Notes: generated by a model not told the origin, from the letters alone. A DNA stretch of 64,000 nucleotides from Halobacterium sp. KA-4 (GCF_021028995.1 NZ_JAJJZG010000007.1:62001-126000), one strand, 5' to 3'; positions 1 to 64,000 are shown, counted from the first letter of the stretch. Numbers and translations are program-made.

Positions 1-71
1 CCGGCAGCGGCCTGCACGAGCGTCGAGACGACGTCAGCCAGCGGCATGAGTGCAGCCAGCACCGCGACCAT
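1..71 (-). CDS. Start of an ORF downstream of tupA, probable tungstate ABC permease (partial)
   Basis: An open frame on the minus strand begins with ATG at 71 (a second ATG lies at 47) and runs off the window edge, so only about 23 codons are visible. They read as a mostly hydrophobic N-terminus (LMPLADVVSTLVQ). The ATG lies 3 nt after the stop of the tungstate-binding protein gene, as expected for a TupA-TupB operon, where the second gene encodes the membrane permease. The assignment rests on position and hydrophobicity only. Confidence 0.4.
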   Translation of the reverse strand, partial: MVAVLAALMPLADVVSTLVQAAA

Positions 72-73
72 CT

Positions 74-1000
74 TCACTCGTTCGACTCGTCAGCGCTCCA
101 GCCTTCGGGGACGTACTGCTGGAAGTTCGGGTCCTCGGAGAGCGCGCGCGGGAAGAACAGCTGTTCGCCGTTCGCGGTGTAGTCCGAGATGACTTGCTGG
201 CCCTGTGGGCTCGTGATGTAGCCGATGTACGCCATCGCGAGGTCGTAGTTGGCGTCCTCGTGGCGTTCGGGGTTGGCGGCGAGCACGCCGTAGGGGTTCG
301 CGAGCAGTTCCGGGCCGCCCTCGATGGGGCCTTGGACGAGGATCGTGAGGTCGATTTCGGACTGCTGGGAGAGGTAGGTGCCGCGGTCGGCGAGCGTGTA
401 GCCGCCCTGCTCGTTGGCGATGTTGAGCACCGCGCCCATCCCCTGGCCGGTCTCCTGATACCAGCTGCCGCCGGGTTCGACGCCCGCCTCCGACCAGATG
501 CCGAGCTCCTTCGTGTGTGTCCCGGAGTTGTCCCCGCGGGAGATGAACTGGGCTTCGGATTCGGCGATGGTGGCGAACGCCTCGGCCGCGGAACTCATCC
601 CCTCGATGCCGGCGGGGTCGTCGGCCGGACCGACGATGACGAAGTCGTTGAACATCAGGTCGCGGCGGTTGACGCCGTGGCCGTTCCGCATGAACTCGTC
701 TTCGAGCGAGCGCGCGTGGACCATGATGACATCGGAGTTGCCGTTGCGCGCGGTCTCCAGCGCCGCCCCCGTCCCCTGCGCGACGGAGTCGACGGTGACG
801 CCGTACATGTCCTCGAAGGGCGCGTTCAGCGCGTCGAGCAAGCCAGTGTCGTACGTGCTCGTGGTCGTGGTGAGCGTGAGCGTCTCGCCGGCGACTTCCG
901 CGCCGCCGCTACTGCCGCCGAGCGGGTTCGAACAGCCCGCAAGTCCAGCTGCTGCGCCTGTACCGAGTGCTGCGAGGAACTTCCGCCGTTGTATTGGCAT
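74..1000 (-). CDS. tupA: Tungstate ABC transporter substrate-binding lipoprotein (TupA-like)
   Basis: Extracellular anion-binding lipoprotein of 308 aa, which hands tungstate (or a related oxyanion) to a membrane permease. The N-terminus has a twin-arginine motif (RRKF, residues 5-8) and a lipobox ending in Cys23 (LAGC), so it is probably exported by Tat and lipid-anchored, as usual in haloarchaea. The mature part opens with [17 protein letters not shown], the phosphate-loop-like start of the TupA/PstS fold, followed by [12 protein letters not shown] and [13 protein letters not shown], typical of TupA. The start at 1000 is chosen because it puts the Tat signal at the N-terminus; an upstream ATG at 1027 would add nine residues. 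Molybdate or phosphate specificity cannot be excluded, but the TupA signature is clear. Confidence 0.88.
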
Positions 1001-1114
1001 GGATACATCGCTGGACGCCACCCTCAAAAGTGTTGCCAGAACGGCGTGATAACTATCGGTTACGCTACTGGTCGAATGTGAGTAGAAGTGAACGCCAGTA
1101 GGTTCGCCGCCGGC

Positions 1115-1990
1115 TTAGAGGATGGTCGCGCCGTCACCGACTCGCGAGCGGTACGCGGTCGCGTCGACGCCGTCGCGCTCGAAGCCGTCGACGAGCGCGC
1201 TGGCGACGCGGCGCTGGTCGTCGTCGTGGCAGACGGCGAGAATCGCGGGGCCCGCGCCGCTGACTGTGACGCCCGTCGCGCCGGCCTCGCGGGCGGCCTC
1301 GCAGGCGGTGTCGTAGCCGTCGATGAGTTTCGCGCGGGCGGGCGTGACGAGGTGTTCTTCGAGCCCGCGGCCGACGCGCTCGGGGTCGTTGCGGCACATC
1401 CCGATGGAGAGCGTCGCCGCCGACCCGACGGTGTCGACGAGGTTCTCGATGGACGCGGTTTCGGGAACGACACCGCGGGCGTCGCGCGTCGAGACGACGA
1501 TGTCCGGGAGGCAGACGACCAGCGCGAGGTCCGCGGCGACGCGCTCGATGCCGTCGTCGCGGACGACCGTGAATCCGCCGAGAATGGCGGGAGCGACGTT
1601 GTCCGCGTGCGCGTCCCCGGAGACCGCGGCCTCGCCCTCCGCGGCGACGCGCACGAGTTCGCGCTGGCTGAGGTCGCGGTCGTACAGTTCGGCGAGCGCG
1701 ACGGCCGCGCCCGCGGCGCTGGCGGCCGACGACCCGAGTCCCGACGACGGCCGGACGCCCTTGTCGATGGTGATGTGGGCGGGCGCACCCAGTTCCTCGG
1801 CCACTACGCCGGCCGTGTTGTCCATCGGTTCCTCGGGGATGAAGTCCGCGCCCATCCCAGTCATCTCGATTGTCGTCTCCGATGCGCGCTCGACGTGGAC
1901 GACGTCCGCGGGTCGGTCGAGCGCCACCCCGAAGACGTCGAAGCCGCTGCCGAGGTTCGCACTCGTCGCCGGCGCGCGGACGGTAACCAT
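1115..1990 (-). CDS. thrB: Homoserine kinase
   Basis: A 291-aa GHMP-family kinase that phosphorylates L-homoserine to O-phosphohomoserine in threonine synthesis (cytoplasmic). It shows the N-terminal APATSANLGSGFD motif of ThrB, the GHMP ATP-binding loop PSSGLGSSAASAAG at about residues 81-94, and the C-terminal VSGAGPAILAV motif. The length matches the family (about 290-310 aa). It sits alone between tupA (same strand) and a divergent FAD oxidoreductase. Confidence 0.95.
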   Translation of the reverse strand: MVTVRAPATSANLGSGFDVFGVALDRPADVVHVERASETTIEMTGMGADFIPEEPMDNTAGVVAEELGAPAHITIDKGVRPSSGLGSSAASAAGAAVALAELYDRDLSQRELVRVAAEGEAAVSGDAHADNVAPAILGGFTVVRDDGIERVAADLALVVCLPDIVVSTRDARGVVPETASIENLVDTVGSAATLSIGMCRNDPERVGRGLEEHLVTPARAKLIDGYDTACEAAREAGATGVTVSGAGPAILAVCHDDDQRRVASALVDGFERDGVDATAYRSRVGDGATIL

Positions 1991-2086
1991 GCCCGTCCGT
2001 TACCGGGGCCCGCGCAAAAGCGTAGCGGACTCCGCAACGCACGGCCGACCGCAACGTTAACCCGGAGTCGCGCCCGACCTGCGAGC

Positions 2087-3427
2087 ATGATTGCCATCGT
2101 CGGGGGCGGCATCGCGGGACTGGCGGCCGCGCGCCGACTCCAGGGCCACGGCCACGACGTGCGCGTCTTCGAGGCGTCCGGACAGGTCGTGTTTGTTTCG
2201 GCGACCACCGAGACGGCCGGCGACCCCATCGAGACGTTCTACCACCACCTCTCCGCCAGCGAGGAAACCATCGTCGACCTGCTGGACGACCTCGGCCTCG
2301 GCGACGACCTCCAGTGGCCCATCGGGAAGAACGCCTACTACGTCGACGGCACCATCCACCCGATGGACAAGCCCTGGGAGATTCTCGCGTTCCCGCACTG
2401 GAGTCTCTACGACAAATTCCGCCTCGGGATGCTCACGCTCGACGTCGACGTGCGCGGCGGCATCCCCTCCTTCGACACGTACGACGACCTCGAGGACTTC
2501 GAGGATATTCCGGTCAAGGAGTTCTGCATCGAGCACACCACCCGCAACGTCTACGAGACGTTCTTCGAACCCCTCCTTGAGGCGAAGTTCGGCGAGCGCA
2601 TGGAGGACGTCTCCGCGGCGTGGCTGCTCGGTCGCATCAAATTCCGCGGCGAACGCGACCTCCTCCGGGGCGAGCCGCTGGGCTACCTCGACGGCGGCTT
2701 CGGCCGGCTGAACGACGCACTTGTGGAGGATGTCGGCCGCGAGCACATCGACACGAACACGCGCGTCACGAACGTCGGCACCGCCGACGGCCAACTCCAG
2801 ACGGTGACTGTCGAGCACAGCGACCCCGCCGAGGACGGTTTCACGAACGTCGAAACGGTCGATTCGGACGCCGTCGTGGTCGCCGCGATGCCGAACGTCC
2901 TCGAAGCGCTCACTGGCCATGAGTGCGACATCACGTTCCAGGGGACGGTCTGCTCCATCGTCAGCATGGACCGCCAGCTCACGGACACATACTGGCTGAA
3001 CATCGCTGACGACGCGCCGTTCGGCGCGCTCATCGAGCACACGAACTTCGTCCCGCCGGAGCGCTACGGCGGCGAACACCTGCTGTACGTCCCGAAGTAC
3101 ATCCAGAGTCCCGACGACCCCGTCTGGCAGATGAGCGACGACGAGGTCGCCGACCACTGGCTCGACGGCATCGAATCACTGTTCCCCGAATTCGACCGCT
3201 CGCACGTCAACTGGATTTCCACCGCGCGCAACCCCCGGACGGCGCCCGTCTACGAGCGCGGCTACCTCGACATGGTGATTCCCTACCACCTCGACACCGA
3301 GGTCGCCGACGGCGTCTACTACGCTGGAATGGCCTCACGCGCCCAGTACCCGGAGCGCTCGCTCAACGGCGGCATCGTCGCCGGGTACGAGTGCGCCGAC
3401 CGCATCGCCGGCGAGAAGGAGGCGTAG
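2087..3427 (+). CDS. FAD-dependent oxidoreductase, protoporphyrinogen oxidase / amine oxidase-like
   Basis: A 446-aa flavoprotein. The N-terminal IVGGGIAGLAAARRL is a Rossmann GxGxxG dinucleotide fold, with Glu34 (FEAS) placed to bind the ribose. Later landmarks are FYHHL (near residue 60), the substrate domain, and the C-terminal FAD-contact segment YYAGMASRAQYPERSLNGG. It belongs to the NAD(P)-binding amine oxidase/UDP-galactopyranose mutase-like family, often found near lipid or glycan genes in haloarchaea; the substrate is unknown. The loop that usually reads GG after the ribose-binding Glu reads VF here. The ATG at 2087 was chosen because the Rossmann fold starts directly there; the longer upstream frame overlaps thrB antisense. 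It converges on the next gene with no gap. Confidence 0.8.
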   Translation: MIAIVGGGIAGLAAARRLQGHGHDVRVFEASGQVVFVSATTETAGDPIETFYHHLSASEETIVDLLDDLGLGDDLQWPIGKNAYYVDGTIHPMDKPWEILAFPHWSLYDKFRLGMLTLDVDVRGGIPSFDTYDDLEDFEDIPVKEFCIEHTTRNVYETFFEPLLEAKFGERMEDVSAAWLLGRIKFRGERDLLRGEPLGYLDGGFGRLNDALVEDVGREHIDTNTRVTNVGTADGQLQTVTVEHSDPAEDGFTNVETVDSDAVVVAAMPNVLEALTGHECDITFQGTVCSIVSMDRQLTDTYWLNIADDAPFGALIEHTNFVPPERYGGEHLLYVPKYIQSPDDPVWQMSDDEVADHWLDGIESLFPEFDRSHVNWISTARNPRTAPVYERGYLDMVIPYHLDTEVADGVYYAGMASRAQYPERSLNGGIVAGYECADRIAGEKEA

Positions 3428-4006
3428 TTACGTCCCGGGGCTCTTCGACGGGTCGACATCGTCGGGTTCCTCGACGTCGCCGCGCTGCACCTCGCCGTCC
3501 TCGGTCTCGACGTAGACGTCGTCGGCGTAGCCGCCCTCGGTGTGGTCGAAGTCGGCCTCGTCGAGACGGTCGGGTGTTGCGGGGGCGTCCGCGACGCCGT
3601 CGGCGGGCCGGAACTCGCCGAGCGGGTCGTCGACGCTGACGCCGTGGGCGTCGAAGAACTGCTCGTAGCGCTCGTAGTGGTCGGTCAGTTCGCTCGGCGG
3701 GAACTCCATCATCTCCGCCCAGCCGTGGTTGTAGAAGTCGAAGTTCGCGACGATGTGCGTCGTCTCGCGAGCCTCGGCCTCCGAGTAGCCTTCCTGGAGG
3801 GCAGCGAGGTACATGTCCATCGTCGCGTCGAAGAAGTCCTCGAGGTGGTCGCGGCGCTCCTCGCGGCGGGCCTCGTCGGCCTTCCCCGAGAAGATGCGGA
3901 CGTGGAGGTCGACCAGCCCCTTCTTGGCGACCGAGCGCACGCCGGGCAGTTCCAGCGCCTTCCGGGACGCGAAGTGCTTGGCGTTCTGGTGGAGTTTCAC
4001 GTCCAC
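3428..4006 (-). CDS. Conserved haloarchaeal protein (DUF6149-like)
   Basis: A cytoplasmic 192-aa protein with no recognised catalytic motif. A GTG start at 4006 gives the N-terminus VDVKLHQNAKHFASRKAL. The central part is helical and rich in aromatic residues (HIVANFDFYNHGWAEMMEFPPSELTDHYERY), and the C-terminal 50 residues are acidic and low in complexity. It resembles the haloarchaeal family I recall as DUF6149; this is recall only. ORF extension upstream of the GTG is arginine-rich and unlike the acidic body, so it was not used. Its stop abuts that of the convergent FAD oxidoreductase gene. Confidence 0.7.
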   Translation of the reverse strand: MDVKLHQNAKHFASRKALELPGVRSVAKKGLVDLHVRIFSGKADEARREERRDHLEDFFDATMDMYLAALQEGYSEAEARETTHIVANFDFYNHGWAEMMEFPPSELTDHYERYEQFFDAHGVSVDDPLGEFRPADGVADAPATPDRLDEADFDHTEGGYADDVYVETEDGEVQRGDVEEPDDVDPSKSPGT

Positions 4007-4161
4007 GGCTACGGACGCGGGCCTAAAGAACGTCCCGACGCGGCACCGTTCGCGCTCGCTGCCGACGCGGGAAATCACGTGCGTACGCCGCGTTCGCGCA
4101 ATATTCTCGTCCCGCCGGAGAGATAGCAATCCACTTTAACCCGGAATGCCACAGTCCGAAC

Positions 4162-5415
4162 ATGAGCGAGTCCTACGTGATAATCGGCGACGGCATCGCG
4201 GGCAGCTCCGCCGCCGAAGCTATCCGCGAGGAGGCTCCCGACGCCGACGTCACCGTCGTCACAGACGAGGGCGAGGCCCTCTACAACCGGATTCTCATCA
4301 AGGAATTCGCGAAGGGGAAGCTCCCGGAAGCCCCCATCAGCATCCACGAACCGGACTGGTACGACGAGCGCGACATCGACCTCCAGTTGAACACGCTCGT
4401 CACGGGCGTCGACCCGGACGCCCACACCGTCGAAACCCACGAAGGCGACGAAATTAGCTACGACAAGCTGCTGGTCGCGGCGGGCGGCACGCCCAACCAG
4501 CTCCCCGTCGAGAACTCCGACGCCGACGGCGTCCACCACTTCTGGACGTTCCAGGACGCACGGAAGATTCGAGAGCACGCCGAAGACGCCGACACGGGCG
4601 TCGTCGTCGGTGCGGGCCTACTCGGCATCGACCTCGCGGCCATCTGCGGCGGCCAGGATGTCGACGCGAAGTACCTGATGCGCGGCGACCGCTGGTGGCG
4701 GTACGCGCTCAGCGCGGAAGGCGCCGAAATCATCCACGAGGGGCTCCGCGAGAAGGGCGTCGAGCCCGTCTTCGAGTCCGGCGCGGACCACTTCGAGACG
4801 AACGACGACGGTGAGGTCGTCGCGACCATCGACGGGAACGGCGACCGCCACGACTCGGACTTCGTCGGCGTCGCCATCGGCCTCGACTTCAACGTCGAAA
4901 TCCTCCAGGACACCGAAGCCACCATCGACAACGGCGTCCACGTCGACGAGTACATGCGCACCGACGTCGAGGACGTCTACGCGGCAGGCGACATCACCCA
5001 GTACTGGGACACCATCATGGACGAGCGCGCGCAGAACGGCTCGTGGGGCTCCGCGAAACAGCAGGGCGCCCTCGCCGGGAAGACGATGCTCGCGGACGAA
5101 GGCTACGACGTCGACATCGAGCCGTTCCGCTGGGTGTCCTCGTACTCGATTACGCACTTCGACTTCCCGTTCCTCTCCTTTGGCTTCCCGACGATGGGCG
5201 ACGAGTCCTGCGAGCGCAAGTACAGCGACACGGAGTGGCGCCGCCTGACGTTCAAGGACGGCAAACTCATCGGCGGCGTGCTTATCGGGAACCTCGCGCC
5301 GCAGTCGAAGTACAAGAAGCTCATCAAGGACGAGGCCGTCGTCGCCGACCAGCAGGACGTCCTCCTCCAGGAGAACTTCGAAATCGACGAACTCGCGATT
5401 CCGCAGGAACAGTAG
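4162..5415 (+). CDS. NAD(P)/FAD-dependent oxidoreductase (rubredoxin reductase / NirB N-terminal type)
   Basis: A 417-aa pyridine nucleotide-disulfide oxidoreductase-like flavoprotein. Visible motifs are the N-terminal FAD loop IIGDGIAGSSAA (GxGxxA/G), the mid-protein NAD(P) loop VVVGAGLLGIDLA near residue 150, and the second FAD contact DVYAAGDITQ near residue 278. No redox-active CxxC is present, so it resembles rubredoxin/ferredoxin reductases or the NirB large-subunit front half rather than disulfide reductases. The C-terminal ~100 residues contain an aromatic-rich segment (SITHFDFPFLSFGFP). The electron acceptor is not deducible from the neighbourhood. Confidence 0.82.
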   Translation: MSESYVIIGDGIAGSSAAEAIREEAPDADVTVVTDEGEALYNRILIKEFAKGKLPEAPISIHEPDWYDERDIDLQLNTLVTGVDPDAHTVETHEGDEISYDKLLVAAGGTPNQLPVENSDADGVHHFWTFQDARKIREHAEDADTGVVVGAGLLGIDLAAICGGQDVDAKYLMRGDRWWRYALSAEGAEIIHEGLREKGVEPVFESGADHFETNDDGEVVATIDGNGDRHDSDFVGVAIGLDFNVEILQDTEATIDNGVHVDEYMRTDVEDVYAAGDITQYWDTIMDERAQNGSWGSAKQQGALAGKTMLADEGYDVDIEPFRWVSSYSITHFDFPFLSFGFPTMGDESCERKYSDTEWRRLTFKDGKLIGGVLIGNLAPQSKYKKLIKDEAVVADQQDVLLQENFEIDELAIPQEQ

Positions 5416-5549
5416 GACTCGCCTCGCGCTCGGTCGTTCGTCGCCCGTTTTCTGTATCTCCGTCGACTGTCGTGAGCCCCGACCTGCCGGTATCCTTATG
5501 TTCTTTCGTGGCATACGTTGGCACGGCACACAATACTGCCGGTGAGCAC

Positions 5550-5762
5550 ATGAACCCGATTCTGGAAGCAACCGAGACCGCGCCGACGACCGTCGAGGAG
5601 ACCGTCCGCGACTACGACGAACTCCACGACCGAGCACAGGCCGCCCTCCCGGACGCCGTCGCCGGCGACGGCGTGGCAATCCCCGAGGAGGTCGCCGACG
5701 ACCTCGCCGACGGCGAAGTCGTCCGGTTCACCGGCTACTATCGCCTCGACATCGCTCAGTAG
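5550..5762 (+). CDS. Small hypothetical protein
   Basis: A 70-aa acidic protein starting at the ATG at 5550. The first half looks like a short amphipathic helix (VEETVRDYDELHDRAQAAL) and the end is more sheet-like (DGEVVRFTGYYRLDIAQ). The upstream part of the same open frame overlaps the previous gene out of frame and was ignored. No function is recognised. Codon composition is like that of the neighbouring chromosomal genes. Confidence 0.55.
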   Translation: MNPILEATETAPTTVEETVRDYDELHDRAQAALPDAVAGDGVAIPEEVADDLADGEVVRFTGYYRLDIAQ

Positions 5763-5812
5763 CGCGACCCGCGACCGAAGCCGTTTTTCCCGTTCGCGCC
5801 CGACGTTCCGCC

Positions 5813-6232
5813 ATGAGCCAATCCGGCGGGAGCACGGACATGACCCTCGCGTTCGAGCTGTCCGCGCTCCAGGAACTCGCGAAACCCGGGACCGCGTTCG
5901 CGGGCGCGCGCCAGTGGACCGAGTACGTCGGCGTCGTCTCCGACGAACCCACGTACGTCGTCACCAACTTCACGCGCAAACGCCGCATCCGTCAGGACTT
6001 CTTCTCCGGCCCCAAAGGCCGCAAAGAGAGCCTCGAATCCGTCAAACGCCAGTTCGACACCGAACGCCACGTCTTCGTCGGCATCGACGACGACGACCGC
6101 GCACTCGCCGAGGAAGTCGGCTGGGAGTACCTCCCGCTGGAGGACGCCGCCGCGAAAGCCGACTGGGACCTCGCTAGCGAAACCGACGACGAACCCGAAG
6201 ACGAAGCCGAAGTCCGCGACGACTGGCCCTGA
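5813..6232 (+). CDS. Conserved haloarchaeal hypothetical protein
   Basis: A 139-aa soluble protein. A conserved-looking core (LAFELSALQELAKPGTAF, then WTEYVGVVSDEPTYVVTNF) is followed by a basic stretch (TRKRRIRQDFF) and GPKGRKESLESVKRQFDTERHVFVG, then an acidic tail. I recall it as a family restricted to haloarchaea without assigned function (possibly DUF7124). The basic patch inside an otherwise acidic protein would fit nucleic-acid contact, but that is inference. Confidence 0.65.
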   Translation: MSQSGGSTDMTLAFELSALQELAKPGTAFAGARQWTEYVGVVSDEPTYVVTNFTRKRRIRQDFFSGPKGRKESLESVKRQFDTERHVFVGIDDDDRALAEEVGWEYLPLEDAAAKADWDLASETDDEPEDEAEVRDDWP

Positions 6233-6433
6233 AAGGCACTTTTTGCTGCGCTCGGCGCGCTTTGCGCGCCGTCACTTGCAAAAACTTGCGGAAAAGCACT
6301 CCTCCTTCGGTCCGCTTCGCGTCCCTCAGTCGTCGGCCCGCGCTCCCCTCGGTCGCGCGGTGAACCGCTTCGTTCGGGTTCTTCGAACCGCTCACTCGCG
6401 GATGCTCGTCGGCGGTTGGTCGGTCTGCTGTCG

Positions 6434-6801
6434 TTAGTTCACGTCCTTCTGCCGGAAGTACAGTTGACTACCGGCGACCAGCAGCAGCGTCGCGGCCACG
6501 AGGATGACGGCGCCGGCGACGTCGTAGGTGCCGTCGACGAGAATCGCAGTCGGGTCGAAGTAGCGCATCGGCGCGACTGAGCCGGCCCACGCGTAGTCCG
6601 TGCTCATCACTATCGACTCCAGCAGGAACAGCCCGAACACCGTCGCCATCGCCGCGCGCTGGACGATGCTCTCGCGGTCCGCGAGGACGCTGAACGCCAG
6701 CCCGATTGCCGCGCACGCGAACAGGTACGGCAGCGAGAGGAGGTGGACGGCGACGAGGTCCCCGTGCGCTTGGTGAGGTTGCGGAGTTCGATGGCGGCCA
6801 T
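6434..6801 (-). pseudogene. Deletion scar of an ABC-2 exporter: ATPase start fused out of frame to permease end
   Basis: Read on the minus strand, the ATG at 6801 opens an ABC ATPase N-terminus of 12 codons (MAAIELRNLTKR), after which the sequence no longer makes sense in that frame. Immediately after it, in another frame, comes the C-terminal part of an ABC-2 type permease: hydrophobic segments (LLSLPYLFACAAIGLAF, GLFLLESIVMSTDYAWAG, AGAVILVAATLLLVAGS) ending in QLYFRQKDVN. The Walker motifs of the ATPase and the first half of the permease are missing. The simplest reading is one internal deletion joining the start of the ATPase gene to the last ~100 codons of the permease gene. It is unlikely to make a functional transporter. 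Confidence 0.75.
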
Positions 6802-6890
6802 AGCGGACAAACGCACACCCGCCAAGAAGATTCGGCCCGAGAACAGCCAACAGCGGACCGACCAACCGATAACGGGTGAACGGAAAGGGG

Positions 6891-6987
6891 CGGCTGGCTA
6901 CGCTCCCGCGCCTCGCTGCGCGCTTCCCTCACTCGCTACGCTCGTTCGGTTCAGTGCTTGCGTCGTCGGGGTTCGCGTAGCCAGCCG
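6891..6987. repeat. 13-bp inverted repeat in an intergenic region
   Basis: CGGCTGGCTACGC at 6891-6903 is exactly inverted at 6975-6987, with about 70 nt between the arms. The spacer holds the GC-rich GCTTCGCT/CGCTACGCTCG-type filler common between haloarchaeal genes. It lies between the ABC exporter scar and the gene at 7088. No ORF-based element is visible inside; it could be a transcript hairpin or a trace of a small mobile sequence. Confidence 0.5.
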
Positions 6988-7087
6988 GGGCTTTCTAGAC
7001 GTGCACGCCTCTCGTCGCTCAGAGAACGTCCCAATTTCCAGACGGCGTTCGCGGGGCTTAACCGCTCGGCGGGCCAACCGCGTGGTA

Positions 7088-7633
7088 ATGACCGAGCCGC
7101 GCGTACCGGGGGCCGAGGACGACGACGCGTGGGTGGACCTCCCGTGCGGGGAGCAGGCTCACGTGAAGGACTTCGACTTGGGGATGCGGGAGTACGACTG
7201 TTCCTGCGGGGAGACGCACGCAGTCGTGATGGACATGCATCCGCCGTCGCGGTTCGTGCCGGAGGACATCGTCGCGGTGTTGAAGGAGGCGGTGACGCCC
7301 GCGCCCGAAGACGAGTTCGAGGAGTTCGGGACGCCGCACTTGATGGGCGCGGTGATGGAGCAGCTCCCCGAGGACATCGTCGCCGTGGATGAGAGCGAGA
7401 ACGGGAGCGTCGGCTACGCGCTGCTGTGGGTGACGGACCTCGAAGCGCGTGAACTCCACGAGGTCGTCGTCGAACTGGTCGTGGAACTGATGGACCACGC
7501 GGTGAGCCACGCCGACGACAGCGGCACCGAGAGCGAGTTCGAACAACAGATGCAGGAGTTCGACGTCAGCGAGTTCGTGGACTCCTACCGCGCGCAGCGG
7601 GACTTCGACGACGAATACGATACTCCGGCATAG
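7088..7633 (+). CDS. Conserved haloarchaeal protein (DUF5815-like); integration target with element-supplied C-terminus
   Basis: A 181-aa acidic cytoplasmic protein starting at ATG 7088. It has a DCSCGETH segment (possible metal-binding cysteines, near residue 40), then MDMHPPSRFVPEDIV and LHEVVVELVVELMDHAVSHADD. I recall the family as conserved across haloarchaea (DUF5815-like) with unknown role. The important point is the 3' end: an integrated element recombined into the codons for FDDEYD. The last codons now come from the element (GAT ACT CCG GCA TAG) and encode DTPA-stop, the same residues as the original end now stranded at 12278-12304. The full-length protein is therefore preserved. Confidence 0.8.
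   Translation: MTEPRVPGAEDDDAWVDLPCGEQAHVKDFDLGMREYDCSCGETHAVVMDMHPPSRFVPEDIVAVLKEAVTPAPEDEFEEFGTPHLMGAVMEQLPEDIVAVDESENGSVGYALLWVTDLEARELHEVVVELVVELMDHAVSHADDSGTESEFEQQMQEFDVSEFVDSYRAQRDFDDEYDTPA
7606..7620. repeat. attL core of the integrated element
   Basis: CGACGACGAATACGA, identical to 12277-12291. It falls inside the coding sequence of the gene at 7088 (codons for FDDEYD). Left of it is host sequence; right of it is the element's replacement of the last codons. Confidence 0.88.
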
Positions 7634-8115
7634 TACTCCAGTCATGGATCAGGGGCTTAAGCGTCTGAAGCCCCCATTTTCCCCGAGTGGTTGTTCCACT
7701 GTCAGGAAATCGCGACTGAAGTATACTGTGCCGTGTCGTATTTCGTCAGGTGCCTCATCCAATATTACATCATCCACGACTGTAAAAGTGCCGATATCTT
7801 GATTAAGAAGGGCTAATGTGGCATAATTGTATTTTGGGATCTCCCTCTCGGTTTTATTTTACAGTCGTTTTCCTTATGTATATATAGGGTGTACACGGGG
7901 TGCGCAATTATCGCTCACGCTGCAACCCAATTTGGTCCCGAGTATTCCCCTACGATTCCCCATTTAAGTAGGGTGCGAACATTACGAAGTTAAATGTAGA
8001 CGGGTGGCTGTGATGCCGGTCGTCTCATGATCGTTGAAGAACTGTTCAGATTGGTGTCTGTTATATGGCCGGCGAGGTGTGAGAGCACCGGGTAGTCGGC
8101 TTCTGTCGCAGAATT
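7634..8115. other. Non-coding left end of the integrated element
   Basis: About 480 nt without a convincing gene, much more A/T-rich than the flanking chromosome. Near the left end, 7732-7747 read in reverse complement is GACGAAATACGACACG, an imperfect inverted copy of the att right arm, possibly an accessory integrase site. TATCTTGAT occurs at 7795-7803. A TATA-rich stretch (TATATATAG) lies near 7878. Around 8070-8103 there is a nested dyad (GCCG...GGTG loop CACC...CGGC) just before the three-gene cassette. Its function is unknown; it could hold the origin and promoters of the element. Confidence 0.5.
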
Positions 8116-8280
8116 ATGTCAACTAAAACGAAATCAGATGAAACGAACGTACACGTATGGCGGTCGGACCTCGATGACCTCGATCAAGTGGCCATCGAAC
8201 TATTCGGTACCAAAAACGTCCCGTACCGAGCAACCATCCAGCGATTAATTGCAGAGTATGAGGGAGAAAACCATGAGTGA
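8116..8280 (+). CDS. Small hypothetical protein of the integrated element (cassette gene 1)
   Basis: A 54-aa protein (starting MSTKTKSDETNVHVWRSDL). The C-terminal half (FGTKNVPYRATIQRLIAEYEG) looks like a helix-turn-helix or ribbon-helix-helix-sized module, but no family is recognised. Its TGA (8278-8280) overlaps the ATG of the next gene (8273), so the two are translationally coupled. Codon use is less GC-biased than in the chromosome, as in the rest of the element. Confidence 0.55.
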   Translation: MSTKTKSDETNVHVWRSDLDDLDQVAIELFGTKNVPYRATIQRLIAEYEGENHE

Positions 8281-8476
8281 GAAAATCGTGCTGGAAGTGA
8301 GTGACGAGTTAGCCGATGCAGTTGAGCGAGAATACGCGGAACGACAGGCGCATGCCATCGAATCGATGGAGGCACACGGTTGGGACATGCAGGCTGAAAA
8401 GGTCAAGAATACTGATTTGGCTGAAAACACTGCTGAAAAGGCCTTATTCGTGCTTAAGCAGGAGGTGACTAACTGA
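8273..8476 (+). CDS. Small hypothetical protein of the integrated element (cassette gene 2)
   Basis: A 67-aa charged, helical protein. The start at ATG 8273 is preferred over the upstream ATG at 8249 because it overlaps the previous stop in the compact ATGAGTGA arrangement. It begins MSEKIVLEVSDELADAVE and continues with alternating acidic and basic helix (REYAERQAHAIESMEAHGW). The beta-strand-then-helix opening (KIVLEVSDELADAVEREY) is reminiscent of short antitoxin or ribbon-helix-helix proteins; this is only suggestive. It overlaps the next gene by one base (TGATG). Confidence 0.6.
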   Translation: MSEKIVLEVSDELADAVEREYAERQAHAIESMEAHGWDMQAEKVKNTDLAENTAEKALFVLKQEVTN

Positions 8477-8724
8477 TGGGCCTGATTGGAGACTCAGACG
8501 CGAAGACTGCTGTGAACCTTTCTCTACCTCAGAGAGTGGTGGAACGACTGCACTACGAAGCCAAACACCACAAGCAAAAACGCGCGTTCATGAGCGGGGA
8601 TGTACCGGTAGCGCCGTCCGTACAGTACGAAGGCGAAGAACTGACAGCCGACGAAGTCGATCTTGTGGAGCAGTTCATCGGCTGGAAGATGTACGACTCA
8701 GTACCCCGGAAATACTTCGACTGA
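8476..8724 (+). CDS. Small hypothetical protein of the integrated element (cassette gene 3)
   Basis: An 82-aa protein starting at the ATG that overlaps the preceding stop (TGATG). It contains AVNLSLPQRVVERLHYEAKHHKQ, a strand-helix pattern resembling ribbon-helix-helix or small DNA-binding proteins, and a C-terminal half with DEVDLVEQFIGWKMYDSVPRKYF. No family is recognised. Being the third member of a tightly overlapping set, it probably acts with the two proteins encoded just upstream. Confidence 0.6.
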   Translation: MGLIGDSDAKTAVNLSLPQRVVERLHYEAKHHKQKRAFMSGDVPVAPSVQYEGEELTADEVDLVEQFIGWKMYDSVPRKYFD

Positions 8725-9132
8725 TTAGGCCGGGGGGTGATTCTGTCAGGTCGGATGGCTTCCCAAAAATCACCAGAAATCGCAGCCCAGCGAACAACCT
8801 CATGCAGCAAGGCGAACCGCTAATTAACCAGTAAATGAAGGGTAACGGACCTCTCTCGATGTTTGAGTTTAGTCTACCAGTTTTAGCCCGTTAGCCGGCT
8901 GAAGTCCGTTCTGTCTCTCTCGGTTTCGTCCGTGTTGGCCCCAATTGTCGCAATCGGTTACGAACAGATGTGTCTAATTAGATTCATTAACGAGCGGATT
9001 AGCCCGGTGTGTCGTCGCACACCGAACTACCCTGAAGAATCGACAGCAGGTGGTAACCATGTACACATACAGTATCCATACTGATAAGTTTTTTGGTCGA
9101 CCTAAAACATGCCCTGTGTCTGGTGATTACAG
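8725..9132. other. Non-coding region before rep, candidate replication origin
   Basis: About 400 nt without a credible gene. It contains an exact 7-bp hairpin with a 6-nt loop at 9005-9024 (CGGTGTG / CACACCG). A TATA-like CTAAAAC sits at about 9102-9108, 25-31 nt before the rep ATG at 9133, so rep is probably transcribed leaderless. Rolling-circle elements often place the double-strand origin just before rep, which makes this hairpin a candidate. Confidence 0.45.
9005..9024. repeat. Hairpin upstream of rep
   Basis: CGGTGTG (9005-9011), loop TCGTCG, CACACCG (9018-9024): a perfect 7-bp stem. It lies about 110 nt before the rep start in an otherwise low-structure region. It could be a terminator for the upstream cassette or part of a rolling-circle origin. 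Confidence 0.6.
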
Positions 9133-9993
9133 ATGAACGCCCGCGACATGGAGGCCGACGTCGTCGAAAGCAACCGGGGCAAAATGGGCGGGTTCGGACC
9201 GGACCGGTCACTGTCGGTAGCCGACACTGCCGACGTCCCACTTGCCCCGGCAACGAACTCTCTCCCTCAATTCGTATTAGGCCCCGACGGGTCTGTTCCG
9301 ACGTGGTCACAGGCTTCTGAGAGGTTCGTGAAGCGTTTACAGGCAGATAGCCCACATAACCCTCGATTCGGCAGTGAATGGTCTGTGCGAACTCATGCGC
9401 GCCTCCTACGGGCCGATGAATGCATGAGAGAATGGTGCCAGACAACCGTACTCCTGACGTTTACTGGCACACCGTATCTGACCGACGACGTCGACCGACC
9501 GATGCCACCGACGTCCTTCATGATGGCACTGGCAAAATCCCAGTCGGCTCGGAGAAACGCGCTACGGGAAGTGCTCGACAACACCGGGGGTCGATGGGTG
9601 ACCATGAAGGTAATCGGATCACATCAATCCGGATACCCACACGAGCACGTTCTGATTGGGATTGAGGCCCCCGTGTCGTCCGAAGATTTCGAGCCTGTTA
9701 TTCGTGCACACAGATCCGAGAGTCCCATCGCCGGTGACGGAGCGCACGGTGTCGGGGCAATCAGAATCGAATCCAACCCCAATCAAGCCGAAATGACCGG
9801 CGGGGTTCGCTACGTGGCACCAGATGCGCCCGGAGTTCGAGACGTACTGGAGGCCGAAGAATCCGGTCGAACTCCACAAGGCATCGTGAACGAATCAACA
9901 CACAGGCAACGAACGGCGTCAGTGCTGGAAGCAACCGGTACGCAAGCCGTGCGCATCGAGTCGTCAGACAACGTGCATGCCGACTGGCACTAA
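9133..9993 (+). CDS. Rolling-circle (HUH-type) replication initiator-like protein
   Basis: A 286-aa protein with the motif order of haloarchaeal Rep endonucleases. Motif 1 is the hydrophobic TTVLLTFTGTPY (about residues 104-115). Motif 2 is GYPHEHVLIGI (His170 and His172), matching the PHxHVxL metal-binding motif of pC194-type Reps. The candidate nicking tyrosine is Tyr227 in GGVRYVAPDAPG. Such proteins nick the double-strand origin and start rolling-circle replication of small plasmids and pleolipoviruses. The protein is shorter than many haloarchaeal Reps, mostly at the C-terminus, so it may be reduced. There is no helicase domain. The alternative, an unrelated element protein, is less likely given three motifs in order. 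Confidence 0.65.
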   Translation: MNARDMEADVVESNRGKMGGFGPDRSLSVADTADVPLAPATNSLPQFVLGPDGSVPTWSQASERFVKRLQADSPHNPRFGSEWSVRTHARLLRADECMREWCQTTVLLTFTGTPYLTDDVDRPMPPTSFMMALAKSQSARRNALREVLDNTGGRWVTMKVIGSHQSGYPHEHVLIGIEAPVSSEDFEPVIRAHRSESPIAGDGAHGVGAIRIESNPNQAEMTGGVRYVAPDAPGVRDVLEAEESGRTPQGIVNESTHRQRTASVLEATGTQAVRIESSDNVHADWH

Positions 9994-10195
9994 CTTAAAT
10001 GCCAGTTACAGAATAGGCGTACCAGTCCTTCTACACCCAATTCTTCGGTATCTCACTCAGGGCCTGAGACAAATCGAACAATAAGGCCAAGAGTACCAGT
10101 CTGTTCTACGATGGCCGAGGCCGAACCGACTTCGGTCTTTGGGGTGACTGCATTCTGATCCAAGTACGCAACTGACACAGAACCATGCCCGACAT

Positions 10196-10203
10196 GTTTA
10201 AAC
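10196..10203 (+). promoter_or_regulatory. TATA-type promoter for the zinc-ribbon membrane gene
   Basis: The palindromic GTTTAAAC is centred about 27 nt before the ATG at 10226, the spacing expected for a leaderless haloarchaeal transcript. Confidence 0.5.
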
Positions 10204-10225
10204 AGTATCATGATATGTGTGACGT

Positions 10226-10843
10226 ATGGTAGAGTGTAGCGCTTGCGGAGCAGAACTCCAATCAGAGGCAGAGTTCTGCCACAACTGTGGCAACAGTGTC
10301 GAACATTCCACAGATAGGGGAGCAGAAACGACTGGTCAAGAAGAACAGTCAAATTCCAAGGCATCCCTTTCCGAAGTTGAAAAGGAAGATGTGTCTGACG
10401 ACAGTGCCTTTTTAGATCTACTGTCGAACCTATCAGTCAATCAGGTTTTTATCTATAGCGGGATTATCGTCGTTGGAGTCGGCTCCCTACTACCGTGGGT
10501 CGGGTTTAGTGCATTAGGATTCTCCACCACGTTTATCGGAGTTGATACAATTGATGGGATATCGACAGTTGGGATGGCTATCGCAGTTTTCATCATCTCA
10601 AAAACAGCGTGGAGGAAAGAATTCATCGCAGTATCATTACTCCTTTCAGCAGCCATAGTAGTAGTCGGGTTGGCATACATTAACGATCCACTCGTTGTGC
10701 TCGATAAGAGCAGGTTTACCACCGGACAATTGCGGACATTTAGAGCCTCAGCGAACCTAAAATCAGGAACCTATTTGACTATCTTTGGTGGCGTCTCGAT
10801 GGTTGTTGGCACCTTTAGGGAACTTGCAAAGACTGTGGTGTAG
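10226..10843 (+). CDS. Zinc-ribbon membrane protein of the integrated element
   Basis: A 205-aa protein with an N-terminal zinc ribbon (Cys4, Cys7, Cys18, Cys21: CSACG and CHNCG), a polar acidic linker to about residue 70, and four probable membrane helices (about 73-95, 111-126, 133-152, 181-199). Double-zinc-ribbon-plus-membrane proteins of this kind are common in archaeal genomes and elements, with unassigned roles. The base composition is A/T-rich like the rest of the element (many ATT, GTA and TCA codons). It is transcribed from its own probable promoter. Confidence 0.7.
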   Translation: MVECSACGAELQSEAEFCHNCGNSVEHSTDRGAETTGQEEQSNSKASLSEVEKEDVSDDSAFLDLLSNLSVNQVFIYSGIIVVGVGSLLPWVGFSALGFSTTFIGVDTIDGISTVGMAIAVFIISKTAWRKEFIAVSLLLSAAIVVVGLAYINDPLVVLDKSRFTTGQLRTFRASANLKSGTYLTIFGGVSMVVGTFRELAKTVV

Positions 10844-11003
10844 TTCAAATCCCAGATGGATTCGTCAACTGTAGGGATGTTCCGATCATCATACCATCAC
10901 ACCGGGAACATATCCGAATTACGTGGCAATCCCGGCTAAAAGGGTGGTAGTTAAATAAAATTCAACCAGCGTATATCCGGTGATAGACCAAGAGGTTTGA
11001 CCG

Positions 11004-12143
11004 CTACAGGTCGAGATTCTCTCGTCTGATTTGTGCCTTCGTTTCCTCGTCTTGGCGATCGTAATGGCGCGACATCACCTCCTCGGAGAGGTCACAGCGA
11101 CCGCTGATTGTCTCCGTATGGATGTCATGGTCAAGGTGCCGGTGCGTGATAGAACCACGGCGTACCGGATGGCACGACACCGAATCCGGACATTCATTCG
11201 CATTCCGTTTTCCCCCCGTAGCAGGGCATTCCTCAGGATCACGGTCATCCGGGCATTCGTTTTCGTACACGCACGGTCGAGTCAGCCCCCGGAAATCACG
11301 TAGTATCGTATTGTAGGTGACTCGGCCAGCCCGCGTCGTAAGCAACGGTTTACGGCCATCCTCGACACTTTCCGGTTGGAGACGTCGACGATCGATGTAG
11401 TCTCGGATGACCGCAGCCACTTCACGGGAAATGTTCACTCGACGTTCACTCTCCTCCTGATTCTTCAACGGGGTATCCGTGTCCGGGCGATGCACCAATT
11501 CAATCTGGGGGGCATCGTCGTCAAGGTAACAGTCCGAGATGTCGATCGATCGCATCGCTCCCGCGCGCATGGCGGTTTCCCAGCAAATTGCGAACTCTAC
11601 ATGCTGGCGAGATGCGTACTGGAACTGCTCACAGTAGTCGAGGATTGCCTCCGCCGTGCCCGTGTCTATTTTCTCGTCGCGAGTTCCATCCGGGGCGGAG
11701 GCGTCCGGTGCTTTTTCCGCAAGGCCATCTCGGACATATTCAACTTGCTCGCAGTGCTGGATGAATGACCGCAGCACCGAGAGATACTGGCCCACGGTGG
11801 TTGTTGCGATGTCATCCGACATGAGCGAGCGTTTGAAGGCCATCAGATCTGCACCAGTCACTTCGGACATCACTTCGATGCCCTGCTCGTCACAGAAGTC
11901 CGTCCACAGATTCACGATCGTCCGGTATCCTCGGACCGTTTCGCTGGACTGCTCATTTGTAGCCGTGGCTATCCAATCATCGGTTGCTTCGTCGGGCGTT
12001 TGCTCAATCATGTTTGTACTGAGTGAGGCACCCGACGACCGGCCACTCGGATTTGAACCTGAGGTGACCGCGTTTGCGTGCCGAAACATCTTGTCGTGTT
12101 CTGTTTTGCTGGTCACACGAGACACAAGGGGCGAATACCCCAT
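11004..12143 (-). CDS. Tyrosine recombinase / phage-type integrase
   Basis: A 379-aa XerC/D-like integrase that would catalyse excision and insertion of the element. The N-terminal SAM-like core-binding domain (ATDDWIATATNEQSSETVRGY ... LRSFIQHCEQ) precedes the catalytic domain with Arg in ETAMRAGAMRSIDI, the box II HPVRRGSITHRHL (His-x-x-Arg), and the nucleophile Tyr in SRHYDRQDEET. A cysteine-rich insert (CVYENECPDDRDPEECP) before box II resembles that seen in many haloarchaeal integrases. The ATG at 12143 is supported by a TATA-like ATTATTA about 25 nt upstream (12165-12171). A later ATG at 12011 would remove a poorly conserved-looking N-terminus. The gene lies beside attR and reads inward. 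Confidence 0.9.
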   Translation of the reverse strand: MGYSPLVSRVTSKTEHDKMFRHANAVTSGSNPSGRSSGASLSTNMIEQTPDEATDDWIATATNEQSSETVRGYRTIVNLWTDFCDEQGIEVMSEVTGADLMAFKRSLMSDDIATTTVGQYLSVLRSFIQHCEQVEYVRDGLAEKAPDASAPDGTRDEKIDTGTAEAILDYCEQFQYASRQHVEFAICWETAMRAGAMRSIDISDCYLDDDAPQIELVHRPDTDTPLKNQEESERRVNISREVAAVIRDYIDRRRLQPESVEDGRKPLLTTRAGRVTYNTILRDFRGLTRPCVYENECPDDRDPEECPATGGKRNANECPDSVSCHPVRRGSITHRHLDHDIHTETISGRCDLSEEVMSRHYDRQDEETKAQIRRENLDL

Positions 12144-12164
12144 AAACTTTGTCAGAATTGGGAC

Positions 12165-12171
12165 TAATAAT
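12165..12171 (-). promoter_or_regulatory. TATA box of the integrase gene
   Basis: On the minus strand this reads ATTATTA, centred about 25 nt before the integrase ATG (12143). It lies within about 110 nt of the attR core, so occupancy of the att region could influence integrase expression. Confidence 0.45.
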
Positions 12172-12276
12172 GCGGACCGAAGGACCTAAACCCAGAGTAT
12201 AGGGCCTTAATAGCGCTTTTACAACCTCTTTGTCGCCCGCCATTATCAGTCACTTTTCTGATATTGTGTCGTGTTC

Positions 12277-12304
12277 CGACGACGAATACGACACACCCGC
12301 GTAA
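12277..12304 (+). pseudogene. attR with the displaced original 3' end of the gene at 7088
   Basis: The second 15-bp core copy (12277-12291) is followed by codons GAC GAC GAA TAC GAC ACA CCC GCG TAA, that is DDEYDTPA and a stop. This is the same peptide as the current end of the intact gene at 7607-7633 but with different third bases after the core. It is the host gene's original end, separated from its body by the element. Confidence 0.88.
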
Positions 12305-12422
12305 GTGTCGTTGCCGGAGTGTCAGCAGTGCTCGCGTAGCGGATACCGTCGTCGGTTTTTGCTCTGTGTGTCCCGTAGCGACGTTCAGCCGGTCGTGTCC
12401 GATGTACCCGTAGCGCTTCGAT

Positions 12423-12469
12423 TTTCGCAATTCGACTTCGAACTTCTGTCCATTCCGCGGGGCTTATTA
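12423..12469 (+). promoter_or_regulatory. carB promoter with a motif shared with the carA/lrp intergenic region
   Basis: A TATA-like TTATTA at 12464-12469 lies about 30 nt before the carB ATG (12497), so the transcript is nearly leaderless. Some 30-40 nt further upstream is TTTCGCAATTCG (12423-12434), which closely matches TTTCGCAACTTCG on the minus strand at 18416-18428 between carA and the Lrp-type regulator. It could be an operator for that regulator. Confidence 0.4.
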
Positions 12470-12496
12470 CGATGGGCGAACTCCGAACGAGTAGAA

Positions 12497-15400
12497 ATGA
12501 GCGAGCACGACGACCGCACGGTACTGCTCATCGGGAGCGGCCCCATCCAGATCGGACAAGCGGCTGAGTTCGACTACTCCGGCGCGCAGGCATGCCGGGC
12601 ACTGCAGGAGGAGGGCGTGCGAGTCGTGCTCGTCAACTCCAACCCTGCGACCATCATGACGGACCCCGAGATGGCCGACGCGGTGTACATCGAGCCCATC
12701 ACGACCGACGCCATCGCGGAGGTCATCGCCCAGGAGAACCCCGACGGCGTCATCGCCGGGCTCGGCGGTCAGACCGGGCTGAACGTCACCGCGGAACTCG
12801 CCGAAGAGGGCGTCCTCGACGAGTACGACGTCGACATCATGGGAACGCCGCTGGACACCATCTACGCGACCGAGGACCGCGACCTGTTCCGTCAGCGTAT
12901 GGAGAACCTCGGCGAGCCCGTCCCAGCGTCGACGACCATCACGCTCGACGAGGGCGAGTCCGTCGAGGACTTCGACGAGGACGCGCTGCGCGAGCGCGTC
13001 GAGGCCGCCGCCGACGAGGTCGGCGGGCTGCCGGTCATCGCGCGCACGACGTACACGCTCGGCGGGAGCGGCTCCGGCGTCGTCGACGACATGGACGAAC
13101 TCGTCGCTCGCGTGCGGAAGGGCCTGCGCCTCTCGCGGAACGACGAGGTGCTCGTCACCGAGTCCATCGAGGGCTGGGTCGAACTGGAGTACGAAGTGAT
13201 GCGGGACGCCGACGACTCCTGCATCATCGTCTGCAACATGGAGAACATCGACCCGATGGGCATCCACACGGGCGAGTCCACCGTCGTCACGCCCAGCCAG
13301 GTCATCCCCGACGACGGCCACCAGGCGATGCGCGACGTCGCGCTCGAAGTCATCCGCGACTTGGGTATTCAGGGCGGCTGTAACATCCAGTTCGCGTGGC
13401 GCGACGACGGCACGCCCGGCGGCGAGTACCGCGTCGTCGAAGTGAACCCCCGCGTCTCGCGCTCGTCGGCGCTGGCGTCGAAGGCGACCGGCTACCCCAT
13501 CGCGCGGGTCACTGCGAAGGTCGCGCTCGGCAAGCGTCTCCACGAAATCGAGAACGAGATTACCGGCGAGACCACCGCCGCCTTCGAGCCCGCAATCGAC
13601 TACATCGTCACGAAGGTGCCGCGGTGGCCCAAGGACAAATTCCCGGACGTGGACTTCGAACTCGGCACGGCGATGAAGTCCACGGGGGAGGCGATGGCCA
13701 TCGGCCGGACGTTCGAGGAGAGCCTCCTGAAGGCGCTGCGCTCCTCGGAGTACGACCCCGACGTCGACTGGGGCGCAGTCAGCGACGAAGAACTCGAAGC
13801 CGACTACCTCGAGACGCCGACGCCCGACCGCCCGTACGCGGTGTTCGAGGCGTTCGACCGCGGCTACACCGTCGACGAGGTCAACGACTTCACGAATTTC
13901 CGCGAGTGGTACTTGGAGCGCTTCCAGAACGTCGCGGAGGCGGCGGAAGCCGCCAGCGAGGGCGACTTCACGGCCGCCGCCACCGCCGGCTTCACGAACC
14001 ACGAAATCTCGGCGCTGGCGGGCGGGGAGTTCGACGACGCGAACGCGTCGTGGCTGCCCGGCGCGACCGACGACGCGGAGGACGAGCTCGCGCCCGACGG
14101 CGCCGGCGCGAGCGTCACCGACATCGAGGAGGCCGTCCCCGGCCGCTCGTACAAGCAGGTGGACACGTGCGCCGGCGAGTTCGCCGCGCAGACGCCGTAC
14201 TACTACTCGTCGCGGCGCCCCGAGTGGTTCAACGGCCCGCTCAAGGGCGACGCGGCCGCGGGCGAACTCCGTGTGAACACGGACGTCGACTCCGTGGTCG
14301 TCGTCGGCGGCGGCCCCATCCGCATCGGGCAGGGCGTGGAGTTCGACTACTGTTCGGTGCACGCGGTGCGCGCGCTCCGCGAGGCTGGCATCGAGGCGCA
14401 CGTCGTGAACAACAACCCCGAGACCGTCTCCACTGACTACGACACCAGCGACGGCCTGTTCTTCGAGCCGATTACGGCCGAGGAGGTCGCCGACGTGGTC
14501 GAGGCGACCGACGCGGACGGCGTGATGGTGCAGTTCGGCGGCCAGACCTCCGTGAACGTCGCGGACCCGCTGGAGGCCGAGTTGGAGCGCCGCGACGGCG
14601 TGGACGCCGAGATTCTCGGGACGAGCGTGGACGCGATGGACCTCGCGGAGGACCGCGACCGGTTCAACGTGCTGATGGACGAACTCGGCATCAGCCAGCC
14701 CGACGGCGGCTCCGCGACCAGCGAGGAGGAGGCGCTCGACCTCGCCCACGACATCGGCTACCCCGTGCTCGTCCGCCCGAGCTACGTGCTCGGCGGGCGT
14801 GCGATGGACGTCGTCCACAGCGACGAGGAACTCAAACACTACATGGAGGAGGCCGTCCGGGTCAGCCCGGACAAACCCATCCTCATCGACGAGTTCCTCG
14901 CGGACGCGGTCGAACTCGACGTCGACGCCGTCGCGGACGGCGAGGACGTCCTCATCGGCGGCGTGATGGAGCACGTCGAGACCGCGGGCGTCCACTCCGG
15001 CGACTCGGCGTGTACGATTCCGCCGCGCTCGCTCGACGAGGAGACGCTCGGTCGCGTGCGCGAGGTTACCGAGGATATCGCCACTGCGCTGGATACGGTC
15101 GGCCTGCTGAACGTCCAGCTCGCCGTGCAGGACGGCGAGGTGTACGTGCTCGAAGCGAACCCGCGCTCTTCGCGCACGGTCCCGTTCGTCTCGAAGGCGA
15201 CCGGCGTCCCGATTGCGAAACTCGCGGCGAAGGTGATGGCCGACTTCTCGCTCTCGGACCTCGACGTCAGCGAGGGCGTCCCGGAGCAGTACAGCGTCAA
15301 AGAGGTCGTGTTGCCGTTCGACCGGCTGCCGGGTTCGGACCCGCGTCTCGGGCCGGAGATGAAGTCCACGGGCGAAGTGATGGGAACCGCCGCGAAGCCG

Positions 15401-15730
15401 GGGCTGGCGTACTGGAAGGCCCAGCGCGCCGCGGGCAACGACCCTGAAATCGGCGGCACTGCCGTCGTCGACCTCCCGGTCAGTGGCTTCGAGGAGTACT
15501 TCGACGTGCAGACGTTCGACGACCTCTCGGAGGCGATTCGCCGCGGCGACGTCGACTTCGTAATCTCCGACGAGCGCGACGCCCTCGAAACCGCCGTCGA
15601 GGAGGAAGTGCCGTACCTCTCGACGGTCGAGAGCGCGGAGGCGATGCTCGAAGGCGTCGCCCACCACGACGACGACCTCGACGTGCTGCCGGTCGGCGAC
15701 CGCCCGATTCGCGACGAGCAGTGGGGCTGA
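12497..15730 (+). CDS. carB: Carbamoyl-phosphate synthase large subunit
   Basis: A 1077-aa enzyme that makes carbamoyl phosphate from ammonia (delivered by CarA), bicarbonate and two ATP, for pyrimidine and arginine synthesis. Two homologous ATP-grasp halves are visible, each starting with a PreATP motif: LLIGSGPIQIGQAAEFDYSG at the N-terminus and VVVGGGPIRIGQGVEFDYC near residue 600. Both halves have the EVNPRVSRSSAL / EANPRSSRTVPF metal-binding segment. An acidic linker of about 60 residues joins the halves, and the C-terminal allosteric (MGS-like) part is short. The ATG at 12497 was chosen since the family motif starts there and a TATA box is correctly spaced; the longer frame would run into attR. 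Confidence 0.97.
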   Translation: MSEHDDRTVLLIGSGPIQIGQAAEFDYSGAQACRALQEEGVRVVLVNSNPATIMTDPEMADAVYIEPITTDAIAEVIAQENPDGVIAGLGGQTGLNVTAELAEEGVLDEYDVDIMGTPLDTIYATEDRDLFRQRMENLGEPVPASTTITLDEGESVEDFDEDALRERVEAAADEVGGLPVIARTTYTLGGSGSGVVDDMDELVARVRKGLRLSRNDEVLVTESIEGWVELEYEVMRDADDSCIIVCNMENIDPMGIHTGESTVVTPSQVIPDDGHQAMRDVALEVIRDLGIQGGCNIQFAWRDDGTPGGEYRVVEVNPRVSRSSALASKATGYPIARVTAKVALGKRLHEIENEITGETTAAFEPAIDYIVTKVPRWPKDKFPDVDFELGTAMKSTGEAMAIGRTFEESLLKALRSSEYDPDVDWGAVSDEELEADYLETPTPDRPYAVFEAFDRGYTVDEVNDFTNFREWYLERFQNVAEAAEAASEGDFTAAATAGFTNHEISALAGGEFDDANASWLPGATDDAEDELAPDGAGASVTDIEEAVPGRSYKQVDTCAGEFAAQTPYYYSSRRPEWFNGPLKGDAAAGELRVNTDVDSVVVVGGGPIRIGQGVEFDYCSVHAVRALREAGIEAHVVNNNPETVSTDYDTSDGLFFEPITAEEVADVVEATDADGVMVQFGGQTSVNVADPLEAELERRDGVDAEILGTSVDAMDLAEDRDRFNVLMDELGISQPDGGSATSEEEALDLAHDIGYPVLVRPSYVLGGRAMDVVHSDEELKHYMEEAVRVSPDKPILIDEFLADAVELDVDAVADGEDVLIGGVMEHVETAGVHSGDSACTIPPRSLDEETLGRVREVTEDIATALDTVGLLNVQLAVQDGEVYVLEANPRSSRTVPFVSKATGVPIAKLAAKVMADFSLSDLDVSEGVPEQYSVKEVVLPFDRLPGSDPRLGPEMKSTGEVMGTAAKPGLAYWKAQRAAGNDPEIGGTAVVDLPVSGFEEYFDVQTFDDLSEAIRRGDVDFVISDERDALETAVEEEVPYLSTVESAEAMLEGVAHHDDDLDVLPVGDRPIRDEQWG

Positions 15731-15731
15731 T

Positions 15732-15998
15732 TCAGGCGAGCGCGAACACGGCGGCACCCGCGAGGACGAAGGCGGCGAGCGCGTACCACGGCTCTCGGCG
15801 GACGGTGCGGCCGGCGACGCTGCCGTAGCGCCGGAGGCCGAGCGCCGCCGCGACGAACACGACCGCGAGCGCGACGCCGAGGTCCGTGTAGTCGATGGCG
15901 TGGAGGTAGCTGGCGAACGCGCCGACGGCGGCGCCGAGCACGCCGGCGTGCCACTCGCGGAACGTGAATTTGTTTCCGGAGAGGACCGAGTCCGACAT
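15732..15998 (-). CDS. Small haloarchaeal membrane protein
   Basis: An 88-aa protein with about three hydrophobic segments (HAGVLGAAVGAFASYLHAI, LGVALAVVFVAAALGL, WYALAAFVLAGAAVFALA). The ATG at 15998 gives MSDSVLSGNKF; an upstream start is not needed. It converges on carB with a one-base gap between stops. The function is unknown. Confidence 0.65.
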   Translation of the reverse strand: MSDSVLSGNKFTFREWHAGVLGAAVGAFASYLHAIDYTDLGVALAVVFVAAALGLRRYGSVAGRTVRREPWYALAAFVLAGAAVFALA

Positions 15999-16108
15999 TA
16001 GTTTCCGATTCTGTGCTCGTGGATTTATAGTTTCGGTGCGCGGCACGCGTTCGTGTCAGCCCCTCGCCCAAACTGCTTAGTGACCGCGTCGAAAAGCGAC
16101 GGACCAGC

Positions 16109-16426
16109 ATGGCGCTGCCGACGTGGGCGACGAACATCACCGTCGCGCTCAACATTCTGACGCTCGTCGCGACAACCGTGGCGTGCACGTTCGCGACCAT
16201 CGCAGCGGCGGGCTTCCGGGAGACTGAGTGGGGGCGCGCGCTCGCCCCGCTGCCCGTCGTGTTCGCCGCGATGACAGTCTCGACGGGCGCGACGCTGCAC
16301 CCCGCGACGCCCGCGGACGGCGGCGAACTCGCGCTGGCGATGTGGGCGATTGCCATCGTCGCCATCACCGTCTCGTGTTGGCGGTTCGTGACCCTGTTCA
16401 CGGAACGGCGGGTGGTCGGCCGATGA
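16109..16426 (+). CDS. Small membrane protein (first of a three-gene set)
   Basis: A 105-aa protein with three predicted membrane helices (ITVALNILTLVATTVACTF, LAPLPVVFAAMTVSTGATL, LALAMWAIAIVAITVSCW) and a short basic C-terminus. Its TGA overlaps the ATG of the next membrane protein gene (ATGA), showing an operon. The function is unknown; the third gene of the set encodes a soluble haloarchaeal DUF7504-like protein. Confidence 0.65.
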   Translation: MALPTWATNITVALNILTLVATTVACTFATIAAAGFRETEWGRALAPLPVVFAAMTVSTGATLHPATPADGGELALAMWAIAIVAITVSCWRFVTLFTERRVVGR

Positions 16427-16791
16427 TGCCGCTGGCCGACGCGACCGAGTGGCTGGTCTGGTTCGTGGAGGTCGCGGTGCTCGTGGTGCTGTGCGCGGGC
16501 TTCGCGTACCCCGCCGTGGCGTACTCGCGGAACGTCCTCTACCGGGGCGGCGTCCTGTTGTTAGTGGGCGCGCTGGGCTGCCTGATGGTCGGGTCGGTGC
16601 TGGAACTCTTCGTGGACGTCACCAGCGCCGGCGCCCTCGTCGAGGTGGCAGCGTACGTCGCGTACGCGGCCAGCGGACTGGTGAGCGTCGCCGCGACGTG
16701 GCGGTTCGCCCGCGAATTCGTGCACCTCGGGCAGGAGGGCGTGGAAATCGACGCCGGCGAATTCAGTGGAGGGTTCGAGCGTGACTCCTGA
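16423..16791 (+). CDS. Small membrane protein (second of a three-gene set)
   Basis: A 122-aa protein with about four membrane helices (WLVWFVEVAVLVVLCAGF, LYRGGVLLLVGALGCLMVG, VEVAAYVAYAASGLVSVAATW) and a C-terminal cytoplasmic tail (FVHLGQEGVEIDAGEF). It starts with a double ATG at 16423. The coding end overlaps the next gene by 11 nt. It probably works with both neighbours; the family is not recognised. Confidence 0.65.
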   Translation: MMPLADATEWLVWFVEVAVLVVLCAGFAYPAVAYSRNVLYRGGVLLLVGALGCLMVGSVLELFVDVTSAGALVEVAAYVAYAASGLVSVAATWRFAREFVHLGQEGVEIDAGEFSGGFERDS

Positions 16792-17314
16792 GTTCGAGCG
16801 GCGGCTCGGCGACCTGGCGGCCGGCGAGGTCGCGCTCTGTGTGCAGCCCAGCGGCCAGCGCATCGTCGACGCGCTCCCCGACGCCGCGTTCCAGAATCTG
16901 CTCGTGGTGACCACCGACGGCCACCTGGGGCAACTCGAAACGCGCATCGAGGAACGCGGCGGCGACCCGCGCCGCGTCGGCGTCATTCCCGTCACGGGGA
17001 CGGAGGTCAGCTACGACGGGCCGCTGTGGGTGACCGAGCGCGTCGCGCCGAGCGACCTGACGGGCGTGAGCATCCAGTTCTCGAAGGCGTTCGAGCACGT
17101 CGAGCCCGAGACCGGCTGGGTGGTCGTCGACGGCGTCGGCGTGCTCTCGATGTACGTCGCCCCCGAGCGGCTGTTCCGGCTGCTGGACACGCTCGTGAGC
17201 GCGATACGGGCGCGCAACGCCCACGGCGTCCTGACGACGGCGAGCGGCGTGCTCAGCGAACAGGCGTCGACGCAGCTCCGCGGCCTCGTCGACGAAGAAG
17301 TACGGTTAGATTAG
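16781..17314 (+). CDS. Haloarchaeal DUF7504-like (RecA/KaiC-fold remnant) protein
   Basis: A 177-aa soluble protein. LLVVTTDGHLGQLETRIEERG, RRVGVIPVTGTEV, and WVVVDGVGVLSMYVAPERLF followed by RLLDTLVSAIRA look like the strand-helix order of a KaiC/RecA-like fold that lacks a P-loop. I recall it as a haloarchaeal DUF. The GTG at 16781 is preferred over the GTG at 16766 because GGAGG (16768-16772) lies 8 nt before it, a strong Shine-Dalgarno match. It follows two overlapping membrane protein genes and converges on carA with a 4-nt overlap. Confidence 0.65.
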   Translation: MTPEFERRLGDLAAGEVALCVQPSGQRIVDALPDAAFQNLLVVTTDGHLGQLETRIEERGGDPRRVGVIPVTGTEVSYDGPLWVTERVAPSDLTGVSIQFSKAFEHVEPETGWVVVDGVGVLSMYVAPERLFRLLDTLVSAIRARNAHGVLTTASGVLSEQASTQLRGLVDEEVRLD

Positions 17315-18369
17315 TCGGCCGTGACCGTCGTGCGGCTTGAGGCCAACTCGAGCACGTCGTCGAAGAAGTCGAGACTGTCGTGGGGGCCGGGGTTGGCTTC
17401 GGGGTGGTACTGGCGCGTGATGACGTCCAGTTCGTCGGAGTCCAGGCCCTCGGGGGTGTCGTCGTTGACGTTGACCTGTGTGACGTCGAGGTCGCCGGGT
17501 TCGGCGACCGTGTAGCCGTGGTTCTGCGTGGTCATCACGACGCGGCCGGAGTCGTAGTCCAGGACCGGCTGGTTGACGCCACGGTGGCCGAAGTCCATCT
17601 TCTCGGTGGTGCCGCCGAGCGCGCGGGCGACGACCTGCTGGCCGAGGCAGATGCCCGCGACCGGGAGGTCGCCGACGAATTCGGAGACGAGCGTCTCGGC
17701 GGCCTCGAAATTCGCGGGGTCGCCGGGGCCGTTCGAGATGAACAGCACGTCCGGGTCGACGGCCGCGAGTTCCGCGGGCGTGGTGTCGTAGGGGAGGACG
17801 TGGACGGTCGCGTCGCGTTCGACGAGCTCGGAGACGATGGAGCCCTTGGCCCCGCAGTCGACGAGCGCGACGTCGGTGTCGCCGTCGCCGTGGACCTCGG
17901 GCTCGTCGACGCTGACGCGGCTGCCGATGTCCGTGAGGTCGCTCATGTGCGGGCAGTCCGCCAGTTGCGCGCGGGCGTCCTCGGGGGTGGCGTCGGGGCC
18001 GGCGGCGATGCCGACCTTCATCGCGCCGCCCTCGCGGATGTCGAGGACGAGGTCGCGGGTGTCGAGGCCGTCGACGGCGGGGACGCCCTCCTCGGTGAGC
18101 CACTCGGCGACGTCGTCGGTGAGTTCGCGGGCGACGACGGCGCTGGGGTGGACGCGGTCCGACTCGAAGCGTTCCTCACGGACGCCGTAGTTCCCGATGA
18201 GGGGGTACGCGAAGGTGAGTACTTGGGCCTCGTAGGACGGGTCTGTGAGGCTCTCCTCGTATCCAGTGTAGGCGGTCGTGAACACGAGTTCGCCTCGCGC
18301 CTGGCCCGGGGAGCGGGCGTTGGCTTCGACCACGTCGCCGGTCTCTAACGCGAGGTAGGCGTCCGACAT
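17311..18369 (-). CDS. carA: Carbamoyl-phosphate synthase small subunit
   Basis: A 352-aa glutamine amidotransferase subunit that supplies ammonia to CarB. The N-terminal CPSase small-chain domain (AYLALETGDVVEANARS, then FTTAYTGYEESLTDPSY) is followed by a class I GATase domain with the nucleophile Cys in GICLGQQVVARALGG and the His/Glu pair in YHPEANPGPHDS. The ATG at 18369 lies about 27 nt downstream of a minus-strand TATA box (18396-18402), so it is nearly leaderless. carB is encoded 1.6 kb away on the opposite strand, separated by the three membrane/DUF genes. The regulator gene diverges from it. Confidence 0.96.
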   Translation of the reverse strand: MSDAYLALETGDVVEANARSPGQARGELVFTTAYTGYEESLTDPSYEAQVLTFAYPLIGNYGVREERFESDRVHPSAVVARELTDDVAEWLTEEGVPAVDGLDTRDLVLDIREGGAMKVGIAAGPDATPEDARAQLADCPHMSDLTDIGSRVSVDEPEVHGDGDTDVALVDCGAKGSIVSELVERDATVHVLPYDTTPAELAAVDPDVLFISNGPGDPANFEAAETLVSEFVGDLPVAGICLGQQVVARALGGTTEKMDFGHRGVNQPVLDYDSGRVVMTTQNHGYTVAEPGDLDVTQVNVNDDTPEGLDSDELDVITRQYHPEANPGPHDSLDFFDDVLELASSRTTVTAD

Positions 18370-18392
18370 TACGAGATTCAAACGCATCCCCG

Positions 18393-18444
18393 GAGTATAA
18401 ATCTTGCTTTCGTAGCGAAGTTGCGAAATTCGAAATTCTTTTTG
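18393..18444. promoter_or_regulatory. Divergent carA / lrp promoter region with repeats
   Basis: The minus-strand TATA box for carA is 18396-18402. Beside it are TTGCGAA and the tandem repeat CGAAATT CGAAATT (18424-18437). The minus-strand sequence TTTCGCAACTTCG (18416-18428) recurs with one base missing upstream of carB (12423-12434). Lrp-type regulators usually bind such A/T-rich dyads near their own promoter, so this is a candidate operator. Confidence 0.45.
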
Positions 18445-18466
18445 TCCGGGGGACCAACGCTTGGAC

Positions 18467-18880
18467 ATGGACGACATCGACCGGCGCATCCTCGACGCGC
18501 TGCGACGGGACGCCCGCACCCCGTACACGGAAATCGCCGACGACATCGGCGTCAGCGAGGGCACCGTCCGCAACCGCGTCGACAGCCTCCTGGAGGAGGG
18601 CGTCATCGAGCGGTTCACCGTCGCCACCTCCACGGGCAACGTGAAGGCGATGATAGAAATCGGGGTGGCGATGGACGTCGACACCCACGAGGTCGGCGAC
18701 CGCATGGTCGACTGGGAGCCCGTCGACTTCGTCTGGCAAGTATCGGGCGAGGACGACATCGTGCTCGTCGTCGACGCCACGGACACCGGCGGCGTCAACG
18801 AACTCGTCTCGAAGGCCCGCGAACAGGAGGAGGTCGTCTCCACGAAGACGCGACTCATCCTCGACGAGAAACTCGGCTGA
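18467..18880 (+). CDS. Lrp/AsnC family transcriptional regulator
   Basis: A 137-aa two-domain regulator. The N-terminal winged helix-turn-helix (DDIDRRILDALRRDARTPYTEIADDIGVSEGTVRNRVDSL) is followed by a RAM ligand-binding domain (KAMIEIGVAMDVDTHEVGDRM ... DDIVLVVDATD). The ATG at 18467 is preferred over an in-frame TTG at 18461. The length matches the family. It diverges from carA and shares 97 nt of intergenic DNA, so control of carA and of itself is likely. From memory it corresponds to Trh3-type regulators of Halobacterium; not verified. Confidence 0.9.
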   Translation: MDDIDRRILDALRRDARTPYTEIADDIGVSEGTVRNRVDSLLEEGVIERFTVATSTGNVKAMIEIGVAMDVDTHEVGDRMVDWEPVDFVWQVSGEDDIVLVVDATDTGGVNELVSKAREQEEVVSTKTRLILDEKLG

Positions 18881-18928
18881 CCGTAGCGAGTCGAAGCGCT
18901 ATTTACCCACGTGCCCGTCGGTGACGCC

Positions 18929-19552
18929 ATGAGCGATTCAGGGCCCGACGTGCCCGTCCAGTCCGCGCGCACCGACGAGACCGCGGAGAACGCCGAACAG
19001 GACGTCGTCGCCGTCGACGCCTATGACGAGAAGGAAGGCCTCGCGAACCGCCTCGACGCCCACACCGGCGACGGCATCCGCCACCGGGCATTCACGTGCC
19101 TGCTGTTCGACGAGGACGGCCGCGTGCTGCTCGCCCAGCGCGCCGCCCGCAAGCGCCTCTGGGACACCCACTGGGACGGCACCGTCGCCAGCCACCCCGT
19201 CGAGGGACAGACCCAGAAGGAAGCCACCCGCGAGCGCCTCGAAGAGGAACTGGGCATCACGCCCGACCAGTACGACGACCTCGAAGTCACCGACCGCTTC
19301 GAGTACAAGCGCCACTACCTCGACGAGGGCCTCGAGTGGGAGGTCTGCGCAGTACTCGTCGCGACGCTGTCGGACACGAGCGTCGACCCCGACCCCGACG
19401 AAGTCGGCGGCATCCTCTGGGTGGACTACGAGGACCTCTACGAGAACCCGCGCTACTACCGCCAACTCCGCCTCTGCCCGTGGTTCGAAATCGCGATGCG
19501 CCGCGACTTCGAGGGCGACGCCGACCCCGTGCCGGACGGCACCCGCGAGTAG
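18929..19552 (+). CDS. idi: Isopentenyl-diphosphate delta-isomerase, type I (Nudix fold)
   Basis: A 207-aa enzyme expected to interconvert IPP and DMAPP in archaeal isoprenoid lipid synthesis. It shows the type I order: HRAFTCLLFDEDGRVLL, WDTHWDGTVASHPVEGQ, ERLEEELGI (Nudix-like helix) and EWEVCAVLVA carrying the catalytic acids. At the position of the E. coli catalytic cysteine (NSVCGHP) it has Ala (GTVASHP), while the metal-binding His and the Glu residues are kept. The acidic N-terminal 40 residues are a haloarchaeal extension. The ATG at 18929 was chosen from three candidates because the upstream residues add nothing conserved. Confidence 0.85.
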   Translation: MSDSGPDVPVQSARTDETAENAEQDVVAVDAYDEKEGLANRLDAHTGDGIRHRAFTCLLFDEDGRVLLAQRAARKRLWDTHWDGTVASHPVEGQTQKEATRERLEEELGITPDQYDDLEVTDRFEYKRHYLDEGLEWEVCAVLVATLSDTSVDPDPDEVGGILWVDYEDLYENPRYYRQLRLCPWFEIAMRRDFEGDADPVPDGTRE

Positions 19553-19595
19553 CGCCAGCGGGCGGATTTTTCCGGCCAGGTCACGAAGTGCAGTT

Positions 19596-20009
19596 GTGTT
19601 CGAACTCGGCCGCGCGGCCTACGACGCGGTGCTCGACCACGCACGAGCGGACGCACCGCGCGAGGCCTGCGGCGCGCTGCTCGGCCGCCACGAGGACGAC
19701 CGCGTCATCGCGGAGGCCGTCCGGCGCGTCCCGAACGTCGCGGATGCGCCCCGCGTCACCTACGAACTCGACCCGGAGGCGACGCTTTCGGTCTTCGACG
19801 AGGCGGAAGCGACGGGCCGGGAGGTCGTCGGCTTCTACCACTCCCACCCCGCGGGTCCCGCGCACATGAGCGACACCGACCGCGAGCAGGCGTCGTGGCC
19901 GGGCTACGTCTACGTGCTCGCGTCGCTGGCCGCGCGTCCGCCGATTCTGGACGCGTGGACGTGGACCGGCGAGCGCTTCGAGCGCGAGGACGTCGCGCTG
20001 AGCGACTAG
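19596..20009 (+). CDS. JAMM/MPN+ metalloprotease, candidate desampylase
   Basis: A 137-aa Mov34/JAB1-type isopeptidase. The JAMM motif is complete: Glu in EACGALLG, then GFYHSHPAGPAHMSDTD (His-x-His-Pro ... Ser ... Asp), which binds the catalytic zinc. In Haloferax, HvJAMM1 of this size removes the ubiquitin-like SAMP proteins from targets; a SAMP1 gene lies at 47622 in this window. The start is a GTG at 19596 (VFELGRAAYDAVL). It follows idi by 43 nt on the same strand. Confidence 0.85.
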   Translation: MFELGRAAYDAVLDHARADAPREACGALLGRHEDDRVIAEAVRRVPNVADAPRVTYELDPEATLSVFDEAEATGREVVGFYHSHPAGPAHMSDTDREQASWPGYVYVLASLAARPPILDAWTWTGERFEREDVALSD

Positions 20010-20027
20010 AACAGCAGCCGAGAAGCG

Positions 20028-20264
20028 TTACCGCCCGCGGACGGCGGTCCAGACGCCAATTGCGCCGAGCAGTATCGCGGGCACCATCGGCACCGCGAGG
20101 TACGTGTCCCGGAAGCCGAGCCAGAAACTCCCGGGCCCGACGACGTAGAGGTACAGCGGCGCGAGAATCCCACAGACGACCAGCGCCGCGACGACTAGCC
20201 ACTGCGCTCGCTCGCTCATGCCGCCGGCGTCGTCGTGGTCCTCGCGGGGATCGTGGGTCACCAT
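20028..20264 (-). CDS. Small two-helix membrane protein
   Basis: A 78-aa protein with a polar N-terminus (MVTHDPREDHDDAGGMSER) and two membrane helices (WLVVAALVVCGILAPLYLYVV and YLAVPMVPAILLGAIGVWTAV). Its ATG at 20264 overlaps the stop of the upstream dehydrogenase gene (TAATG), so they are co-transcribed. A second start at 20219 is possible. The function is unknown. Confidence 0.65.
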   Translation of the reverse strand: MVTHDPREDHDDAGGMSERAQWLVVAALVVCGILAPLYLYVVGPGSFWLGFRDTYLAVPMVPAILLGAIGVWTAVRGR

Positions 20265-21304
20265 TAGCGTTCGCTGTCGGGGATTACCACTACCTTCCCA
20301 AAGCCCTCCCGGTTCTCCAGCAGCTCGTGGGCGCGCGCCGTCTCGCTCATCGGGAGCACGTCCCGAATCCGCACGTCGAAGGTGCCGTCCCAGACCAGCG
20401 AGAGCGCGTCGTCGGCCTCCCCGGGCGTCGCCATCGTCGACCCGAGCACGGACAACTGGTTCCAGAACAGCCGCTGGACGTGCGTCTCGGGCCGGCCGCC
20501 CGTCGTCGCGCCGCACGTCACGAGCCGGCCGCCCTTCGCCAGCGAGCGCAGCGAATTGCTCCACGTCGCCTCCCCCACGTGGTCGACGACCACGTCCACA
20601 CCGCGCTTGCCAGTCCGCGCGCGAATCTCGTCCGCGAAGTTCTCCGCCTCGTAGTTTATCGCGTGGTCGGCACCAATCTCTTCGGCGTACCGGAGTTTCG
20701 CATCGCTGCTCGCGGTCGCGTACACCTCCGCGCCCGCATGCGAAGCAATCTGGACGGCCGCGTGCCCGACGCCGCCGCTCGCGCCGAGCACGAGCACGGA
20801 CTCGCCGGCTTCGACGTCAGCGCGCGTGTGGAGCATCCGCCACGCCGTCTGGAACACGAGGGGCGCAGCCGCCGCCGTCTCCCAGTCAACGTGCTCGGGT
20901 ACGGGGACGAGGTTGTCCGCGGGGACCGCAGCGTACTCGCTATGGACGCCCGTGACGTGCTCGCCGAGGACGTGGAACGACGTGCACAGCGGGTAGTCGC
21001 CGTCCCGGCAGAACTCGCAGTCCCCGCAGAAGACGCCCGCCGAGACCGCTACACGGTCGCCGGACTCGAAGCGCGTGACGTCGGAGCCAGTCTCCGTGAC
21101 GACGCCCGCGGCGTCGCTGCCCGGGACGTGGGGCATCTCGAGGTCGAGTTGCGGCATCCCGCGGCGCGTCCACACGTCGAGGTGGTTGAGCGCGCCCGCC
21201 TTCACGTCGACGAGCACCTCGTCGCGGCCGACCTCCGGGTCCGGGACTTCGCCGTACTCGACGACCTCGGTACCGCCGTGGCCCGCGAAGTGGACTGCCT
21301 GCAT
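20264..21304 (-). CDS. Zinc-type alcohol dehydrogenase / quinone oxidoreductase family (MDR)
   Basis: A 346-aa medium-chain dehydrogenase/reductase. It has the structural-zinc cysteine cluster (CGDCEFCRDGDYPLC, near residues 95-110), a GroES-like N-terminal domain (LNHLDVWTRRGMP), the Rossmann loop VLGASGGVGHAAVQIA and the family motif DVVVDHVGEATW. The catalytic-zinc position reads HLDVW in place of the Cys-His of classical ADHs. The natural substrate is unknown. The ATG at 21304 gives the standard MQAVHFAGHG opening; longer extension is serine-rich antisense shadow. Confidence 0.85.
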   Translation of the reverse strand: MQAVHFAGHGGTEVVEYGEVPDPEVGRDEVLVDVKAGALNHLDVWTRRGMPQLDLEMPHVPGSDAAGVVTETGSDVTRFESGDRVAVSAGVFCGDCEFCRDGDYPLCTSFHVLGEHVTGVHSEYAAVPADNLVPVPEHVDWETAAAAPLVFQTAWRMLHTRADVEAGESVLVLGASGGVGHAAVQIASHAGAEVYATASSDAKLRYAEEIGADHAINYEAENFADEIRARTGKRGVDVVVDHVGEATWSNSLRSLAKGGRLVTCGATTGGRPETHVQRLFWNQLSVLGSTMATPGEADDALSLVWDGTFDVRIRDVLPMSETARAHELLENREGFGKVVVIPDSER

Positions 21305-21377
21305 GCGCGAGGCGTCGCGGCCCCCGACCAAAACTGTGGGGTCCACGCTTTTCCCGCCGGCGCGCGAACCCGCGCCC

Positions 21378-22016
21378 ATGGTCGATTTCCAATCCCGCGA
21401 GACGCGACGGGACGACGAGGAGGAAGCGCCAGCCGACGACTCGGCCGACGAACCGGCCGACGACCCGCTGACCGAGGAGAGCGAGCCCCACGAGCACGAC
21501 GACGAGGCGGAGCACGACCACCACCACCACGACGTCGAGCACGTCGGCGTCGCGATTCTCACGGTGTCCTCGTCGCGCTCGCTGGACGACGACCCCGCGG
21601 GCGACGCCATCGCGGCGGCGTTCGAGGCCGACGGCCACGAGGTCGTCACGCGCGAACTCGTCCGTGACAGTTACGACCGCGTGCAGGGCGGCATCGACAA
21701 TCTCGCGGGCCGCGGCGACGTCGACGTCGTCGTCACGACCGGCGGCACGGGCGTCACGCCCGACGACGTCACCGTCGAGGCCGCCGAGCCGCTGTTCGAG
21801 AAGACGCTGCCGGGATTCGGCGAACTGTTCCGGCGGCTCTCCTACGAGGAAATCGGCGAGAAGGTCGTCGCCACGCGCGCCACCGCGGGCGTCGCCGACG
21901 GCGTCCCCGTGTTCTGCCTCCCTGGCAGCGAGCACGCCGCCGAGCTCGGCAGCGAGGAGGTCGTCGTCCCCGAAATCGGGCACCTCGTCGGGCTCGCGAG
22001 CCGCGAGGACGCGTAG
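21378..22016 (+). CDS. moaB: MoaB/MogA-type molybdopterin biosynthesis protein with His/acid-rich N-terminal tail
   Basis: A 212-aa protein. From about residue 55 it is a typical Moa[40 protein letters not shown] (the MPT-binding TGGTG loop), and [17 protein letters not shown]. MoaB/Mog adenylylates molybdopterin before Mo or W insertion. The first 54 residues are unusual: acidic, with an [14 protein letters not shown] run that could bind metal ions. A tungstate transporter gene lies at the left edge of the window. The ATG at 21378 is the only start consistent with the divergent neighbour. Confidence 0.88.
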
Positions 22017-22073
22017 CCGGCGGCTACGCGGCGAACCACTCGAAAAAGAACGGCACGACGACGTCAGGAAACG

Positions 22074-22688
22074 TTACTCGAGGGGCGCGACGTTCGCGGC
22101 GGTGGTCGTCTCGTTGTCGACCGTTTCGTTGTCGGCGGTCTCGTTCTCGGTCGTCTCAGTGTCGGCCGTCTCGTCGTCAGCGGTCTCGTTCTCGGCCGTC
22201 TCATCCTCGCTCGCGTCGCCCTCGTCACCGAGGAGGTCGCTCAGCGCGTTCCCGAGGTGGTCGACGTCACCGCCGAGGAACGACTGAATCTGCTCGTGGA
22301 TGGCGGAGACGTGGTCCGGGACCTGCTCGGGGAGGACCGTCGGCGGGCCACGTTCGCCGGCCGCGTCGGACGCGTTCTCGTCAGCGTGCTCGGAGGCGTT
22401 CGCGGCGTGCTCCGAAGCGTTCGCCGCAGGGCCGACGTCGCTAGGCGGGCCGGCGGACTCGTTGTCGTCCGCGTCCGTCTCGTTCTCGTCGGCCTCGTCC
22501 GCGTCGTCGCTGTCGGACTCAGCGTCCGCCTCGCTGTCGTCGCCGGCGTCGTCCGGCGCGTTCCCGTGCGCTTCGTCGGGTGCTTCGTCTGTCGGTGCGT
22601 TGCCGGGGGTCGCAGCGCCAGCCGCTGCGGCGCCGCCGACGAGGACGGTCGCCGCGACGACCAGCGTGAGCAGTTTGCGTGCGTTCAT
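22074..22688 (-). CDS. Secreted acidic low-complexity protein, rich in N-glycosylation sequons
   Basis: A 204-aa protein with a Sec-type signal peptide (MNARKLLTLVVAATVLVGG then Ala-rich cleavage region near residue 26). The remainder is highly acidic and repetitive, with two low-complexity blocks (about residues 30-110 and 160-200) made of D/E, N, A and T around a short ordered middle (PEQVPDHVSAIHEQIQSFLGG). I count nine Asn-x-Ser/Thr sequons (five NET, one NES, three NAS). It is probably exported and glycosylated. The repeats NETAD/NETVD suggest expansion by slippage. The function is unknown. Confidence 0.7.
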   Translation of the reverse strand: MNARKLLTLVVAATVLVGGAAAAGAATPGNAPTDEAPDEAHGNAPDDAGDDSEADAESDSDDADEADENETDADDNESAGPPSDVGPAANASEHAANASEHADENASDAAGERGPPTVLPEQVPDHVSAIHEQIQSFLGGDVDHLGNALSDLLGDEGDASEDETAENETADDETADTETTENETADNETVDNETTTAANVAPLE

Positions 22689-22868
22689 CGCAGTCGTCTC
22701 TCGGAGCCCATCCCACTTGAACCGGGGTAGCCGTGAAGCCGGATTTCCGGTTCAGTAGCCCGTCTCAACCCCGATTAAGCCGAATTCAACTGCGATTAAC
22801 GGTGGTCGTGCGGCGGAACCAGGCCGGCTCCGTCACGGCGCGCCCCCTCGTCGCTGGCGCGCGCCGAA

Positions 22869-23855
22869 CTACTCGCGAGTGAGCACGAGCTTGCCGTGGA
22901 AGTCGCCGGCTTCGCCGCGGCGGTGGGCGTCGGCGACCTCGGCGAACGTGAAGTACTCCGAGACAACGGGCTCGACTGCGCCGTCGTCGACGAGCGCGGC
23001 GACCTCCCGGAGTTCCTCGCCGATGCGCTCCTGTCGGTCGCCGAGCAGTACGGGGAGGATGACCAACACGACGCCGAGTTCGAGGGAGTTGGCGTGCATC
23101 GCCGAGAGGTCCTGCGTGGAACTAGACTCCGTGGTGACGACCGTCCCGAACGGCCGCACCGCGTCGAACGACGTCTGGATGTGGTCGTCGCCGACGGGGT
23201 CGAACACCACGTCGAAGCCGTCGCCGGTGGCGTACTCGGCCGTGTAGTCGGCGACGTCAGTGGTCGTGTAGTCCACGGTCGCGTCCGCGCCGAGGTCGCT
23301 AGCGAGGTCGCGCTTCTCGGCGGTCGAACCGGTCGCGGTGACCGTCGCACCGAGGTTCGCGGCGAGCTGGACGCCAATGTGGCCGACGCCGCCGCTGGCG
23401 CCGTAGACGAGCACTTCGTCGTCCTCGCCGACGTCGGCCTTGTCGGTGAGCATCTCCAAGGCAGTCGTGGAGACGACGGGGAGCGCAGCGGCGTCCTCCA
23501 GCGGGATGGCGTCGGGTGCGGGCGCGAACGTCCCGGCGTGTCCGACGACGTAGTCCGCGAGCGCGCCCTGTCGGCCCGCGCCGCCCGGCATCCCGTACAC
23601 TTCGTCGCCGACTTCGAAGGCGTCGACGTCGTCGCCGACAGCGTCCACGACGCCCGCGACGTCGCAGTGCAGAATCGCGGGGAACGGCGGCGCGAAGTCG
23701 GGGATGTCGCCGCGCCGGATCTTGTAGTCGACGGGGTTGAGGCTGGTCGCGGCGACCTCGACGCGGACCTCCTCCGGACTGGGCTCGGGGGTCTCCACGG
23801 TCGTCTCGGTGAAGACGTCCGGGTCACCGTACTCCTCGACGACGTACGCCGTCAT
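22869..23855 (-). CDS. NADP-dependent quinone oxidoreductase-like protein (MDR family)
   Basis: A 328-aa medium-chain reductase without structural-zinc cysteines, hence the zeta-crystallin/quinone oxidoreductase branch. Motifs are SLNPVDYKIRRGDIPDF (GroES-like domain), CDVAGVVDAVGDDV, VLVYGASGGVGHIGVQLAANLGA (NADPH-binding loop) and FDVVFDPVGDD. The C-terminal GDFHGKLVL is typical of the family. It is a second MDR enzyme within 3 kb but not a close copy of the zinc-type one. The start at 23855 (MTAYVVEEYGDP) is standard. Confidence 0.85.
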   Translation of the reverse strand: MTAYVVEEYGDPDVFTETTVETPEPSPEEVRVEVAATSLNPVDYKIRRGDIPDFAPPFPAILHCDVAGVVDAVGDDVDAFEVGDEVYGMPGGAGRQGALADYVVGHAGTFAPAPDAIPLEDAAALPVVSTTALEMLTDKADVGEDDEVLVYGASGGVGHIGVQLAANLGATVTATGSTAEKRDLASDLGADATVDYTTTDVADYTAEYATGDGFDVVFDPVGDDHIQTSFDAVRPFGTVVTTESSSTQDLSAMHANSLELGVVLVILPVLLGDRQERIGEELREVAALVDDGAVEPVVSEYFTFAEVADAHRRGEAGDFHGKLVLTRE

Positions 23856-24021
23856 CTGCGAATCAGTCACGTGCGAACCGACGGGCGGCGCGTGGAAAGA
23901 GACACCGGCGTCGGCGCACAGTTCCGGCTCGTCAACCGCCTCGGGGTCAAGCCCCGTGGCATCCGCCTCGTGCCGCCTGTGAAGCCGTGGGTTCACGTCG
24001 TGCCGGCACGCAGACACCCAC

Positions 24022-24726
24022 ATGGACAAGCAGGACCTCCGCGAGCGCGTCTGGGACGACCTGGAGGCCAGCGGCGAAGCCCGCTTCCCGTTCCCGCCCC
24101 ACGGCCGCATCCCGAACTTCGCGGGCGCCAGCGACGCCGCCGAGCGGCTCGCCGACACCGACGTGTGGACGAGCGCGGACGTGGTGAAGGCGAATCCGGA
24201 TGCCCCACAGTTGCCGGTGCGACGCGCGGCACTGCGCGCGGGGAAGACGGTGTACGTCGCCGTGCCCCGCTTGCGCGACGAGGAGTGCTTCCTCCGTTTG
24301 GACCCCACGGAGGTCGCGGACGTCGACGACGCCACGACGGTCAGCGGCATCAGCGAGCACGGCACACCAGTCGGCCCGGAGGACGTCGAGCCCGTCGATC
24401 TCATCGTCTCCGGGAGCGTCGCGGTCACGAAGCGCGGCGAGCGCGTCGGGAAGGGCGAGGGGTACAGCGACCTCGAATTCGCGCTGTTGCGGGAGTTCGA
24501 CCGCGTCGACGACGACACGGCGACGGTGACGACGGTCCACGAGCGACAGGTCGTCGACGAGGCGATTCCGACCGGCGACCACGACGTGCCGATGGACTAC
24601 ATCGTCACGCCCGAGCGCGTTATCGACACCGACGCGCCCGCGACGAAACCCGAGGGTATCCAGTGGGATGCGCTGAGCGAGGAGCGCCGCGAGGAGATTC
24701 CCGTCCTGGAGCGTCTCGCGCCCTGA
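24022..24726 (+). CDS. 5-formyltetrahydrofolate cyclo-ligase
   Basis: A 234-aa enzyme of the 5-FTHF cyclo-ligase family (ATP-dependent conversion of 5-formyl-THF to 5,10-methenyl-THF). Landmarks are the N-terminal KQDLRERVWDDL, VKANPDAPQLPVRRAAL (substrate/ATP region), VDLIVSGSVAVTKRGERVGKGEGYSDLE (the conserved GxGxGYYD-like loop) and VTTVHERQVVD. The length is slightly above bacterial forms, as usual for the archaeal subfamily. Confidence 0.88.
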   Translation: MDKQDLRERVWDDLEASGEARFPFPPHGRIPNFAGASDAAERLADTDVWTSADVVKANPDAPQLPVRRAALRAGKTVYVAVPRLRDEECFLRLDPTEVADVDDATTVSGISEHGTPVGPEDVEPVDLIVSGSVAVTKRGERVGKGEGYSDLEFALLREFDRVDDDTATVTTVHERQVVDEAIPTGDHDVPMDYIVTPERVIDTDAPATKPEGIQWDALSEERREEIPVLERLAP

Positions 24727-24769
24727 ATCGGCCCACAGTTTAAACGGGAGAGCGCCGTACTCGACGCGT

Positions 24770-25006
24770 ATGCCGGCTTCGAGCGGCGACGACCCGGACG
24801 CGAGCGCGGAGGCGGCGCTGTCGGCAGCCATCGACGCGGCCGACGGCGACCCCGACTGCGCGCTCTGCTCGAAGCCCGCGGACTACTTCCTCTACGAACC
24901 CGGGACCGTCGAGAAGTTCGTCTGCTGGGAGCACGTCAGCCCGCACTCCGCGGCCGTCGACGGCGAAGGTGAGCGGCCCGGTCGCCCGGTCGCGCTCTCG
25001 CTATGA
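24770..25006 (+). CDS. Small cysteine-containing hypothetical protein
   Basis: A 78-aa acidic protein with CALCSKPADYFLYE and FVCWEHVSPH in the middle, a possible mononuclear zinc site (Cys-x2-Cys plus Cys/His). A TATA-like TTTAAAC at 24739-24745 lies about 28 nt before the ATG, supporting a real leaderless gene. Its end overlaps the convergent cupin gene by 6 nt. The family is not recognised. Confidence 0.6.
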   Translation: MPASSGDDPDASAEAALSAAIDAADGDPDCALCSKPADYFLYEPGTVEKFVCWEHVSPHSAAVDGEGERPGRPVALSL

Positions 25007-25318
25007 CTCCATCGGCGCCATCGTCGCCGTGAACACCGCCACGTCGTCGCTCTCGTTGCGCGCGCCGTGGGCGACGCCGCGCTCGTGGACGACCACGCCC
25101 GGCGCTGACACGGTCTCCTCGCTGTCGCCCTGCACGACGACGACTTCGCCCTCCAGGACGTGGAAGGTGTTCGTCTGGTCGCCGTGCTCGTGCGGTTCGA
25201 CCTCCGCACCCGGGCCGAGCGCGAACGCCTTCACGAGTTCGTCCGGCGAGTAGTACAGCTCCTCCGTGACGACCTCGCCAGTCTCGGGCGCGAGGTCGGG
25301 ATAGCGGTCGAGTGACAC
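25001..25318 (-). CDS. Cupin-domain protein
   Basis: A 105-aa single-domain cupin. Cupin motif 1 is GAEVEPHEHGDQTNTFHVLEG (metal-binding HxH and the downstream His) and motif 2 is PGVVVHERGVAHGARN (the final metal His). It is probably a small metalloenzyme or sensor; the substrate is unknown. The length is normal for stand-alone cupins. Confidence 0.8.
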   Translation of the reverse strand: MSLDRYPDLAPETGEVVTEELYYSPDELVKAFALGPGAEVEPHEHGDQTNTFHVLEGEVVVVQGDSEETVSAPGVVVHERGVAHGARNESDDVAVFTATMAPMES

Positions 25319-25343
25319 GCGAGAAGGGAGACAGCGGAGGTCC

Positions 25344-25670
25344 TTATCTGTCGGGTTCGACGAGTTCCTCGGCGACCGTCTCGGGACCCAGCAGCGCGGG
25401 GTCGACGGCGAGGTCGAGCACGCCTTTCACGAATTCGGGCATCGAGTCGGGCGTGAACGCGACGGTTTTCAGGTCCGCGTTCTGCTCGCGAGCGACCGGA
25501 ATAGCGGTCGCTTCGGCCGCGTCCGTGATGACCAGCAGGTCGGCGTCCGCGACGCCGGCGTCTTCCAGGCGCTCCCCGGAGGCGACGCCTTCGATGCTGG
25601 TGACTTCCACGCCCTCGTTCCGGAGGGCGTCGACGATGCCGCGGTCGGGGCCGACGACGATTGCCTTCAT
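25344..25670 (-). CDS. Small Rossmann-like protein (DUF7126-like), coupled to GMP synthase
   Basis: A 108-aa protein that looks like a TrkA-N-type or response-domain Rossmann half: [27 protein letters not shown], then [38 protein letters not shown]. No glycine-rich GxGxxG is complete. Its ATG overlaps the stop of guaAb (ATGA), so the two are translated together; this is the best clue to its role. I recall it as a haloarchaeal DUF. Confidence 0.7.
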
Positions 25671-26584
25671 TCGTACTCGATGGTCGCGGGTGGTTTGTGG
25701 GTGACGTCGTAGACGACGCGCGAGACGTCGTCGATGGTCCCGGCGATGCGGGACTGGAGGCGCTGGAGGGTCTCCCACTCCAGTTCCTGGGCGCGCGCGG
25801 TCATCCCGTCGCGGGACTCCACGGAGCGCACGGCGACGACGTAGCCGTGCACGCGGTTGTCGCCTTTCACGCCCGTCGCCTTCCCGAGGACGGCGGCGAA
25901 CGCCTGCCACGGGTCGTACTCCTCGAGTTCCTCCTCGACGACCGCGGTCGCCTCGCGGCAGACCTCGACCTTCTCGGGGGTGACTTCGCCGAGCACGCGC
26001 ACCGCGAGCCCGGGCCCGGGGAACGGCATGCGCTCGCTGATGATTTCCTCGAGGTCGAGGTAGCGGGCGACCTCCCGGACTTCGTCCTTGTAGAGGTCGC
26101 GCATCGGCTCGACGATGCCCTCGAAGCCGACGCGCTCGGGGAGCCCGCCGACATTGTGGTGGCTCTTGATGGTACCCTCGCTCTCGATGCGGTCCGGGTA
26201 GATGGTGCCCTGCACGAGGTAGTCGGCGTCGACGTCCTCGGCGACCGTCTCGAACTCCCGGATGAACTGCTCGCCGATGACGTGGCGCTTCTCCTCGGGG
26301 TCCGTGATTCCCGCCAGTTCGTCGAAGAAGCGGTCCTGCGCCTCCACGACGCGGAGACTGTCCATGTAGTCGAAGACCTCCCGAATCTCCTCTGTCTCGC
26401 CCTTCCGCATCAGGCCGGTGTCGACGTAGACGGGGACGAGCTGGTCGCCGACCGCCTCGTACGCCAGCGCGGCGGCGGTAGAGGAGTCGACGCCGCCGGA
26501 GAGCGCGATGATGGCGGTGCTGTCGCCGAGTTTCTCCTGAATCTCGGCTTTGGCATCCGCGACGAACTCCTCGACGTCGACCAT
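25667..26584 (-). CDS. guaAb: GMP synthase, ATP pyrophosphatase subunit B
   Basis: A 305-aa subunit that adenylates and aminates XMP. In archaea the glutamine amidotransferase is a separate protein, not present in this window. The PP-loop [17 protein letters not shown] is at about residues 25-41, followed by [28 protein letters not shown], the [11 protein letters not shown] motif, [15 protein letters not shown] and the C-terminal dimerisation segment ending [13 protein letters not shown]. It is preceded by pyrG with a TGATG overlap, so both CTP and GMP synthesis share one operon. Confidence 0.95.
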
Positions 26585-28224
26585 CAGTTCACCACCTCCG
26601 CTTCCGTCTCGGTGGCTTCGAGGACTGCGTCCAGCAGCCCGACGAACGGCGGGCTCGCGCGGGTCGGCCGGGACCGGAACTCGGGGTGGAACTGCGTCCC
26701 GAAGAAGAACGGGTGGTCGTCGTACTCCAGAATCTCCATGCGGTTGCCGGCCTCCCCGGAGAACGTCAACCCGTTGTCCGTGAGGTCGTCGATGTAGTCG
26801 GGGTTGACCTCGTAGCGGTGGCGGTGGCGCTCCGTACACGAGGTGTCGCCGTACAGTTCGTGGGCGAGCGTCCCGGGCTCGATTTGGGTGTCGTGGGCGC
26901 CCAGGCGCATCGTCCCGCCGAGGTCTTCGAGGTCGTACTGCTCGGGTAGCAGGTCGATGACCGGGTGCGGCGTCTCCTCGTTGATTTCCGAGGAGTGGGC
27001 GTCCGCCATCCCGAGGACGTTGCGCGCGTATTCGACGACCGCGAGCTGGAAGCCCAGACAGAGCCCGAGGAAGGGGACGTCGTGTTCGCGGGCGTACTGA
27101 ATCGCGCGAATCTTCCCTTCCGTGCCACGGGAGCCGAAGCCGCCGGGGACGACGACGCCGTCGGCCTCGCGGAGACGCTCCTCGTGGTCGTCGTTCATCT
27201 TCTCGGAGTCCACCCAGAGGACGTTCACGTCGACGCCGCGTTCGAGGCCGGCGTGCTTGAGCGCCTCGTGGATGCTCATGTACGCGTCCTCGAGGGCGTA
27301 CTTCCCGACGAGCGCGATGTCGACTTCGCCCGTGCGCTCGCGGGTAACGAGGTCACGCCACTCCGTCGAACGCTCGGCCTTCGGGAGGGCGTCGTCGGCG
27401 ATGTCGAACTCCTCCATCACGTACTCGTCGAGGCCCTCCTCCTCGACGACGAGGGGGACGTGGTAGACGTCTTCGACGTCCGGATTCGAGAAGACGGCGT
27501 CGGTCGGGACGTCGCAGAACAGCGCGATTTTCTCCTTGACGTCGGGGTCGAGTTCGTCCTCACAGCGCCCCACGAGGACGTCCGGCTGGAGACCAATCGA
27601 CCGGAGTTCCTTCACGGAGTGCTGGGTGGGCTTGGTCTTCTGCTCGCCCGTCTGGGAGTACGGCACGAGCGTGACGTGCGTGAACAGGATGTCCTCGTCG
27701 TCCTCCTCGTGGCTGAACTGGCGCAGCGCCTCGAGGAACGGCATCCCCTCGATGTCGCCCACGGTGCCACCGACTTCGACGATGCAGACGTCGGAGCCCT
27801 CGGCGGCCTCGCGGACGCGCCGCTTGATGTCGTCGGTGACGTGCGGGATAATCTGGACGGTCTTCCCGAGGTAGTCGCCGGCGCGCTCGCGCTCGATGAC
27901 GTGCTGGTAGACCTTCCCCGTGGTGACGTTGTGGTCGGAGGTCATGTCGACGTCGAGGAACCGCTCGTAGTTCCCCAGGTCGAGGTCGACCTCCCCGCCG
28001 TCCTTGAGCACGTACACTTCGCCGTGCTGGTAGGGGTTCATCGTCCCCGCGTCCACGTTGAGGTATGGGTCGATTTTGACGGCCGTGACGTCGAATCCGG
28101 CGTTCGAGAGGAGGCGGCCCAGACTGGCGGCGGTAATGCCTTTCCCCAGTCCGGACATCACCCCGCCAGTAACGAACACGAACTTGCTTCCCAGTGTCGG
28201 GTCGTACCCGGTCTCCGTCGGCAT
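26584..28224 (-). CDS. pyrG: CTP synthase
   Basis: A 546-aa enzyme converting UTP to CTP with glutamine. The synthetase half begins [20 protein letters not shown] (P-loop) with [19 protein letters not shown], and the glutamine amidotransferase half has the nucleophile Cys in [15 protein letters not shown] and the His/Glu pair in [10 protein letters not shown]. The length equals the family norm. The ATG at 28224 is preferred because the conserved start follows 10 residues later. It is co-transcribed with guaAb. Confidence 0.97.
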
Positions 28225-28298
28225 ACTGACTGTGCGGCGGGCGCGGCAAAAACGGTTTCGGGACGGGCGTCGTTCGCCAGCCGCTGGCACGTCCCGGC

Positions 28299-29255
28299 CT
28301 ACGGCGAGGAGACGCCGGGGACGCCGGGTTCGCCGTCTCCGAACACGAAGTGGCCGGGGGACTCGGTGCGCCGCGAGATGGCGGCGACGCGGACGACGTA
28401 CGCCGACAGCAGCGCGAACGGCGCGAGTGCGACCACGTGGACGGCGACGACGAGCGCGTGCGTGCTCGGCAGTTGGGAGAAGTGCAGCAGGAAGAACGAC
28501 ACCGCCGCGATGGAGGGGACGGCGACGTAGACGAGGTTCGTGGAGAGGCCCGCGAATTCGCGGCGGAGGTACAGCGACTTGAAGTACGCGCGGGCGACCG
28601 CGAAGTACTCCAGCAGGTCCAGCATCTCCTCGAGCGTGGTGGCGGCGGTCTCGGGGAGGTCGTCGCCGTGCTCGGCGCGGAGCCGCTGGAGGTCCGCGAC
28701 CTGCCGGGCGTAGTCGAAGTGCATCGTCGCCAGCACCGCTTCGAGCGGGCGCTCGACGTCCTGGAGCCGGGCGTTCATGTCGCCGGACGCCGCGCCGAGC
28801 CGGTCGAGGTAGGCGTCGAGGTCCGCGCGCACGTCGATGTCCGCGGGCGGTACGTCGTCTTCGAGGCGCTGTCCGCGCTCGACGATGTCCCCGGTGAGCA
28901 CCTGCAGGAACCCCTCGGGGTCGGCGGGCACGTGGTCGGCTTCGACGACGGACTCGAGTTGCCGCCGGAACTCCGCGGTGTCCCGGATGCGGCCGAACTG
29001 CTGGCCGAGCGGGCTCTGCTCGCCGGAGACGAACACGGAGTTGACGGAGACGACGATGGAGACGAGCACGAAGTTCCCCGACAGCAGCGTCGTCACCAGC
29101 GGCACCGTCGTCTCGTGGCCGCCGCCACCGAGCGTGATGAGGTGGCCGACTGGCCCGAACAGCACCGCGAACGCGGCCAGCAGCGCGGCGGCGACGGCGC
29201 GGCGGTCGCCGGTCAACAACACCCACCGCGTGAACGACGTCCAGCGACTCGTCAT
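28299..29255 (-). CDS. Haloarchaeal four-helix membrane protein (paralogue of 30959 gene)
   Basis: A 318-aa protein with two N-terminal membrane helices ([20 protein letters not shown] and [23 protein letters not shown]), a cytoplasmic helical domain of about 150 residues ([18 protein letters not shown] ... [27 protein letters not shown]), and two C-terminal helices ([39 protein letters not shown]). The same architecture and matching motifs ([18 protein letters not shown] versus FKTLYFQWEL) occur in the protein encoded at 30959. The function is unknown; the arrangement recalls bestrophin-like or mechanosensitive scaffolds only vaguely. Confidence 0.72.
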
Positions 29256-29299
29256 ACGCGCAGCGTGGACGCGTCGCCTGATAGCGGTTGTGGCGATAC

Positions 29300-29905
29300 C
29301 TAGCAGGCGTCCGCGAGGAACGGCCCGACCGCCTCCGCGACGTGGTGCGTGCGCCCGACGAAGAAGTGGTCGGCGTCCAGTTCCACGACCTCGCAGTCGC
29401 ACTCGCGCGCTGCTTCGACGACCGGCTCCCAGTCCGCGGTCGTGTCGCGGGTCGCGTAGACGACTTGCAGCGGCGCCGTCACGTCAGCGAGCGCGTCCGC
29501 GGCGTCCAAGCCGGCTTCGAGTTCGGCGGTCGGCGCGAGCAGCGACACCGCGCACAACTCGACGTCGACGCTCGCGGCGGCGAGCGCGGCAATCGACCCG
29601 CCGAAACTGAACCCGAACAGCCCCACGTGCTCGTAGCGCTCGCTCGCCCACCGGACGGCGTTCCGCGCGTCCTCGCGCTCCCCCAGCCCCTCGTCCCAGT
29701 CGCCGTAGTCGAAGCGCAGCGCCGCGACGCCGCGCTCGACGAGGTACTCCGCGACGGCGACGAGGCGGTCGTCGCCGCGGTGCCCGCGGTGCTGCGGGTG
29801 GGGCGGACACATGACGACGCACGCCGACGCTTCGCCGTCCTCGGGCGCGTCGAGGGTCGCTTCCACGTCCCGCGCGCCCGGCACCAGCACGGTCTTCTGT
29901 TGCAT
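29300..29905 (-). CDS. Alpha/beta hydrolase (dienelactone hydrolase-like)
   Basis: A 201-aa serine hydrolase fold. The nucleophile elbow is [11 protein letters not shown], the oxyanion region is [17 protein letters not shown], the acid is likely in [12 protein letters not shown], and the catalytic His is in [15 protein letters not shown]. It resembles the small archaeal/bacterial YdjC- or KANL3-like alpha/beta hydrolases of about 200 aa. The substrate is unknown. The start at 29905 gives the conserved beginning; the upstream extension is out of family. Confidence 0.8.
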
Positions 29906-30111
29906 GCACGGCAGTTTGCGGGCTGGCGTCGTGTAGGCTGCGGTCGTGGGGGCTCGCGGGTCACTCCGTTCACCGCTCGCTCGTTCCGTGCTCTCACTGC
30001 GTTCGAGCACGCTGCTCACGCATCGCTGCGCTCCGCGTTCGCGTTAACGTGGCCTCGCTGCGCTCGGCCACGCCGATGAACGTTTTACGTCCAGAGCCCA
30101 AAGTCGTGTGT

Positions 30112-30897
30112 ATGGGTATCGTGTCACGCCTCTCGTACGCGGTCCGGTCGAAACTGAACGCGGTCGTCAGTTCCGCCGAAGACCCGACGGAGACGCTGGA
30201 CTACTCCTACCAGCGCCTGCGCGACGAACTGCGGGACGTCGAGAAGGGGCTGGCGGACCTCACCGCCCAGAAGAAGCGCCTGGAAGTCCAGCGCGAGCGC
30301 CTCCAGCGGAACGCCGAGAAGCACGACGAGCAGGCCCGCGAGGCGGTCCGCCAGGACCGCGACGACCTCGCGCGGCGCGCGCTGGAGAAGAAACGACAGA
30401 AGCGCGACCAGGTCGCCGAAATCGACGACCAAATCGCGGACCTCGAGGAGACCCAGCGCGACCTCGAGGAGCAGAAGGTGGAACTGGAGACCCGCGTCGA
30501 GGAGTTCCGCACGAAGAAGGAGACGATGAAGGCGCGCCACGAGGCCGCGCAGGCCCAGACGCGCGTCTCGGAGGCCGTGACTGGGGTCGGCGACGAGGCG
30601 ACGGAGGTCACGCGCGCCATCGAGCGCGCGAAAGACCAGACCGAGGAGATGGAGGCGCGGGCCGCCGCGATGGACGAACTCGACGAGCGCGGCGTCCTCG
30701 ACAGCCCGCTGGGCGACGACCGCGACCGCATCGACCGCGAACTCGACGAGGAACGCGAGGACCGCGAGGTCGAAGCGGAACTGAACGAACTGCGCGCGGA
30801 GGTCCGTGGGGAGGACGCCGTCGAGCGTGGCGCGGGTGGCGACGAGGCCGTGGACGCGGAACTGGAGACCATCCGCGAGGAGGAAGAGCAGGCGTAG
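30112..30897 (+). CDS. pspA: PspA/IM30 family protein
   Basis: A 261-aa coiled-coil protein of the ESCRT-III-like PspA/Vipp1 family, which binds and remodels membranes under stress. The N-terminus (MGIVSRLSYAVRSKLNAVVS) is an amphipathic helix; then AEDPTETLDYSYQRLRDELRDVEKGLADL and continuous heptads through about residue 190, rich in Q/E/R. The acidic C-terminal 70 residues are a haloarchaeal extension. The ATG at 30112 is set by the conserved start. Two related membrane proteins flank it on both sides. Confidence 0.9.
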   Translation: MGIVSRLSYAVRSKLNAVVSSAEDPTETLDYSYQRLRDELRDVEKGLADLTAQKKRLEVQRERLQRNAEKHDEQAREAVRQDRDDLARRALEKKRQKRDQVAEIDDQIADLEETQRDLEEQKVELETRVEEFRTKKETMKARHEAAQAQTRVSEAVTGVGDEATEVTRAIERAKDQTEEMEARAAAMDELDERGVLDSPLGDDRDRIDRELDEEREDREVEAELNELRAEVRGEDAVERGAGGDEAVDAELETIREEEEQA

Positions 30898-30958
30898 TCG
30901 GCTACGGCGAGCGCGTCGTGGCGACTACTGTTTTCCGTGCGTGCGTCGAAGCCCGGGT

Positions 30959-31984
30959 ATGGCCGACAGCGACGATAGCAAGCCGAGCGACCAGCTGCGC
31001 GAGCGCGTCCCGCGCAGCAGCCGGTGGGTCTGGGTCGTGTTGGACGCCGACCGGCAGGCGGTCGCGGCCGGCGTGCTCGCAGTGTTGTTCTGTTCGATGG
31101 TTGCCGTGGGAACGCTGTTGCCGACGCCCGCATACGAGTTGTTGACCGACGGCGACCCCCACGAGACGCTGTTCGACGCGCTCGTCGCGGCGACGATTAC
31201 GGGCGTGACGCTCGTGCTCACGCTGAGCCAGCTCGTGCTCTCCCAGGAACTCGGCGCGGCGGGCGACCAGCGCGAGCGCATGGAGGGCGCGCTGTCGTTC
31301 CGCGAGGACGCCGCCGACGCCGCCGGGATGGACGTCGCGCCCGCGGAGCCGTCGGCGTTCCTCCGCGGGCTCGTGGAGGCGACCCGCGAACAGGCGAACG
31401 CGCTCGCCGACGCCGCGCCCGACGGCGAAGCAGGCGCGGCCGTCGACGCCTACGTGGACAACCTCACGGAGAACGCGCGCGTGGTGGCGAATCAACTCGA
31501 CGGCGCCCAATTCGGGGAGTTCGACGTGGTTTGGGCGGCGCTGAACTACAATTACTCGTGGAAGATGTACGCGGGCGAACGCCTCCGCGCCGAACACGGC
31601 GACGCGCTCGGCGAGGACGCCGACGCGGCCCTCGACGACCTCCTGGACACGCTAGCGCTGTTCGGACCGGCGCGCGAGCACTTCAAGACGCTGTACTTCC
31701 AGTGGGAGCTGTCGGACCTCTCGCGGACGCTGCTGTACGCCGCCGTCCCCGCGCTCGGGGTCGCCATCGTGTCGCTGCTGTTCCTCGACCCGGCGGCGTA
31801 CCCCCGGAGCACGTTCGGCCTCAACCACGCGCTGCTCGTCGTGAGCGCGGCCGTGACCGTCACCGTGCTGCCGTTCGCGCTGCTTTTGTCGTACATCCTC
31901 CGCATCGTCACTATCACGAAGCGCACGCTCTCCATCGGCCCGTTCGTGCTCCGGGAGACCGAGCGCAGCGGGGACGTCGACTGA
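30959..31984 (+). CDS. Haloarchaeal four-helix membrane protein (paralogue of 28299 gene)
   Basis: A 341-aa protein with a 2 + 2 helix layout around a cytoplasmic domain: QAVAAGVLAVLFCSMVAVGTLL, ALVAATITGVTLVLTLSQLVL, then LGAAGDQRERMEGALSFREDAAD ... [28 protein letters not shown], and finally LLYAAVPALGVAIVSLLFL and VVSAAVTVTVLPFALLLSYIL. It matches the 28299 protein in layout and motif order. It follows pspA by 61 nt on the same strand, which suggests a link to membrane-stress response. The function is unknown. Confidence 0.72.
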   Translation: MADSDDSKPSDQLRERVPRSSRWVWVVLDADRQAVAAGVLAVLFCSMVAVGTLLPTPAYELLTDGDPHETLFDALVAATITGVTLVLTLSQLVLSQELGAAGDQRERMEGALSFREDAADAAGMDVAPAEPSAFLRGLVEATREQANALADAAPDGEAGAAVDAYVDNLTENARVVANQLDGAQFGEFDVVWAALNYNYSWKMYAGERLRAEHGDALGEDADAALDDLLDTLALFGPAREHFKTLYFQWELSDLSRTLLYAAVPALGVAIVSLLFLDPAAYPRSTFGLNHALLVVSAAVTVTVLPFALLLSYILRIVTITKRTLSIGPFVLRETERSGDVD

Positions 31985-32031
31985 CGCCAGCGCACCCGAC
32001 ACTTACGTGGCCGTCCGTGCTACCCCGACGC

Positions 32032-32463
32032 ATGTACGACGCGGTCCTCGTGCCGACGGACGGCAGCGACGCCGCCTCCGCGGGCGTCACGCACGGTCTC
32101 GACCTCGCCGCGGAGTTCGACGCGGTCGTCCACGCGCTCTACGTCGTGCCCGAGTCCGAGCGCGCGAGCATCGTCGGCAGTTCGAGCAACCCCGGGGAGT
32201 CGAGCGTCGCCGCCGCCGCCGAGCGCGCCGTCGAGACCGTCGCCGCGGCCGCCGACGACCGCGGTCTCGACGCCGAAACCGAGATTCGGAGCGGGACGCC
32301 ACACCGCGAAATTCTCGACTACGCCGACGAGGCGGCCGTCGACCTCGTCGTGATGGCGACCCACGGCCGTACGGGCGTCAGCAGGCTGCTCTCCGGGAGC
32401 GTCACCGAGCGCGTCGTCCGGAACGCCGACCGCCCCGTGCTCGTCGCGCGCCGGACGCCGTGA
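32032..32463 (+). CDS. Universal stress protein, UspA family
   Basis: A 143-aa single Usp domain. It has YDAVLVPTDGSDAASAGVTHGLDLA at the start and the ATP-binding signature VVMATHGRTGVSRLLSGSVTERVVR near the C-terminus (G-2x-G-9x-G-S/T), so it is probably an ATP-binding Usp. It is encoded just before the CLC channel gene, a common pairing of Usp domains with transporters. Confidence 0.9.
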   Translation: MYDAVLVPTDGSDAASAGVTHGLDLAAEFDAVVHALYVVPESERASIVGSSSNPGESSVAAAAERAVETVAAAADDRGLDAETEIRSGTPHREILDYADEAAVDLVVMATHGRTGVSRLLSGSVTERVVRNADRPVLVARRTP

Positions 32464-32512
32464 CGCCCCGAATCGTAAGCTACGTCCCCGCTCCGGGCAT
32501 CGGGCCGGTGTA

Positions 32513-33744
32513 ATGGACCAGCGTCGGTTCTCGAAACTGCTCGCGTGCGCGGCCGTGCTCGGCGTCGCGGTCGGCCTCGTCGCCACGGGGTTCCGGGTGG
32601 CGTGGCTGGCCGCCAAGCACGCACTCTGGCACACCTTCGAGGCGACCTACTGGCGCATCCCGGTCAGCGTGGCGGCCGGCGTCCTCATCGGCGCTATCCT
32701 CTACAAGACCTACTACCCGGGCGCGCTCGCCGCGCTCGTCCGCCAATTCCACGACGAGGGCAGGGTCCCGCTCGCGGAGAACATCCCCACAGTCCCGGTC
32801 GGCTTCATCGGGCTCGTCGCGGGGCAGAACGCTGGCCCGGAGGGCGTGATGAGCGTCGTCGGCGGGAGTTTCGGCACGCAGGCAGCGGAGACCTTCGGGA
32901 TGCCGAACGCCGAGAAACTCCTCACACGCTCGCGGGCATGGGCGCGGGGTTCGGCGCCATCCTCGGCGCGCCCATCGGCGGCGCGCTGCTGTGGCTGGAA
33001 CTCCCTCACGAGCGCGGGCTCGAGTACTACGAGGCCATCATCCCGACGTTCGTCGCGAGCTTCGCGGGCTACCTCACGGAGGCGGCGCTCGGCGGCTTCC
33101 ACCTGTTCCCGACGTGGCACGTCTCCGCGGTCGCGCCCATCTCGGGCGGCCAGTTGGTCGCCGCAGCCGCCGTCGCCGTCGTCACCATCCCGTTCGGCGC
33201 GCTCTACACGACCATCTTCGACACCGTGGGGCGGCTGTTCAACCGGTGGTCGCCCGCCATCTACGTCCGGACGACCGTCGCCGGCCTCGGCATCGGCCTG
33301 CTCGGCTACGCGCTCCCCCTGACGTACTTCTACGGCGGCAGCAAGATGAACCAGCTCGTGGGCACCAACCTCGGGCTCGGAGTGCTGGTCGCGACGCTGC
33401 TCGGGACGATGGTCGCGGCCGCGTTCACCATCAACGGCAACTGGATTGGCGGGCTCATCGTCCCACACATGTTCATGGGCGCGGTGCTCGGGCTCGCGGC
33501 GTCGACGGTCGTCCCCGCGCTCCCGCCGATACTCTCGATGCTCGCGGGCATGGCCGCGTTCAACGCCGTCGTCACGGGAACGCCGCTGTCGTCGGCGCTC
33601 ATCGCCATCGCGCTGACCGACGGCGCGAGCATCACGCCCGTCTTCCTCGCAGCGCTGGTCGGGTTCGTCGGGAGTCCGCTCGTCGGCTTCCTTCAGACCG
33701 CGGCGCCACGCCGCGAACCGCCGAATTTCCACGTCGGCGACTGA
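32513..33744 (+). pseudogene. CLC-family chloride channel/transporter, broken by a 2-nt frameshift
   Basis: Two overlapping frames together encode one CLC protein of about 409 aa. The first 137 codons (32513-32923) give MDQRRFSKLLACAAVLGVAV through FGMPNAEKLL. The frame then shifts at CACACG (32923-32928), where an extra AC (or CA) turns TLAGMGAGFGAILGAPIGGALL into nonsense; the correct continuation runs in frame from 32926 to 33744 and contains GNWIGGLIVPHMFMGAVLG and the C-terminal helices. Unrepaired, translation ends at 33322. It may be a recent mutation, a slippage-prone CA site or a sequencing error. The sequence is otherwise intact. Confidence 0.85.
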
Positions 33745-33765
33745 CCGCGAAAAACGAGTATCGGG

Positions 33766-35691
33766 TTACTCGTCGACGAAGTCCGGTTCCGTGTGCTTCT
33801 CCGCGACCTCGCTGTCAAGGTGGTCAAGGAACGCGTCGAGGTCGACGTCGTTGCGCTCGCGCTCCTGGCGGTCCCGCACCGAGACCGTCCCTGCTTCCTC
33901 CTCGTCGTCGCCGAGGACGAGCATGTACGGGACGTTGTCGTCGTGGGCCTGCTGGATTTTCCGGCCGACCGTCCAGTCGCGGTCCTCGACTTCCACGCGG
34001 TAGCCCTCCAGTTCGTTCTTCACGCGGTGGGCGTACCCGAGGTTGTCGTCGGTCACCGGGAGGATGCGGACCTGCTCGGGCGCGAGCCACGTCGGGAAGC
34101 GGCCGTTGTAGTGCTCGATGAGCACCATGAAGAACCGCTCGTAGCTCCCGTAGAGCGCGCGGTGAATCATCACCGGCTGGTGGGCTTCGTTGTCCGACCC
34201 CGTGTACTCGAGGCCGAAGCGGTCCGGCATGTTGAAGTCCAGTTGGACGGTCGGGCCGTCCCACGTGCGCCCGAGCGCGTCCTCGAACGCGAAGTCGACT
34301 TTCGGCCCGTAGAACGCGCCGTCGCCGGGTTCGAGGTCGTAGTCGACGTTCTGCTGGTCGAGCACGTCGCGGAGCTGGCTCTCGGACTGCTCCCAGATCT
34401 CGTCGCTCCCCACGGACTTCTCGGGGCGGGTGGCGAGCGCGACCTCGTAGTCGAGGTCGAACGTGTCCAGCACCTCGAAGATGAGGTCCATGATGCGGCG
34501 GACCTCCTCCTCGATCTGGTCGGCGCGCGCGAACACGTGGCCGTCATCAATGGTGAACGCCCACACTCGGCTGAGTCCGGAGAGCTCGCCGCGCTGCTCG
34601 CGGCGGTACACCTTCCCGTCCTCGAAGTACCGGACCGGGAGGTCGCGGTAGCTCCACGAGGACTGGTCGAAGATGGTGGCGTGGCCCGGGCAGTTCATCG
34701 GCTTCAGGCCGTACTCCTCGTCGTCGACGTCCATGAGGAACATGTCGTCGACGTAGTTCTCGTAGTGGCCGGACTTCTTCCACAGTTCCGTGCGGAAGAG
34801 GTGCGGCGTCTCGACCTCGTCGTAGCCCATGTCGCGGTTCAGACCGTGGACGTAGTCCGAGAGCTCGCGAAGCACGGTCTTCCCGTTGGGGTGATAGAGC
34901 GGAAGCCCGGGGCCGGTGACGTCCGGAATCGAGAAGAGATCCATCTCGGAGCCGAGTTTGCGGTGGTCGCGCTCCTTGGCCTCCTCACGGCGCTGGAGGT
35001 ACTCCTCAAGGCCGTCCTCGGTGGGGAACGCCGTGCCGTAGACCCGCGTCAGCGTCTCGCGCTCCTCGTCGCCGCGCCAGTACGCCGCGGACGTCTCCAA
35101 GACCTCGAAGCCGCCGATTTCGCCCGTCGAGTCGACGTGCGGGCCCTGGCAGAGGTCCTCGAAGCCGTCCTGCCGGTAGAAGCTCACGGGGTCCTCGCCG
35201 GCCGCCTCGGTCTCGAGAATCTCGCGCTTGAACGGGTTGTCCTCGTACTTCTCGAAGGCCTCCTCGCGGTCGTACTCGACGCGCTCGACGTCGTAGTCGG
35301 CCTCGATGATGTCCTCGGCCTCCTCCTGAATCTCCTCGAGGTCGTCGGCGTCGAGTTCGACATCCGCGATGTCGTAGTAGAACCCCTCGTCGGTGTACGG
35401 CCCGATAGTGAGTTTCGCATCGGGGTGGTGGCGGAGGACGGCCTGCGCGAGCACGTGCGCGGCGGTGTGCCGGAGGACGTCGAGGTAGTCGTCGGAGCCC
35501 TCGGTGACGATTTCGATCTCGCGGTCCTCCGTAATCGGCTCCTCCTTCGCGACGAGTTCGCCGTCCAGCTTCCCGGCGACTGTGTCACGGCCGAGGCCGG
35601 GCCCGATTTCGTACGCTACGTCCTCGACCGTCGCCCCGGCTTTGACGTCCAGCGTCGCGCCGTCCGGGAGCGTCACAGTAACGGTGCTCAT
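33766..35691 (-). CDS. thrS: Threonyl-tRNA synthetase (bacterial-type)
   Basis: A 641-aa class II synthetase that charges tRNA-Thr. Domains in order are TGS ([23 protein letters not shown]), the editing domain with HTAAHVL and DLCQGPHV (HxxxH and Cys/His zinc-like cluster), catalytic core motif 1 ([16 protein letters not shown]), motif 2 ([17 protein letters not shown]), motif 3 ([12 protein letters not shown]) and the anticodon-binding domain. The zinc-site CPGH is in [13 protein letters not shown]. It carries the bacterial-type editing domain. The ATG at 35691 fits the TGS start. Confidence 0.96.
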
Positions 35692-36259
35692 TCTGTCCGT
35701 TAGTTCGCCCGGAGGCACCCATAAGCCTGTTGAGACGGTGCGAGTGCATACCGAACCATCAGAAGCGTCAAGTCGCGCTTGACCTCCTCCCACGGCTCAA
35801 ACGGTGGGATTCCTCTCGCGGTGGGCAATCCCGGTGATTGCTGCACCCGGAGGCAAGATTCCCCCTCATGAGGTACTCTAGTTTGTGCGTTCCGCTTCGG
35901 CCCCTGAACGGGGGTCTGGTGTGCTTGCCCTTTCGGGGTATCCGCTCACGGTACCCCGCATCGGCTCAGCAACGATGCGTAAGTCCACCGTCGTGTTCTC
36001 TCGGGTGGGCAGCAGGCCGGGCCATCGGCCTCACCCCTGTTTCACTCTCTTCGTAGGCGGTGGCAAGTGCGGGGCAGGCTTGCTTTTTGGTGATGGAGAC
36101 ACCCATCCAACTCCAAGTTTCCCCGACTTGCTTGCCCTATTGTACTCTCTTGGATATGTAAACCGTTGGGATTGCAGCAGGACGAACGGGAGTGGACTAG
36201 CGCACTCTGCTGTCGCTCACCCCCATCCCCGACAGGGGTGGCCTTCCGCTCGATACGTG
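35692..36259 (-). mobile_element. Decayed IS1341/IS605-type relic with omega-RNA-like end (no intact gene)
   Basis: About 570 nt between thrS and the epimerase gene without a convincing ORF. On the minus strand, 35781-35818 reads a hairpin of the form GGAATCCCACCG-TTTGAG-CCGTGGGAGGAGGTCAAG, the style of right ends of haloarchaeal IS1341-type (TnpB-only) elements, whose 3' ends also encode the omega-RNA. Upstream on the same strand are further hairpins (for example GACCCCCGTTCAGGGG and GGGGTACCGTGAGCGGATACCCC). No TnpB frame remains. I read it as an eroded element or an orphan omega-RNA-like sequence; a search is needed to be sure. Confidence 0.45.
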
Positions 36260-37294
36260 TCAGACCTCGCGCGCGCCCGTCCCGGCCCGGTCGACGGCCT
36301 GCAGGTCGATGTGGCCGGCGGGCATCGGGACGCCGTCGAAGTCGTCCTCGGCGAGCAGCAGCGAGCCGTCGAGGTCCGCGTAGTCCAGGAGGGGCGCGAG
36401 GTGGCAGGCCGCCGCGATGCTGGCGTTGGACTCGATCATGCACCCGCACATGACTTCGAGGCCGTGCGCGCGGGCGGTGTGAATCAGGCGCTTCGCCTCG
36501 CGCAGCCCGCCCGTCTTCATCAGTTTGAGGTTCGCGATGTCGCAGCGGTCCGTGATGTCGGGGACGTCGCTGGCGACGAGGCAGGACTCGTCGGCGGCAA
36601 TCGGGAGCGGCGAGCGCTCGTAGACGTACTTCAGGCCCTCGCGATTCTCGGCCGGCACGGGCTGCTCGACGAACTCCACGTCGTAGTCGGCGAGCCACTC
36701 GATGTTTCGGATGGCTTCTTTGGGTGTCCACGCTTCGTTGGCGTCGACGCGGATGGTGGCGTCGGGCGCGGTCTCGCGGACCGCCGAGAGGAGTGCTTCG
36801 TCGCGGCTCGTGCCGAGTTTCACCTTCAGCGTGCCGTAGCCCGCCTCGACCGCCTCGGCGGTCTTCCGGCGCATCGTCTCCTCGTCGTCGATGCCGATGG
36901 TGAAGGAGGTGTCGAGCGTGTTCGCGGCGTCCAACCCCCAGTAGCGATAGAGTGGCAAACCCGCGCGCTTTGCGGCGAGGTCGTGGCAGGCGATGCTGAC
37001 CGCGCTGCGCGCCGCGGGGTTGTCCTCGACGACCTCTCGGAAGCCAGTCTCGATGCGCGCGAGGTCGTGCGGGTCGTCGACGCGCTCGACGACGGCCAGC
37101 AGTTCCGGCAGGACGGCTTCGACGGTCGCCGCCGTCTCCCCGTAGTGCGCGGAGGGCGCGGCACCGCCGACGCCGACGTTGCCCTCGTCGTCCTCGACGC
37201 GCACGACGACGTTCGCGGCGGTGTCCTGCGTGCCGCGCGCGATAGTGAAGGGGTGTTCGAGCGGGAACTCGTAGCGCTCGAACTCGGTCTTCAT
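36260..37294 (-). CDS. Dipeptide epimerase / N-acyl-amino-acid racemase, enolase superfamily (DgcA-like)
   Basis: A 344-aa muconate-lactonizing-subgroup enolase. The catalytic features are a Lys in TLKVKLGTSRDEALL (K-x-K motif), metal ligands Asp in IRVDANEAWTPKEA, Glu in VEFVEQPVPAENREG and Asp in IAADESCLVASD, and the second Lys in IANLKLMKTGGLREA. The DxE / CMIESNASIAAACHLAP end is typical of dipeptide epimerases. It overlaps the stop of the DUF1611 gene (ATGA). In marine bacteria the DgcN-DgcA pair converts D-Glu through N-acetyl-D-Glu; this pairing makes the same role plausible here. Confidence 0.85.
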   Translation of the reverse strand: MKTEFERYEFPLEHPFTIARGTQDTAANVVVRVEDDEGNVGVGGAAPSAHYGETAATVEAVLPELLAVVERVDDPHDLARIETGFREVVEDNPAARSAVSIACHDLAAKRAGLPLYRYWGLDAANTLDTSFTIGIDDEETMRRKTAEAVEAGYGTLKVKLGTSRDEALLSAVRETAPDATIRVDANEAWTPKEAIRNIEWLADYDVEFVEQPVPAENREGLKYVYERSPLPIAADESCLVASDVPDITDRCDIANLKLMKTGGLREAKRLIHTARAHGLEVMCGCMIESNASIAAACHLAPLLDYADLDGSLLLAEDDFDGVPMPAGHIDLQAVDRAGTGAREV

Positions 37295-38304
37295 CGAATC
37301 ACCTCGATGACCGAGTCGGGCCCGAACCGCACGGGGTCGTCGGCGGGCGCGCCGATGGCATCGGAGAAGTCCGCGACGGCGCCGCAGGCGGCCGTGTCGG
37401 TCTCGACGCTGCGCGTGTTCAGCATCCCGCCAACTACGTCCGCGTCCGTGACCGGTTCGACGAAGGCCTCGTAGCGCTCCACGAACGACTCGACGGGCGG
37501 GAGCGCCTGGTCGTAGCCGTGGACGGAGTCGCGGCCGTGCTCGTGGCAGAGCACGAGGTGGTCGGGCATCGACCCGTGAACGATGCTCGCGGTGACGCCG
37601 GAGTACGCGGGGTGGACGATGCTCGCCTGGCCCTCCACGAAGACGTAGTCGTGGTCCGCGCCCGCCTCCAGAACCATGCGCTCGACCGCGCCCGCGGCGA
37701 AGTCCGAGACGACGCGGTCGACGGGGATGCCCTCGCCCTCGATGAGGATGCCGGTCTGCCCGGTCGCGACGAACGCCGCGTCCATATCCTGCTCGCGCGC
37801 GGTCTCGTACAGTTCGCGGGTGGCGGTCATCTTCCCGACCGAGCAGTCCGTGCCCACGGTCGCGACGACCGTCGCGTCGACGTTGTCCGCGACGCCGTCC
37901 GCGACACCCAAGTCGGCTGGCGGCTTTCGCACGTCCCAGAGTTCGCAGCCGTGTTCGGCGGCGAGGTCGGCGAACTCCTCGTCCTCGCTGAGGAAGTAGT
38001 GCAGCCCCGAGTAGACGTCGCAGCCGCGTTCGAGCGCGTTCCGGACGTCCGGCCGCCACGACTCGTCGAACGCGCCGCCGATGGGTGAGATGCCGATTAC
38101 GAGCGCGTCCACGTCGTCGGGCACGTCGCTCATCGACGCGACAACGGGCGCGTCCTGTACGTCCGCGAGGTGGTCGTTGACGCGGGTGCCGTCGTTGTCC
38201 CGGTCGAGCACCGCGACGACGTCGTAGTCGGCGTACCGGAGGACGCCCACCGCGGTCTTCGCGCGGCCGGGGAACTTCTCGTGCGCGAGGAGTGCGACTT
38301 TCAT
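37291..38304 (-). CDS. DUF1611 P-loop protein (DgcN-like, D-glutamate N-acetyltransferase family)
   Basis: A 337-aa protein with an N-terminal Rossmann-like half (KVALLAHEKFPGRAKTAVGVLRYADYDVVAVLDRDNDG) and a C-terminal P-loop-like half (ATVGTDCSVGKMTATRELYETA, near residue 148). FVATGQTGILIEGEGIPVDRVVSDFAAGAVERMV and GQASIVHPAYSGVTASIVHGSMPDHLVLCH are DUF1611 hallmarks. Members include DgcN, reported as a D-glutamate N-acetyltransferase acting with a DgcA epimerase; here the two genes overlap by 4 nt. Function is inferred from family and context. Confidence 0.82.
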   Translation of the reverse strand: MKVALLAHEKFPGRAKTAVGVLRYADYDVVAVLDRDNDGTRVNDHLADVQDAPVVASMSDVPDDVDALVIGISPIGGAFDESWRPDVRNALERGCDVYSGLHYFLSEDEEFADLAAEHGCELWDVRKPPADLGVADGVADNVDATVVATVGTDCSVGKMTATRELYETAREQDMDAAFVATGQTGILIEGEGIPVDRVVSDFAAGAVERMVLEAGADHDYVFVEGQASIVHPAYSGVTASIVHGSMPDHLVLCHEHGRDSVHGYDQALPPVESFVERYEAFVEPVTDADVVGGMLNTRSVETDTAACGAVADFSDAIGAPADDPVRFGPDSVIEVIR

Positions 38305-38379
38305 ACGACGACGGAGGCCCGCCGCCGCCTTAAGCCTGAAGTCGCGGGCAACCCGAGCACCGGAAGCCGGTCTGACAGG

Positions 38380-39282
38380 TCACAACAGCGACAGCGGCAC
38401 CGTCCAGAACGTGTCGTGGGCGTCGTCGAGCGCGGCTTCGGGCTTCCCGGTGGCGTCGACGGCGGCGGTGGCGTCGGCGTCGAACTCGTCCAGCAGCGTG
38501 CCCTCGCCGACGACGAACACGTGCTCGGCCTCGATGCCCTCCAGCGCGTGCTGGCACTTCTGGAGGTGTTCGCTAATCTGGCTCTCGCGGCGGCGCTCGA
38601 AGCGGTCCTGCGAGAATCCGCCCTTCGAGTGTTTCCCCTTCACGTCGCTCTCGAACCCCTCGAAGTGGACGCGCTCGGGTTGCGGGCCCTCACCCATGTC
38701 AGCGTCGAAGACGCCGAGCGCGAACAGGTCCGCGCGCACGACGGCGAGCGCGTACCGTCCGGTCGGCGCGAGCCACTCTCGTTCGACCTGCACCGTGGAG
38801 TCCCACGTCTCGAACGCCGCCGGCGGGTTCGGCGGGCGGAGCGCCGCGGAAAGCAGGCCTTCGCGGTCGCGGACGACGAGACAGGGCGCGGCGCGCTCGA
38901 CGAGCGGCGCGCGGTCACCGAACGCCTCCCGCACGTCCTCGGGCGGGTCGTTGGGCACGTACGCCGTGAGCACGCCCTCCTCGGTGCTCTCGACGCTGTC
39001 GAGGAGCGCGACGACGCGCTCGCGACGCTCCCCGCGGAGGTCCCGACGCCCGCGGAATTCGGGGCCGCCGTCCTCGCCGCCTAGCCGCTCGACGCGGTCC
39101 TCCAACTCGATAATCCTGTCTTCGAGCTCGTTGACGCGCTGCTCGGCTTCCTGCTTGTCGCGGACGGCCTCGCTGCGGCGCTCGCTCTCGGCCTCCAGTT
39201 GCGCCGCTAGGGACTCTTTTTCGTCTTCCAGTTCCTCGATGCGCTCCTTGAGTGCCGCGCGCCCGAGGAGTCTATCCAGCAT
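38380..39282 (-). CDS. Vms1/ANKZF1-family peptidyl-tRNA hydrolase (archaeal Vms1)
   Basis: A 300-aa protein. An N-terminal coiled coil (LKERIEELEDEKESLAAQLEAESERRSEAVRDKQEAEQRV in part, to about residue 65) precedes an eRF1-like VLRF1 domain (VVALLDSVESTEEGVLTAYVPND ... YALAVVRADLFALGVFDADMGE) with the GGQ-like catalytic loop KGGFSQDRFERRR. Vms1 family proteins cleave peptidyl-tRNA on stalled ribosomes. The ATG at 39282 starts MLDRLLGRAALKERI. The C-terminus contains EHVFVVGEGTLLDEF, a conserved strand of the fold. Confidence 0.85.
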   Translation of the reverse strand: MLDRLLGRAALKERIEELEDEKESLAAQLEAESERRSEAVRDKQEAEQRVNELEDRIIELEDRVERLGGEDGGPEFRGRRDLRGERRERVVALLDSVESTEEGVLTAYVPNDPPEDVREAFGDRAPLVERAAPCLVVRDREGLLSAALRPPNPPAAFETWDSTVQVEREWLAPTGRYALAVVRADLFALGVFDADMGEGPQPERVHFEGFESDVKGKHSKGGFSQDRFERRRESQISEHLQKCQHALEGIEAEHVFVVGEGTLLDEFDADATAAVDATGKPEAALDDAHDTFWTVPLSLL

Positions 39283-39601
39283 GGACGAATGGCGACAGCC
39301 CGGCCGCTTAGGCGTTTCCCACCTACGGTCGGAGTGTTCGGACGGGCAGACGAAACTGCGGAGACGACTCGGCCTCGTGAAAGCCCTCGGCGAGCTCGCG
39401 GTCGTTCGCTCGCTGCGCTCCTCGTCACTCGCGACGCTCGTTCCTGTGGTGCTTACGTCACGAAGCGACCATGCAAGCGCGAGCGCGCCTCGCCCTTTCA
39501 ATCCGCCGGAAATCGGAGATTTCCGAGGCCTCGGGAGAGCTTCGCTCTCCCGGCGACCGCCAGGCCTACCGGTTAGTTCGCCCGCTAACGCTAGCGTCGT
39601 C
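39283..39601. other. Intergenic region with tandem hairpins, no gene
   Basis: About 320 nt of GC-rich filler (repeated CTCGCT/GCGCTC motifs) between Vms1 and the broken monooxygenase. The only marked structures are two adjacent perfect hairpins at 39507-39525 and 39532-39552. Short open frames here have no coding character. Confidence 0.6.
39507..39552. repeat. Two adjacent perfect hairpins
   Basis: First: CGGAAATC, loop GGA, GATTTCCG (39507-39525). Second: CGGGAGAGC, loop TTC, GCTCTCCCG (39532-39552). Both have 3-nt loops and are separated by 6 nt. They could end transcripts of either flanking minus-strand gene or be processed RNA structures. Confidence 0.6.
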
Positions 39602-41193
39602 TCACGGGCGAAGCACACGAGCCGCTACTCCGGGTCGCAGTAGCGCGGTCGGCGGAACCTCCATGCTGAGCACGCGGCCGTACGTCGAGGACACCTCGCC
39701 GTCGTCGTGCGCGGTGTCGACCACGCGGGAGACGTAGCGGTCGAACAGGCGCGTCGGGAGCGAGCGCGAGCCGTCGGTCTCGTCGAACGCGAGGTCCGCA
39801 GTCGTGGCGAGCAGCCACGCGACGTCGACGACGTCGCTGGCGCTGTCGAAGAATCGCTGCGGGAGGTCGTCGGTGCGGTCGGCGAGCGCGTGGCCGAGCA
39901 GGACGGCTTCGAGGCACGCGACGGACATTCCCTGCCCGTAGACGGGGGTCAACTGCCACGGGCACGGTGGCCCGTGGCTTGTCAGTGGACTCACCGCGTC
40001 ATACCCGAAGGGTTTTCGGGCGTTCACGGGTCGGCATCCCTGACTTCAGGGCCGGTTGACTGCGGCCCGTGGCCGGCGACAACTGTGGGCCGCCGACCAC
40101 TACCAGACTAGGGGGATGCCATTCACTAAAAGACTGGTATGATGCAGCGAGTGTCGGCTTCCTCCCCGCCCACGGTGGGGCGGGGAATCCGCCTTGGTTT
40201 TCTTTTGAAACTCGCGACAGCGTCGCCGAGCACGACGAGGCCGTCCGGGAACTCGTCGAGTGCTTCGTAGCGCCGCCGGCGGGTCGCCGGGAACGGGTAG
40301 TGTGCGACCTCCTCGACGAGCGGCTGGCTGGCGAGAAGTTCGGCGAGGTCGTCGATGGGGAGCGTCTGTGCGTACTCGCGGAGCGCGTCGACGTCCGTGG
40401 GTGGGTCGTCGCCGTGGACGCCCTGGAGCGTGACGAGCCAGCGGTCACCCTCCACGGGAAACACGCCGCCCCCGCGGGGTTGCTGGGGCGACGGCGGCAC
40501 AAAGTACGCGCGGCGGTCGTCGGGCGGGCGCTCCACGATGGCGGTGCTGTACGCCACGTCCACGGTGAGTTCGTCGACTGGCGGCGCGTCGTAGCCGTGG
40601 GCGTCGAGCCACGACGGCGTCGAACTCGTGCGGCCCGTCGCGTCCACGACGAGGTCCGCCGGGAGGTCGGCCGTGTCGTCGCCCTTCCGAACTTCGACGC
40701 CCGCCACGTCGTTCGCGTCGTCCGCGAGATAGTCCGCGACCTGCGTCTCACCGCGGAGCGTAACGCCGTCGCGGGCGGCGAGTCGCTGCCGAATCGCGTG
40801 CTCGAACAGCGGGCGGCTCGCCGAGTACAGCACCTTCGGCTGCGGGCCCGTGGCGAGCACGCCACCCTGCTGGTAGTACGTGAGGTCCGTCGTCCAGTCG
40901 AGCATCAACCCGCCGGCCTCGACGAGCGTCTCGCCGTAGCCGGGGAAGAGGTCTTCGAGGGTCGCGCGCCCGGCTTCGAGGAGGACGTGGGGCTGACGGG
41001 ACTGTGGGACGCCGCGGCGCGCGCTCACGTCGGCGGGGAGCGGGTCGCGGTCGAGGACGGTCACGCGGTCGAACGCGTCGTCGAGCACGCGCGCCGCGAC
41101 CATACCGGCGACACTCGCGCCGACGACAACCGCGTGGTCGCCGACGGCGGGAATCGCGTCGGGGTCGTACCGTGGGACGGACGCCAGCGTCAC
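39602..41193 (-). pseudogene. FAD-dependent monooxygenase interrupted by a ~257-bp insertion
   Basis: The 5' part (41193 to 40207, GTG start VTLASVPRYDPDAIPAVG) has the FAD loop VVVGASVAGMVAARVL, RGVPQSRQPHVLLEAG, and ends at GLVVLGDAVASF. The conserved continuation, normally x-PVYGQGMSV, is found only after the insertion, at 39949 and beyond (TPVYGQGMSVACLEAVLLGHALADR), and runs intact to the stop at 39602. Removing the insert restores the GDAVASF-TPVYGQGM motif of geranylgeranyl-reductase/hydroxylase-type flavoproteins. The GTG start is supported by a TATA-like CTTAACC about 30 nt upstream. The insert causes premature termination. Confidence 0.85.
39950..40206 (-). mobile_element. Miniature IS1341/IS605-derived insertion inside the monooxygenase gene
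   Basis: About 257 bp with hairpins at both ends: CCACGGGC / GCCCGTGG (39955-39976) near one end and CCCCGCCC / GGGGCGGGG-type dyad (about 40163-40188) near the other. In the minus direction, GRSQPALKSGMPTRERP around 40030-40070 resembles the C-terminus of haloarchaeal TnpB proteins (SQxALKSG). The outer boundaries come from the protein break: coding sequence stops at 40207 and resumes at 39949, with no target duplication visible, as in IS200/IS605 transposition. The element has no transposase gene, so it is a non-autonomous derivative. Confidence 0.65.
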
Positions 41194-41274
41194 TGGTCGG
41201 GTGGTGCGTGGCAGGCGGGTTAAGCGTTCCCGGTCGGCCTCAACGCTTTTGCGCTTTGTGAGGAAAGATAACAC

Positions 41275-41451
41275 GTGGCAATTGCACTGACCGACTGGGT
41301 CGACGTCGACGACGCCTCGCCAGCCGAGCGGCTGGTCGTCGAATCTGTCGTCGCGCCCGGGCCGCGGGTGTCGGCGGGCCCAGTCTCGGTGCGAGAACTC
41401 GTTGAGCCACGCGTCCCGACGGCCGAACTCGCGTGGAAGAACAAGGAGTAA
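41275..41451 (+). CDS. Short hypothetical ORF, possibly a gene fragment
   Basis: A 58-codon frame from GTG 41275 (VAIALTDWVDVDDASPAERLVV) to TAA 41451 (ending AELAWKNKE). It has acidic, protein-like composition with GC-rich third positions, and diverges from the broken monooxygenase. No family is recognised. The following 380 nt are degenerate, so it may be the remaining front of a longer decayed gene. Confidence 0.35.
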   Translation: MAIALTDWVDVDDASPAERLVVESVVAPGPRVSAGPVSVRELVEPRVPTAELAWKNKE

Positions 41452-41831
41452 CTCAGCAGTTTCAAGGCGGATTCTCCGGCCTCAAGGAACGAATACTTCC
41501 GACACTGAGTCGGAAGGACGACGCGAGTAGGCCGGAGAGCAAGCCGACACGGGAGGAAACAAACAACGACGGGTGACGCTGACTGACTCGCTCTCGAAAC
41601 GCTTTTTCGCGGATCTGCCCAACCAAGAAACAGTGATACCGTCGCACACGTCGCCGGTATCACGGGCCGCAGTAGCCCGACCCCGAATGGTGGAGACGCC
41701 GACCCCGAAGGTCGTTCGGTACGGGCGAGGAACAACCTTCCTCCCCGGCGACAACTGACGGCGAGTCCCACATCAAAGCCCCTCCCTCAACAAGCGAGGT
41801 CACTAGACCGAGCGAAGTAGGGTAGGGTCGG
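41452..41831. other. Degenerate coding-like DNA, no intact gene
   Basis: About 380 nt with protein-like stretches that move between plus-strand frames: VARPRMVETPTPKVVRYGRG (frame open 41573-41758), and in another frame GTGEEQPSSPATTDGESHIK and APPSTSEVTRPSEVG ending at a stop near 41820. The pattern is that of a frameshifted gene end. The tail composition reminds me of C-termini of haloarchaeal transposase-like proteins, but this is not established. It lies next to other insertion-sequence remnants. Confidence 0.4.
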
Positions 41832-42170
41832 CTACACCGCGCCCATGTCGAACAGGCGGGCGGCGTGGTCGCGTTTCGCGAGCAGTACTTCCTCCAGCGA
41901 CGGTGGGTTCTCGACATCGACGTTCTCGAGCACGTCCTCGGGGACGGCGAGCGTGCGCTCGGGGACGTCGTCCTCGCCGTGGACCGAGAGGTGCGCGGGG
42001 CCGATTTTCATCACGAGCGGGAGGTCTGTCCGGGAGATGCCCTCGTCGTCGGCGTAGAGCTGCTCGTTGACCCGTTCGTGGTGACGGCTGTTGATGGCGG
42101 CGCGGTTGCCGCGCGTCGGTTCGACGTACAACCGTCCGAGGTAGTAGCCGCTGGAGAATGCCTCGAACAT
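41832..42170 (-). CDS. Conserved haloarchaeal protein (DUF5802-like)
   Basis: A 112-aa soluble protein starting at ATG 42170 (MFEAFSSGYYLGRLYVEP). It has a conserved-looking beta-rich core (GISRTDLPLVMKIGPAHLSVHGEDDVPERTLAVPEDVL) and a helical end (LEEVLLAKRDHAARLFDMGAV). I recall it as a haloarchaea-specific DUF. The longer frame from 42239 was rejected because it has a different composition. It diverges from the ArsR-type regulator gene, sharing 116 nt of promoter DNA. Confidence 0.7.
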   Translation of the reverse strand: MFEAFSSGYYLGRLYVEPTRGNRAAINSRHHERVNEQLYADDEGISRTDLPLVMKIGPAHLSVHGEDDVPERTLAVPEDVLENVDVENPPSLEEVLLAKRDHAARLFDMGAV

Positions 42171-42286
42171 GTATGCTAACGTTTGCCACGGGAGCACATA
42201 AGCGCTCCGGCGAACCCTGAAGTCGTCGCGCAATTCCACCGAGAGCAGACACCCTTATCCGGGCTCACCGCTAACTCAGGGTGAAT

Positions 42287-42937
42287 ATGGACTCGGGGGC
42301 ACTGCTCGACATACTCGGCAACGAGAACCGGCGACGCATCCTCCGACTGCTCGCGCGCAAACCCTGTTACGTCACGGAAATCTCGGAGTACCTCGGGGTC
42401 AGCCCGAAGGCGGTCATCGACCACCTCCGCCGGCTGGAGGACGCCGGCCTCGTGGAGTCGGAGGTCGACGACCAGCGCCGGAAGTACTTCCACATCGCCG
42501 AGAACCTCCGTCTGGAGGTACGGCTGTCGCCGTTCGACTTCGGGGCGAAGTCCGCATATCCCGCGAGCGCGGACCTCGACCTGACGCGGTGCCAGCACGT
42601 CTCGATTCGAATCCGCCAGGACCGCAACGACGACGTCGCGGACCTCGCGGGGAAACTCCAGGAACTCAAGGACCTCGAACGCGAGCTGTCGCTGGCCCAG
42701 CGCTGGGTACAGGGCCGGCTCGCTGACGTCCAAGACCAACTCGGCGAGGCCGTCGGCGACGGGAACGAACGCCTCTACGCGGACGTGCTCGCAGCGCTGG
42801 CGTCCGGCGAGCGCTCCGCGAGCGCGGTCGCCGCCACCCTCGACGCCCCCGAGCCGCTCGTGGAGGGCGTCCTCGAGACGCTGCGCGAGCAGGACGTCGT
42901 CGAGCGCGCGGACGGCGAGTGGCACATCGCCGAGTAG
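42287..42937 (+). CDS. ArsR-family transcriptional regulator with C-terminal helical domain
   Basis: A 216-aa regulator. The N-terminal winged helix (SGALLDILGNENRRRILRLLARKPCYVTEISEYLGVSPKAVIDHLRRLEDAGLVES) fits ArsR-type; a coiled-coil segment (LAGKLQELKDLERELSLAQRWVQG, about residues 125-148) and a second small winged-helix-like unit (ALASGERSASAVAATLDAPEPLVEGVLETL) follow. A GTG at 42281 is an alternative start. A TATA-like CTTATCC (42254-42260) lies about 30 nt upstream, giving a leaderless message. No metal-binding cysteines typical of ArsR sensors are clustered. Confidence 0.85.
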   Translation: MDSGALLDILGNENRRRILRLLARKPCYVTEISEYLGVSPKAVIDHLRRLEDAGLVESEVDDQRRKYFHIAENLRLEVRLSPFDFGAKSAYPASADLDLTRCQHVSIRIRQDRNDDVADLAGKLQELKDLERELSLAQRWVQGRLADVQDQLGEAVGDGNERLYADVLAALASGERSASAVAATLDAPEPLVEGVLETLREQDVVERADGEWHIAE

Positions 42938-42984
42938 CACGCGAGTAGCAACCTTTTCGTCGGCGCGCCCGGAAGCAGCTCAAC

Positions 42985-44256
42985 ATGAACCAAGGGGACC
43001 GCGTGCGCGTCGACCGCGACGGCACGACCCACGAGGGCGTGCTGTTGCCGTCGGCCGAACCCAACCACCTCGTCGTGAAACTCGACTCCGGCTACAACAT
43101 CGGCGTCGAGCGCGACGCGGCCGACGTCGAAGTACTGGAGCGAGACGTCTACGATGTCGAGAGCGAATCCGAGGAGGGGGCCGCCTCCGAGGTCGAATTC
43201 GACGACGACCTGCCGACCATCGCGCTCATCTCGACTGGTGGCACCATCGCCTCCACCGTAGACTACCGTACGGGCGCCGTCACCGCGCAGTTCGACGCCG
43301 AGGACGTGCTGCGGGCGGTGCCGGACCTCGCGGGTCGCGCGAACTACCGCGGCCGCGTCGTGGCGAACATCCTCTCGGAGAACATGGAGCCGCCCATCTG
43401 GCAGGAGCTCGCCGACGCCGTCCGCGAGGAAATCGAGAACGGCGCCGACGGCGTCGTCGTGATGCACGGCACGGACACGATGCAGTACTCCGCGAGCGCG
43501 CTATCCTTCATCCTCGACACGCCCGTCCCCATCGTCTTCACGGGCAGCCAGCGCTCCGCGGACCGTCCCTCCTCGGACAACGTGATGAACGCGGTCTGCT
43601 CGGTGGAGGCCGCGAAGGCCGACGCCGCCGAGGTGATGGTCTGCATGCACGCCTCGGAGAGCGACGACCGGTGCGCGCTCCATCGCGGCACGCGCGTCCG
43701 GAAGAACCACACGAGCCGCCGAGACGCCTTCGAGACGGTCGGCGCGGAGCCACTGGGCTACGTCGACTACGACGAAGCCAGCGAGGAAGCAGCCGCCGAA
43801 TCCCGCGGCGTCCAATTCACGAAGGCGTACGCCGAGCGCGGCGAGACCGACCTCGACAGCAGCCCGGACCTCGACTCGGACGTCGAACTCGTAAAATTCA
43901 CGCCCGGGATGGACGACGCGTTCTTCGACCTCTGCGAGGGCAAGTCCGGTGTGATTATCGAGGGGACGGGGCTGGGCCACGTGCACACGGACTTCATCGA
44001 CCGCATCGAGGACCTCGTGGATGACGGTACGACAGTCGTGATGACCAGCCAGTGTCTCGACGGTCGGGTCTGCGACCGCGTCTACGACACGGGCCGGGAC
44101 CTCCTCAACGCCGGCGTCGTCGAGGGCGAGGACATGCTCCCCGGCACCGCGAAGGTGAAACTGATGTGGGCGCTGGCGAACACGGAGAGCGTCGCGGAGA
44201 CGATGCGGACGCCGCTCGCGGGCGAAATCACGGACCGCTCGGTTCCGTGGGAATGA
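42985..44256 (+). CDS. gatD: Glutamyl-tRNA(Gln) amidotransferase subunit D
   Basis: A 423-aa asparaginase-like subunit of the archaeal GatDE complex, which converts Glu-tRNA(Gln) to Gln-tRNA(Gln). The N-terminal ~75 residues form the AnsL-like beta domain (GDRVRVDRDGTTHEGVLLPS). The asparaginase core follows with ISTGGTIAST (first catalytic Thr), VVMHGTDTMQYSASAL (Thr-Asp pair) and the Lys in HRGTRVRKNHTSRRDAF. The partner gatE is not in the window. It overlaps the GNAT gene by 4 nt (ATGA). Confidence 0.95.
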   Translation: MNQGDRVRVDRDGTTHEGVLLPSAEPNHLVVKLDSGYNIGVERDAADVEVLERDVYDVESESEEGAASEVEFDDDLPTIALISTGGTIASTVDYRTGAVTAQFDAEDVLRAVPDLAGRANYRGRVVANILSENMEPPIWQELADAVREEIENGADGVVVMHGTDTMQYSASALSFILDTPVPIVFTGSQRSADRPSSDNVMNAVCSVEAAKADAAEVMVCMHASESDDRCALHRGTRVRKNHTSRRDAFETVGAEPLGYVDYDEASEEAAAESRGVQFTKAYAERGETDLDSSPDLDSDVELVKFTPGMDDAFFDLCEGKSGVIIEGTGLGHVHTDFIDRIEDLVDDGTTVVMTSQCLDGRVCDRVYDTGRDLLNAGVVEGEDMLPGTAKVKLMWALANTESVAETMRTPLAGEITDRSVPWE

Positions 44257-45176
44257 CCGGGGACGTCGAGATTCGGCCGGCGGAATTGGCGGACTACGAC
44301 GACGTGGTGGCGTTCGCCAGCGACACGTGGGCCGACCGCCGCGAGGATGGCGACTACATCCCGCAGGTCTTCGAGGACTGGGTGGAGAGCGACGGCCCGC
44401 GCCAGCGCACGCTCGTCGCGGACACCGGCGACGACATCGCCGCAATCGCGCAGTTCGTCCTGCTCTCCGAGCACGAGGCGTGGGCGCAGGGGATGCGCAC
44501 GAACCCCGAGTACCGCGGGCAGGGCGTCGGCTCGACGCTCGTCCACGCGGGCTTCGACTGGGCGCGCGAGCAGGGCGCGACGGTCGCGCGCAACATGGTG
44601 TTCTCGTGGAACGTGATGGGGATCGGGCACTCCCGCGCGACCGGCTTCGAGCCCGCGACGGAGTTCCGCTGGGTCCACCCGGAGCCGGACGCCGACGCCA
44701 CCCCGGAGCACGAACTCACGAGCGACGCGCACGCCGCGTGGCAGTTCTGGCAGGACAGCGCCGCCCGCGACCACCTGCGGGGGCTCACGCTCCATACCGG
44801 GGAGTCGTGGGCGCTCTCGGAGCTCACGCGCGACCGCCTCGCCACGGCCGCCGACCGCGTCGCCCTCCAGGTCGTGCAGGACGACGCGGGCACACAGGGG
44901 TTCGCGTTCCGCTCGCGCACCTACGAACGCGAGGAGGACGGAGAAGCACAGACGTACGCGGAGTACGGCGTCGCGGCGTGGGCCGACCAATTTGCCTGTA
45001 ACTCACTGCTCGACGCGATTGCCGCGGACGCCGCGAGTGTCGATGCGGACCGCACGCGCGTGCTCATTCCCGAGACCGCGGCGGCAGTCAGCGACGTCGC
45101 GGTCACACGCACCGAAATCGGCGAGGAGCCGGACTTCGTGATGGCGGCCGACCTCACTGCCGACTACCGGGCGTGA
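44253..45176 (+). CDS. GNAT-family N-acetyltransferase with C-terminal extension
   Basis: A 307-aa protein. The N-terminal 150 residues are a GNAT domain: VEIRPAELADYDDVVAFASDTW, the acetyl-CoA loop MRTNPEYRGQGVGSTLVHAGFDWAREQG (R/Q-x-x-G-x-G/A), and GIGHSRATGFEP. The second half (SDAHAAWQFWQDSAARDHLRGLTL ...) resembles a degenerate second GNAT-like unit. It is co-translated with gatD (ATGA overlap), so a link to translation or tRNA is possible but unproven. Confidence 0.82.
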   Translation: MTGDVEIRPAELADYDDVVAFASDTWADRREDGDYIPQVFEDWVESDGPRQRTLVADTGDDIAAIAQFVLLSEHEAWAQGMRTNPEYRGQGVGSTLVHAGFDWAREQGATVARNMVFSWNVMGIGHSRATGFEPATEFRWVHPEPDADATPEHELTSDAHAAWQFWQDSAARDHLRGLTLHTGESWALSELTRDRLATAADRVALQVVQDDAGTQGFAFRSRTYEREEDGEAQTYAEYGVAAWADQFACNSLLDAIAADAASVDADRTRVLIPETAAAVSDVAVTRTEIGEEPDFVMAADLTADYRA

Positions 45177-45222
45177 GCAGCGAAACGTTTTGTCGCCGGG
45201 TGCGGTAGCCTCGGGCACTCGA

Positions 45223-46866
45223 ATGCGCGAACTCCGCGGCATCTCCTTGGACCCCTCGGATTTGACGTACCGCCAGCGACTGATTCTCGCGTACGCCGGC
45301 GGCCTCGTCTCGGTCGTGCTCGTGTTCACGGGCCTCTACTACTGGGGGATGGCCGTTCTGGAGGCGCGCCCGCGGTCGCCGTACCAGGCGTTCAACACGG
45401 TCATCGAAGTGATGACGACGACCGGGTTCGGCGCGGACTCGCCGTGGGAGACGCCGCTGATGAACCTCTTCGTGGCGGGGATGCAGGTCTCGGGCGTCGC
45501 CGTCGGGTTCGTGACGCTGCGCGTGCTCGTCATCCCGCTGTTTGAGCGCACGCCCGTGAACCTCGACGACCAACTCACGGCCAAGGACGGCCACGTCGTC
45601 GTTGCGGAGTACCGCCGCGACAGCGAGGTGCTGCTGGACGAACTCGAAGCGATGGACGTCGACTACGTGCTCGTGGAGTCCGACCGCGAGGAAGCCATGC
45701 GGCTCTCCGACGACGGCTACCAGGCCATCGACGGCGACCCGGAGGACAGCGAGGACCTCAAACGCGCGAGCATCGGGAAGGCGGACGTGCTCATCACGGA
45801 CACCGACGACCGAACGGCGAGCGTCGTGTTGACCGCGCTGGAGCACAACGAAGACCTCCGGGTCGTGAGTTTCACGGCGTCGACGCGGCGGAAGGCCGCG
45901 CTCGCGGAGGTCGGCGTCGACCGCAGCGTCGCGCCGCACGCGCTCATCGGCCAGCGGCTCGCGGAGAAGGCGACGACGCCGGTCTCGGTCGGCGAGGTGG
46001 CGACCGACGAGGTCGCCATCCGGGAGCTTCTGGTGCGCCGGGACAGCCCGCTGCACGGCGTCCGCGTCCGGGAGTCGCCGCTCGCCAGCCACCCCGAGTT
46101 GACGCTCGTCGCGGGCTGGTTCGACGGCGAGTTGCGAATCCCGCCGTCGCCCGAGGAGCGCCTCACGCCGAACACCGTGCTCGTCGTCGCGGGGCCGGCG
46201 GCCCTCATCGACGAGGTCGCCGGCGAAATCGCGGGCGTCCAGCGCTCGCGGCTGCGCGACCACTCGCGGGTCGTCGTTGCCGGACTCGGCGAGGGCGGTG
46301 CCGCGGCCGTCGAGTCGCTACCCGACGACGTCGAGGTGACGACCGTCGACGAGTCCCCGGAGGCAAATCCGGACGTGGTCGGCGACGCCACCGAGCCGGA
46401 GACGCTGGAAGCCGCGAACGTCGTGGACGCGACCGCGTTGGTCGTCACGGTGAACGACGACGCGACCGCGCTGTTGACCGTCGCGATGGCGCGCTCGCTG
46501 TCCAGCGACGTGGAGATTCTCGTGCGCGTGACGGACACGGAGAAGGCGTCGGCGGCGTTCCGTGCGGGCGCCGACTACGTGCTCTCCGTCCAGCGCGTGA
46601 GTGCGCGCCTCGTCGCCGCGGAGGTGCACGGCGAGCGCGTGATGGACCCGGTGGGGCAGATTCGGCTCGTCCGCGCGGACGCGACGCCGTTCGTCGGACA
46701 GACGGTCGCGACGGCGAGCGACCCGGAGAAGGGGTGGACGGTCGTCGGCGTGGTCCACGACGGAGAGGTGAACACGAATCAGGCCGCTGCAATCGATGCC
46801 GGCGACGAGGTGTTCGTCGCGGGCAGCGACCGCGCCATCCGCGGTTTCGAGCAGTCCGTGGACTAA
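45223..46866 (+). CDS. Two-helix potassium channel with double TrkA (RCK) module
   Basis: A 547-aa channel-like protein. Two membrane helices (LILAYAGGLVSVVLVFTGLYYW and LFVAGMQVSGVAVGFVTLRVLV) flank a pore loop reading VIEVMTTTGFGADSP. Two RCK units follow: TrkA-N (HVVVAEYRRDSEVLLDEL), TrkA-C (PLHGVRVRESPLASHPELTLVAGW), a second TrkA-N (RVVVAGLGEGGAAAVESL) and a second TrkA-C (PFVGQTVATASDPEKGWTVVGV). Cytoplasmic nucleotide binding would gate it. The filter TTGFGAD differs from canonical TVGYGD. The ATG at 45223 was chosen over the upstream start at 45190 by position of the first helix. Confidence 0.85.
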   Translation: MRELRGISLDPSDLTYRQRLILAYAGGLVSVVLVFTGLYYWGMAVLEARPRSPYQAFNTVIEVMTTTGFGADSPWETPLMNLFVAGMQVSGVAVGFVTLRVLVIPLFERTPVNLDDQLTAKDGHVVVAEYRRDSEVLLDELEAMDVDYVLVESDREEAMRLSDDGYQAIDGDPEDSEDLKRASIGKADVLITDTDDRTASVVLTALEHNEDLRVVSFTASTRRKAALAEVGVDRSVAPHALIGQRLAEKATTPVSVGEVATDEVAIRELLVRRDSPLHGVRVRESPLASHPELTLVAGWFDGELRIPPSPEERLTPNTVLVVAGPAALIDEVAGEIAGVQRSRLRDHSRVVVAGLGEGGAAAVESLPDDVEVTTVDESPEANPDVVGDATEPETLEAANVVDATALVVTVNDDATALLTVAMARSLSSDVEILVRVTDTEKASAAFRAGADYVLSVQRVSARLVAAEVHGERVMDPVGQIRLVRADATPFVGQTVATASDPEKGWTVVGVVHDGEVNTNQAAAIDAGDEVFVAGSDRAIRGFEQSVD

Positions 46867-47622
46867 TTATGCGAGCCGCGCCGGGTCGCCCGCGTAGTCG
46901 GCGACGCCCGGATAGTCGGTAATGACGCCGTCCACGCCGGCGTCGCTACACGCGACGGCGTCCTGCCAGTCCGTGACGGTCCACGCGTTGACCGTGCGGC
47001 CGTCGCGGTGCGCGTGGTCGACGAGGTCGTCGCTGAGGCCGTCGACGGGCGCGTGGAGCGCGCGACAGTCGAACTCGCTGGCGCGCGTGAGCCCGCGGTC
47101 GGTGTCGAGACACAGCGCCGCGCGTGGCGTGTCCGGCAGCACTTCGGTGGCGGCTTCGAGCGCGCCGTCGAAGAAGGAAGAGAGCACGACCGGCGCGTCG
47201 CAGTCCGCGAGCGCGTCCGCGACGGACTCGACGAACGGCCGCCAGACGGCTGCGTCCGGTCCCGAAAGGCCGAGGCGGGCGTCCTCGTGGCCCGGGTTCT
47301 TCAGTTCGACGTGGAACTCCACGTCGGCAGGCACGAGGTCCGCGACGTCGGCTAACGTCGGCACACCCTCGCCACTCCCGAGTACGTCCACGTCCGCGAG
47401 CGTGCTCGGGTCCGCGTCCCAGACGAAGCCCTCGGCGTCCGTGACGCCGCGCGAGTCGCCGTCGCCGTCGAGGCGCTGGTCGTGGAAGACGACCGGCGTG
47501 CCGTCGGCTGCGGGCTGGACGTCCACTTCGATGCCGTTCGCGCGCTCGCGGGCCGCGCGGACCGCCGCTGCGGTGTTCTCGGGCGCGACGCCAGCGAACC
47601 CGCGGTGGGCGATGGTAAACAT
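46867..47622 (-). CDS. Glycerophosphodiester phosphodiesterase family protein
   Basis: A 251-aa TIM-barrel GDPD. The catalytic signature is intact: IAHRGFAGVAPENTAAA (His-Arg-Gly and Glu-Asn), EVDVQPAADGTPVVFHDQRLD (metal Glu-x-Asp and His-Asp), and a C-terminal TVNAWTVTDWQDA with VDGVITDYPG. It hydrolyses glycerophosphodiesters to glycerol-phosphate and an alcohol; it lacks a signal peptide, so it is probably cytoplasmic. Its ATG overlaps the SAMP1 stop (TGATG). Confidence 0.88.
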   Translation of the reverse strand: MFTIAHRGFAGVAPENTAAAVRAARERANGIEVDVQPAADGTPVVFHDQRLDGDGDSRGVTDAEGFVWDADPSTLADVDVLGSGEGVPTLADVADLVPADVEFHVELKNPGHEDARLGLSGPDAAVWRPFVESVADALADCDAPVVLSSFFDGALEAATEVLPDTPRAALCLDTDRGLTRASEFDCRALHAPVDGLSDDLVDHAHRDGRTVNAWTVTDWQDAVACSDAGVDGVITDYPGVADYAGDPARLA

Positions 47623-47894
47623 CAGCCGCCGCTCACCGGCGGGAACAGCGCGAGCTCGTCGTCCGGGTCGAGTTCCGTGTCGAGGCCGTCCGCGTGGGCG
47701 ACGTTCTCGCCGTTGCGCAGGACGTTGATGTGCTCGTGGACGTCGCCGTCGTCGGTCAGCACGCGATCTCGGAGCGCGGGGCGGTCGGCGAGCAGGGCGT
47801 CGAGGGCGTCGCCAACCGTCTGGGCCGACTCGTCGACGGTGATTCGGCGGTCGCCGCCGACCTCCGCGAGGTCCGCGAACAGCTTCCACTCCAT
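47622..47894 (-). CDS. samp1: Ubiquitin-like small archaeal modifier protein SAMP1 / MoaD-type
   Basis: A 90-aa beta-grasp protein. The start MEWKLFADLAEVGG and the end LFPPVSGG (terminal Gly-Gly) match, from memory, Haloferax SAMP1 almost word for word, and EHINVLRNGENV matches its centre. SAMP1 is adenylated by the E1-like UbaA, conjugated to lysines, and also serves as MoaD for molybdopterin synthase. The ATG at 47894 is chosen by that match. It is co-transcribed with the GDPD gene. A JAMM protease gene at 19596 could remove it. Confidence 0.93.
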   Translation of the reverse strand: MEWKLFADLAEVGGDRRITVDESAQTVGDALDALLADRPALRDRVLTDDGDVHEHINVLRNGENVAHADGLDTELDPDDELALFPPVSGG

Positions 47895-47954
47895 GTACGA
47901 CCCTCGGCGACGGCGACGCATAGGTGCTACGGGGTCGGCAGCGCGTGCAACGAG

Positions 47955-49106
47955 CTACTGGCTCGGCGACTCCTCGGCCGGTTCCTCGGCCACGGCTGCG
48001 GCGGCGTCGACGCGGCGCGCGACGTCCGGCCGCGCGACCACGTAGAGCGTGTCGCCGGCGGTGAGCGTCCGTGACGCGCTCGGGATGGCGGAGACGCCCG
48101 CTTCGCTGCGGACCGCGACGACGGTTCCATCCACTGTCGCGACGGTCGCGCCGTCGAGGCTACTGTCGGCTTCGACGGTGACGACGACCATCGTCTCGTC
48201 GGCGGCCCGCAGCAGGGACGCGAATTGGCGGTCCGCGCCCGGCTCGTACGGCAGCGTGAGCAGTCGGTAGTCGCCGCCCGCGAGCTTGCGAGCGTCGTAC
48301 TCGTCCAGCGACAGCGTCACGGTGTCCTCGCGGGTCGCACGAATCTCAGCGGTGGCGACGCGCTCGGCGGTCTGGTCTTTCGTGCTCGGCTGCCACACCT
48401 GCACGAGGTCGCCAGGACCGGCTGCGTTCGGCGGGTCCGCGTGCACGCCGACGGCCGCAGTTCCGGGTGGGAGCGTCGGGCCGATGCCGGCGGTGCGGCT
48501 CCCGAGCGCGAGGTAGGTCGCGGTGCCGTCGTCAGCGAGTTCGACGTCGACGTAGCCCACCTCGTAGTCGTCTTTCAGCCGCGTGACGACGCGCTCGCGG
48601 AGCTCCTCGACGGTGAGCCGGCGCGGGAAGATGAGGGTCTTCCCCGACAGCTCGGCTTTGACGTTGTCGGCGACCGGGTCGTACCCCTCGATGTCCTCGA
48701 TTTCCTCGGGGAGTTCGACCGCGACCGCACGCCCCACTGCTTTCACAAGCCGGCCGACGTCGCCTTCGAGCTCGCGGACGCCGGTCGCGGCCAGAATCTG
48801 GATGCCGACACGGTCGCCGCCGCGGCGCGCGGCGGGCGCGACGAGCACCGCAGCGCCGAACACGGCGAGGTTGAACACGACCGCTTCGAGGGAGAGCACG
48901 TCCGTCCGACCGGCGATGGCCTGCCCGAGCGCGACCCGCGTGTTGAGGTAGAACGCGACCACGGAGACGTTCACGAGCAGCGCCACGCCGGACGGGAGTT
49001 CCTGCCGGAAGTACCACCGGAACGCGGCCGCGAGCACGGCGACAGAGACGCCGGCAGCGAGGATGACGCCGCCGCCCTGCGCAATTTCGGTCGTCGACAC
49101 CGGCAT
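47955..49106 (-). CDS. TrkA-C domain membrane protein (pair member B)
   Basis: A 383-aa protein. About three N-terminal helices (GGGVILAAGVSVAVLAAAFRWYF, LPSGVALLVNVSVVAFYL, LSLEAVVFNLAVFGAAVLVAP) with no pore loop are followed by a long cytoplasmic part with VGVHADPPNAAGPGDLVQVWQ, and a C-terminal TrkA-C (RCK_C) domain (SSLDGATVATVDGTVVAVRSEAGV ... LTAGDTLYVVARP). No nucleotide-binding TrkA-N is present. Its ATG overlaps the stop of the paralogous upstream gene (TGATG), so the pair is made together, likely as a heteromeric membrane complex. Confidence 0.78.
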   Translation of the reverse strand: MPVSTTEIAQGGGVILAAGVSVAVLAAAFRWYFRQELPSGVALLVNVSVVAFYLNTRVALGQAIAGRTDVLSLEAVVFNLAVFGAAVLVAPAARRGGDRVGIQILAATGVRELEGDVGRLVKAVGRAVAVELPEEIEDIEGYDPVADNVKAELSGKTLIFPRRLTVEELRERVVTRLKDDYEVGYVDVELADDGTATYLALGSRTAGIGPTLPPGTAAVGVHADPPNAAGPGDLVQVWQPSTKDQTAERVATAEIRATREDTVTLSLDEYDARKLAGGDYRLLTLPYEPGADRQFASLLRAADETMVVVTVEADSSLDGATVATVDGTVVAVRSEAGVSAIPSASRTLTAGDTLYVVARPDVARRVDAAAAVAEEPAEESPSQ

Positions 49107-50323
49107 CACTTCGCCACCTCCTCGAAGGCGTCGAGTTCACGGCGCGGCCCGGCGACGAACAGTTCGTCGCCGGCCGACAGCGCGACGTCGCCGTTCGGAG
49201 CGACCGTCCACGAGCCGTCGTGGCGGACCGCCAGCACTGTGATACCGTACGTCTCTCGGACGTTCGCCTCGCCGAGCGTGGTTCCGACGACGGGGGCGTC
49301 CGCGCGGAGCGTGAGCCGACGGACGCGCTGGCCGCCCCGGCGCAACAGTCCGAGGAGTTCGTACTCGCGGCGGGTACCACGGGCGCGCACGACGATGCGC
49401 GTTCGGTCGGCGGCGAGTAGGGACTCCGCCTCCGGCCGTTGCACGGCGACGGTGACGCGGCCCTCGCCACCAGTCGTCGTCGGCGCGGGCGTCGCCGCGG
49501 GTTCGGCCTCCTCCGCTTCCTCGGCCGCGGGCGCGGTCGGTTCCGTCGCGGGTTTCGTGCCGGATTTCGCGGAGACGACGGTGCCGTCAACGCGCTCCTC
49601 GCCAGCCAGCACCGAGACATCGTCGCCGCGCGCGATGCCCGTGGGGACGAGCGCGGGCACCGACACCGCGCGCTTTCCGACCGGCGTGCGCTTAGAGACG
49701 CCCGCGGCGGGCGGCGCTGCGGCGACGGTCGCGCGACCGTGCTCGTCGACAGTGACAGTCGCTTCCTCGACGTCGAAGTCCGACCGCAGGCGGTCGACGA
49801 ACCGCGTCTCCAACTCCGAGAGCGGGAGGTCGGCGGGGAAGCGCCACTCCGCGTCGTGAATCGACGTACGCAGCGACTCCGGCAGCGGCGGGTAGCCTTC
49901 GAGGTCGCGGACGCCGCCGACGACGCTCACCGTGACCTCGTTGCGGCCGCCGACGAATTCGATGGCGTCGGTGTGGAGCGTGCGCTCGCGCAGCGACTTC
50001 AGGCTGAGCCGACGCGGCAGCGACGCGCCCATCTTGTCGCCGACCGAGTGCGTGTAGAACGTCAACATCGCGACGACCAGCAGCGCCACCACCAGCGTCG
50101 TCGAATTCGCCGCCTGCGTGATTGTCGGGTCCGCGAACGCGAGGAAACCGCCGTTGACCCCCGCGAGCGCGACGCCCAGCACCACGACACCGAACGCGGG
50201 CACGGAGAGCCCGGTGACGTACCGGAAGAGGAAGCCGAACCCGAACGACACCAGCGCCGGAATCACGCCAGCCAGCAGTCCGAGATAGATGCCGTGCAGC
50301 GCTTGCACGGGAGTGGAAGTCAT
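49106..50323 (-). CDS. TrkA-C domain membrane protein (pair member A)
   Basis: A 405-aa protein sharing architecture with the gene downstream: three membrane helices (GIYLGLLAGVIPALVSFGFGFLF, VPAFGVVVLGVALAGVNGGFL, STTLVVALLVVAMLTFYTHSVGDKMG), a cytoplasmic domain (SLKSLRERTLHTDAIEFVGG ... DLPLSELETRFVDRLRSDFDV), an Ala/Glu/Pro-rich linker (about residues 265-295), and TrkA-C (APVVGTTLGEANVRETYGITVLAVRHDG ... LSAGDELFVAGP). No ion-selectivity motif. It diverges from the Kch-type channel gene with an 82-nt gap, suggesting they share control. Confidence 0.78.
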   Translation of the reverse strand: MTSTPVQALHGIYLGLLAGVIPALVSFGFGFLFRYVTGLSVPAFGVVVLGVALAGVNGGFLAFADPTITQAANSTTLVVALLVVAMLTFYTHSVGDKMGASLPRRLSLKSLRERTLHTDAIEFVGGRNEVTVSVVGGVRDLEGYPPLPESLRTSIHDAEWRFPADLPLSELETRFVDRLRSDFDVEEATVTVDEHGRATVAAAPPAAGVSKRTPVGKRAVSVPALVPTGIARGDDVSVLAGEERVDGTVVSAKSGTKPATEPTAPAAEEAEEAEPAATPAPTTTGGEGRVTVAVQRPEAESLLAADRTRIVVRARGTRREYELLGLLRRGGQRVRRLTLRADAPVVGTTLGEANVRETYGITVLAVRHDGSWTVAPNGDVALSAGDELFVAGPRRELDAFEEVAK

Positions 50324-50405
50324 ACGACCGAGCACTCGCGCCCGGGACAAAACGCTACCGACGCGTGCCGCCGTGTTTAAGACGGGCGACCACGCCCGTG
50401 GTGAC

Positions 50406-51569
50406 ATGGACGTACCGGGCGTGAAGCGAGTGACTGGACGGGTCGCGGTCGCGTTGACCCTCGCAGTCGCCGCGCTGTCGGTCGGCGTCGGCATCCTCGG
50501 CATCGTCAATCCGACCGCGAACTTCGGGCCGTTCGCCCAGCACATTCCGCCCGCAATCAGCCAGACCGCCGGGTTCACCGGCTCACTCACCGGCTTCTTG
50601 ATGGTGATGAGCGCGTTCGGCCTGCGCCGCGGCCTCCGGGTGGCGTGGTACTCGACGATGGTGTTGCTCCCGGTCACCGCTGGCCAGGGGCTCGTGCAGG
50701 CGACGCCGTACTCGGTGCCGCTGGTCGTGTTGTCGATTGTCGCGTTCCCCGTGCTCGCCGTCGCGCGCAGCCGCTTCGACGAGCCGATTTCGCTGTCCAC
50801 CAGCCAGTTGGCAGCGGGCGGCGCGCTCGCCGGCGTGCAGGCGTACGGCACCATCGGCACGTACGCGCTCCGCGGCGAGCGCGGGTTCACGGGCGTGAAC
50901 ACGATGCTGGACGCGTTCTACTACACGCTCGTCACCTCCAGCACCGTGGGCTACGGCGACCTCACCCCGACCACGCAGGAGGCGCGGCTGTTCTCGCTGT
51001 CCGTGCTCGTGCTCGGCACCGCGAGTTTCGCCGTCGCGCTCGGCGCGCTTCTCGGCCCCGCCCTCGAAGCCCGGTTCGCGAGCGCCCTCGGACGCATGAC
51101 ACAGAGCGACCTAGAGTCCCTCGACGGCCACGTGGTCGTCGCGGGCTACGGCGACCTGACGGAACCGATTCTGACCGAACTCGCCGCCAGCGGCCGCCAG
51201 TTCCTCGTGGTGGCCCGCGGCGGCACCGACACCTCGGAACTCCGCGACCGCGACATCGATGTCCTCGCCGGCGACCCCGCCGACGAGAAAGTCCTCGAAC
51301 GGGCGGGCGTCGAGCGCGCCCGAGCGGTCGTCGCGGCGACCAACGACGACGGCGAGGACGCGCTCGCGATTCTCACCGTCACCGAGGCGTTCCCCGACGT
51401 TCGCGTGGTCGCCGCCGCCACCGAGCAGGAGAACGAGCCGAAACTCCGCCGCGCGGGCGCGAACACCGTTATCAGCCCGATGGTCATCGGCGGTCGGCTG
51501 CTGGCCCGCTCCGCGCTCGGCGACGACCAGGCCGAGCAGGACGCCGCCGACGTCGTCGACGAAGTGTAG
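50406..51569 (+). CDS. Kch-type potassium channel with TrkA-N domain
   Basis: A 387-aa protein. Four or more N-terminal helices (VAVALTLAVAALSVGVGILGIV, SLTGFLMVMSAFGLRRGL, VPLVVLSIVAFPVLAV ...) precede an ion-channel domain with the canonical filter SSTVGYGDLTP (near residue 185) and the inner helix LSVLVLGTASFAVALGALL, then an RCK domain (HVVVAGYGDLTEPILTELAASG, GxGxxG-like). There is no TrkA-C, unlike the neighbouring proteins, so the divergently encoded TrkA-C membrane proteins might complement it; that is inference. Confidence 0.85.
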   Translation: MDVPGVKRVTGRVAVALTLAVAALSVGVGILGIVNPTANFGPFAQHIPPAISQTAGFTGSLTGFLMVMSAFGLRRGLRVAWYSTMVLLPVTAGQGLVQATPYSVPLVVLSIVAFPVLAVARSRFDEPISLSTSQLAAGGALAGVQAYGTIGTYALRGERGFTGVNTMLDAFYYTLVTSSTVGYGDLTPTTQEARLFSLSVLVLGTASFAVALGALLGPALEARFASALGRMTQSDLESLDGHVVVAGYGDLTEPILTELAASGRQFLVVARGGTDTSELRDRDIDVLAGDPADEKVLERAGVERARAVVAATNDDGEDALAILTVTEAFPDVRVVAAATEQENEPKLRRAGANTVISPMVIGGRLLARSALGDDQAEQDAADVVDEV

Positions 51570-53012
51570 TCAGGCGGTGTGGACGACCGCGATGTCCGTC
51601 TCGAGGTCGCGGACGCGCTCGTAGGTCGGCCGCGAGAAGAACTTCGAGGCGGCCGAGCGGTCGGTGCTCGCGCCGAGGAAGACGAGGTCGTAGTGGGCGT
51701 CGTTGCGCTCGACGAACTCCTCGATTGACGACCGCGAGACGCGCGTCTCACAGCGCGTGCCCACGGTCTCCGTGAGGTTCGCGAGCATCGACTCGGTGCG
51801 GCGGCGCTCGCGCTCGGTGTCGATGCACGAACAGACGCTGATAGAGCCGTTCCGGCCGGCGAGGCGCTCGGCGTAGTCCAGCATCGCGTGCGCGACGTCG
51901 GAGGCGCTGCGCACGGGAACCATGATGCGCTTCCAGCGTGTGCGCTCGCCGGTCGACTGGAGCGCGACGACGTCCACGCCGCTCCCGAACAGCGTCCGCA
52001 GGAACGGCGTCAGTGCGCCGTCCTCGTCGCACTCGAAGGGCGTGACGACGAGGTCGCAGTTCGCCTCGTCGGCGGTCGAGAGCACTGTCCCCGCGGGGTT
52101 GCCGTTCGCGACCGCGACCGCCACGTCGCAGGGGACGCCGACGCTCGTCTCGATGCGCGCGGCCTGCTGTTCGAGTTCGCGCGCGGCAGCGTCGGCGGCC
52201 CGCTCCTCGCCGGTGGACTCGGCGTCCTCGACGTAGTCCGCGCCCTCGCCGCCGATGCACTCGCGCTCGGCGGCCGCGATTTCCTCGTCGTCGACGACGT
52301 CCAGCAGCACGACCTTCCCGGCGTCGTGGGCGGCCGCGATGCGCGCACCCAGCATCGCGGTCTGCTCGGCAGTCTCCCCGCGCATCGGCACGACGACATG
52401 GTCGTCGGCCTCCGTCGTCCGGTAGAGGTAGCGGGCGCGCTCCTCGTAGAACTCGCGGCGCCACAGCACGAACACGACCGCGACCAGCGACGCCGACAAC
52501 GCGACGGCGACGACGTACGCGAACTGCGCGGTGCCCGTGACGAGCACGAGCAACGCCGTCGAGAACGCAGTCGGGAGTTCGAGGTCCAGTGCCCACGTCA
52601 CAGCGGCCGTGAGGAACACGCCGAGCGCGGCCGCGCCCGCGTCGAGCCCGACCGCAGAGGTCGGGACGCCGTACGCGAGCGCGGTGAGTTCGACGGCGCC
52701 CCACCCGCAGAGCGCGCCGACAGTCAGCCCGCCGACAAACGTCCGTGGGTTCGAGTAGCGGCCCTCGGGCTCGGCGAACAGCGTATACGTCCCCGACGCA
52801 AGCGGCGGGAACAGGAGGAACGAGACCACGTCGACCGTCTCCGAGAGCAGCGTCACGAGCCCGACGAGTAGCGGCACGAACAGCAGCACGGAGACGTGGA
52901 GGAGGTTGCTCGTCGTCTCCAGCCACTTCCGGAACGAGCGGAGTTCGCGGCGCTCGATGCGCGCGGCGCGCTGCCGGGCCGCCGCGAGCCGCCGCCGCAA
53001 CTCCGAGAACAT
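51570..53012 (-). CDS. HPP-type membrane protein fused to two universal-stress domains
   Basis: A 480-aa fusion. The N-terminal ~190 residues carry five to six helices (VSVLLFVPLLVGLVTLL, VVSFLLFPPLASGTYTLFAEP - the HPP signature region, AALGVFLTAAVTWAL, TALLVLVTGTAQFAYVVAVAL, SLVAVVFVLW), followed by two Usp-like domains (HVVVPMRGETAEQTAMLGARIA and IMVPVRSASDVAHAMLDYAERL). HPP proteins include nitrite transporters; the role here is unknown. The start is ATG 53012; GTG 53018 is an alternative. The stop directly abuts that of the Kch-type gene. Confidence 0.78.
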   Translation of the reverse strand: MFSELRRRLAAARQRAARIERRELRSFRKWLETTSNLLHVSVLLFVPLLVGLVTLLSETVDVVSFLLFPPLASGTYTLFAEPEGRYSNPRTFVGGLTVGALCGWGAVELTALAYGVPTSAVGLDAGAAALGVFLTAAVTWALDLELPTAFSTALLVLVTGTAQFAYVVAVALSASLVAVVFVLWRREFYEERARYLYRTTEADDHVVVPMRGETAEQTAMLGARIAAAHDAGKVVLLDVVDDEEIAAAERECIGGEGADYVEDAESTGEERAADAAARELEQQAARIETSVGVPCDVAVAVANGNPAGTVLSTADEANCDLVVTPFECDEDGALTPFLRTLFGSGVDVVALQSTGERTRWKRIMVPVRSASDVAHAMLDYAERLAGRNGSISVCSCIDTERERRRTESMLANLTETVGTRCETRVSRSSIEEFVERNDAHYDLVFLGASTDRSAASKFFSRPTYERVRDLETDIAVVHTA

Positions 53013-53057
53013 GTGCACGCAGTCGGCGAGCCCGGCAGTTGGGTGTTTCGGCTGTGC

Positions 53058-53786
53058 CTACGCGAGTCGCGTCACGGCGTCCAGCGAGATGTCGATGGCG
53101 CGCGCGACGTTGTTCTTCGCCTTCTCGGGGAGTTCGTCGTCGCTGTCCGCGCCCTTCTGCGTGCCCGCGACGAGGTTGCCGTCGACCGTGCAGATAGCGC
53201 CCGCGGCGAGGCCCTTGCGGCGCGCCAGCGAGAAGACGGTCGCGGCCTCCATCTCGACGGCGAGCAGGCCGGCGTCGTTCCAGTCGTCGACGAAGTCCTC
53301 GTCCTCGTTGTAGAACGCGTCGTCGCTGACGATAGGGCCGACGTGCACCTTCTCATCGTTGGCTTCGGCGGAGTCGACGACGCTCGTGAGCACGTCGTAG
53401 TCCGGGACGGCTGGGTAGACGGCGGACTCGTAGCGCTTGCTCGTGCCCTCCTCCTTGGCGGCGCCGGTCGCAACGATCATGTCGCCGACCTCGATGTCCG
53501 CCTGGAGCGCGCCGATGGTGCCGACGCGGAGGAACGTCTCCACGCCCACGCGCGAGAGTTCCTCGACGGCGATGGCTGCCGAGGGACAGCCGATGCCGGT
53601 CGAGGAGATGGTGAGGTCGACGCCGTCGTAGGTGGCGTTGACGACCTTGTACTCGCGGTTCTCAGCGACGACCTCGCTGTCGTCGCAGTGGCTGGCGATG
53701 CGGTCGACGCGGCCCGGGTCGCCGGGCAGCAACGCGATGTCGTGGACGTCGCCTTCCTCGACTAGCAGGTGGGGCTGTTTGGCCAT
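53058..53786 (-). CDS. udp: Uridine phosphorylase-type nucleoside phosphorylase
   Basis: A 242-aa NP-1 family phosphorylase that splits a nucleoside with phosphate into base and (deoxy)ribose-1-phosphate. Motifs are LLPGDPGRVDRIA (phosphate site), NATYDGVDLTISSTGIGCPSAAIAVEEL, FLRVGTIGALQADIEVGDM, and the ribose-binding GLLAVEMEAATVFSLA. The length matches uridine phosphorylases. It opens a cluster that continues with a PfkB kinase, R15P isomerase and DeoC, that is, sugar-phosphate salvage. Confidence 0.88.
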   Translation of the reverse strand: MAKQPHLLVEEGDVHDIALLPGDPGRVDRIASHCDDSEVVAENREYKVVNATYDGVDLTISSTGIGCPSAAIAVEELSRVGVETFLRVGTIGALQADIEVGDMIVATGAAKEEGTSKRYESAVYPAVPDYDVLTSVVDSAEANDEKVHVGPIVSDDAFYNEDEDFVDDWNDAGLLAVEMEAATVFSLARRKGLAAGAICTVDGNLVAGTQKGADSDDELPEKAKNNVARAIDISLDAVTRLA

Positions 53787-53830
53787 GCCAGCGATTCGAC
53801 GCTCGCGGAGAAAAAGAGCGGGGATTGCGG

Positions 53831-54766
53831 TCAGCGCGCGACCAGCCCGCGCGGGCGCTCGGATTCGAGCGCAGCAGGCCACTCCGCGTCGATGCGGGTC
53901 CACGACGCGCCCCAGTCGTCGGTCCGGAAGAACCCGCGGTTCGTCGCAACGACGGCTTCCCCGGGCCCAGTCGCCACGAGCACGGACGCGAGCAGCCCGT
54001 TCGGACCGGGCAAGTCCTCACTGCGCTTCCAATCAGCATCTGCGCCGTCCTTCCGGAAGACCGCGCTGCTGGCGGTCCCGGCGTCGTGGGCGCTGCGCGG
54101 GCCGTTCGCGGCGGAGACGAGCACGCGCTCGGGGTTGGCGGGGTCGCAAACGACGCTCCAGCAGTACGAGCGGTCCAAACCCGCTTCCACGGTGCGCCAG
54201 GAGTCGCCGCCGTCCTCGGTGACGTAGAAGCCGTCGCCGGCGGCCGAATACGCGAGGTCCGGGCGGTCGTCGTGGGTTGCCATCGAGTGCGTGTCGTACG
54301 GACCCGACGGAACTCGGTCCTGCCACGTCTCGCCGCCGTCCGGAGACCGCACGAGCGCACTGGCTTCGACGGCGACGTAGAGCCGTTCGGGCGTGGGTTC
54401 GAGCCAACGGACGTGGTGCGTGGAGGGACGTGGCGGGAACGCCCAGTCGTCGCTGGACGGCAGGTCGGTGAGCCCCTCTCGCTCGGTGAACGTCTCGCCG
54501 CCGGGCGCGTGGTAGACTGCGCTCGGCTCGGTTCCCGCCCAGACGCCCGACTCGTGGACGGCGACCGCGGTCACGTCGCCGACGGCCGCGACGCACGTCC
54601 ACTCCTCGGTGTCGGTGTCGGACTGGCGGTAGACGCCGTCGCTGGTTCCGCAGTAGACGCCGAATGGGCCGGCGTCGAGACACTGCACGTCGCCGGAGAA
54701 AACGGTCTGGAGGCTGCCGTCGTCGAACGAGAGCACGCGGTCGGGGAACGCCGCGAGGAGTCGCAT
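53831..54766 (-). CDS. Beta-propeller protein with BNR/Asp-box repeats (sialidase-like fold)
   Basis: A 311-aa protein without signal peptide. Asp-box repeats (S/T-x-D-x-G-x-x-W) are visible: RSPDGGETWQDR, VTEDGGDSWRTV, RTDDWGASWTRI, with weaker copies (FGVYCGTSDGVYRQ, VYHAPGGETFTE). It is probably a six-bladed or seven-bladed propeller of the Ycf48/VPS10-like group. A catalytic sialidase role is unlikely since the arginine triad cannot be recognised. The ATG at 54766 follows the short frame MALVVRH that was rejected. It sits between the phosphorylase and the kinase gene. Confidence 0.75.
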   Translation of the reverse strand: MRLLAAFPDRVLSFDDGSLQTVFSGDVQCLDAGPFGVYCGTSDGVYRQSDTDTEEWTCVAAVGDVTAVAVHESGVWAGTEPSAVYHAPGGETFTEREGLTDLPSSDDWAFPPRPSTHHVRWLEPTPERLYVAVEASALVRSPDGGETWQDRVPSGPYDTHSMATHDDRPDLAYSAAGDGFYVTEDGGDSWRTVEAGLDRSYCWSVVCDPANPERVLVSAANGPRSAHDAGTASSAVFRKDGADADWKRSEDLPGPNGLLASVLVATGPGEAVVATNRGFFRTDDWGASWTRIDAEWPAALESERPRGLVAR

Positions 54767-54802
54767 ATGCCGTACTACGAGCGCCACCTACCTAAACGTC
54801 AG

Positions 54803-55693
54803 TCAGAACTGCTGGTCGAGGAACGCCTCGACTTCCGGGTACGTCGGCGCGGTGCGCGCACCTTCGGCCTGGGCGGCGAGCGCGCCGCAGGCGTTCGCGA
54901 ACTCCAGCGCGCGCTCGTAGTCGTCGGGATGGTCGAGGAGGACGGCGATGAAGCCGGCGGCGAAGGCGTCGCCAGCACCCGTCGTGTCCACGGGTTCGAC
55001 GTCGAAGCCGGGGTGTTCGAACGAGCCCGCGGGCGTGTGGACGGTCGCGCCCTCCGCGCCGTGTTTCACGACGACGACGCGGTCGCCGACCTCCGATTCG
55101 GCGTACGTGGCGTCCTCCTCCAGAATTTCGAGGGCTTCGCGGTCATTGACGAAGAGGACGTCGCAGCGCTCGATGGTCGCCGCGTAGTCGCGCTCGTCGA
55201 GGCGGCGGCCGGGGTCGAACGAGACCGTGGCGCCGGCTTCGGTGGCGAGTTCGGCGATGCGCGTGGCGGTCTCGGGGCGCTGGCTGGTGAGGTGGACGTG
55301 GTCGGCAGCCCGGACGTAGTCGGCGTCGACGTCCGCGGGCGCGACGGCTTCGTTGGCGCCGTCGTTGCCGAGCACCATCACCTCACCGTCGCCGTCCACG
55401 ACGAGGTACTTCACGCTGGTCTCGGCGTCCTCGACGACGCGGAGGCCGTCGAGGTCGACGCCGACGCGGTCGAGCTCCCGGCGCGCGAGCAGCCCGTTCT
55501 CGTCGTCGCCGACGCTCCCGACGAGCCCGGTGTCGACGTCGAAGCCCGCGAGCGCGACCGCCGCGTTGGCCGCACTGCCGCCCCCGGAGCGGCGCTGGGA
55601 GACGATGCGGGCTTCGCCGTCGGGCTCGGGGAGGGCGTCGACGCGGAGCGTGACGTCCCAGTTGACGTGACCGGCGGCGACGACACGAACCAT
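54803..55693 (-). CDS. PfkB-family sugar kinase (candidate ribose-1-phosphate kinase)
   Basis: A 296-aa ribokinase-fold enzyme. It has the N-terminal GHVNWDVTLRVDALPEPDGEA, the RRSGGGSAANAAVALAGFD substrate motif, VFVNDREALEILEED, and the catalytic anion-hole VDTTGAGDAFAAGFIA near the C-terminus. In haloarchaea a PfkB member phosphorylates ribose-1-phosphate in the non-carboxylating pentose bisphosphate pathway; co-location with a nucleoside phosphorylase and R15P isomerase supports that reading. A ribokinase or nucleoside kinase is the alternative. Confidence 0.85.
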   Translation of the reverse strand: MVRVVAAGHVNWDVTLRVDALPEPDGEARIVSQRRSGGGSAANAAVALAGFDVDTGLVGSVGDDENGLLARRELDRVGVDLDGLRVVEDAETSVKYLVVDGDGEVMVLGNDGANEAVAPADVDADYVRAADHVHLTSQRPETATRIAELATEAGATVSFDPGRRLDERDYAATIERCDVLFVNDREALEILEEDATYAESEVGDRVVVVKHGAEGATVHTPAGSFEHPGFDVEPVDTTGAGDAFAAGFIAVLLDHPDDYERALEFANACGALAAQAEGARTAPTYPEVEAFLDQQF

Positions 55694-55716
55694 GGCCGGC
55701 GGTTGGGTCGGTCGCG

Positions 55717-56535
55717 CTAAAACCCTGCGGGATTCGCGGCGACGAACAGGAGGACGTTGTGCGCGCCCGGACCGAGGCCGACCGCGGCGACGACGGCGAG
55801 CAGAAGGCTCCCTTCGACGGGGTCCTCGCGGACGTACTCGGCGAGCAGGAGGACGACCGCGGCGCCGAGCGCGGTCTTCACGAGGACGAACAGCCAGCCG
55901 ACGCCGATGATGGAGGCAGTGGGGAGTTCGGCGGCGGCGTGCATGATAGCGGCGGAGAGCGGCGTCTGCTCGCCGAATCCGAGCACGTCCACGCCGACCG
56001 CGGTGGAGGTGCCGTCGAGGACGTGTGCGAAGACGGCGAGCGCGCCCGCGGCGCCGACGGCGGCGACGTCGTCCGGTCGCAGTTGCTCGACGGCCCACCA
56101 CGCGACGTGCCCGATGACGGCAGCGGCGACGACGGCGGCGAGGGGCCACGCCAGCGTCAGCGTGTCGTGCGCGAGGCCGTAGCCGACGGCGGCAGCGGTG
56201 GGGAAGACAGCGAGCACGCCGCCGACGGCTGCGGTGGCGAGTAGTGGACGAGCGGTGCGCCGCGCGGCGAGCCACGTCGCGCCCGCGACGGCGAACGTGG
56301 TCGCGTAGACGGTCGGGGAGCCGAAGAAGGGCGCGACCGTGCTGGGGTAGAGGTCGAGTTGGAAACAGACGTACAGCGTCGACCCGAGCACCATCCACGG
56401 GGCGAACGCGAGGACCGTGCGGTCGGTGACGGGCGGCGCTTCGCGGACGAGCAGCCACCCGACCGCGAGCACGGCGGCGGCGACGACCGCGAGGTACGGG
56501 AGCGACGGGAGCGCGAACCCGGAAGGCAGGACCAT
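55717..56535 (-). CDS. DUF63 family membrane protein
   Basis: A 272-aa integral membrane protein with about seven helices (YLAVVAAAVLAVGWLLV, VLAFAPWMVLGSTLYVCF, ATTFAVAGATWLAARR ...). The short loops LDGTSTAVGVDVLGFGEQTPLSA and ELPTASIIGVGWLFVLVK are characteristic of archaeal DUF63. The function is unknown. It lies between the kinase and the R15P isomerase genes, same strand. Confidence 0.85.
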   Translation of the reverse strand: MVLPSGFALPSLPYLAVVAAAVLAVGWLLVREAPPVTDRTVLAFAPWMVLGSTLYVCFQLDLYPSTVAPFFGSPTVYATTFAVAGATWLAARRTARPLLATAAVGGVLAVFPTAAAVGYGLAHDTLTLAWPLAAVVAAAVIGHVAWWAVEQLRPDDVAAVGAAGALAVFAHVLDGTSTAVGVDVLGFGEQTPLSAAIMHAAAELPTASIIGVGWLFVLVKTALGAAVVLLLAEYVREDPVEGSLLLAVVAAVGLGPGAHNVLLFVAANPAGF

Positions 56536-56569
56536 ACCGAGAGGGTGGACGCGCCGCGTGAAAACCTTG

Positions 56570-57514
56570 TTATTCCTCCGCCCAGGGCTCGCTGGTGCCC
56601 TCGCCGTACAGTTCCCGCATCAGCGTGACGACGCTCTCCGGGGGGAACTGGCCGCGCTCGGTGACGATGGCGTCGACGTAGCGCGGCGGCGTCACGTCGA
56701 AGGCGGGGTTCTCCACGTCCGGATTCCCCATCTCCGCGCGCTCCTCGTCGCCGAGGACCTCGGTCTCGTCGCGCATCTCGATTTCGACGGTGTGGCCGGT
56801 GAGCGTGTCCGGGTGGAGTTTGAGCGTCTGCGCGGCGACCATCACGGGGACGCCGCGCTCGCGGGCAGAGACGGCGAGCATGCTGGTCCCGATTTTGTTG
56901 ACGACGGAGCCGTCGGCGGCAATGGAGTCCGCGCCCACGAGCACGTGGTCGACGTCGTCGAGGTAGCGCCGCGCGGCATTGTCTACGACCATCGTCACCG
57001 GGACGTCCCACTCGCGGAGCTGTTTCGCGGTGATGTGGCCCTGCTTGCGCGGGCGTGTCTCCTTGACGACGGCCTCGATTTCCTTGCCGTCGTCGAGGGC
57101 GGCTTCGACGCACGCCAGCGCGTCCGTCGAGTGGCAGTGCGTCATGATGGTGTCGCCGTCCCGCAGGCGGTTCGCGCCGATTGCGCCGAGGTCGTCCTGC
57201 GCGCGGTCCAACTGGTCGCGGAAGCGCTCGGTCGCCTCGATAGTGGACGCGCGGAGGGCCGCCACGGAGTCGCCGTCGACCTCGTTGAGCACGTAGCGGA
57301 GCGCGTTCGGCAGGCTGACCGCGGTCGGGCGGGTGTTCCGCAGGCGGCGCGCGGCCGCCCGGAGTTCCTCGCGGAAGCCCGCGGGCGTGTCGGCGTCGCT
57401 GTCGCGAGCCTGCGCTTCCAGCGCCTCCGCGGCGGCGCGCGCGATGGTCGCCGCACCCCTGACTTCCATCTCCGCGATGTCCTCGGCGGTAGTCTCGACC
57501 TCCGGTGCGAGCAT
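56570..57514 (-). CDS. Ribose-1,5-bisphosphate isomerase (eIF2B-like fold)
   Basis: A 314-aa member of the eIF2B/MtnA/R15P isomerase family. Motifs: EMEVRGAATIARAAAEAL (N-terminal helix pair), TIMTHCHSTDALACVEAAL (Cys, substrate loop), VVKETRPRKQGHITAKQL, DHVLVGADSIAADGSVVNKIGTSML (catalytic Asp), VPVMVAAQTLKLHP. The HCHS and RPRxQG motifs indicate R15P isomerase, which makes ribulose-1,5-bisphosphate in archaeal nucleoside degradation. Translation initiation factor eIF2B alpha-like is a weaker alternative. The start at 57514 matches the family N-terminus. Confidence 0.87.
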   Translation of the reverse strand: MLAPEVETTAEDIAEMEVRGAATIARAAAEALEAQARDSDADTPAGFREELRAAARRLRNTRPTAVSLPNALRYVLNEVDGDSVAALRASTIEATERFRDQLDRAQDDLGAIGANRLRDGDTIMTHCHSTDALACVEAALDDGKEIEAVVKETRPRKQGHITAKQLREWDVPVTMVVDNAARRYLDDVDHVLVGADSIAADGSVVNKIGTSMLAVSARERGVPVMVAAQTLKLHPDTLTGHTVEIEMRDETEVLGDEERAEMGNPDVENPAFDVTPPRYVDAIVTERGQFPPESVVTLMRELYGEGTSEPWAEE

Positions 57515-57593
57515 GCCCCTCGGTTCGTGCCGCGGGTAAAAGGGGTTGGCGTCCACCGGCCGACTTTTCACGTGGCCCCACCTCGCCTCGGGT

Positions 57594-58232
57594 ATGAACC
57601 GCGAGGAGCTCGCCGCGCGCATCGACCACACCGTGCTCGGCCCCGTGACGACGCCAGCGGACGTCGAGCGCGTCGTCGAGGAGGCTACCGAGTACGGGAT
57701 GAACGTCTGCATCCCGCCGTGTTACGTCGCCGACGTGCGGAGTTACGCGCCCGACGACCTCACCGTCGCCACCGTCGTCGGGTTCCCGCACGGCCAGCAC
57801 GCCACGGCAGCGAAGGTCAGCGAGGCCCGCATCGCGCACGCCGACGGCGCGGACGAACTCGACGTCGTGACGAACGTCGGCCGCCTGAAGGCCGGCGAAC
57901 TGGACGCCGTTCGCGAGGACCTCGAAGCGGTCGTGGACGCCACGCCGCTGCCCGTGAAGGTCATTATCGAGACGCCGCTGCTCGACGACGAGGAGAAACA
58001 CGACGCGTGCCGGGCCGCGAAAGCCGCGGGCGCGGACATGGTGAAGACTGCGACCGGGTTCTCCGACGGTGGCGCGACCGTGCCGGATGTCGAACTGATG
58101 AGCGAGTACCTCCCCGTGAAGGCCAGCGGCGGCGTCGGCGACTACGAGGACGCGCAGGCGATGTTCGACGCGGGCGCCGAGCGCATCGGCGCGAGTTCCG
58201 GCGTGAACATCGTGGAGACGTTCGACGAGTAG
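57594..58232 (+). CDS. deoC: Deoxyribose-phosphate aldolase
   Basis: A 212-aa class I aldolase that cleaves 2-deoxyribose-5-phosphate to glyceraldehyde-3-phosphate and acetaldehyde. Key residues: LARIDHT start, the Asp in [20 protein letters not shown], the first Lys in [12 protein letters not shown], and the Schiff-base Lys in [12 protein letters not shown]. The length is close to other archaeal DERAs. It diverges from the R15P isomerase with an 80-nt gap, completing the nucleoside-sugar cluster. Confidence 0.95.
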
Positions 58233-58305
58233 GCAGTCCTCGCCGGGAGCGTCGCCGGCTATCGTCGTACTTTTGGCCGCGGACGGCCAACGATTGAGTC
58301 AACGC

Positions 58306-59559
58306 ATGGCCCAGTACCACATCGAGACGTACGGGTGTACCTCGAACCGCGGCGAGAGCCGCGAAATCGAGCGACGCCTCCGCGACGCCGGCCACCACAA
58401 GGTCGAGGGGGCCGACGAGGCGGACGTCGCCATCCTCAACACCTGTACGGTGGTCGAGAAGACGGAGCGCAACATGCTCCGGCGGGCCGAGGAACTCGAA
58501 GACGAGACGGCCGACCTCATCGTCACCGGCTGCATGGCGCTCGCGCAGGGCGAAGAGTTCGCCGACGCGGAGGTCGACGCTCAGGTCCTACACTGGGACG
58601 ACGTGCCGGAGGCCGTGACGAACGGCGAGTGCCCGACGACGACGCCGGACGCCGAACCCATCCTGGACGGTGTCATCGGCATCCTCCCCATCGCCCGCGG
58701 CTGCATGAGCAACTGCTCGTACTGCATCACGAAGCAGGCGACCGGGCGCGTGGACTCCCCGCCGGTCGAGGAGAACGTCGAGAAGGCGCGCGCGCTCGTC
58801 CACGCCGGCGCGAAGGAGATTCGCATCACCGGCCAGGACACCGGCGTCTACGGCTGGGATAAAGGCGAACGGAAGCTCCCCGAACTACTGGAGCGCATCG
58901 CCACCGAAATCGAGGGCGACTTCCGCGTTCGCGTCGGGATGGCCAACCCCGGCGGCGTCCACGGCATCCGCGAGGACCTCGCGGAAGTGTTCGCCGAGCA
59001 CGACGAAATCTACAACTTCCTGCACGCGCCCGTGCAGTCCGGCAGCGACGACGTGCTCGAAGACATGCGCCGCCAGCACGAGGTCGAGCAGTACGTCGAC
59101 ATCGTGGAGACGTTCGACGACTACCTCGAGGAGTGGACACTCTCGACGGACTTCATCGTCGGCTTCCCGACGGAGACCGACCACGACCACGAGCAGTCGA
59201 TGGCGCTGCTGCGTGAGACGCGTCCGGAGAAAATCAACGTCACGCGGTTCTCCAAGCGCCCCGGCACCGACGCAGCCGAGATGAAGGGCCTCGGCGGACA
59301 GACGAAGAAGGACCGCTCGAAGGCGATGACCGACCTCAAGATGGACGTGGTCGGGGACGCCCACGAGTCGATGGTCGGCACCGAGCGCGAGGTCCTCGTC
59401 ACCGAGCAGGGGACCGGCGACTCCGTGAAGTGCTACGACGGCAGCTACCGCCAGATTATCGTGCAGAACGCCTCCGACTACGGGTTGGAACCCGGCGACT
59501 TCGCCACTGTGGAGGTCACCGGCCACCAGACCGTCTACGCGTTCGGCGACCCCGTCTAA
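58306..59559 (+). CDS. tRNA (t6A37) methylthiotransferase, radical SAM (archaeal e-MtaB)
   Basis: A 417-aa methylthiotransferase that converts t6A37 to ms2t6A in tRNA. The three parts are the UPF0004 domain with cysteines in YGCTSNRGES, NTCTVVEKTE and VTGCMALAQ (first [4Fe-4S]), the radical SAM domain with GCMSNCSYCITKQ (CxxxCxxC) and the C-terminal TRAM domain (REVLVTEQGTGDSVKCYDGSYRQIIVQ). The start at 58306 gives MAQYHIETYGCTS; the upstream codons are not conserved. Confidence 0.93.
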   Translation: MAQYHIETYGCTSNRGESREIERRLRDAGHHKVEGADEADVAILNTCTVVEKTERNMLRRAEELEDETADLIVTGCMALAQGEEFADAEVDAQVLHWDDVPEAVTNGECPTTTPDAEPILDGVIGILPIARGCMSNCSYCITKQATGRVDSPPVEENVEKARALVHAGAKEIRITGQDTGVYGWDKGERKLPELLERIATEIEGDFRVRVGMANPGGVHGIREDLAEVFAEHDEIYNFLHAPVQSGSDDVLEDMRRQHEVEQYVDIVETFDDYLEEWTLSTDFIVGFPTETDHDHEQSMALLRETRPEKINVTRFSKRPGTDAAEMKGLGGQTKKDRSKAMTDLKMDVVGDAHESMVGTEREVLVTEQGTGDSVKCYDGSYRQIIVQNASDYGLEPGDFATVEVTGHQTVYAFGDPV

Positions 59560-59562
59560 TTC

Positions 59563-60063
59563 TCACGCGCCCAACTCACCCGCGGACCGCCGCGCGGCGT
59601 ACTCGATGCCGACCGTGAGCGCGGTCGCGGCCGACAGTATCGGCCCGAAGAAGAGTGCCCACACCCACAGGATGTCGGTCTCGCCGCCGATGCGGAGGAA
59701 CAGGTACCACGTCGCGGCGACGGCGGCGAACACCGCGACCGGGCCGGCGACGAGCCGCCAGCGGGCGAACGCGTACGCGGCGAATCCGGCCTGCGCGACG
59801 GCGACGACGAACGCGAGGGCGAGCCAGGCCGCAAGCAGGTGTAGGCCGCCGTAGTCGGGGAACGGGTACGCGGCCCAGTACCGGACAGCCCACCACAGCA
59901 CCAGCGACGCGACAGCCACGGGGACGCCGACCAGCGCGGCAGCGTGTCGGGGCGACCGGTCGGCCACGTGCACGGTCGCGAGCGCGGCGACGAGCGCTGC
60001 GTTGCCCGCGACGGCGACCGTCGCGGCGGTGCTGCCGAGGACTGGCCAGGGCTGTCCGGGCAT
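59563..60063 (-). CDS. Hypothetical membrane protein with five helices
   Basis: A 166-aa protein with about five helices (VAVAGNAALVAALATVHV, AALVGVPVAVASLVLWWAV, LLAAWLALAFVVAVAQAGFAAYA, VAGPVAVFAAVAATWYLFL, LWVWALFFGPILSAATALTVG). Few charged loops. It converges on the methylthiotransferase gene with a 3-nt gap between stops. No family is recognised. Confidence 0.65.
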   Translation of the reverse strand: MPGQPWPVLGSTAATVAVAGNAALVAALATVHVADRSPRHAAALVGVPVAVASLVLWWAVRYWAAYPFPDYGGLHLLAAWLALAFVVAVAQAGFAAYAFARWRLVAGPVAVFAAVAATWYLFLRIGGETDILWVWALFFGPILSAATALTVGIEYAARRSAGELGA

Positions 60064-60131
60064 ACACGTCGACTCGCAGCGACGCCACTTGACGGTGCGG
60101 GGCACTCTCGAACGTGCTGCGAGCGCGCCGA

Positions 60132-60278
60132 CTACCGCTTCGTCTGGACGTTCGTGCTCCCGCACTCGGGGCACTTCGTCATCGACCCGAGCGTGGGATG
60201 GGTCCCGGACTCCCAGTTTCCGTTCGGCGGGTCTGTACGGCCGCATTCGAGACACTGGAGCTGTCGGGTCTCGCTCAT
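60132..60278 (-). CDS. Small zinc-ribbon protein
   Basis: A 48-aa protein with two CxxC knuckles, LQCLECGRT and TKCPECGST, separated by about 26 residues, giving one complete zinc ribbon. It starts at ATG 60278 (MSETRQLQC). Proteins of this size are frequent in haloarchaea and some regulate genes or bind RNA; nothing more specific can be said. It lies 68 nt upstream of a membrane protein gene on the same strand. Confidence 0.75.
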   Translation of the reverse strand: MSETRQLQCLECGRTDPPNGNWESGTHPTLGSMTKCPECGSTNVQTKR

Positions 60279-60379
60279 GGGAGAGGCTTCGGTAGACCCC
60301 CTCATAGAACTTCCCGCCGAACGGTCCTGACAGCCACAGTACCTTTGTGGCTGTGAACGTGTGTCACAACTGACCAGCG

Positions 60380-60652
60380 ATGGTAGCACTCGTCGAACAA
60401 CTCTACGACGTGCGACCGGGCGACGACGTCGTCGTCGAGACGGACGACGGTACGCGCGTCGCGGGACGGCCGTCGCGTATCGAGCGCGACGAGGCTGGCG
60501 TCCGCATCGAACTCTGTCCCGGGCCGCGGAACGCCCCACAGTACCGGGTGCGCGCTGTCAGAACACCGGGCGGCTGGGAATCGCCGCGCGTCGAACGCCG
60601 ACCGATGGGCGGCGAGTGGACGGACTGCGGCGAACTCGCGGCGCTGGCGTAG
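60380..60652 (+). CDS. Hypothetical small beta-rich protein
   Basis: A 90-aa protein. YDVRPGDDVVVETDDGTRVAGRPSRIERDEAGVRIEL looks like an SH3/KOW-like beta barrel, followed by a basic segment (YRVRAVRTPGGWESPRVERRP). No family is recognised. Its stop abuts that of the convergent CDF transporter gene. Confidence 0.65.
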   Translation: MVALVEQLYDVRPGDDVVVETDDGTRVAGRPSRIERDEAGVRIELCPGPRNAPQYRVRAVRTPGGWESPRVERRPMGGEWTDCGELAALA

Positions 60653-61546
60653 TCACTCGGTGTCGGCGGCCTTCCACTCGCCGAGTTCCTTCGGGTCGAC
60701 GTGGACGAACACGTCGTCGACCTCCGGAATCTCGCGCACCGACTCGATGATTTCGGTCTCGATGTCGTGGGCCTCGTAGAGGCTCATCTCGCCCTCGACC
60801 TCGACGTGGAGGCTGACGTCGACCTCCGGGCCGACGTAGTGGGCGACGACGTCGTGGGCACCCTCCACTTTGGGGTGGGCGAGCGCGCGGTCGAGAATCT
60901 CCTCGCGGAGGTTCTCGGGAGGCGCGGCGCCGACGAGGTAGTTGACGTTGTCGCGGACGATTTCGTAGCCCGTGTAGAGGATGCCGAGCGCGACCACGAG
61001 CGCCGCCACGGGGTCCAGAATCGGGTAGCCAGCGGCGGAGCCGAGGACGCCCGCCAGCGCCGCGCCCGCGGTGAGGATGTCGTTGCGGTTGTCGAGGGCG
61101 GTCGCGCGAATCGCCGGCGAGTGGTAGCGCTCGGCGACGTCCAGACAGTAGTAGTAGAGCGCGTACTTCGCGACCGCAGTGCCTGTGAGCACGACGACGC
61201 CCGCGAGCCCGGCGCTACGGCCGTACGTCCCCGCCAACAGGGAGGTCGACGCCGACCAGATGACGGCGGCACCGGCCGCGAGCACGCCGACGGCGACGAA
61301 CAGCGAGACGAACGGCTCGATGCGCTCGTGGCCGTGCGGATGCTCGAAGTCCGGCGGCTGCGTCGTGAGGTAAAGCCCGCCGAGCACGACCAGCGAGTAC
61401 GCGACGTCCGCGAGGCTGTTGACTGCCTCGGAGCCGACCGCGATGCTGCCGGTCGTCCACCAGACGACGGCTTTCGCGGCGACGAGGGCGAGGTTCGCAG
61501 CGAAGACGACGCCGCCGACCCGCCGGACCGCGCGTCTCCGGTCCAT
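60653..61546 (-). CDS. Cation diffusion facilitator (CDF) family transporter
   Basis: A 297-aa divalent-metal/proton antiporter. Five to six helices include the metal-site helices NSLADVAYSLVVLGGLYL (with SEAVNSLAD) and NRNDILTAGAALAGVLG (DNRND), the cytoplasmic HPHGHERIEP loop, and a C-terminal metal-binding domain (VEGAHDVVAHYVGPEVDVSLHVEVEGEMSLYEAHDIETEI). In the first metal site the usual HxxxD reads NSLAD, and in the second NRNDI, a pattern of the Mn/Fe-type rather than Zn-type CDFs. ATG 61546 is taken; GTG 61552 is possible. Confidence 0.88.
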   Translation of the reverse strand: MDRRRAVRRVGGVVFAANLALVAAKAVVWWTTGSIAVGSEAVNSLADVAYSLVVLGGLYLTTQPPDFEHPHGHERIEPFVSLFVAVGVLAAGAAVIWSASTSLLAGTYGRSAGLAGVVVLTGTAVAKYALYYYCLDVAERYHSPAIRATALDNRNDILTAGAALAGVLGSAAGYPILDPVAALVVALGILYTGYEIVRDNVNYLVGAAPPENLREEILDRALAHPKVEGAHDVVAHYVGPEVDVSLHVEVEGEMSLYEAHDIETEIIESVREIPEVDDVFVHVDPKELGEWKAADTE

Positions 61547-61586
61547 CGACACGACCTACCCCGCCCGGGTGGTTCGGTGTTTCGAT

Positions 61587-62129
61587 TCAGTCGAAATCGA
61601 GGCGCGGCGCCCCAGAGTCCGTCTCGACGGCGGCAGGATGGTCGGCGAAGGCCTCGTGGAGGCGGTCGTAGGACTCGTCGAGGGCTTCGACGATGACCTT
61701 CGTGTCACTGATGACAGGCATAAAGTTCGTGTCGCCGCTCCAGCGCGGCACAACGTGCGTGTGAAGGTGGTCGTCGATGCTGCCGCCGGCCGCGCCGCCA
61801 CCGAGGTTGAGACCGGCGTTGAAGCCGTCCGGCCCGAACGCGTCGTCGAGGGCGTCGAACGTCGCCTGCTTGAGACGCGCGTGGCTGAGCAGCGTCTCGT
61901 CGTCGAGGTCGGTGTAGTCGCCGGTGTGCGTGTGCGGGACGACCATGCAGTGCCCGGGGCTGTACGGGTAGTTGTTCAGCATCACGAACGCGTGCTCGGC
62001 GCGCGCGACGACGAGGTGCTCGCGGTCGTCGCCGCGCTCAGGGTACTCGCAGAACACGCAGTCGACGTCCTCGTTCTTCTCCTCGCGTTCCACCCACTCG
62101 ATGCGCCACGGCGCGAACACCTGGTCCAT
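61587..62129 (-). CDS. HIT-family nucleotide hydrolase/transferase
   Basis: A 180-aa histidine-triad protein. The triad is DDHLHTHVVPRWSGD (His-x-His-x-His), preceded by CVFCEYPERGDDREHLVVARAEHAFVMLNNYPYSPGHCMVVPHTHTGD. The Cys-x-x-Cys near residue 24 and the downstream His suggest a structural zinc. It resembles Ap4A phosphorylase/Hint-like hydrolases of about 170-180 aa; the nucleotide is unknown. Confidence 0.9.
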   Translation of the reverse strand: MDQVFAPWRIEWVEREEKNEDVDCVFCEYPERGDDREHLVVARAEHAFVMLNNYPYSPGHCMVVPHTHTGDYTDLDDETLLSHARLKQATFDALDDAFGPDGFNAGLNLGGGAAGGSIDDHLHTHVVPRWSGDTNFMPVISDTKVIVEALDESYDRLHEAFADHPAAVETDSGAPRLDFD

Positions 62130-62229
62130 AGGCGGGAGTTGGGAGCCCGCGTCAGGTGCTTTTCGGTGCCAAGTGTGCTAGTTGTTCACATTCACCGTTT
62201 TAGTCGGTTATTTACTGGTAGCGACGAAA

Positions 62230-62451
62230 ATGACAACTGGAGTGGTACCGATGGCCAGCAAGACACCCCAGGCCGACGCGATGACGGAGCCGTGTCAGAA
62301 CTGCGGGTACGAGACCCCGCACACGGTCACCGTCGAACTCCGGACGGAGAGTGCCGACGACCAGAACGCGGCGTTCTCCCGGGAGCCCTATCGGGTAGCG
62401 ACCTGCCGCGAGTGCGGCGACGTGCGGGCCAAGCGGATGAACGACGCCTAG
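62230..62451 (+). CDS. Small zinc-beta-ribbon protein (DUF7835-like)
   Basis: A 73-aa protein with EPCQNCGYETPHTVTVEL and ATCRECGDVRAKRM, a two-knuckle zinc ribbon with a long beta hairpin between. The ATG at 62230 is used; ATG 62251 (MASKTPQADAM) may be the real start. I recall the family as a haloarchaeal DUF. Its stop overlaps the stop region of the convergent methionine aminopeptidase gene by 4 nt. Confidence 0.7.
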   Translation: MTTGVVPMASKTPQADAMTEPCQNCGYETPHTVTVELRTESADDQNAAFSREPYRVATCRECGDVRAKRMNDA

Positions 62452-63338
62452 TTCGTCGTGATTTCGCAGCCGTCCTCGGTGACGATGAGCGTGTGCTCGT
62501 CTTGGCTGACGAGCGCGCCCTCGCTCTCCTTCAGTACCGGGTACGACCGAACGATGTCCGCCATCTCGAGCCGCCGCAGACTCATCTCCGCGCGCGGCGC
62601 GTCGACCCAGCGCGCGGCGAACGGGAGCCCGTCGAACTGTTCGAGGTCGTCCAAGAGTTGGCGCGCGCGGCGGTCCCGGACGCTGCCCTCGCCGACGACC
62701 TCGTAGATTTCGGTGGCCGAGCCCTCCGAGACCTTCCCCGTCCCGTCGGTGGCGAACGGCTCGATGGCGAGCACGTCCCCGACCTGCAGTTCGGTGCCGG
62801 ACTCGACCGAGCGGTTTGGGACGCTCGGCCCCGTGTGCGCGTCGTAGACGTCGACGCCGTGACCCGTCAGATTGACCACGGGGTTGTAGCCGTACGCCTC
62901 GATGACGTCCTGAATTTCGGCGCCGATTTCGCCCGTGTGGACGCCCGGTGCCACAGCGTCGACGGCAGCATTGAGGGCTTCCTCGGCGGCTTCCACGAGT
63001 TCGGGGTTGCCGGAGAGGTCGACGGTCGTCGCGGCGTCCGCGATGTGGCCGTCGACGTGCACGCCCACGTCCAGGCACACCATCTCCTCGCCGAACTCCG
63101 TGTCGTCGTCGGCGCCCGGCGCGGCGTGGCTGGCCTCCTCGTCGACGCTGATGTTCACGGGGAACGCCGGCTCGCCGCCGAGTTCGCGGATGCGCTCCTC
63201 GGCGAACTCCGCGACCTCCAGTTGCGTGACGCCGACCTCGACGCGGTCGGCTGCCTCCTCCATCACGTCCGTCAGAATGTCGCCGGCTTCCACGTACTTC
63301 TCGTACGCCTCGGAGCCGACTTCGACGCTGTCTGCCAT
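62448..63338 (-). CDS. map: Methionine aminopeptidase, type II
   Basis: A 296-aa pita-bread metallopeptidase that removes the initiator methionine. The metal ligands are in order: Asp in VCLDVGVHVDGHIADAATTVD (two Asp), His in VVNLTGHGVDVYDAHTG, Glu in DVLAIEPFATDG, and the last Glu near the C-terminus (SQDEHTLIVTEDGCEI). The substrate-binding His is in ISVDEEASHAAPG. The archaeal type II insertion (about residues 190-250) is present. The start at 63338 gives MADSVEVGSEAYEKY. Confidence 0.95.
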   Translation of the reverse strand: MADSVEVGSEAYEKYVEAGDILTDVMEEAADRVEVGVTQLEVAEFAEERIRELGGEPAFPVNISVDEEASHAAPGADDDTEFGEEMVCLDVGVHVDGHIADAATTVDLSGNPELVEAAEEALNAAVDAVAPGVHTGEIGAEIQDVIEAYGYNPVVNLTGHGVDVYDAHTGPSVPNRSVESGTELQVGDVLAIEPFATDGTGKVSEGSATEIYEVVGEGSVRDRRARQLLDDLEQFDGLPFAARWVDAPRAEMSLRRLEMADIVRSYPVLKESEGALVSQDEHTLIVTEDGCEITTN

Positions 63339-63397
63339 GCCGTAGTCTTGGCCCGAACGCGGGAAAGAGGTTGCGGGATTGCGTGCTCGACGCTGGA

Positions 63398-64000
63398 TTA
63401 CTCCTCGAGGAACCACTCGACGTCGCCCCAGAACGCGTCGTCGGCGGCGCGCTCGGGCACGCTCGCGAACCAGTCGTCGGCCCACTCGTCGCGCTCGCTG
63501 CTCCGCTTCGCTTCGAGGTGGTCCATCGGCGTCGGCTCGTTCAGCGGCCGCGCGCGGAACACCACGTCGTAGCCCGTGGTCTGTCGCGTCGCCGACCCCG
63601 CGAGCCGGTAACTCGTCCGCTGGACACGCTCCACGCGATCGAGGTTGACCGCCAGCCCGGTCTTCTGGGCGACCCAGCGCCGCGCCACTGCCGCCCAGTC
63701 GTCGCCCGCCTTCACCGGACTCGCAGGTAGTCGCCACCCCTCCGGGCCGTTCACGAGTAATACGTCGCCGTCGTCGTTCAGCACCGCGACCGCAGCCGTC
63801 CCCGCCCACGTCTCGTGGCCGTTGAACGCGCCGCGGTCGTCGACCACCTCGGTCTCCTCGCGGAACAACACGTCCGTGCGCTCGCGGCACTGCTCGGGGT
63901 CCAGCAGACACGTTTTCGAGAAGCCGTCGTACGTGGGGCGGAGGGGGATGGTGAAGTGCTGGCGGCGCGCCAGCGTGGCAATCGCGTACGACGCGAGAGG
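63398..64000 (-). CDS. Nudix-like hydrolase with degenerate Nudix box (partial, 5' end outside window)
   Basis: The frame is open from the window edge (first visible residues PLASYAIATLARRQHFTIPL) to the stop at 63398, 200 codons. From GHETWAGTAAVAVLNDDGDVLLVNGPEGWRLPASPVKAG onward it has the Nudix fold pattern, but the box that should read GxxxxxExxxxxxxREUxEExGU is AGDDWAAVARRWVAQKTGLAV, lacking both catalytic glutamates. It may bind nucleotides without hydrolysing them. The N-terminal extension (YDGFSKTCLLDPEQCRERTDVLF) has two cysteines. A TTG at 63871 is not needed as a start because the frame continues upstream. Confidence 0.75.
   Translation of the reverse strand, partial: PLASYAIATLARRQHFTIPLRPTYDGFSKTCLLDPEQCRERTDVLFREETEVVDDRGAFNGHETWAGTAAVAVLNDDGDVLLVNGPEGWRLPASPVKAGDDWAAVARRWVAQKTGLAVNLDRVERVQRTSYRLAGSATRQTTGYDVVFRARPLNEPTPMDHLEAKRSSERDEWADDWFASVPERAADDAFWGDVEWFLEE

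Follow-up and report, generated by a model that had tools for sequence, protein, structure and literature searches.

In Escherichia coli, phage 21 and the element e14 integrate at the icd gene, the 3' end of which is restored by phage codons, many of the changes being synonymous. The use of such targets is also documented in archaea, since 14 of 68 thaumarchaeal elements are integrated at the 3' ends of protein-coding genes (PMC6563490) and Halorubrum virus BJ1 is reported at a gene for HMG-CoA reductase (PMC8371274), an integration inferred from a variant sequence in the original paper (PMC2194725). In the SNJ2-type integrase family, delimited by an identity of 30% or more over 60% of the protein (PMC8371274), the att site of SNJ2 itself is reported as 13 bp (PMC8371274, PMC13107129), and tRNA genes are the reported sites of pleolipoproviruses that have related integrases (PMC7911831). 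Whether the att sites located in protein genes have dyad symmetry is a question posed in a review of archaeal recombinases (PMC8371274).

The locus described here belongs to a 64-kb stretch of DNA analysed as a whole (hereafter the window). At the 3' end of a DUF5815 gene adjacent to carB, a plasmid-like element of ~4.67 kb is bounded by a pair of 15-bp repeats. We consider it highly probable that this is an integrated element whose SNJ2-type integrase joined its attP to an attB constituted by the last codons of the DUF5815 gene.

The repeat, the shared gene end and the element

The DUF5815 gene (positions 7088-7633, plus strand) encodes a protein of 181 aa (Pfam PF19132, E 2.9e-77) and contains close to its end the attL copy of the 15-bp direct repeat CGACGACGAATACGA (7606-7620), the attR copy of which is found at 12277-12291 in the same orientation. 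The left copy runs into the codons GAT ACT CCG GCA TAG (7619-7633, plus strand) and the right copy into GAC ACA CCC GCG TAA (12290-12304, plus strand), both of which give D-T-P-A-stop, and the in-register identity extends to DDEYDTPA-stop. The final 15 nt contain five differences, every one at a third codon position, an outcome expected with a chance of 1/3003 for five differences placed at random. When both strands of the window were scanned, DDEYDTPA-stop was the sole pair of stop-terminated eight-residue matches, and no such pair occurred in 15 Markov-simulated windows. The GC content falls from 65.6% in the left flank to 52.0% in the element and rises to 67.7% in the right flank; no tRNA gene was found in the window. 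A 15-bp repeat is by itself unremarkable, and a second one, also spanning the integrase gene, is present in the 22 kb examined. Taken together, the coding match, the compositional step and the empty site of a relative presented below place the arrangement far beyond chance. Sequence, GC content and Pfam matches thus agree with the original prediction of a repeat bounding an AT-richer segment with an integrase and a Rep, and the synonymous encoding of the same ending by both copies, also part of it, is confirmed by the sequence.

The restored stop codon is directly followed by a hairpin (7652-7680, plus strand; GGGGCTT...AAGCCCC, then CATTTT) whose likeness to a terminator is suggestive only, with a fold no stronger than that of shuffled sequences (z -1.3). 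Three small plus-strand ORFs come next, two of them, of 54 aa (8116-8280) and 67 aa (8273-8476), with no family match and the third, of 82 aa (8476-8724), with a sub-threshold HicB-like match. The DUF1424 Rep (9133-9993, plus strand; Pfam PF07232, E 4.5e-11; PHROG replication protein, E 1.2e-4) is, judging from these matches, a probable replication initiator, and its plasmid relatives sit on haloarchaeal plasmids of 1.7-2.5 kb. It is followed by a zinc-ribbon protein of 205 aa (10226-10843, plus strand; Zn_ribbon_3, E 1.1e-6), in which hydrophobic segments can be read off the sequence, and by the tyrosine integrase of 379 aa (11004-12143, minus strand), the gene start of which faces attR. Comparison of the element ORFs to Pfam and PHROGs gave no match to virion genes (VP3-like, spike, ATPase), which leaves the element outside the definition of a pleolipovirus provirus, and no close relative of its integrase or Rep was found in viral contigs. 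Distant SNJ2-type integrases adjoining relatives of this Rep are found elsewhere, at 7388-8536 and 9123-9896 of another contig of the window's own genome (L174, G000:C4), where a serine-recombinase-like gene lies alongside the pair, and at 7909-8679 and 8905-10023 of locus L176 (G232).

The two gene ends and the locus in relatives

The body of the DUF5815 gene is host-derived, with 96% identity to its counterpart in the congeneric genome G005, and its tail is foreign. Compared with G005 and G009, the left tail differs at 5/5 third positions against 17/172 in the gene body (p=1.9e-5), and the right tail differs from the gene end of these two genomes at 1/13 post-core positions (p=0.4). The codons of the left tail are about 500 times (e^6.2; log-odds 6.2) likelier under the usage of the element than under that of the host, and those of the right tail are neutral between the two (log-odds 0.5). 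The divergence of the left tail and its element-like codons therefore indicate that the left copy came with the element and that the right copy represents the host end, moved from its place, which bears out the prediction of an element carrying replacement codons for the gene end of its host. This pattern is the one predicted by integration with restoration: att repeats bound the element, one of them within the 3' end of a gene, and the eight final residues of the target ORF and its stop are unchanged.

The locus was compared with that of 12 other genomes belonging to the GTDB genus of the window genome (G000). The DUF5815 gene is present in 12/12 of them and the 4.67-kb segment behind it is absent from 12/12. 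In the window carB (12497-15730, plus strand) is recognised as the right host flank by its identity to relatives; in the five nearest of these it is 94-98% identical and starts ~0.2-0.8 kb behind the DUF5815 gene. A clean empty site is found in G010, with which the joined flanks of the window align through the junction into carB over 724 bp at 88% identity, the junction falling exactly at the repeat. The empty junction expected next to carB was thus recovered in one genome, and neither of the two outcomes announced as contrary to the prediction occurred, as the relatives have the right-hand, GC-rich version of the 3' end and not the left one, and the 4.7-kb segment is conserved at the locus in 0/12. 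The search for other elements at the same gene end, proposed along with it, brought no further case: with a degenerate tail pattern applied to 392 genomes of the order, two distant tail copies were found only in the window genome, and viral contigs yielded none. These two copies are also the only ones in the assembly of the window genome, in which neither an excised circle nor an attP junction was detected. Outside the genus, the DUF5815 genes seen in further genera and families (L045-L049 and L060, 55-67% identity) retain a DEYDTPA-like ending, which falls outside the Pfam domain; an end resembling attB is thus widespread.

The simple picture of an empty site is limited to one close relative because the gene tail is duplicated in four sister species. 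A second tail copy occurs 105-109 bp downstream in G002, G005, G009 and G011 (L010, L009, L008 and L011, respectively), where the last 30 bp, encoding DEYDTPA-stop, are repeated past the DUF5815 stop codon, and the two copies are separated by a hairpin-rich spacer of ~75 bp. Both tail copies of G002 carry the species-specific CCGGCGTAGCGGGGT, suggesting that gene conversion may have taken place between them. In a tree of DUF5815 and carB DNA the window is sister to G005, followed by G009, G002, G010 and G011. Being nested among carriers of the duplication, it probably had an ancestor with the duplication, and the single-copy G010 must have lost it unless the other genomes acquired it independently. 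For the window, the most economical course is that the duplication collapsed, either prior to the integration or following it. Simple tandem duplication does not account for these tails, since the spacer occurs once, only between them; the possibility that the sister spacer, taken as 96 bp, is a dispersed mini-element was also considered and rejected, its strong matches being confined to the DUF5815 locus.

The integrase and the recombination core

The integrase of the element is 37.1% identical to that of SNJ2 over 93% and 40.3% identical to that of HRPV9 over 83%, above the identity and coverage that delimit the SNJ2-type family, and its named relatives are those of SNJ2, HHPV4 and HRPV9 (37-40%). 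It contains the SAM-like domain PF02899 (26.1 bits) and the Phage_integrase domain PF00589 (27.3 bits), both above the gathering threshold. The enzyme is intact, with catalytic residues R193, K227, H325, R328 and Y361 that are invariant across 12 aligned members of the family. The attB of this family usually lies in a tRNA gene, a trait that does not strictly define it; here attB lies within the DUF5815 gene.

One hundred further SNJ2-type integrase loci were submitted to an automatic att scan. It recovered 14 tRNA-embedded att pairs, with the inner att at the start of the integrase gene in 8 and at its end in 6. No second protein-gene target was found in a relaxed scan of these 100 loci, an absence that carries little weight since most of them yielded no att; restoration of a protein end was counted only if attached to an ORF of at least 80 codons, and the remaining matches were tRNA att repeats or short frames of at most 73 codons. 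In the six tRNA-targeting members of the int-start kind with the distance given, the inner att is 14-136 bp from the start of the integrase match. In the window this distance is about 130 bp (133 bp) and the target gene is at the far end of the element, a geometry that matches that of the tRNA-targeting sub-group with DUF5815 in place of the tRNA gene. In a tree of 96 integrases the int-start and int-end arrangements separate among the labelled members, and the side of the gene on which att is located appears to track phylogeny. The window integrase is placed with L029 and with L067/L020 (one locus), the latter bearing a tRNA-Trp att repeat and grouping with it at an SH-aLRT of 95, a placement that is unsure because of the long branch (0.9) of the window integrase.

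Other features of the comparison set concern the distribution of the family. Two different SNJ2-type integrases face each other a few kb apart in the window genome (G000:C54:21685-22668(+) and 26299-27306(-)), and the identical pairing occurs in G001 (G001:C2:46995-47978(+) and 51193-52254(-)). The members of these pairs come from two separate clades and possibly represent either a two-integrase element or adjacent elements. A contig labelled Rhizobium sp. S152 (L132, NZ_JAUDRZ010000006.1) also encodes a haloarchaeal SNJ2-type integrase, a probable contamination of that assembly.

At attR, a 12-7-12 inverted repeat is formed by the left arm TGTGTCGTGTTC on the element side (12265-12276), the centre CGACGAC and the right arm GAATACGACACA (12284-12295), with 11/12 arm positions paired, a score equalled by 2/200 shuffles. 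The reconstructed attP has 9/12 arm positions paired around an unchanged centre, and the dyad symmetry of the joined attB is weak at that centre. The core of tyrosine recombinases is typically made of two arms and a 7-bp overlap, a layout that attR fits. The 7-bp centre is contained in the shared 15-bp repeat, and its left copy (7606-7612, plus strand) is the predicted overlap; strand exchange would thus take place within the 15-bp identity, and the element would supply GAATACGATACTCCGGCATAG. This attR bears on the question raised in the review of archaeal recombinases, as it does show dyad symmetry (PMC8371274).

Explanations of the locus and comparison with known systems

According to the reading that we favour, the SNJ2-type tyrosine integrase would recombine the attP of the element with an attB formed by the final host codons of DUF5815, the crossover probably lying inside CGACGAC. 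From this motif to the stop (GAATACGATACTCCGGCATAG) the gene would then be derived from the element and re-encode E-Y-D-T-P-A, and the original host codons would be shifted to the carB side; the excised element would replicate through its DUF1424 Rep, and an element-free strain of the species should have the gene end GAATACGACACACCCGCGTAA. The synonymous differences fit a selection acting on the peptide, since the copy brought by the element is the real ending of the gene as long as the element is integrated. The tail duplication of the sister species counts against this scheme in that it needs an extra loss step, the short duplication most likely having been kept in the sisters and lost by the window lineage before or after the integration.

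This duplication invites another reading, which the tree led us to consider, in which both tails descend from an older host arrangement (tail, hairpin, tail) and the element simply inserted into the spacer, supplying neither. The second DEYDTPA-stop copy of G002, G005, G009 and G011, among which the window genome is nested, is in its favour, and an element-free conspecific should then have GATACTCCGGCATAG followed by the hairpin spacer. We rejected it on the foreign nature of the left tail, which departs from the first tail of the sisters at all five third positions against 10% in the gene body and has element-like codons; moreover, the hairpin spacer is left on neither side, divergence begins right after the 15-bp core, and the attR dyad is centred in that core. 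We regard this origin as improbable. Signs of gene conversion between the sister tails show that recombination occurs at the locus, and the insertion could have resulted from homologous recombination between a plasmid-borne fragment of the host tail and the gene end, without action of the integrase here. The shared identity of merely 15 bp is short for such a process, the att copy is 133 bp away from an intact integrase gene in the arrangement usual for its family, and the dyad agrees with a recombinase core, all of which makes this route very improbable. Least credible, to the point of being negligible, is the idea of a repeat arisen by chance on the border of a genomic island whose true boundaries are elsewhere: such repeats do arise in GC-rich DNA over tens of kb, as the other one found here illustrates, but eight residues and a stop matching in register are unique in the window and absent from the simulations, and this coding match rules out chance together with the empty site of G010, barring an error in the assembly of the latter.

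The initial proposal, an integration at the 3' end of a protein-coding gene with restoration of its C-terminus, is thus supported by the empty site and by the foreign left tail. The tail duplication also hints at an earlier use of the integration site, and an attractive but unproven view is that it was left behind by a former integration there. A broader scenario, which we put forward tentatively and judge doubtful, would make the DUF5815 3' end a recurrent site in the genus, with the duplications as scars of a nearly deleted element that brought its own gene end and with a sub-group of SNJ2-type integrases having switched from tRNA genes to this target.

The locus provides a clear haloarchaeal case of an element that protects its host by encoding a protein end with synonymous codons. 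It indicates that the targets of SNJ2-type integrases extend beyond tRNA genes and bears on changes of att specificity as well as on the design of integration tools for halophiles. Phage 21 and e14 differ from it as bacterial lambdoid elements with a longer homology. The claim that a protein gene is an unusual target compared to tRNA genes holds for the att sites found for SNJ2-type integrases, but such targets were already known in archaea from thaumarchaeal elements and BJ1. Among the former, NitEve-E2 is alike in being archaeal, in having a 13-bp att within the 3' end of a protein-coding gene to which the element gives an end with a different stop codon, and in an integration verified by an empty site, and it is unlike in belonging to another phylum and in replacing 8 non-homologous nt, whereas the codons are homologous and the peptide identical here (PMC6563490). 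The SNJ2 family shares with the present element its integrase homology, the SAM-like and Phage_integrase domains and a short att (PMC8371274, PMC13107129), but the att sites of its members were found here in tRNA genes, and the pleolipovirus-like relatives have att on the side of the integrase end and not of its start. BJ1 is likewise a haloarchaeal element in a protein-coding gene, although a tailed virus, and the passages devoted to it in the review and in its original paper were not found to describe a C-terminal restoration (PMC8371274; PMC2194725). The present locus adds to these systems an SNJ2-type integrase that has a protein gene as its target and an element that restores the same peptide through synonymous codons.
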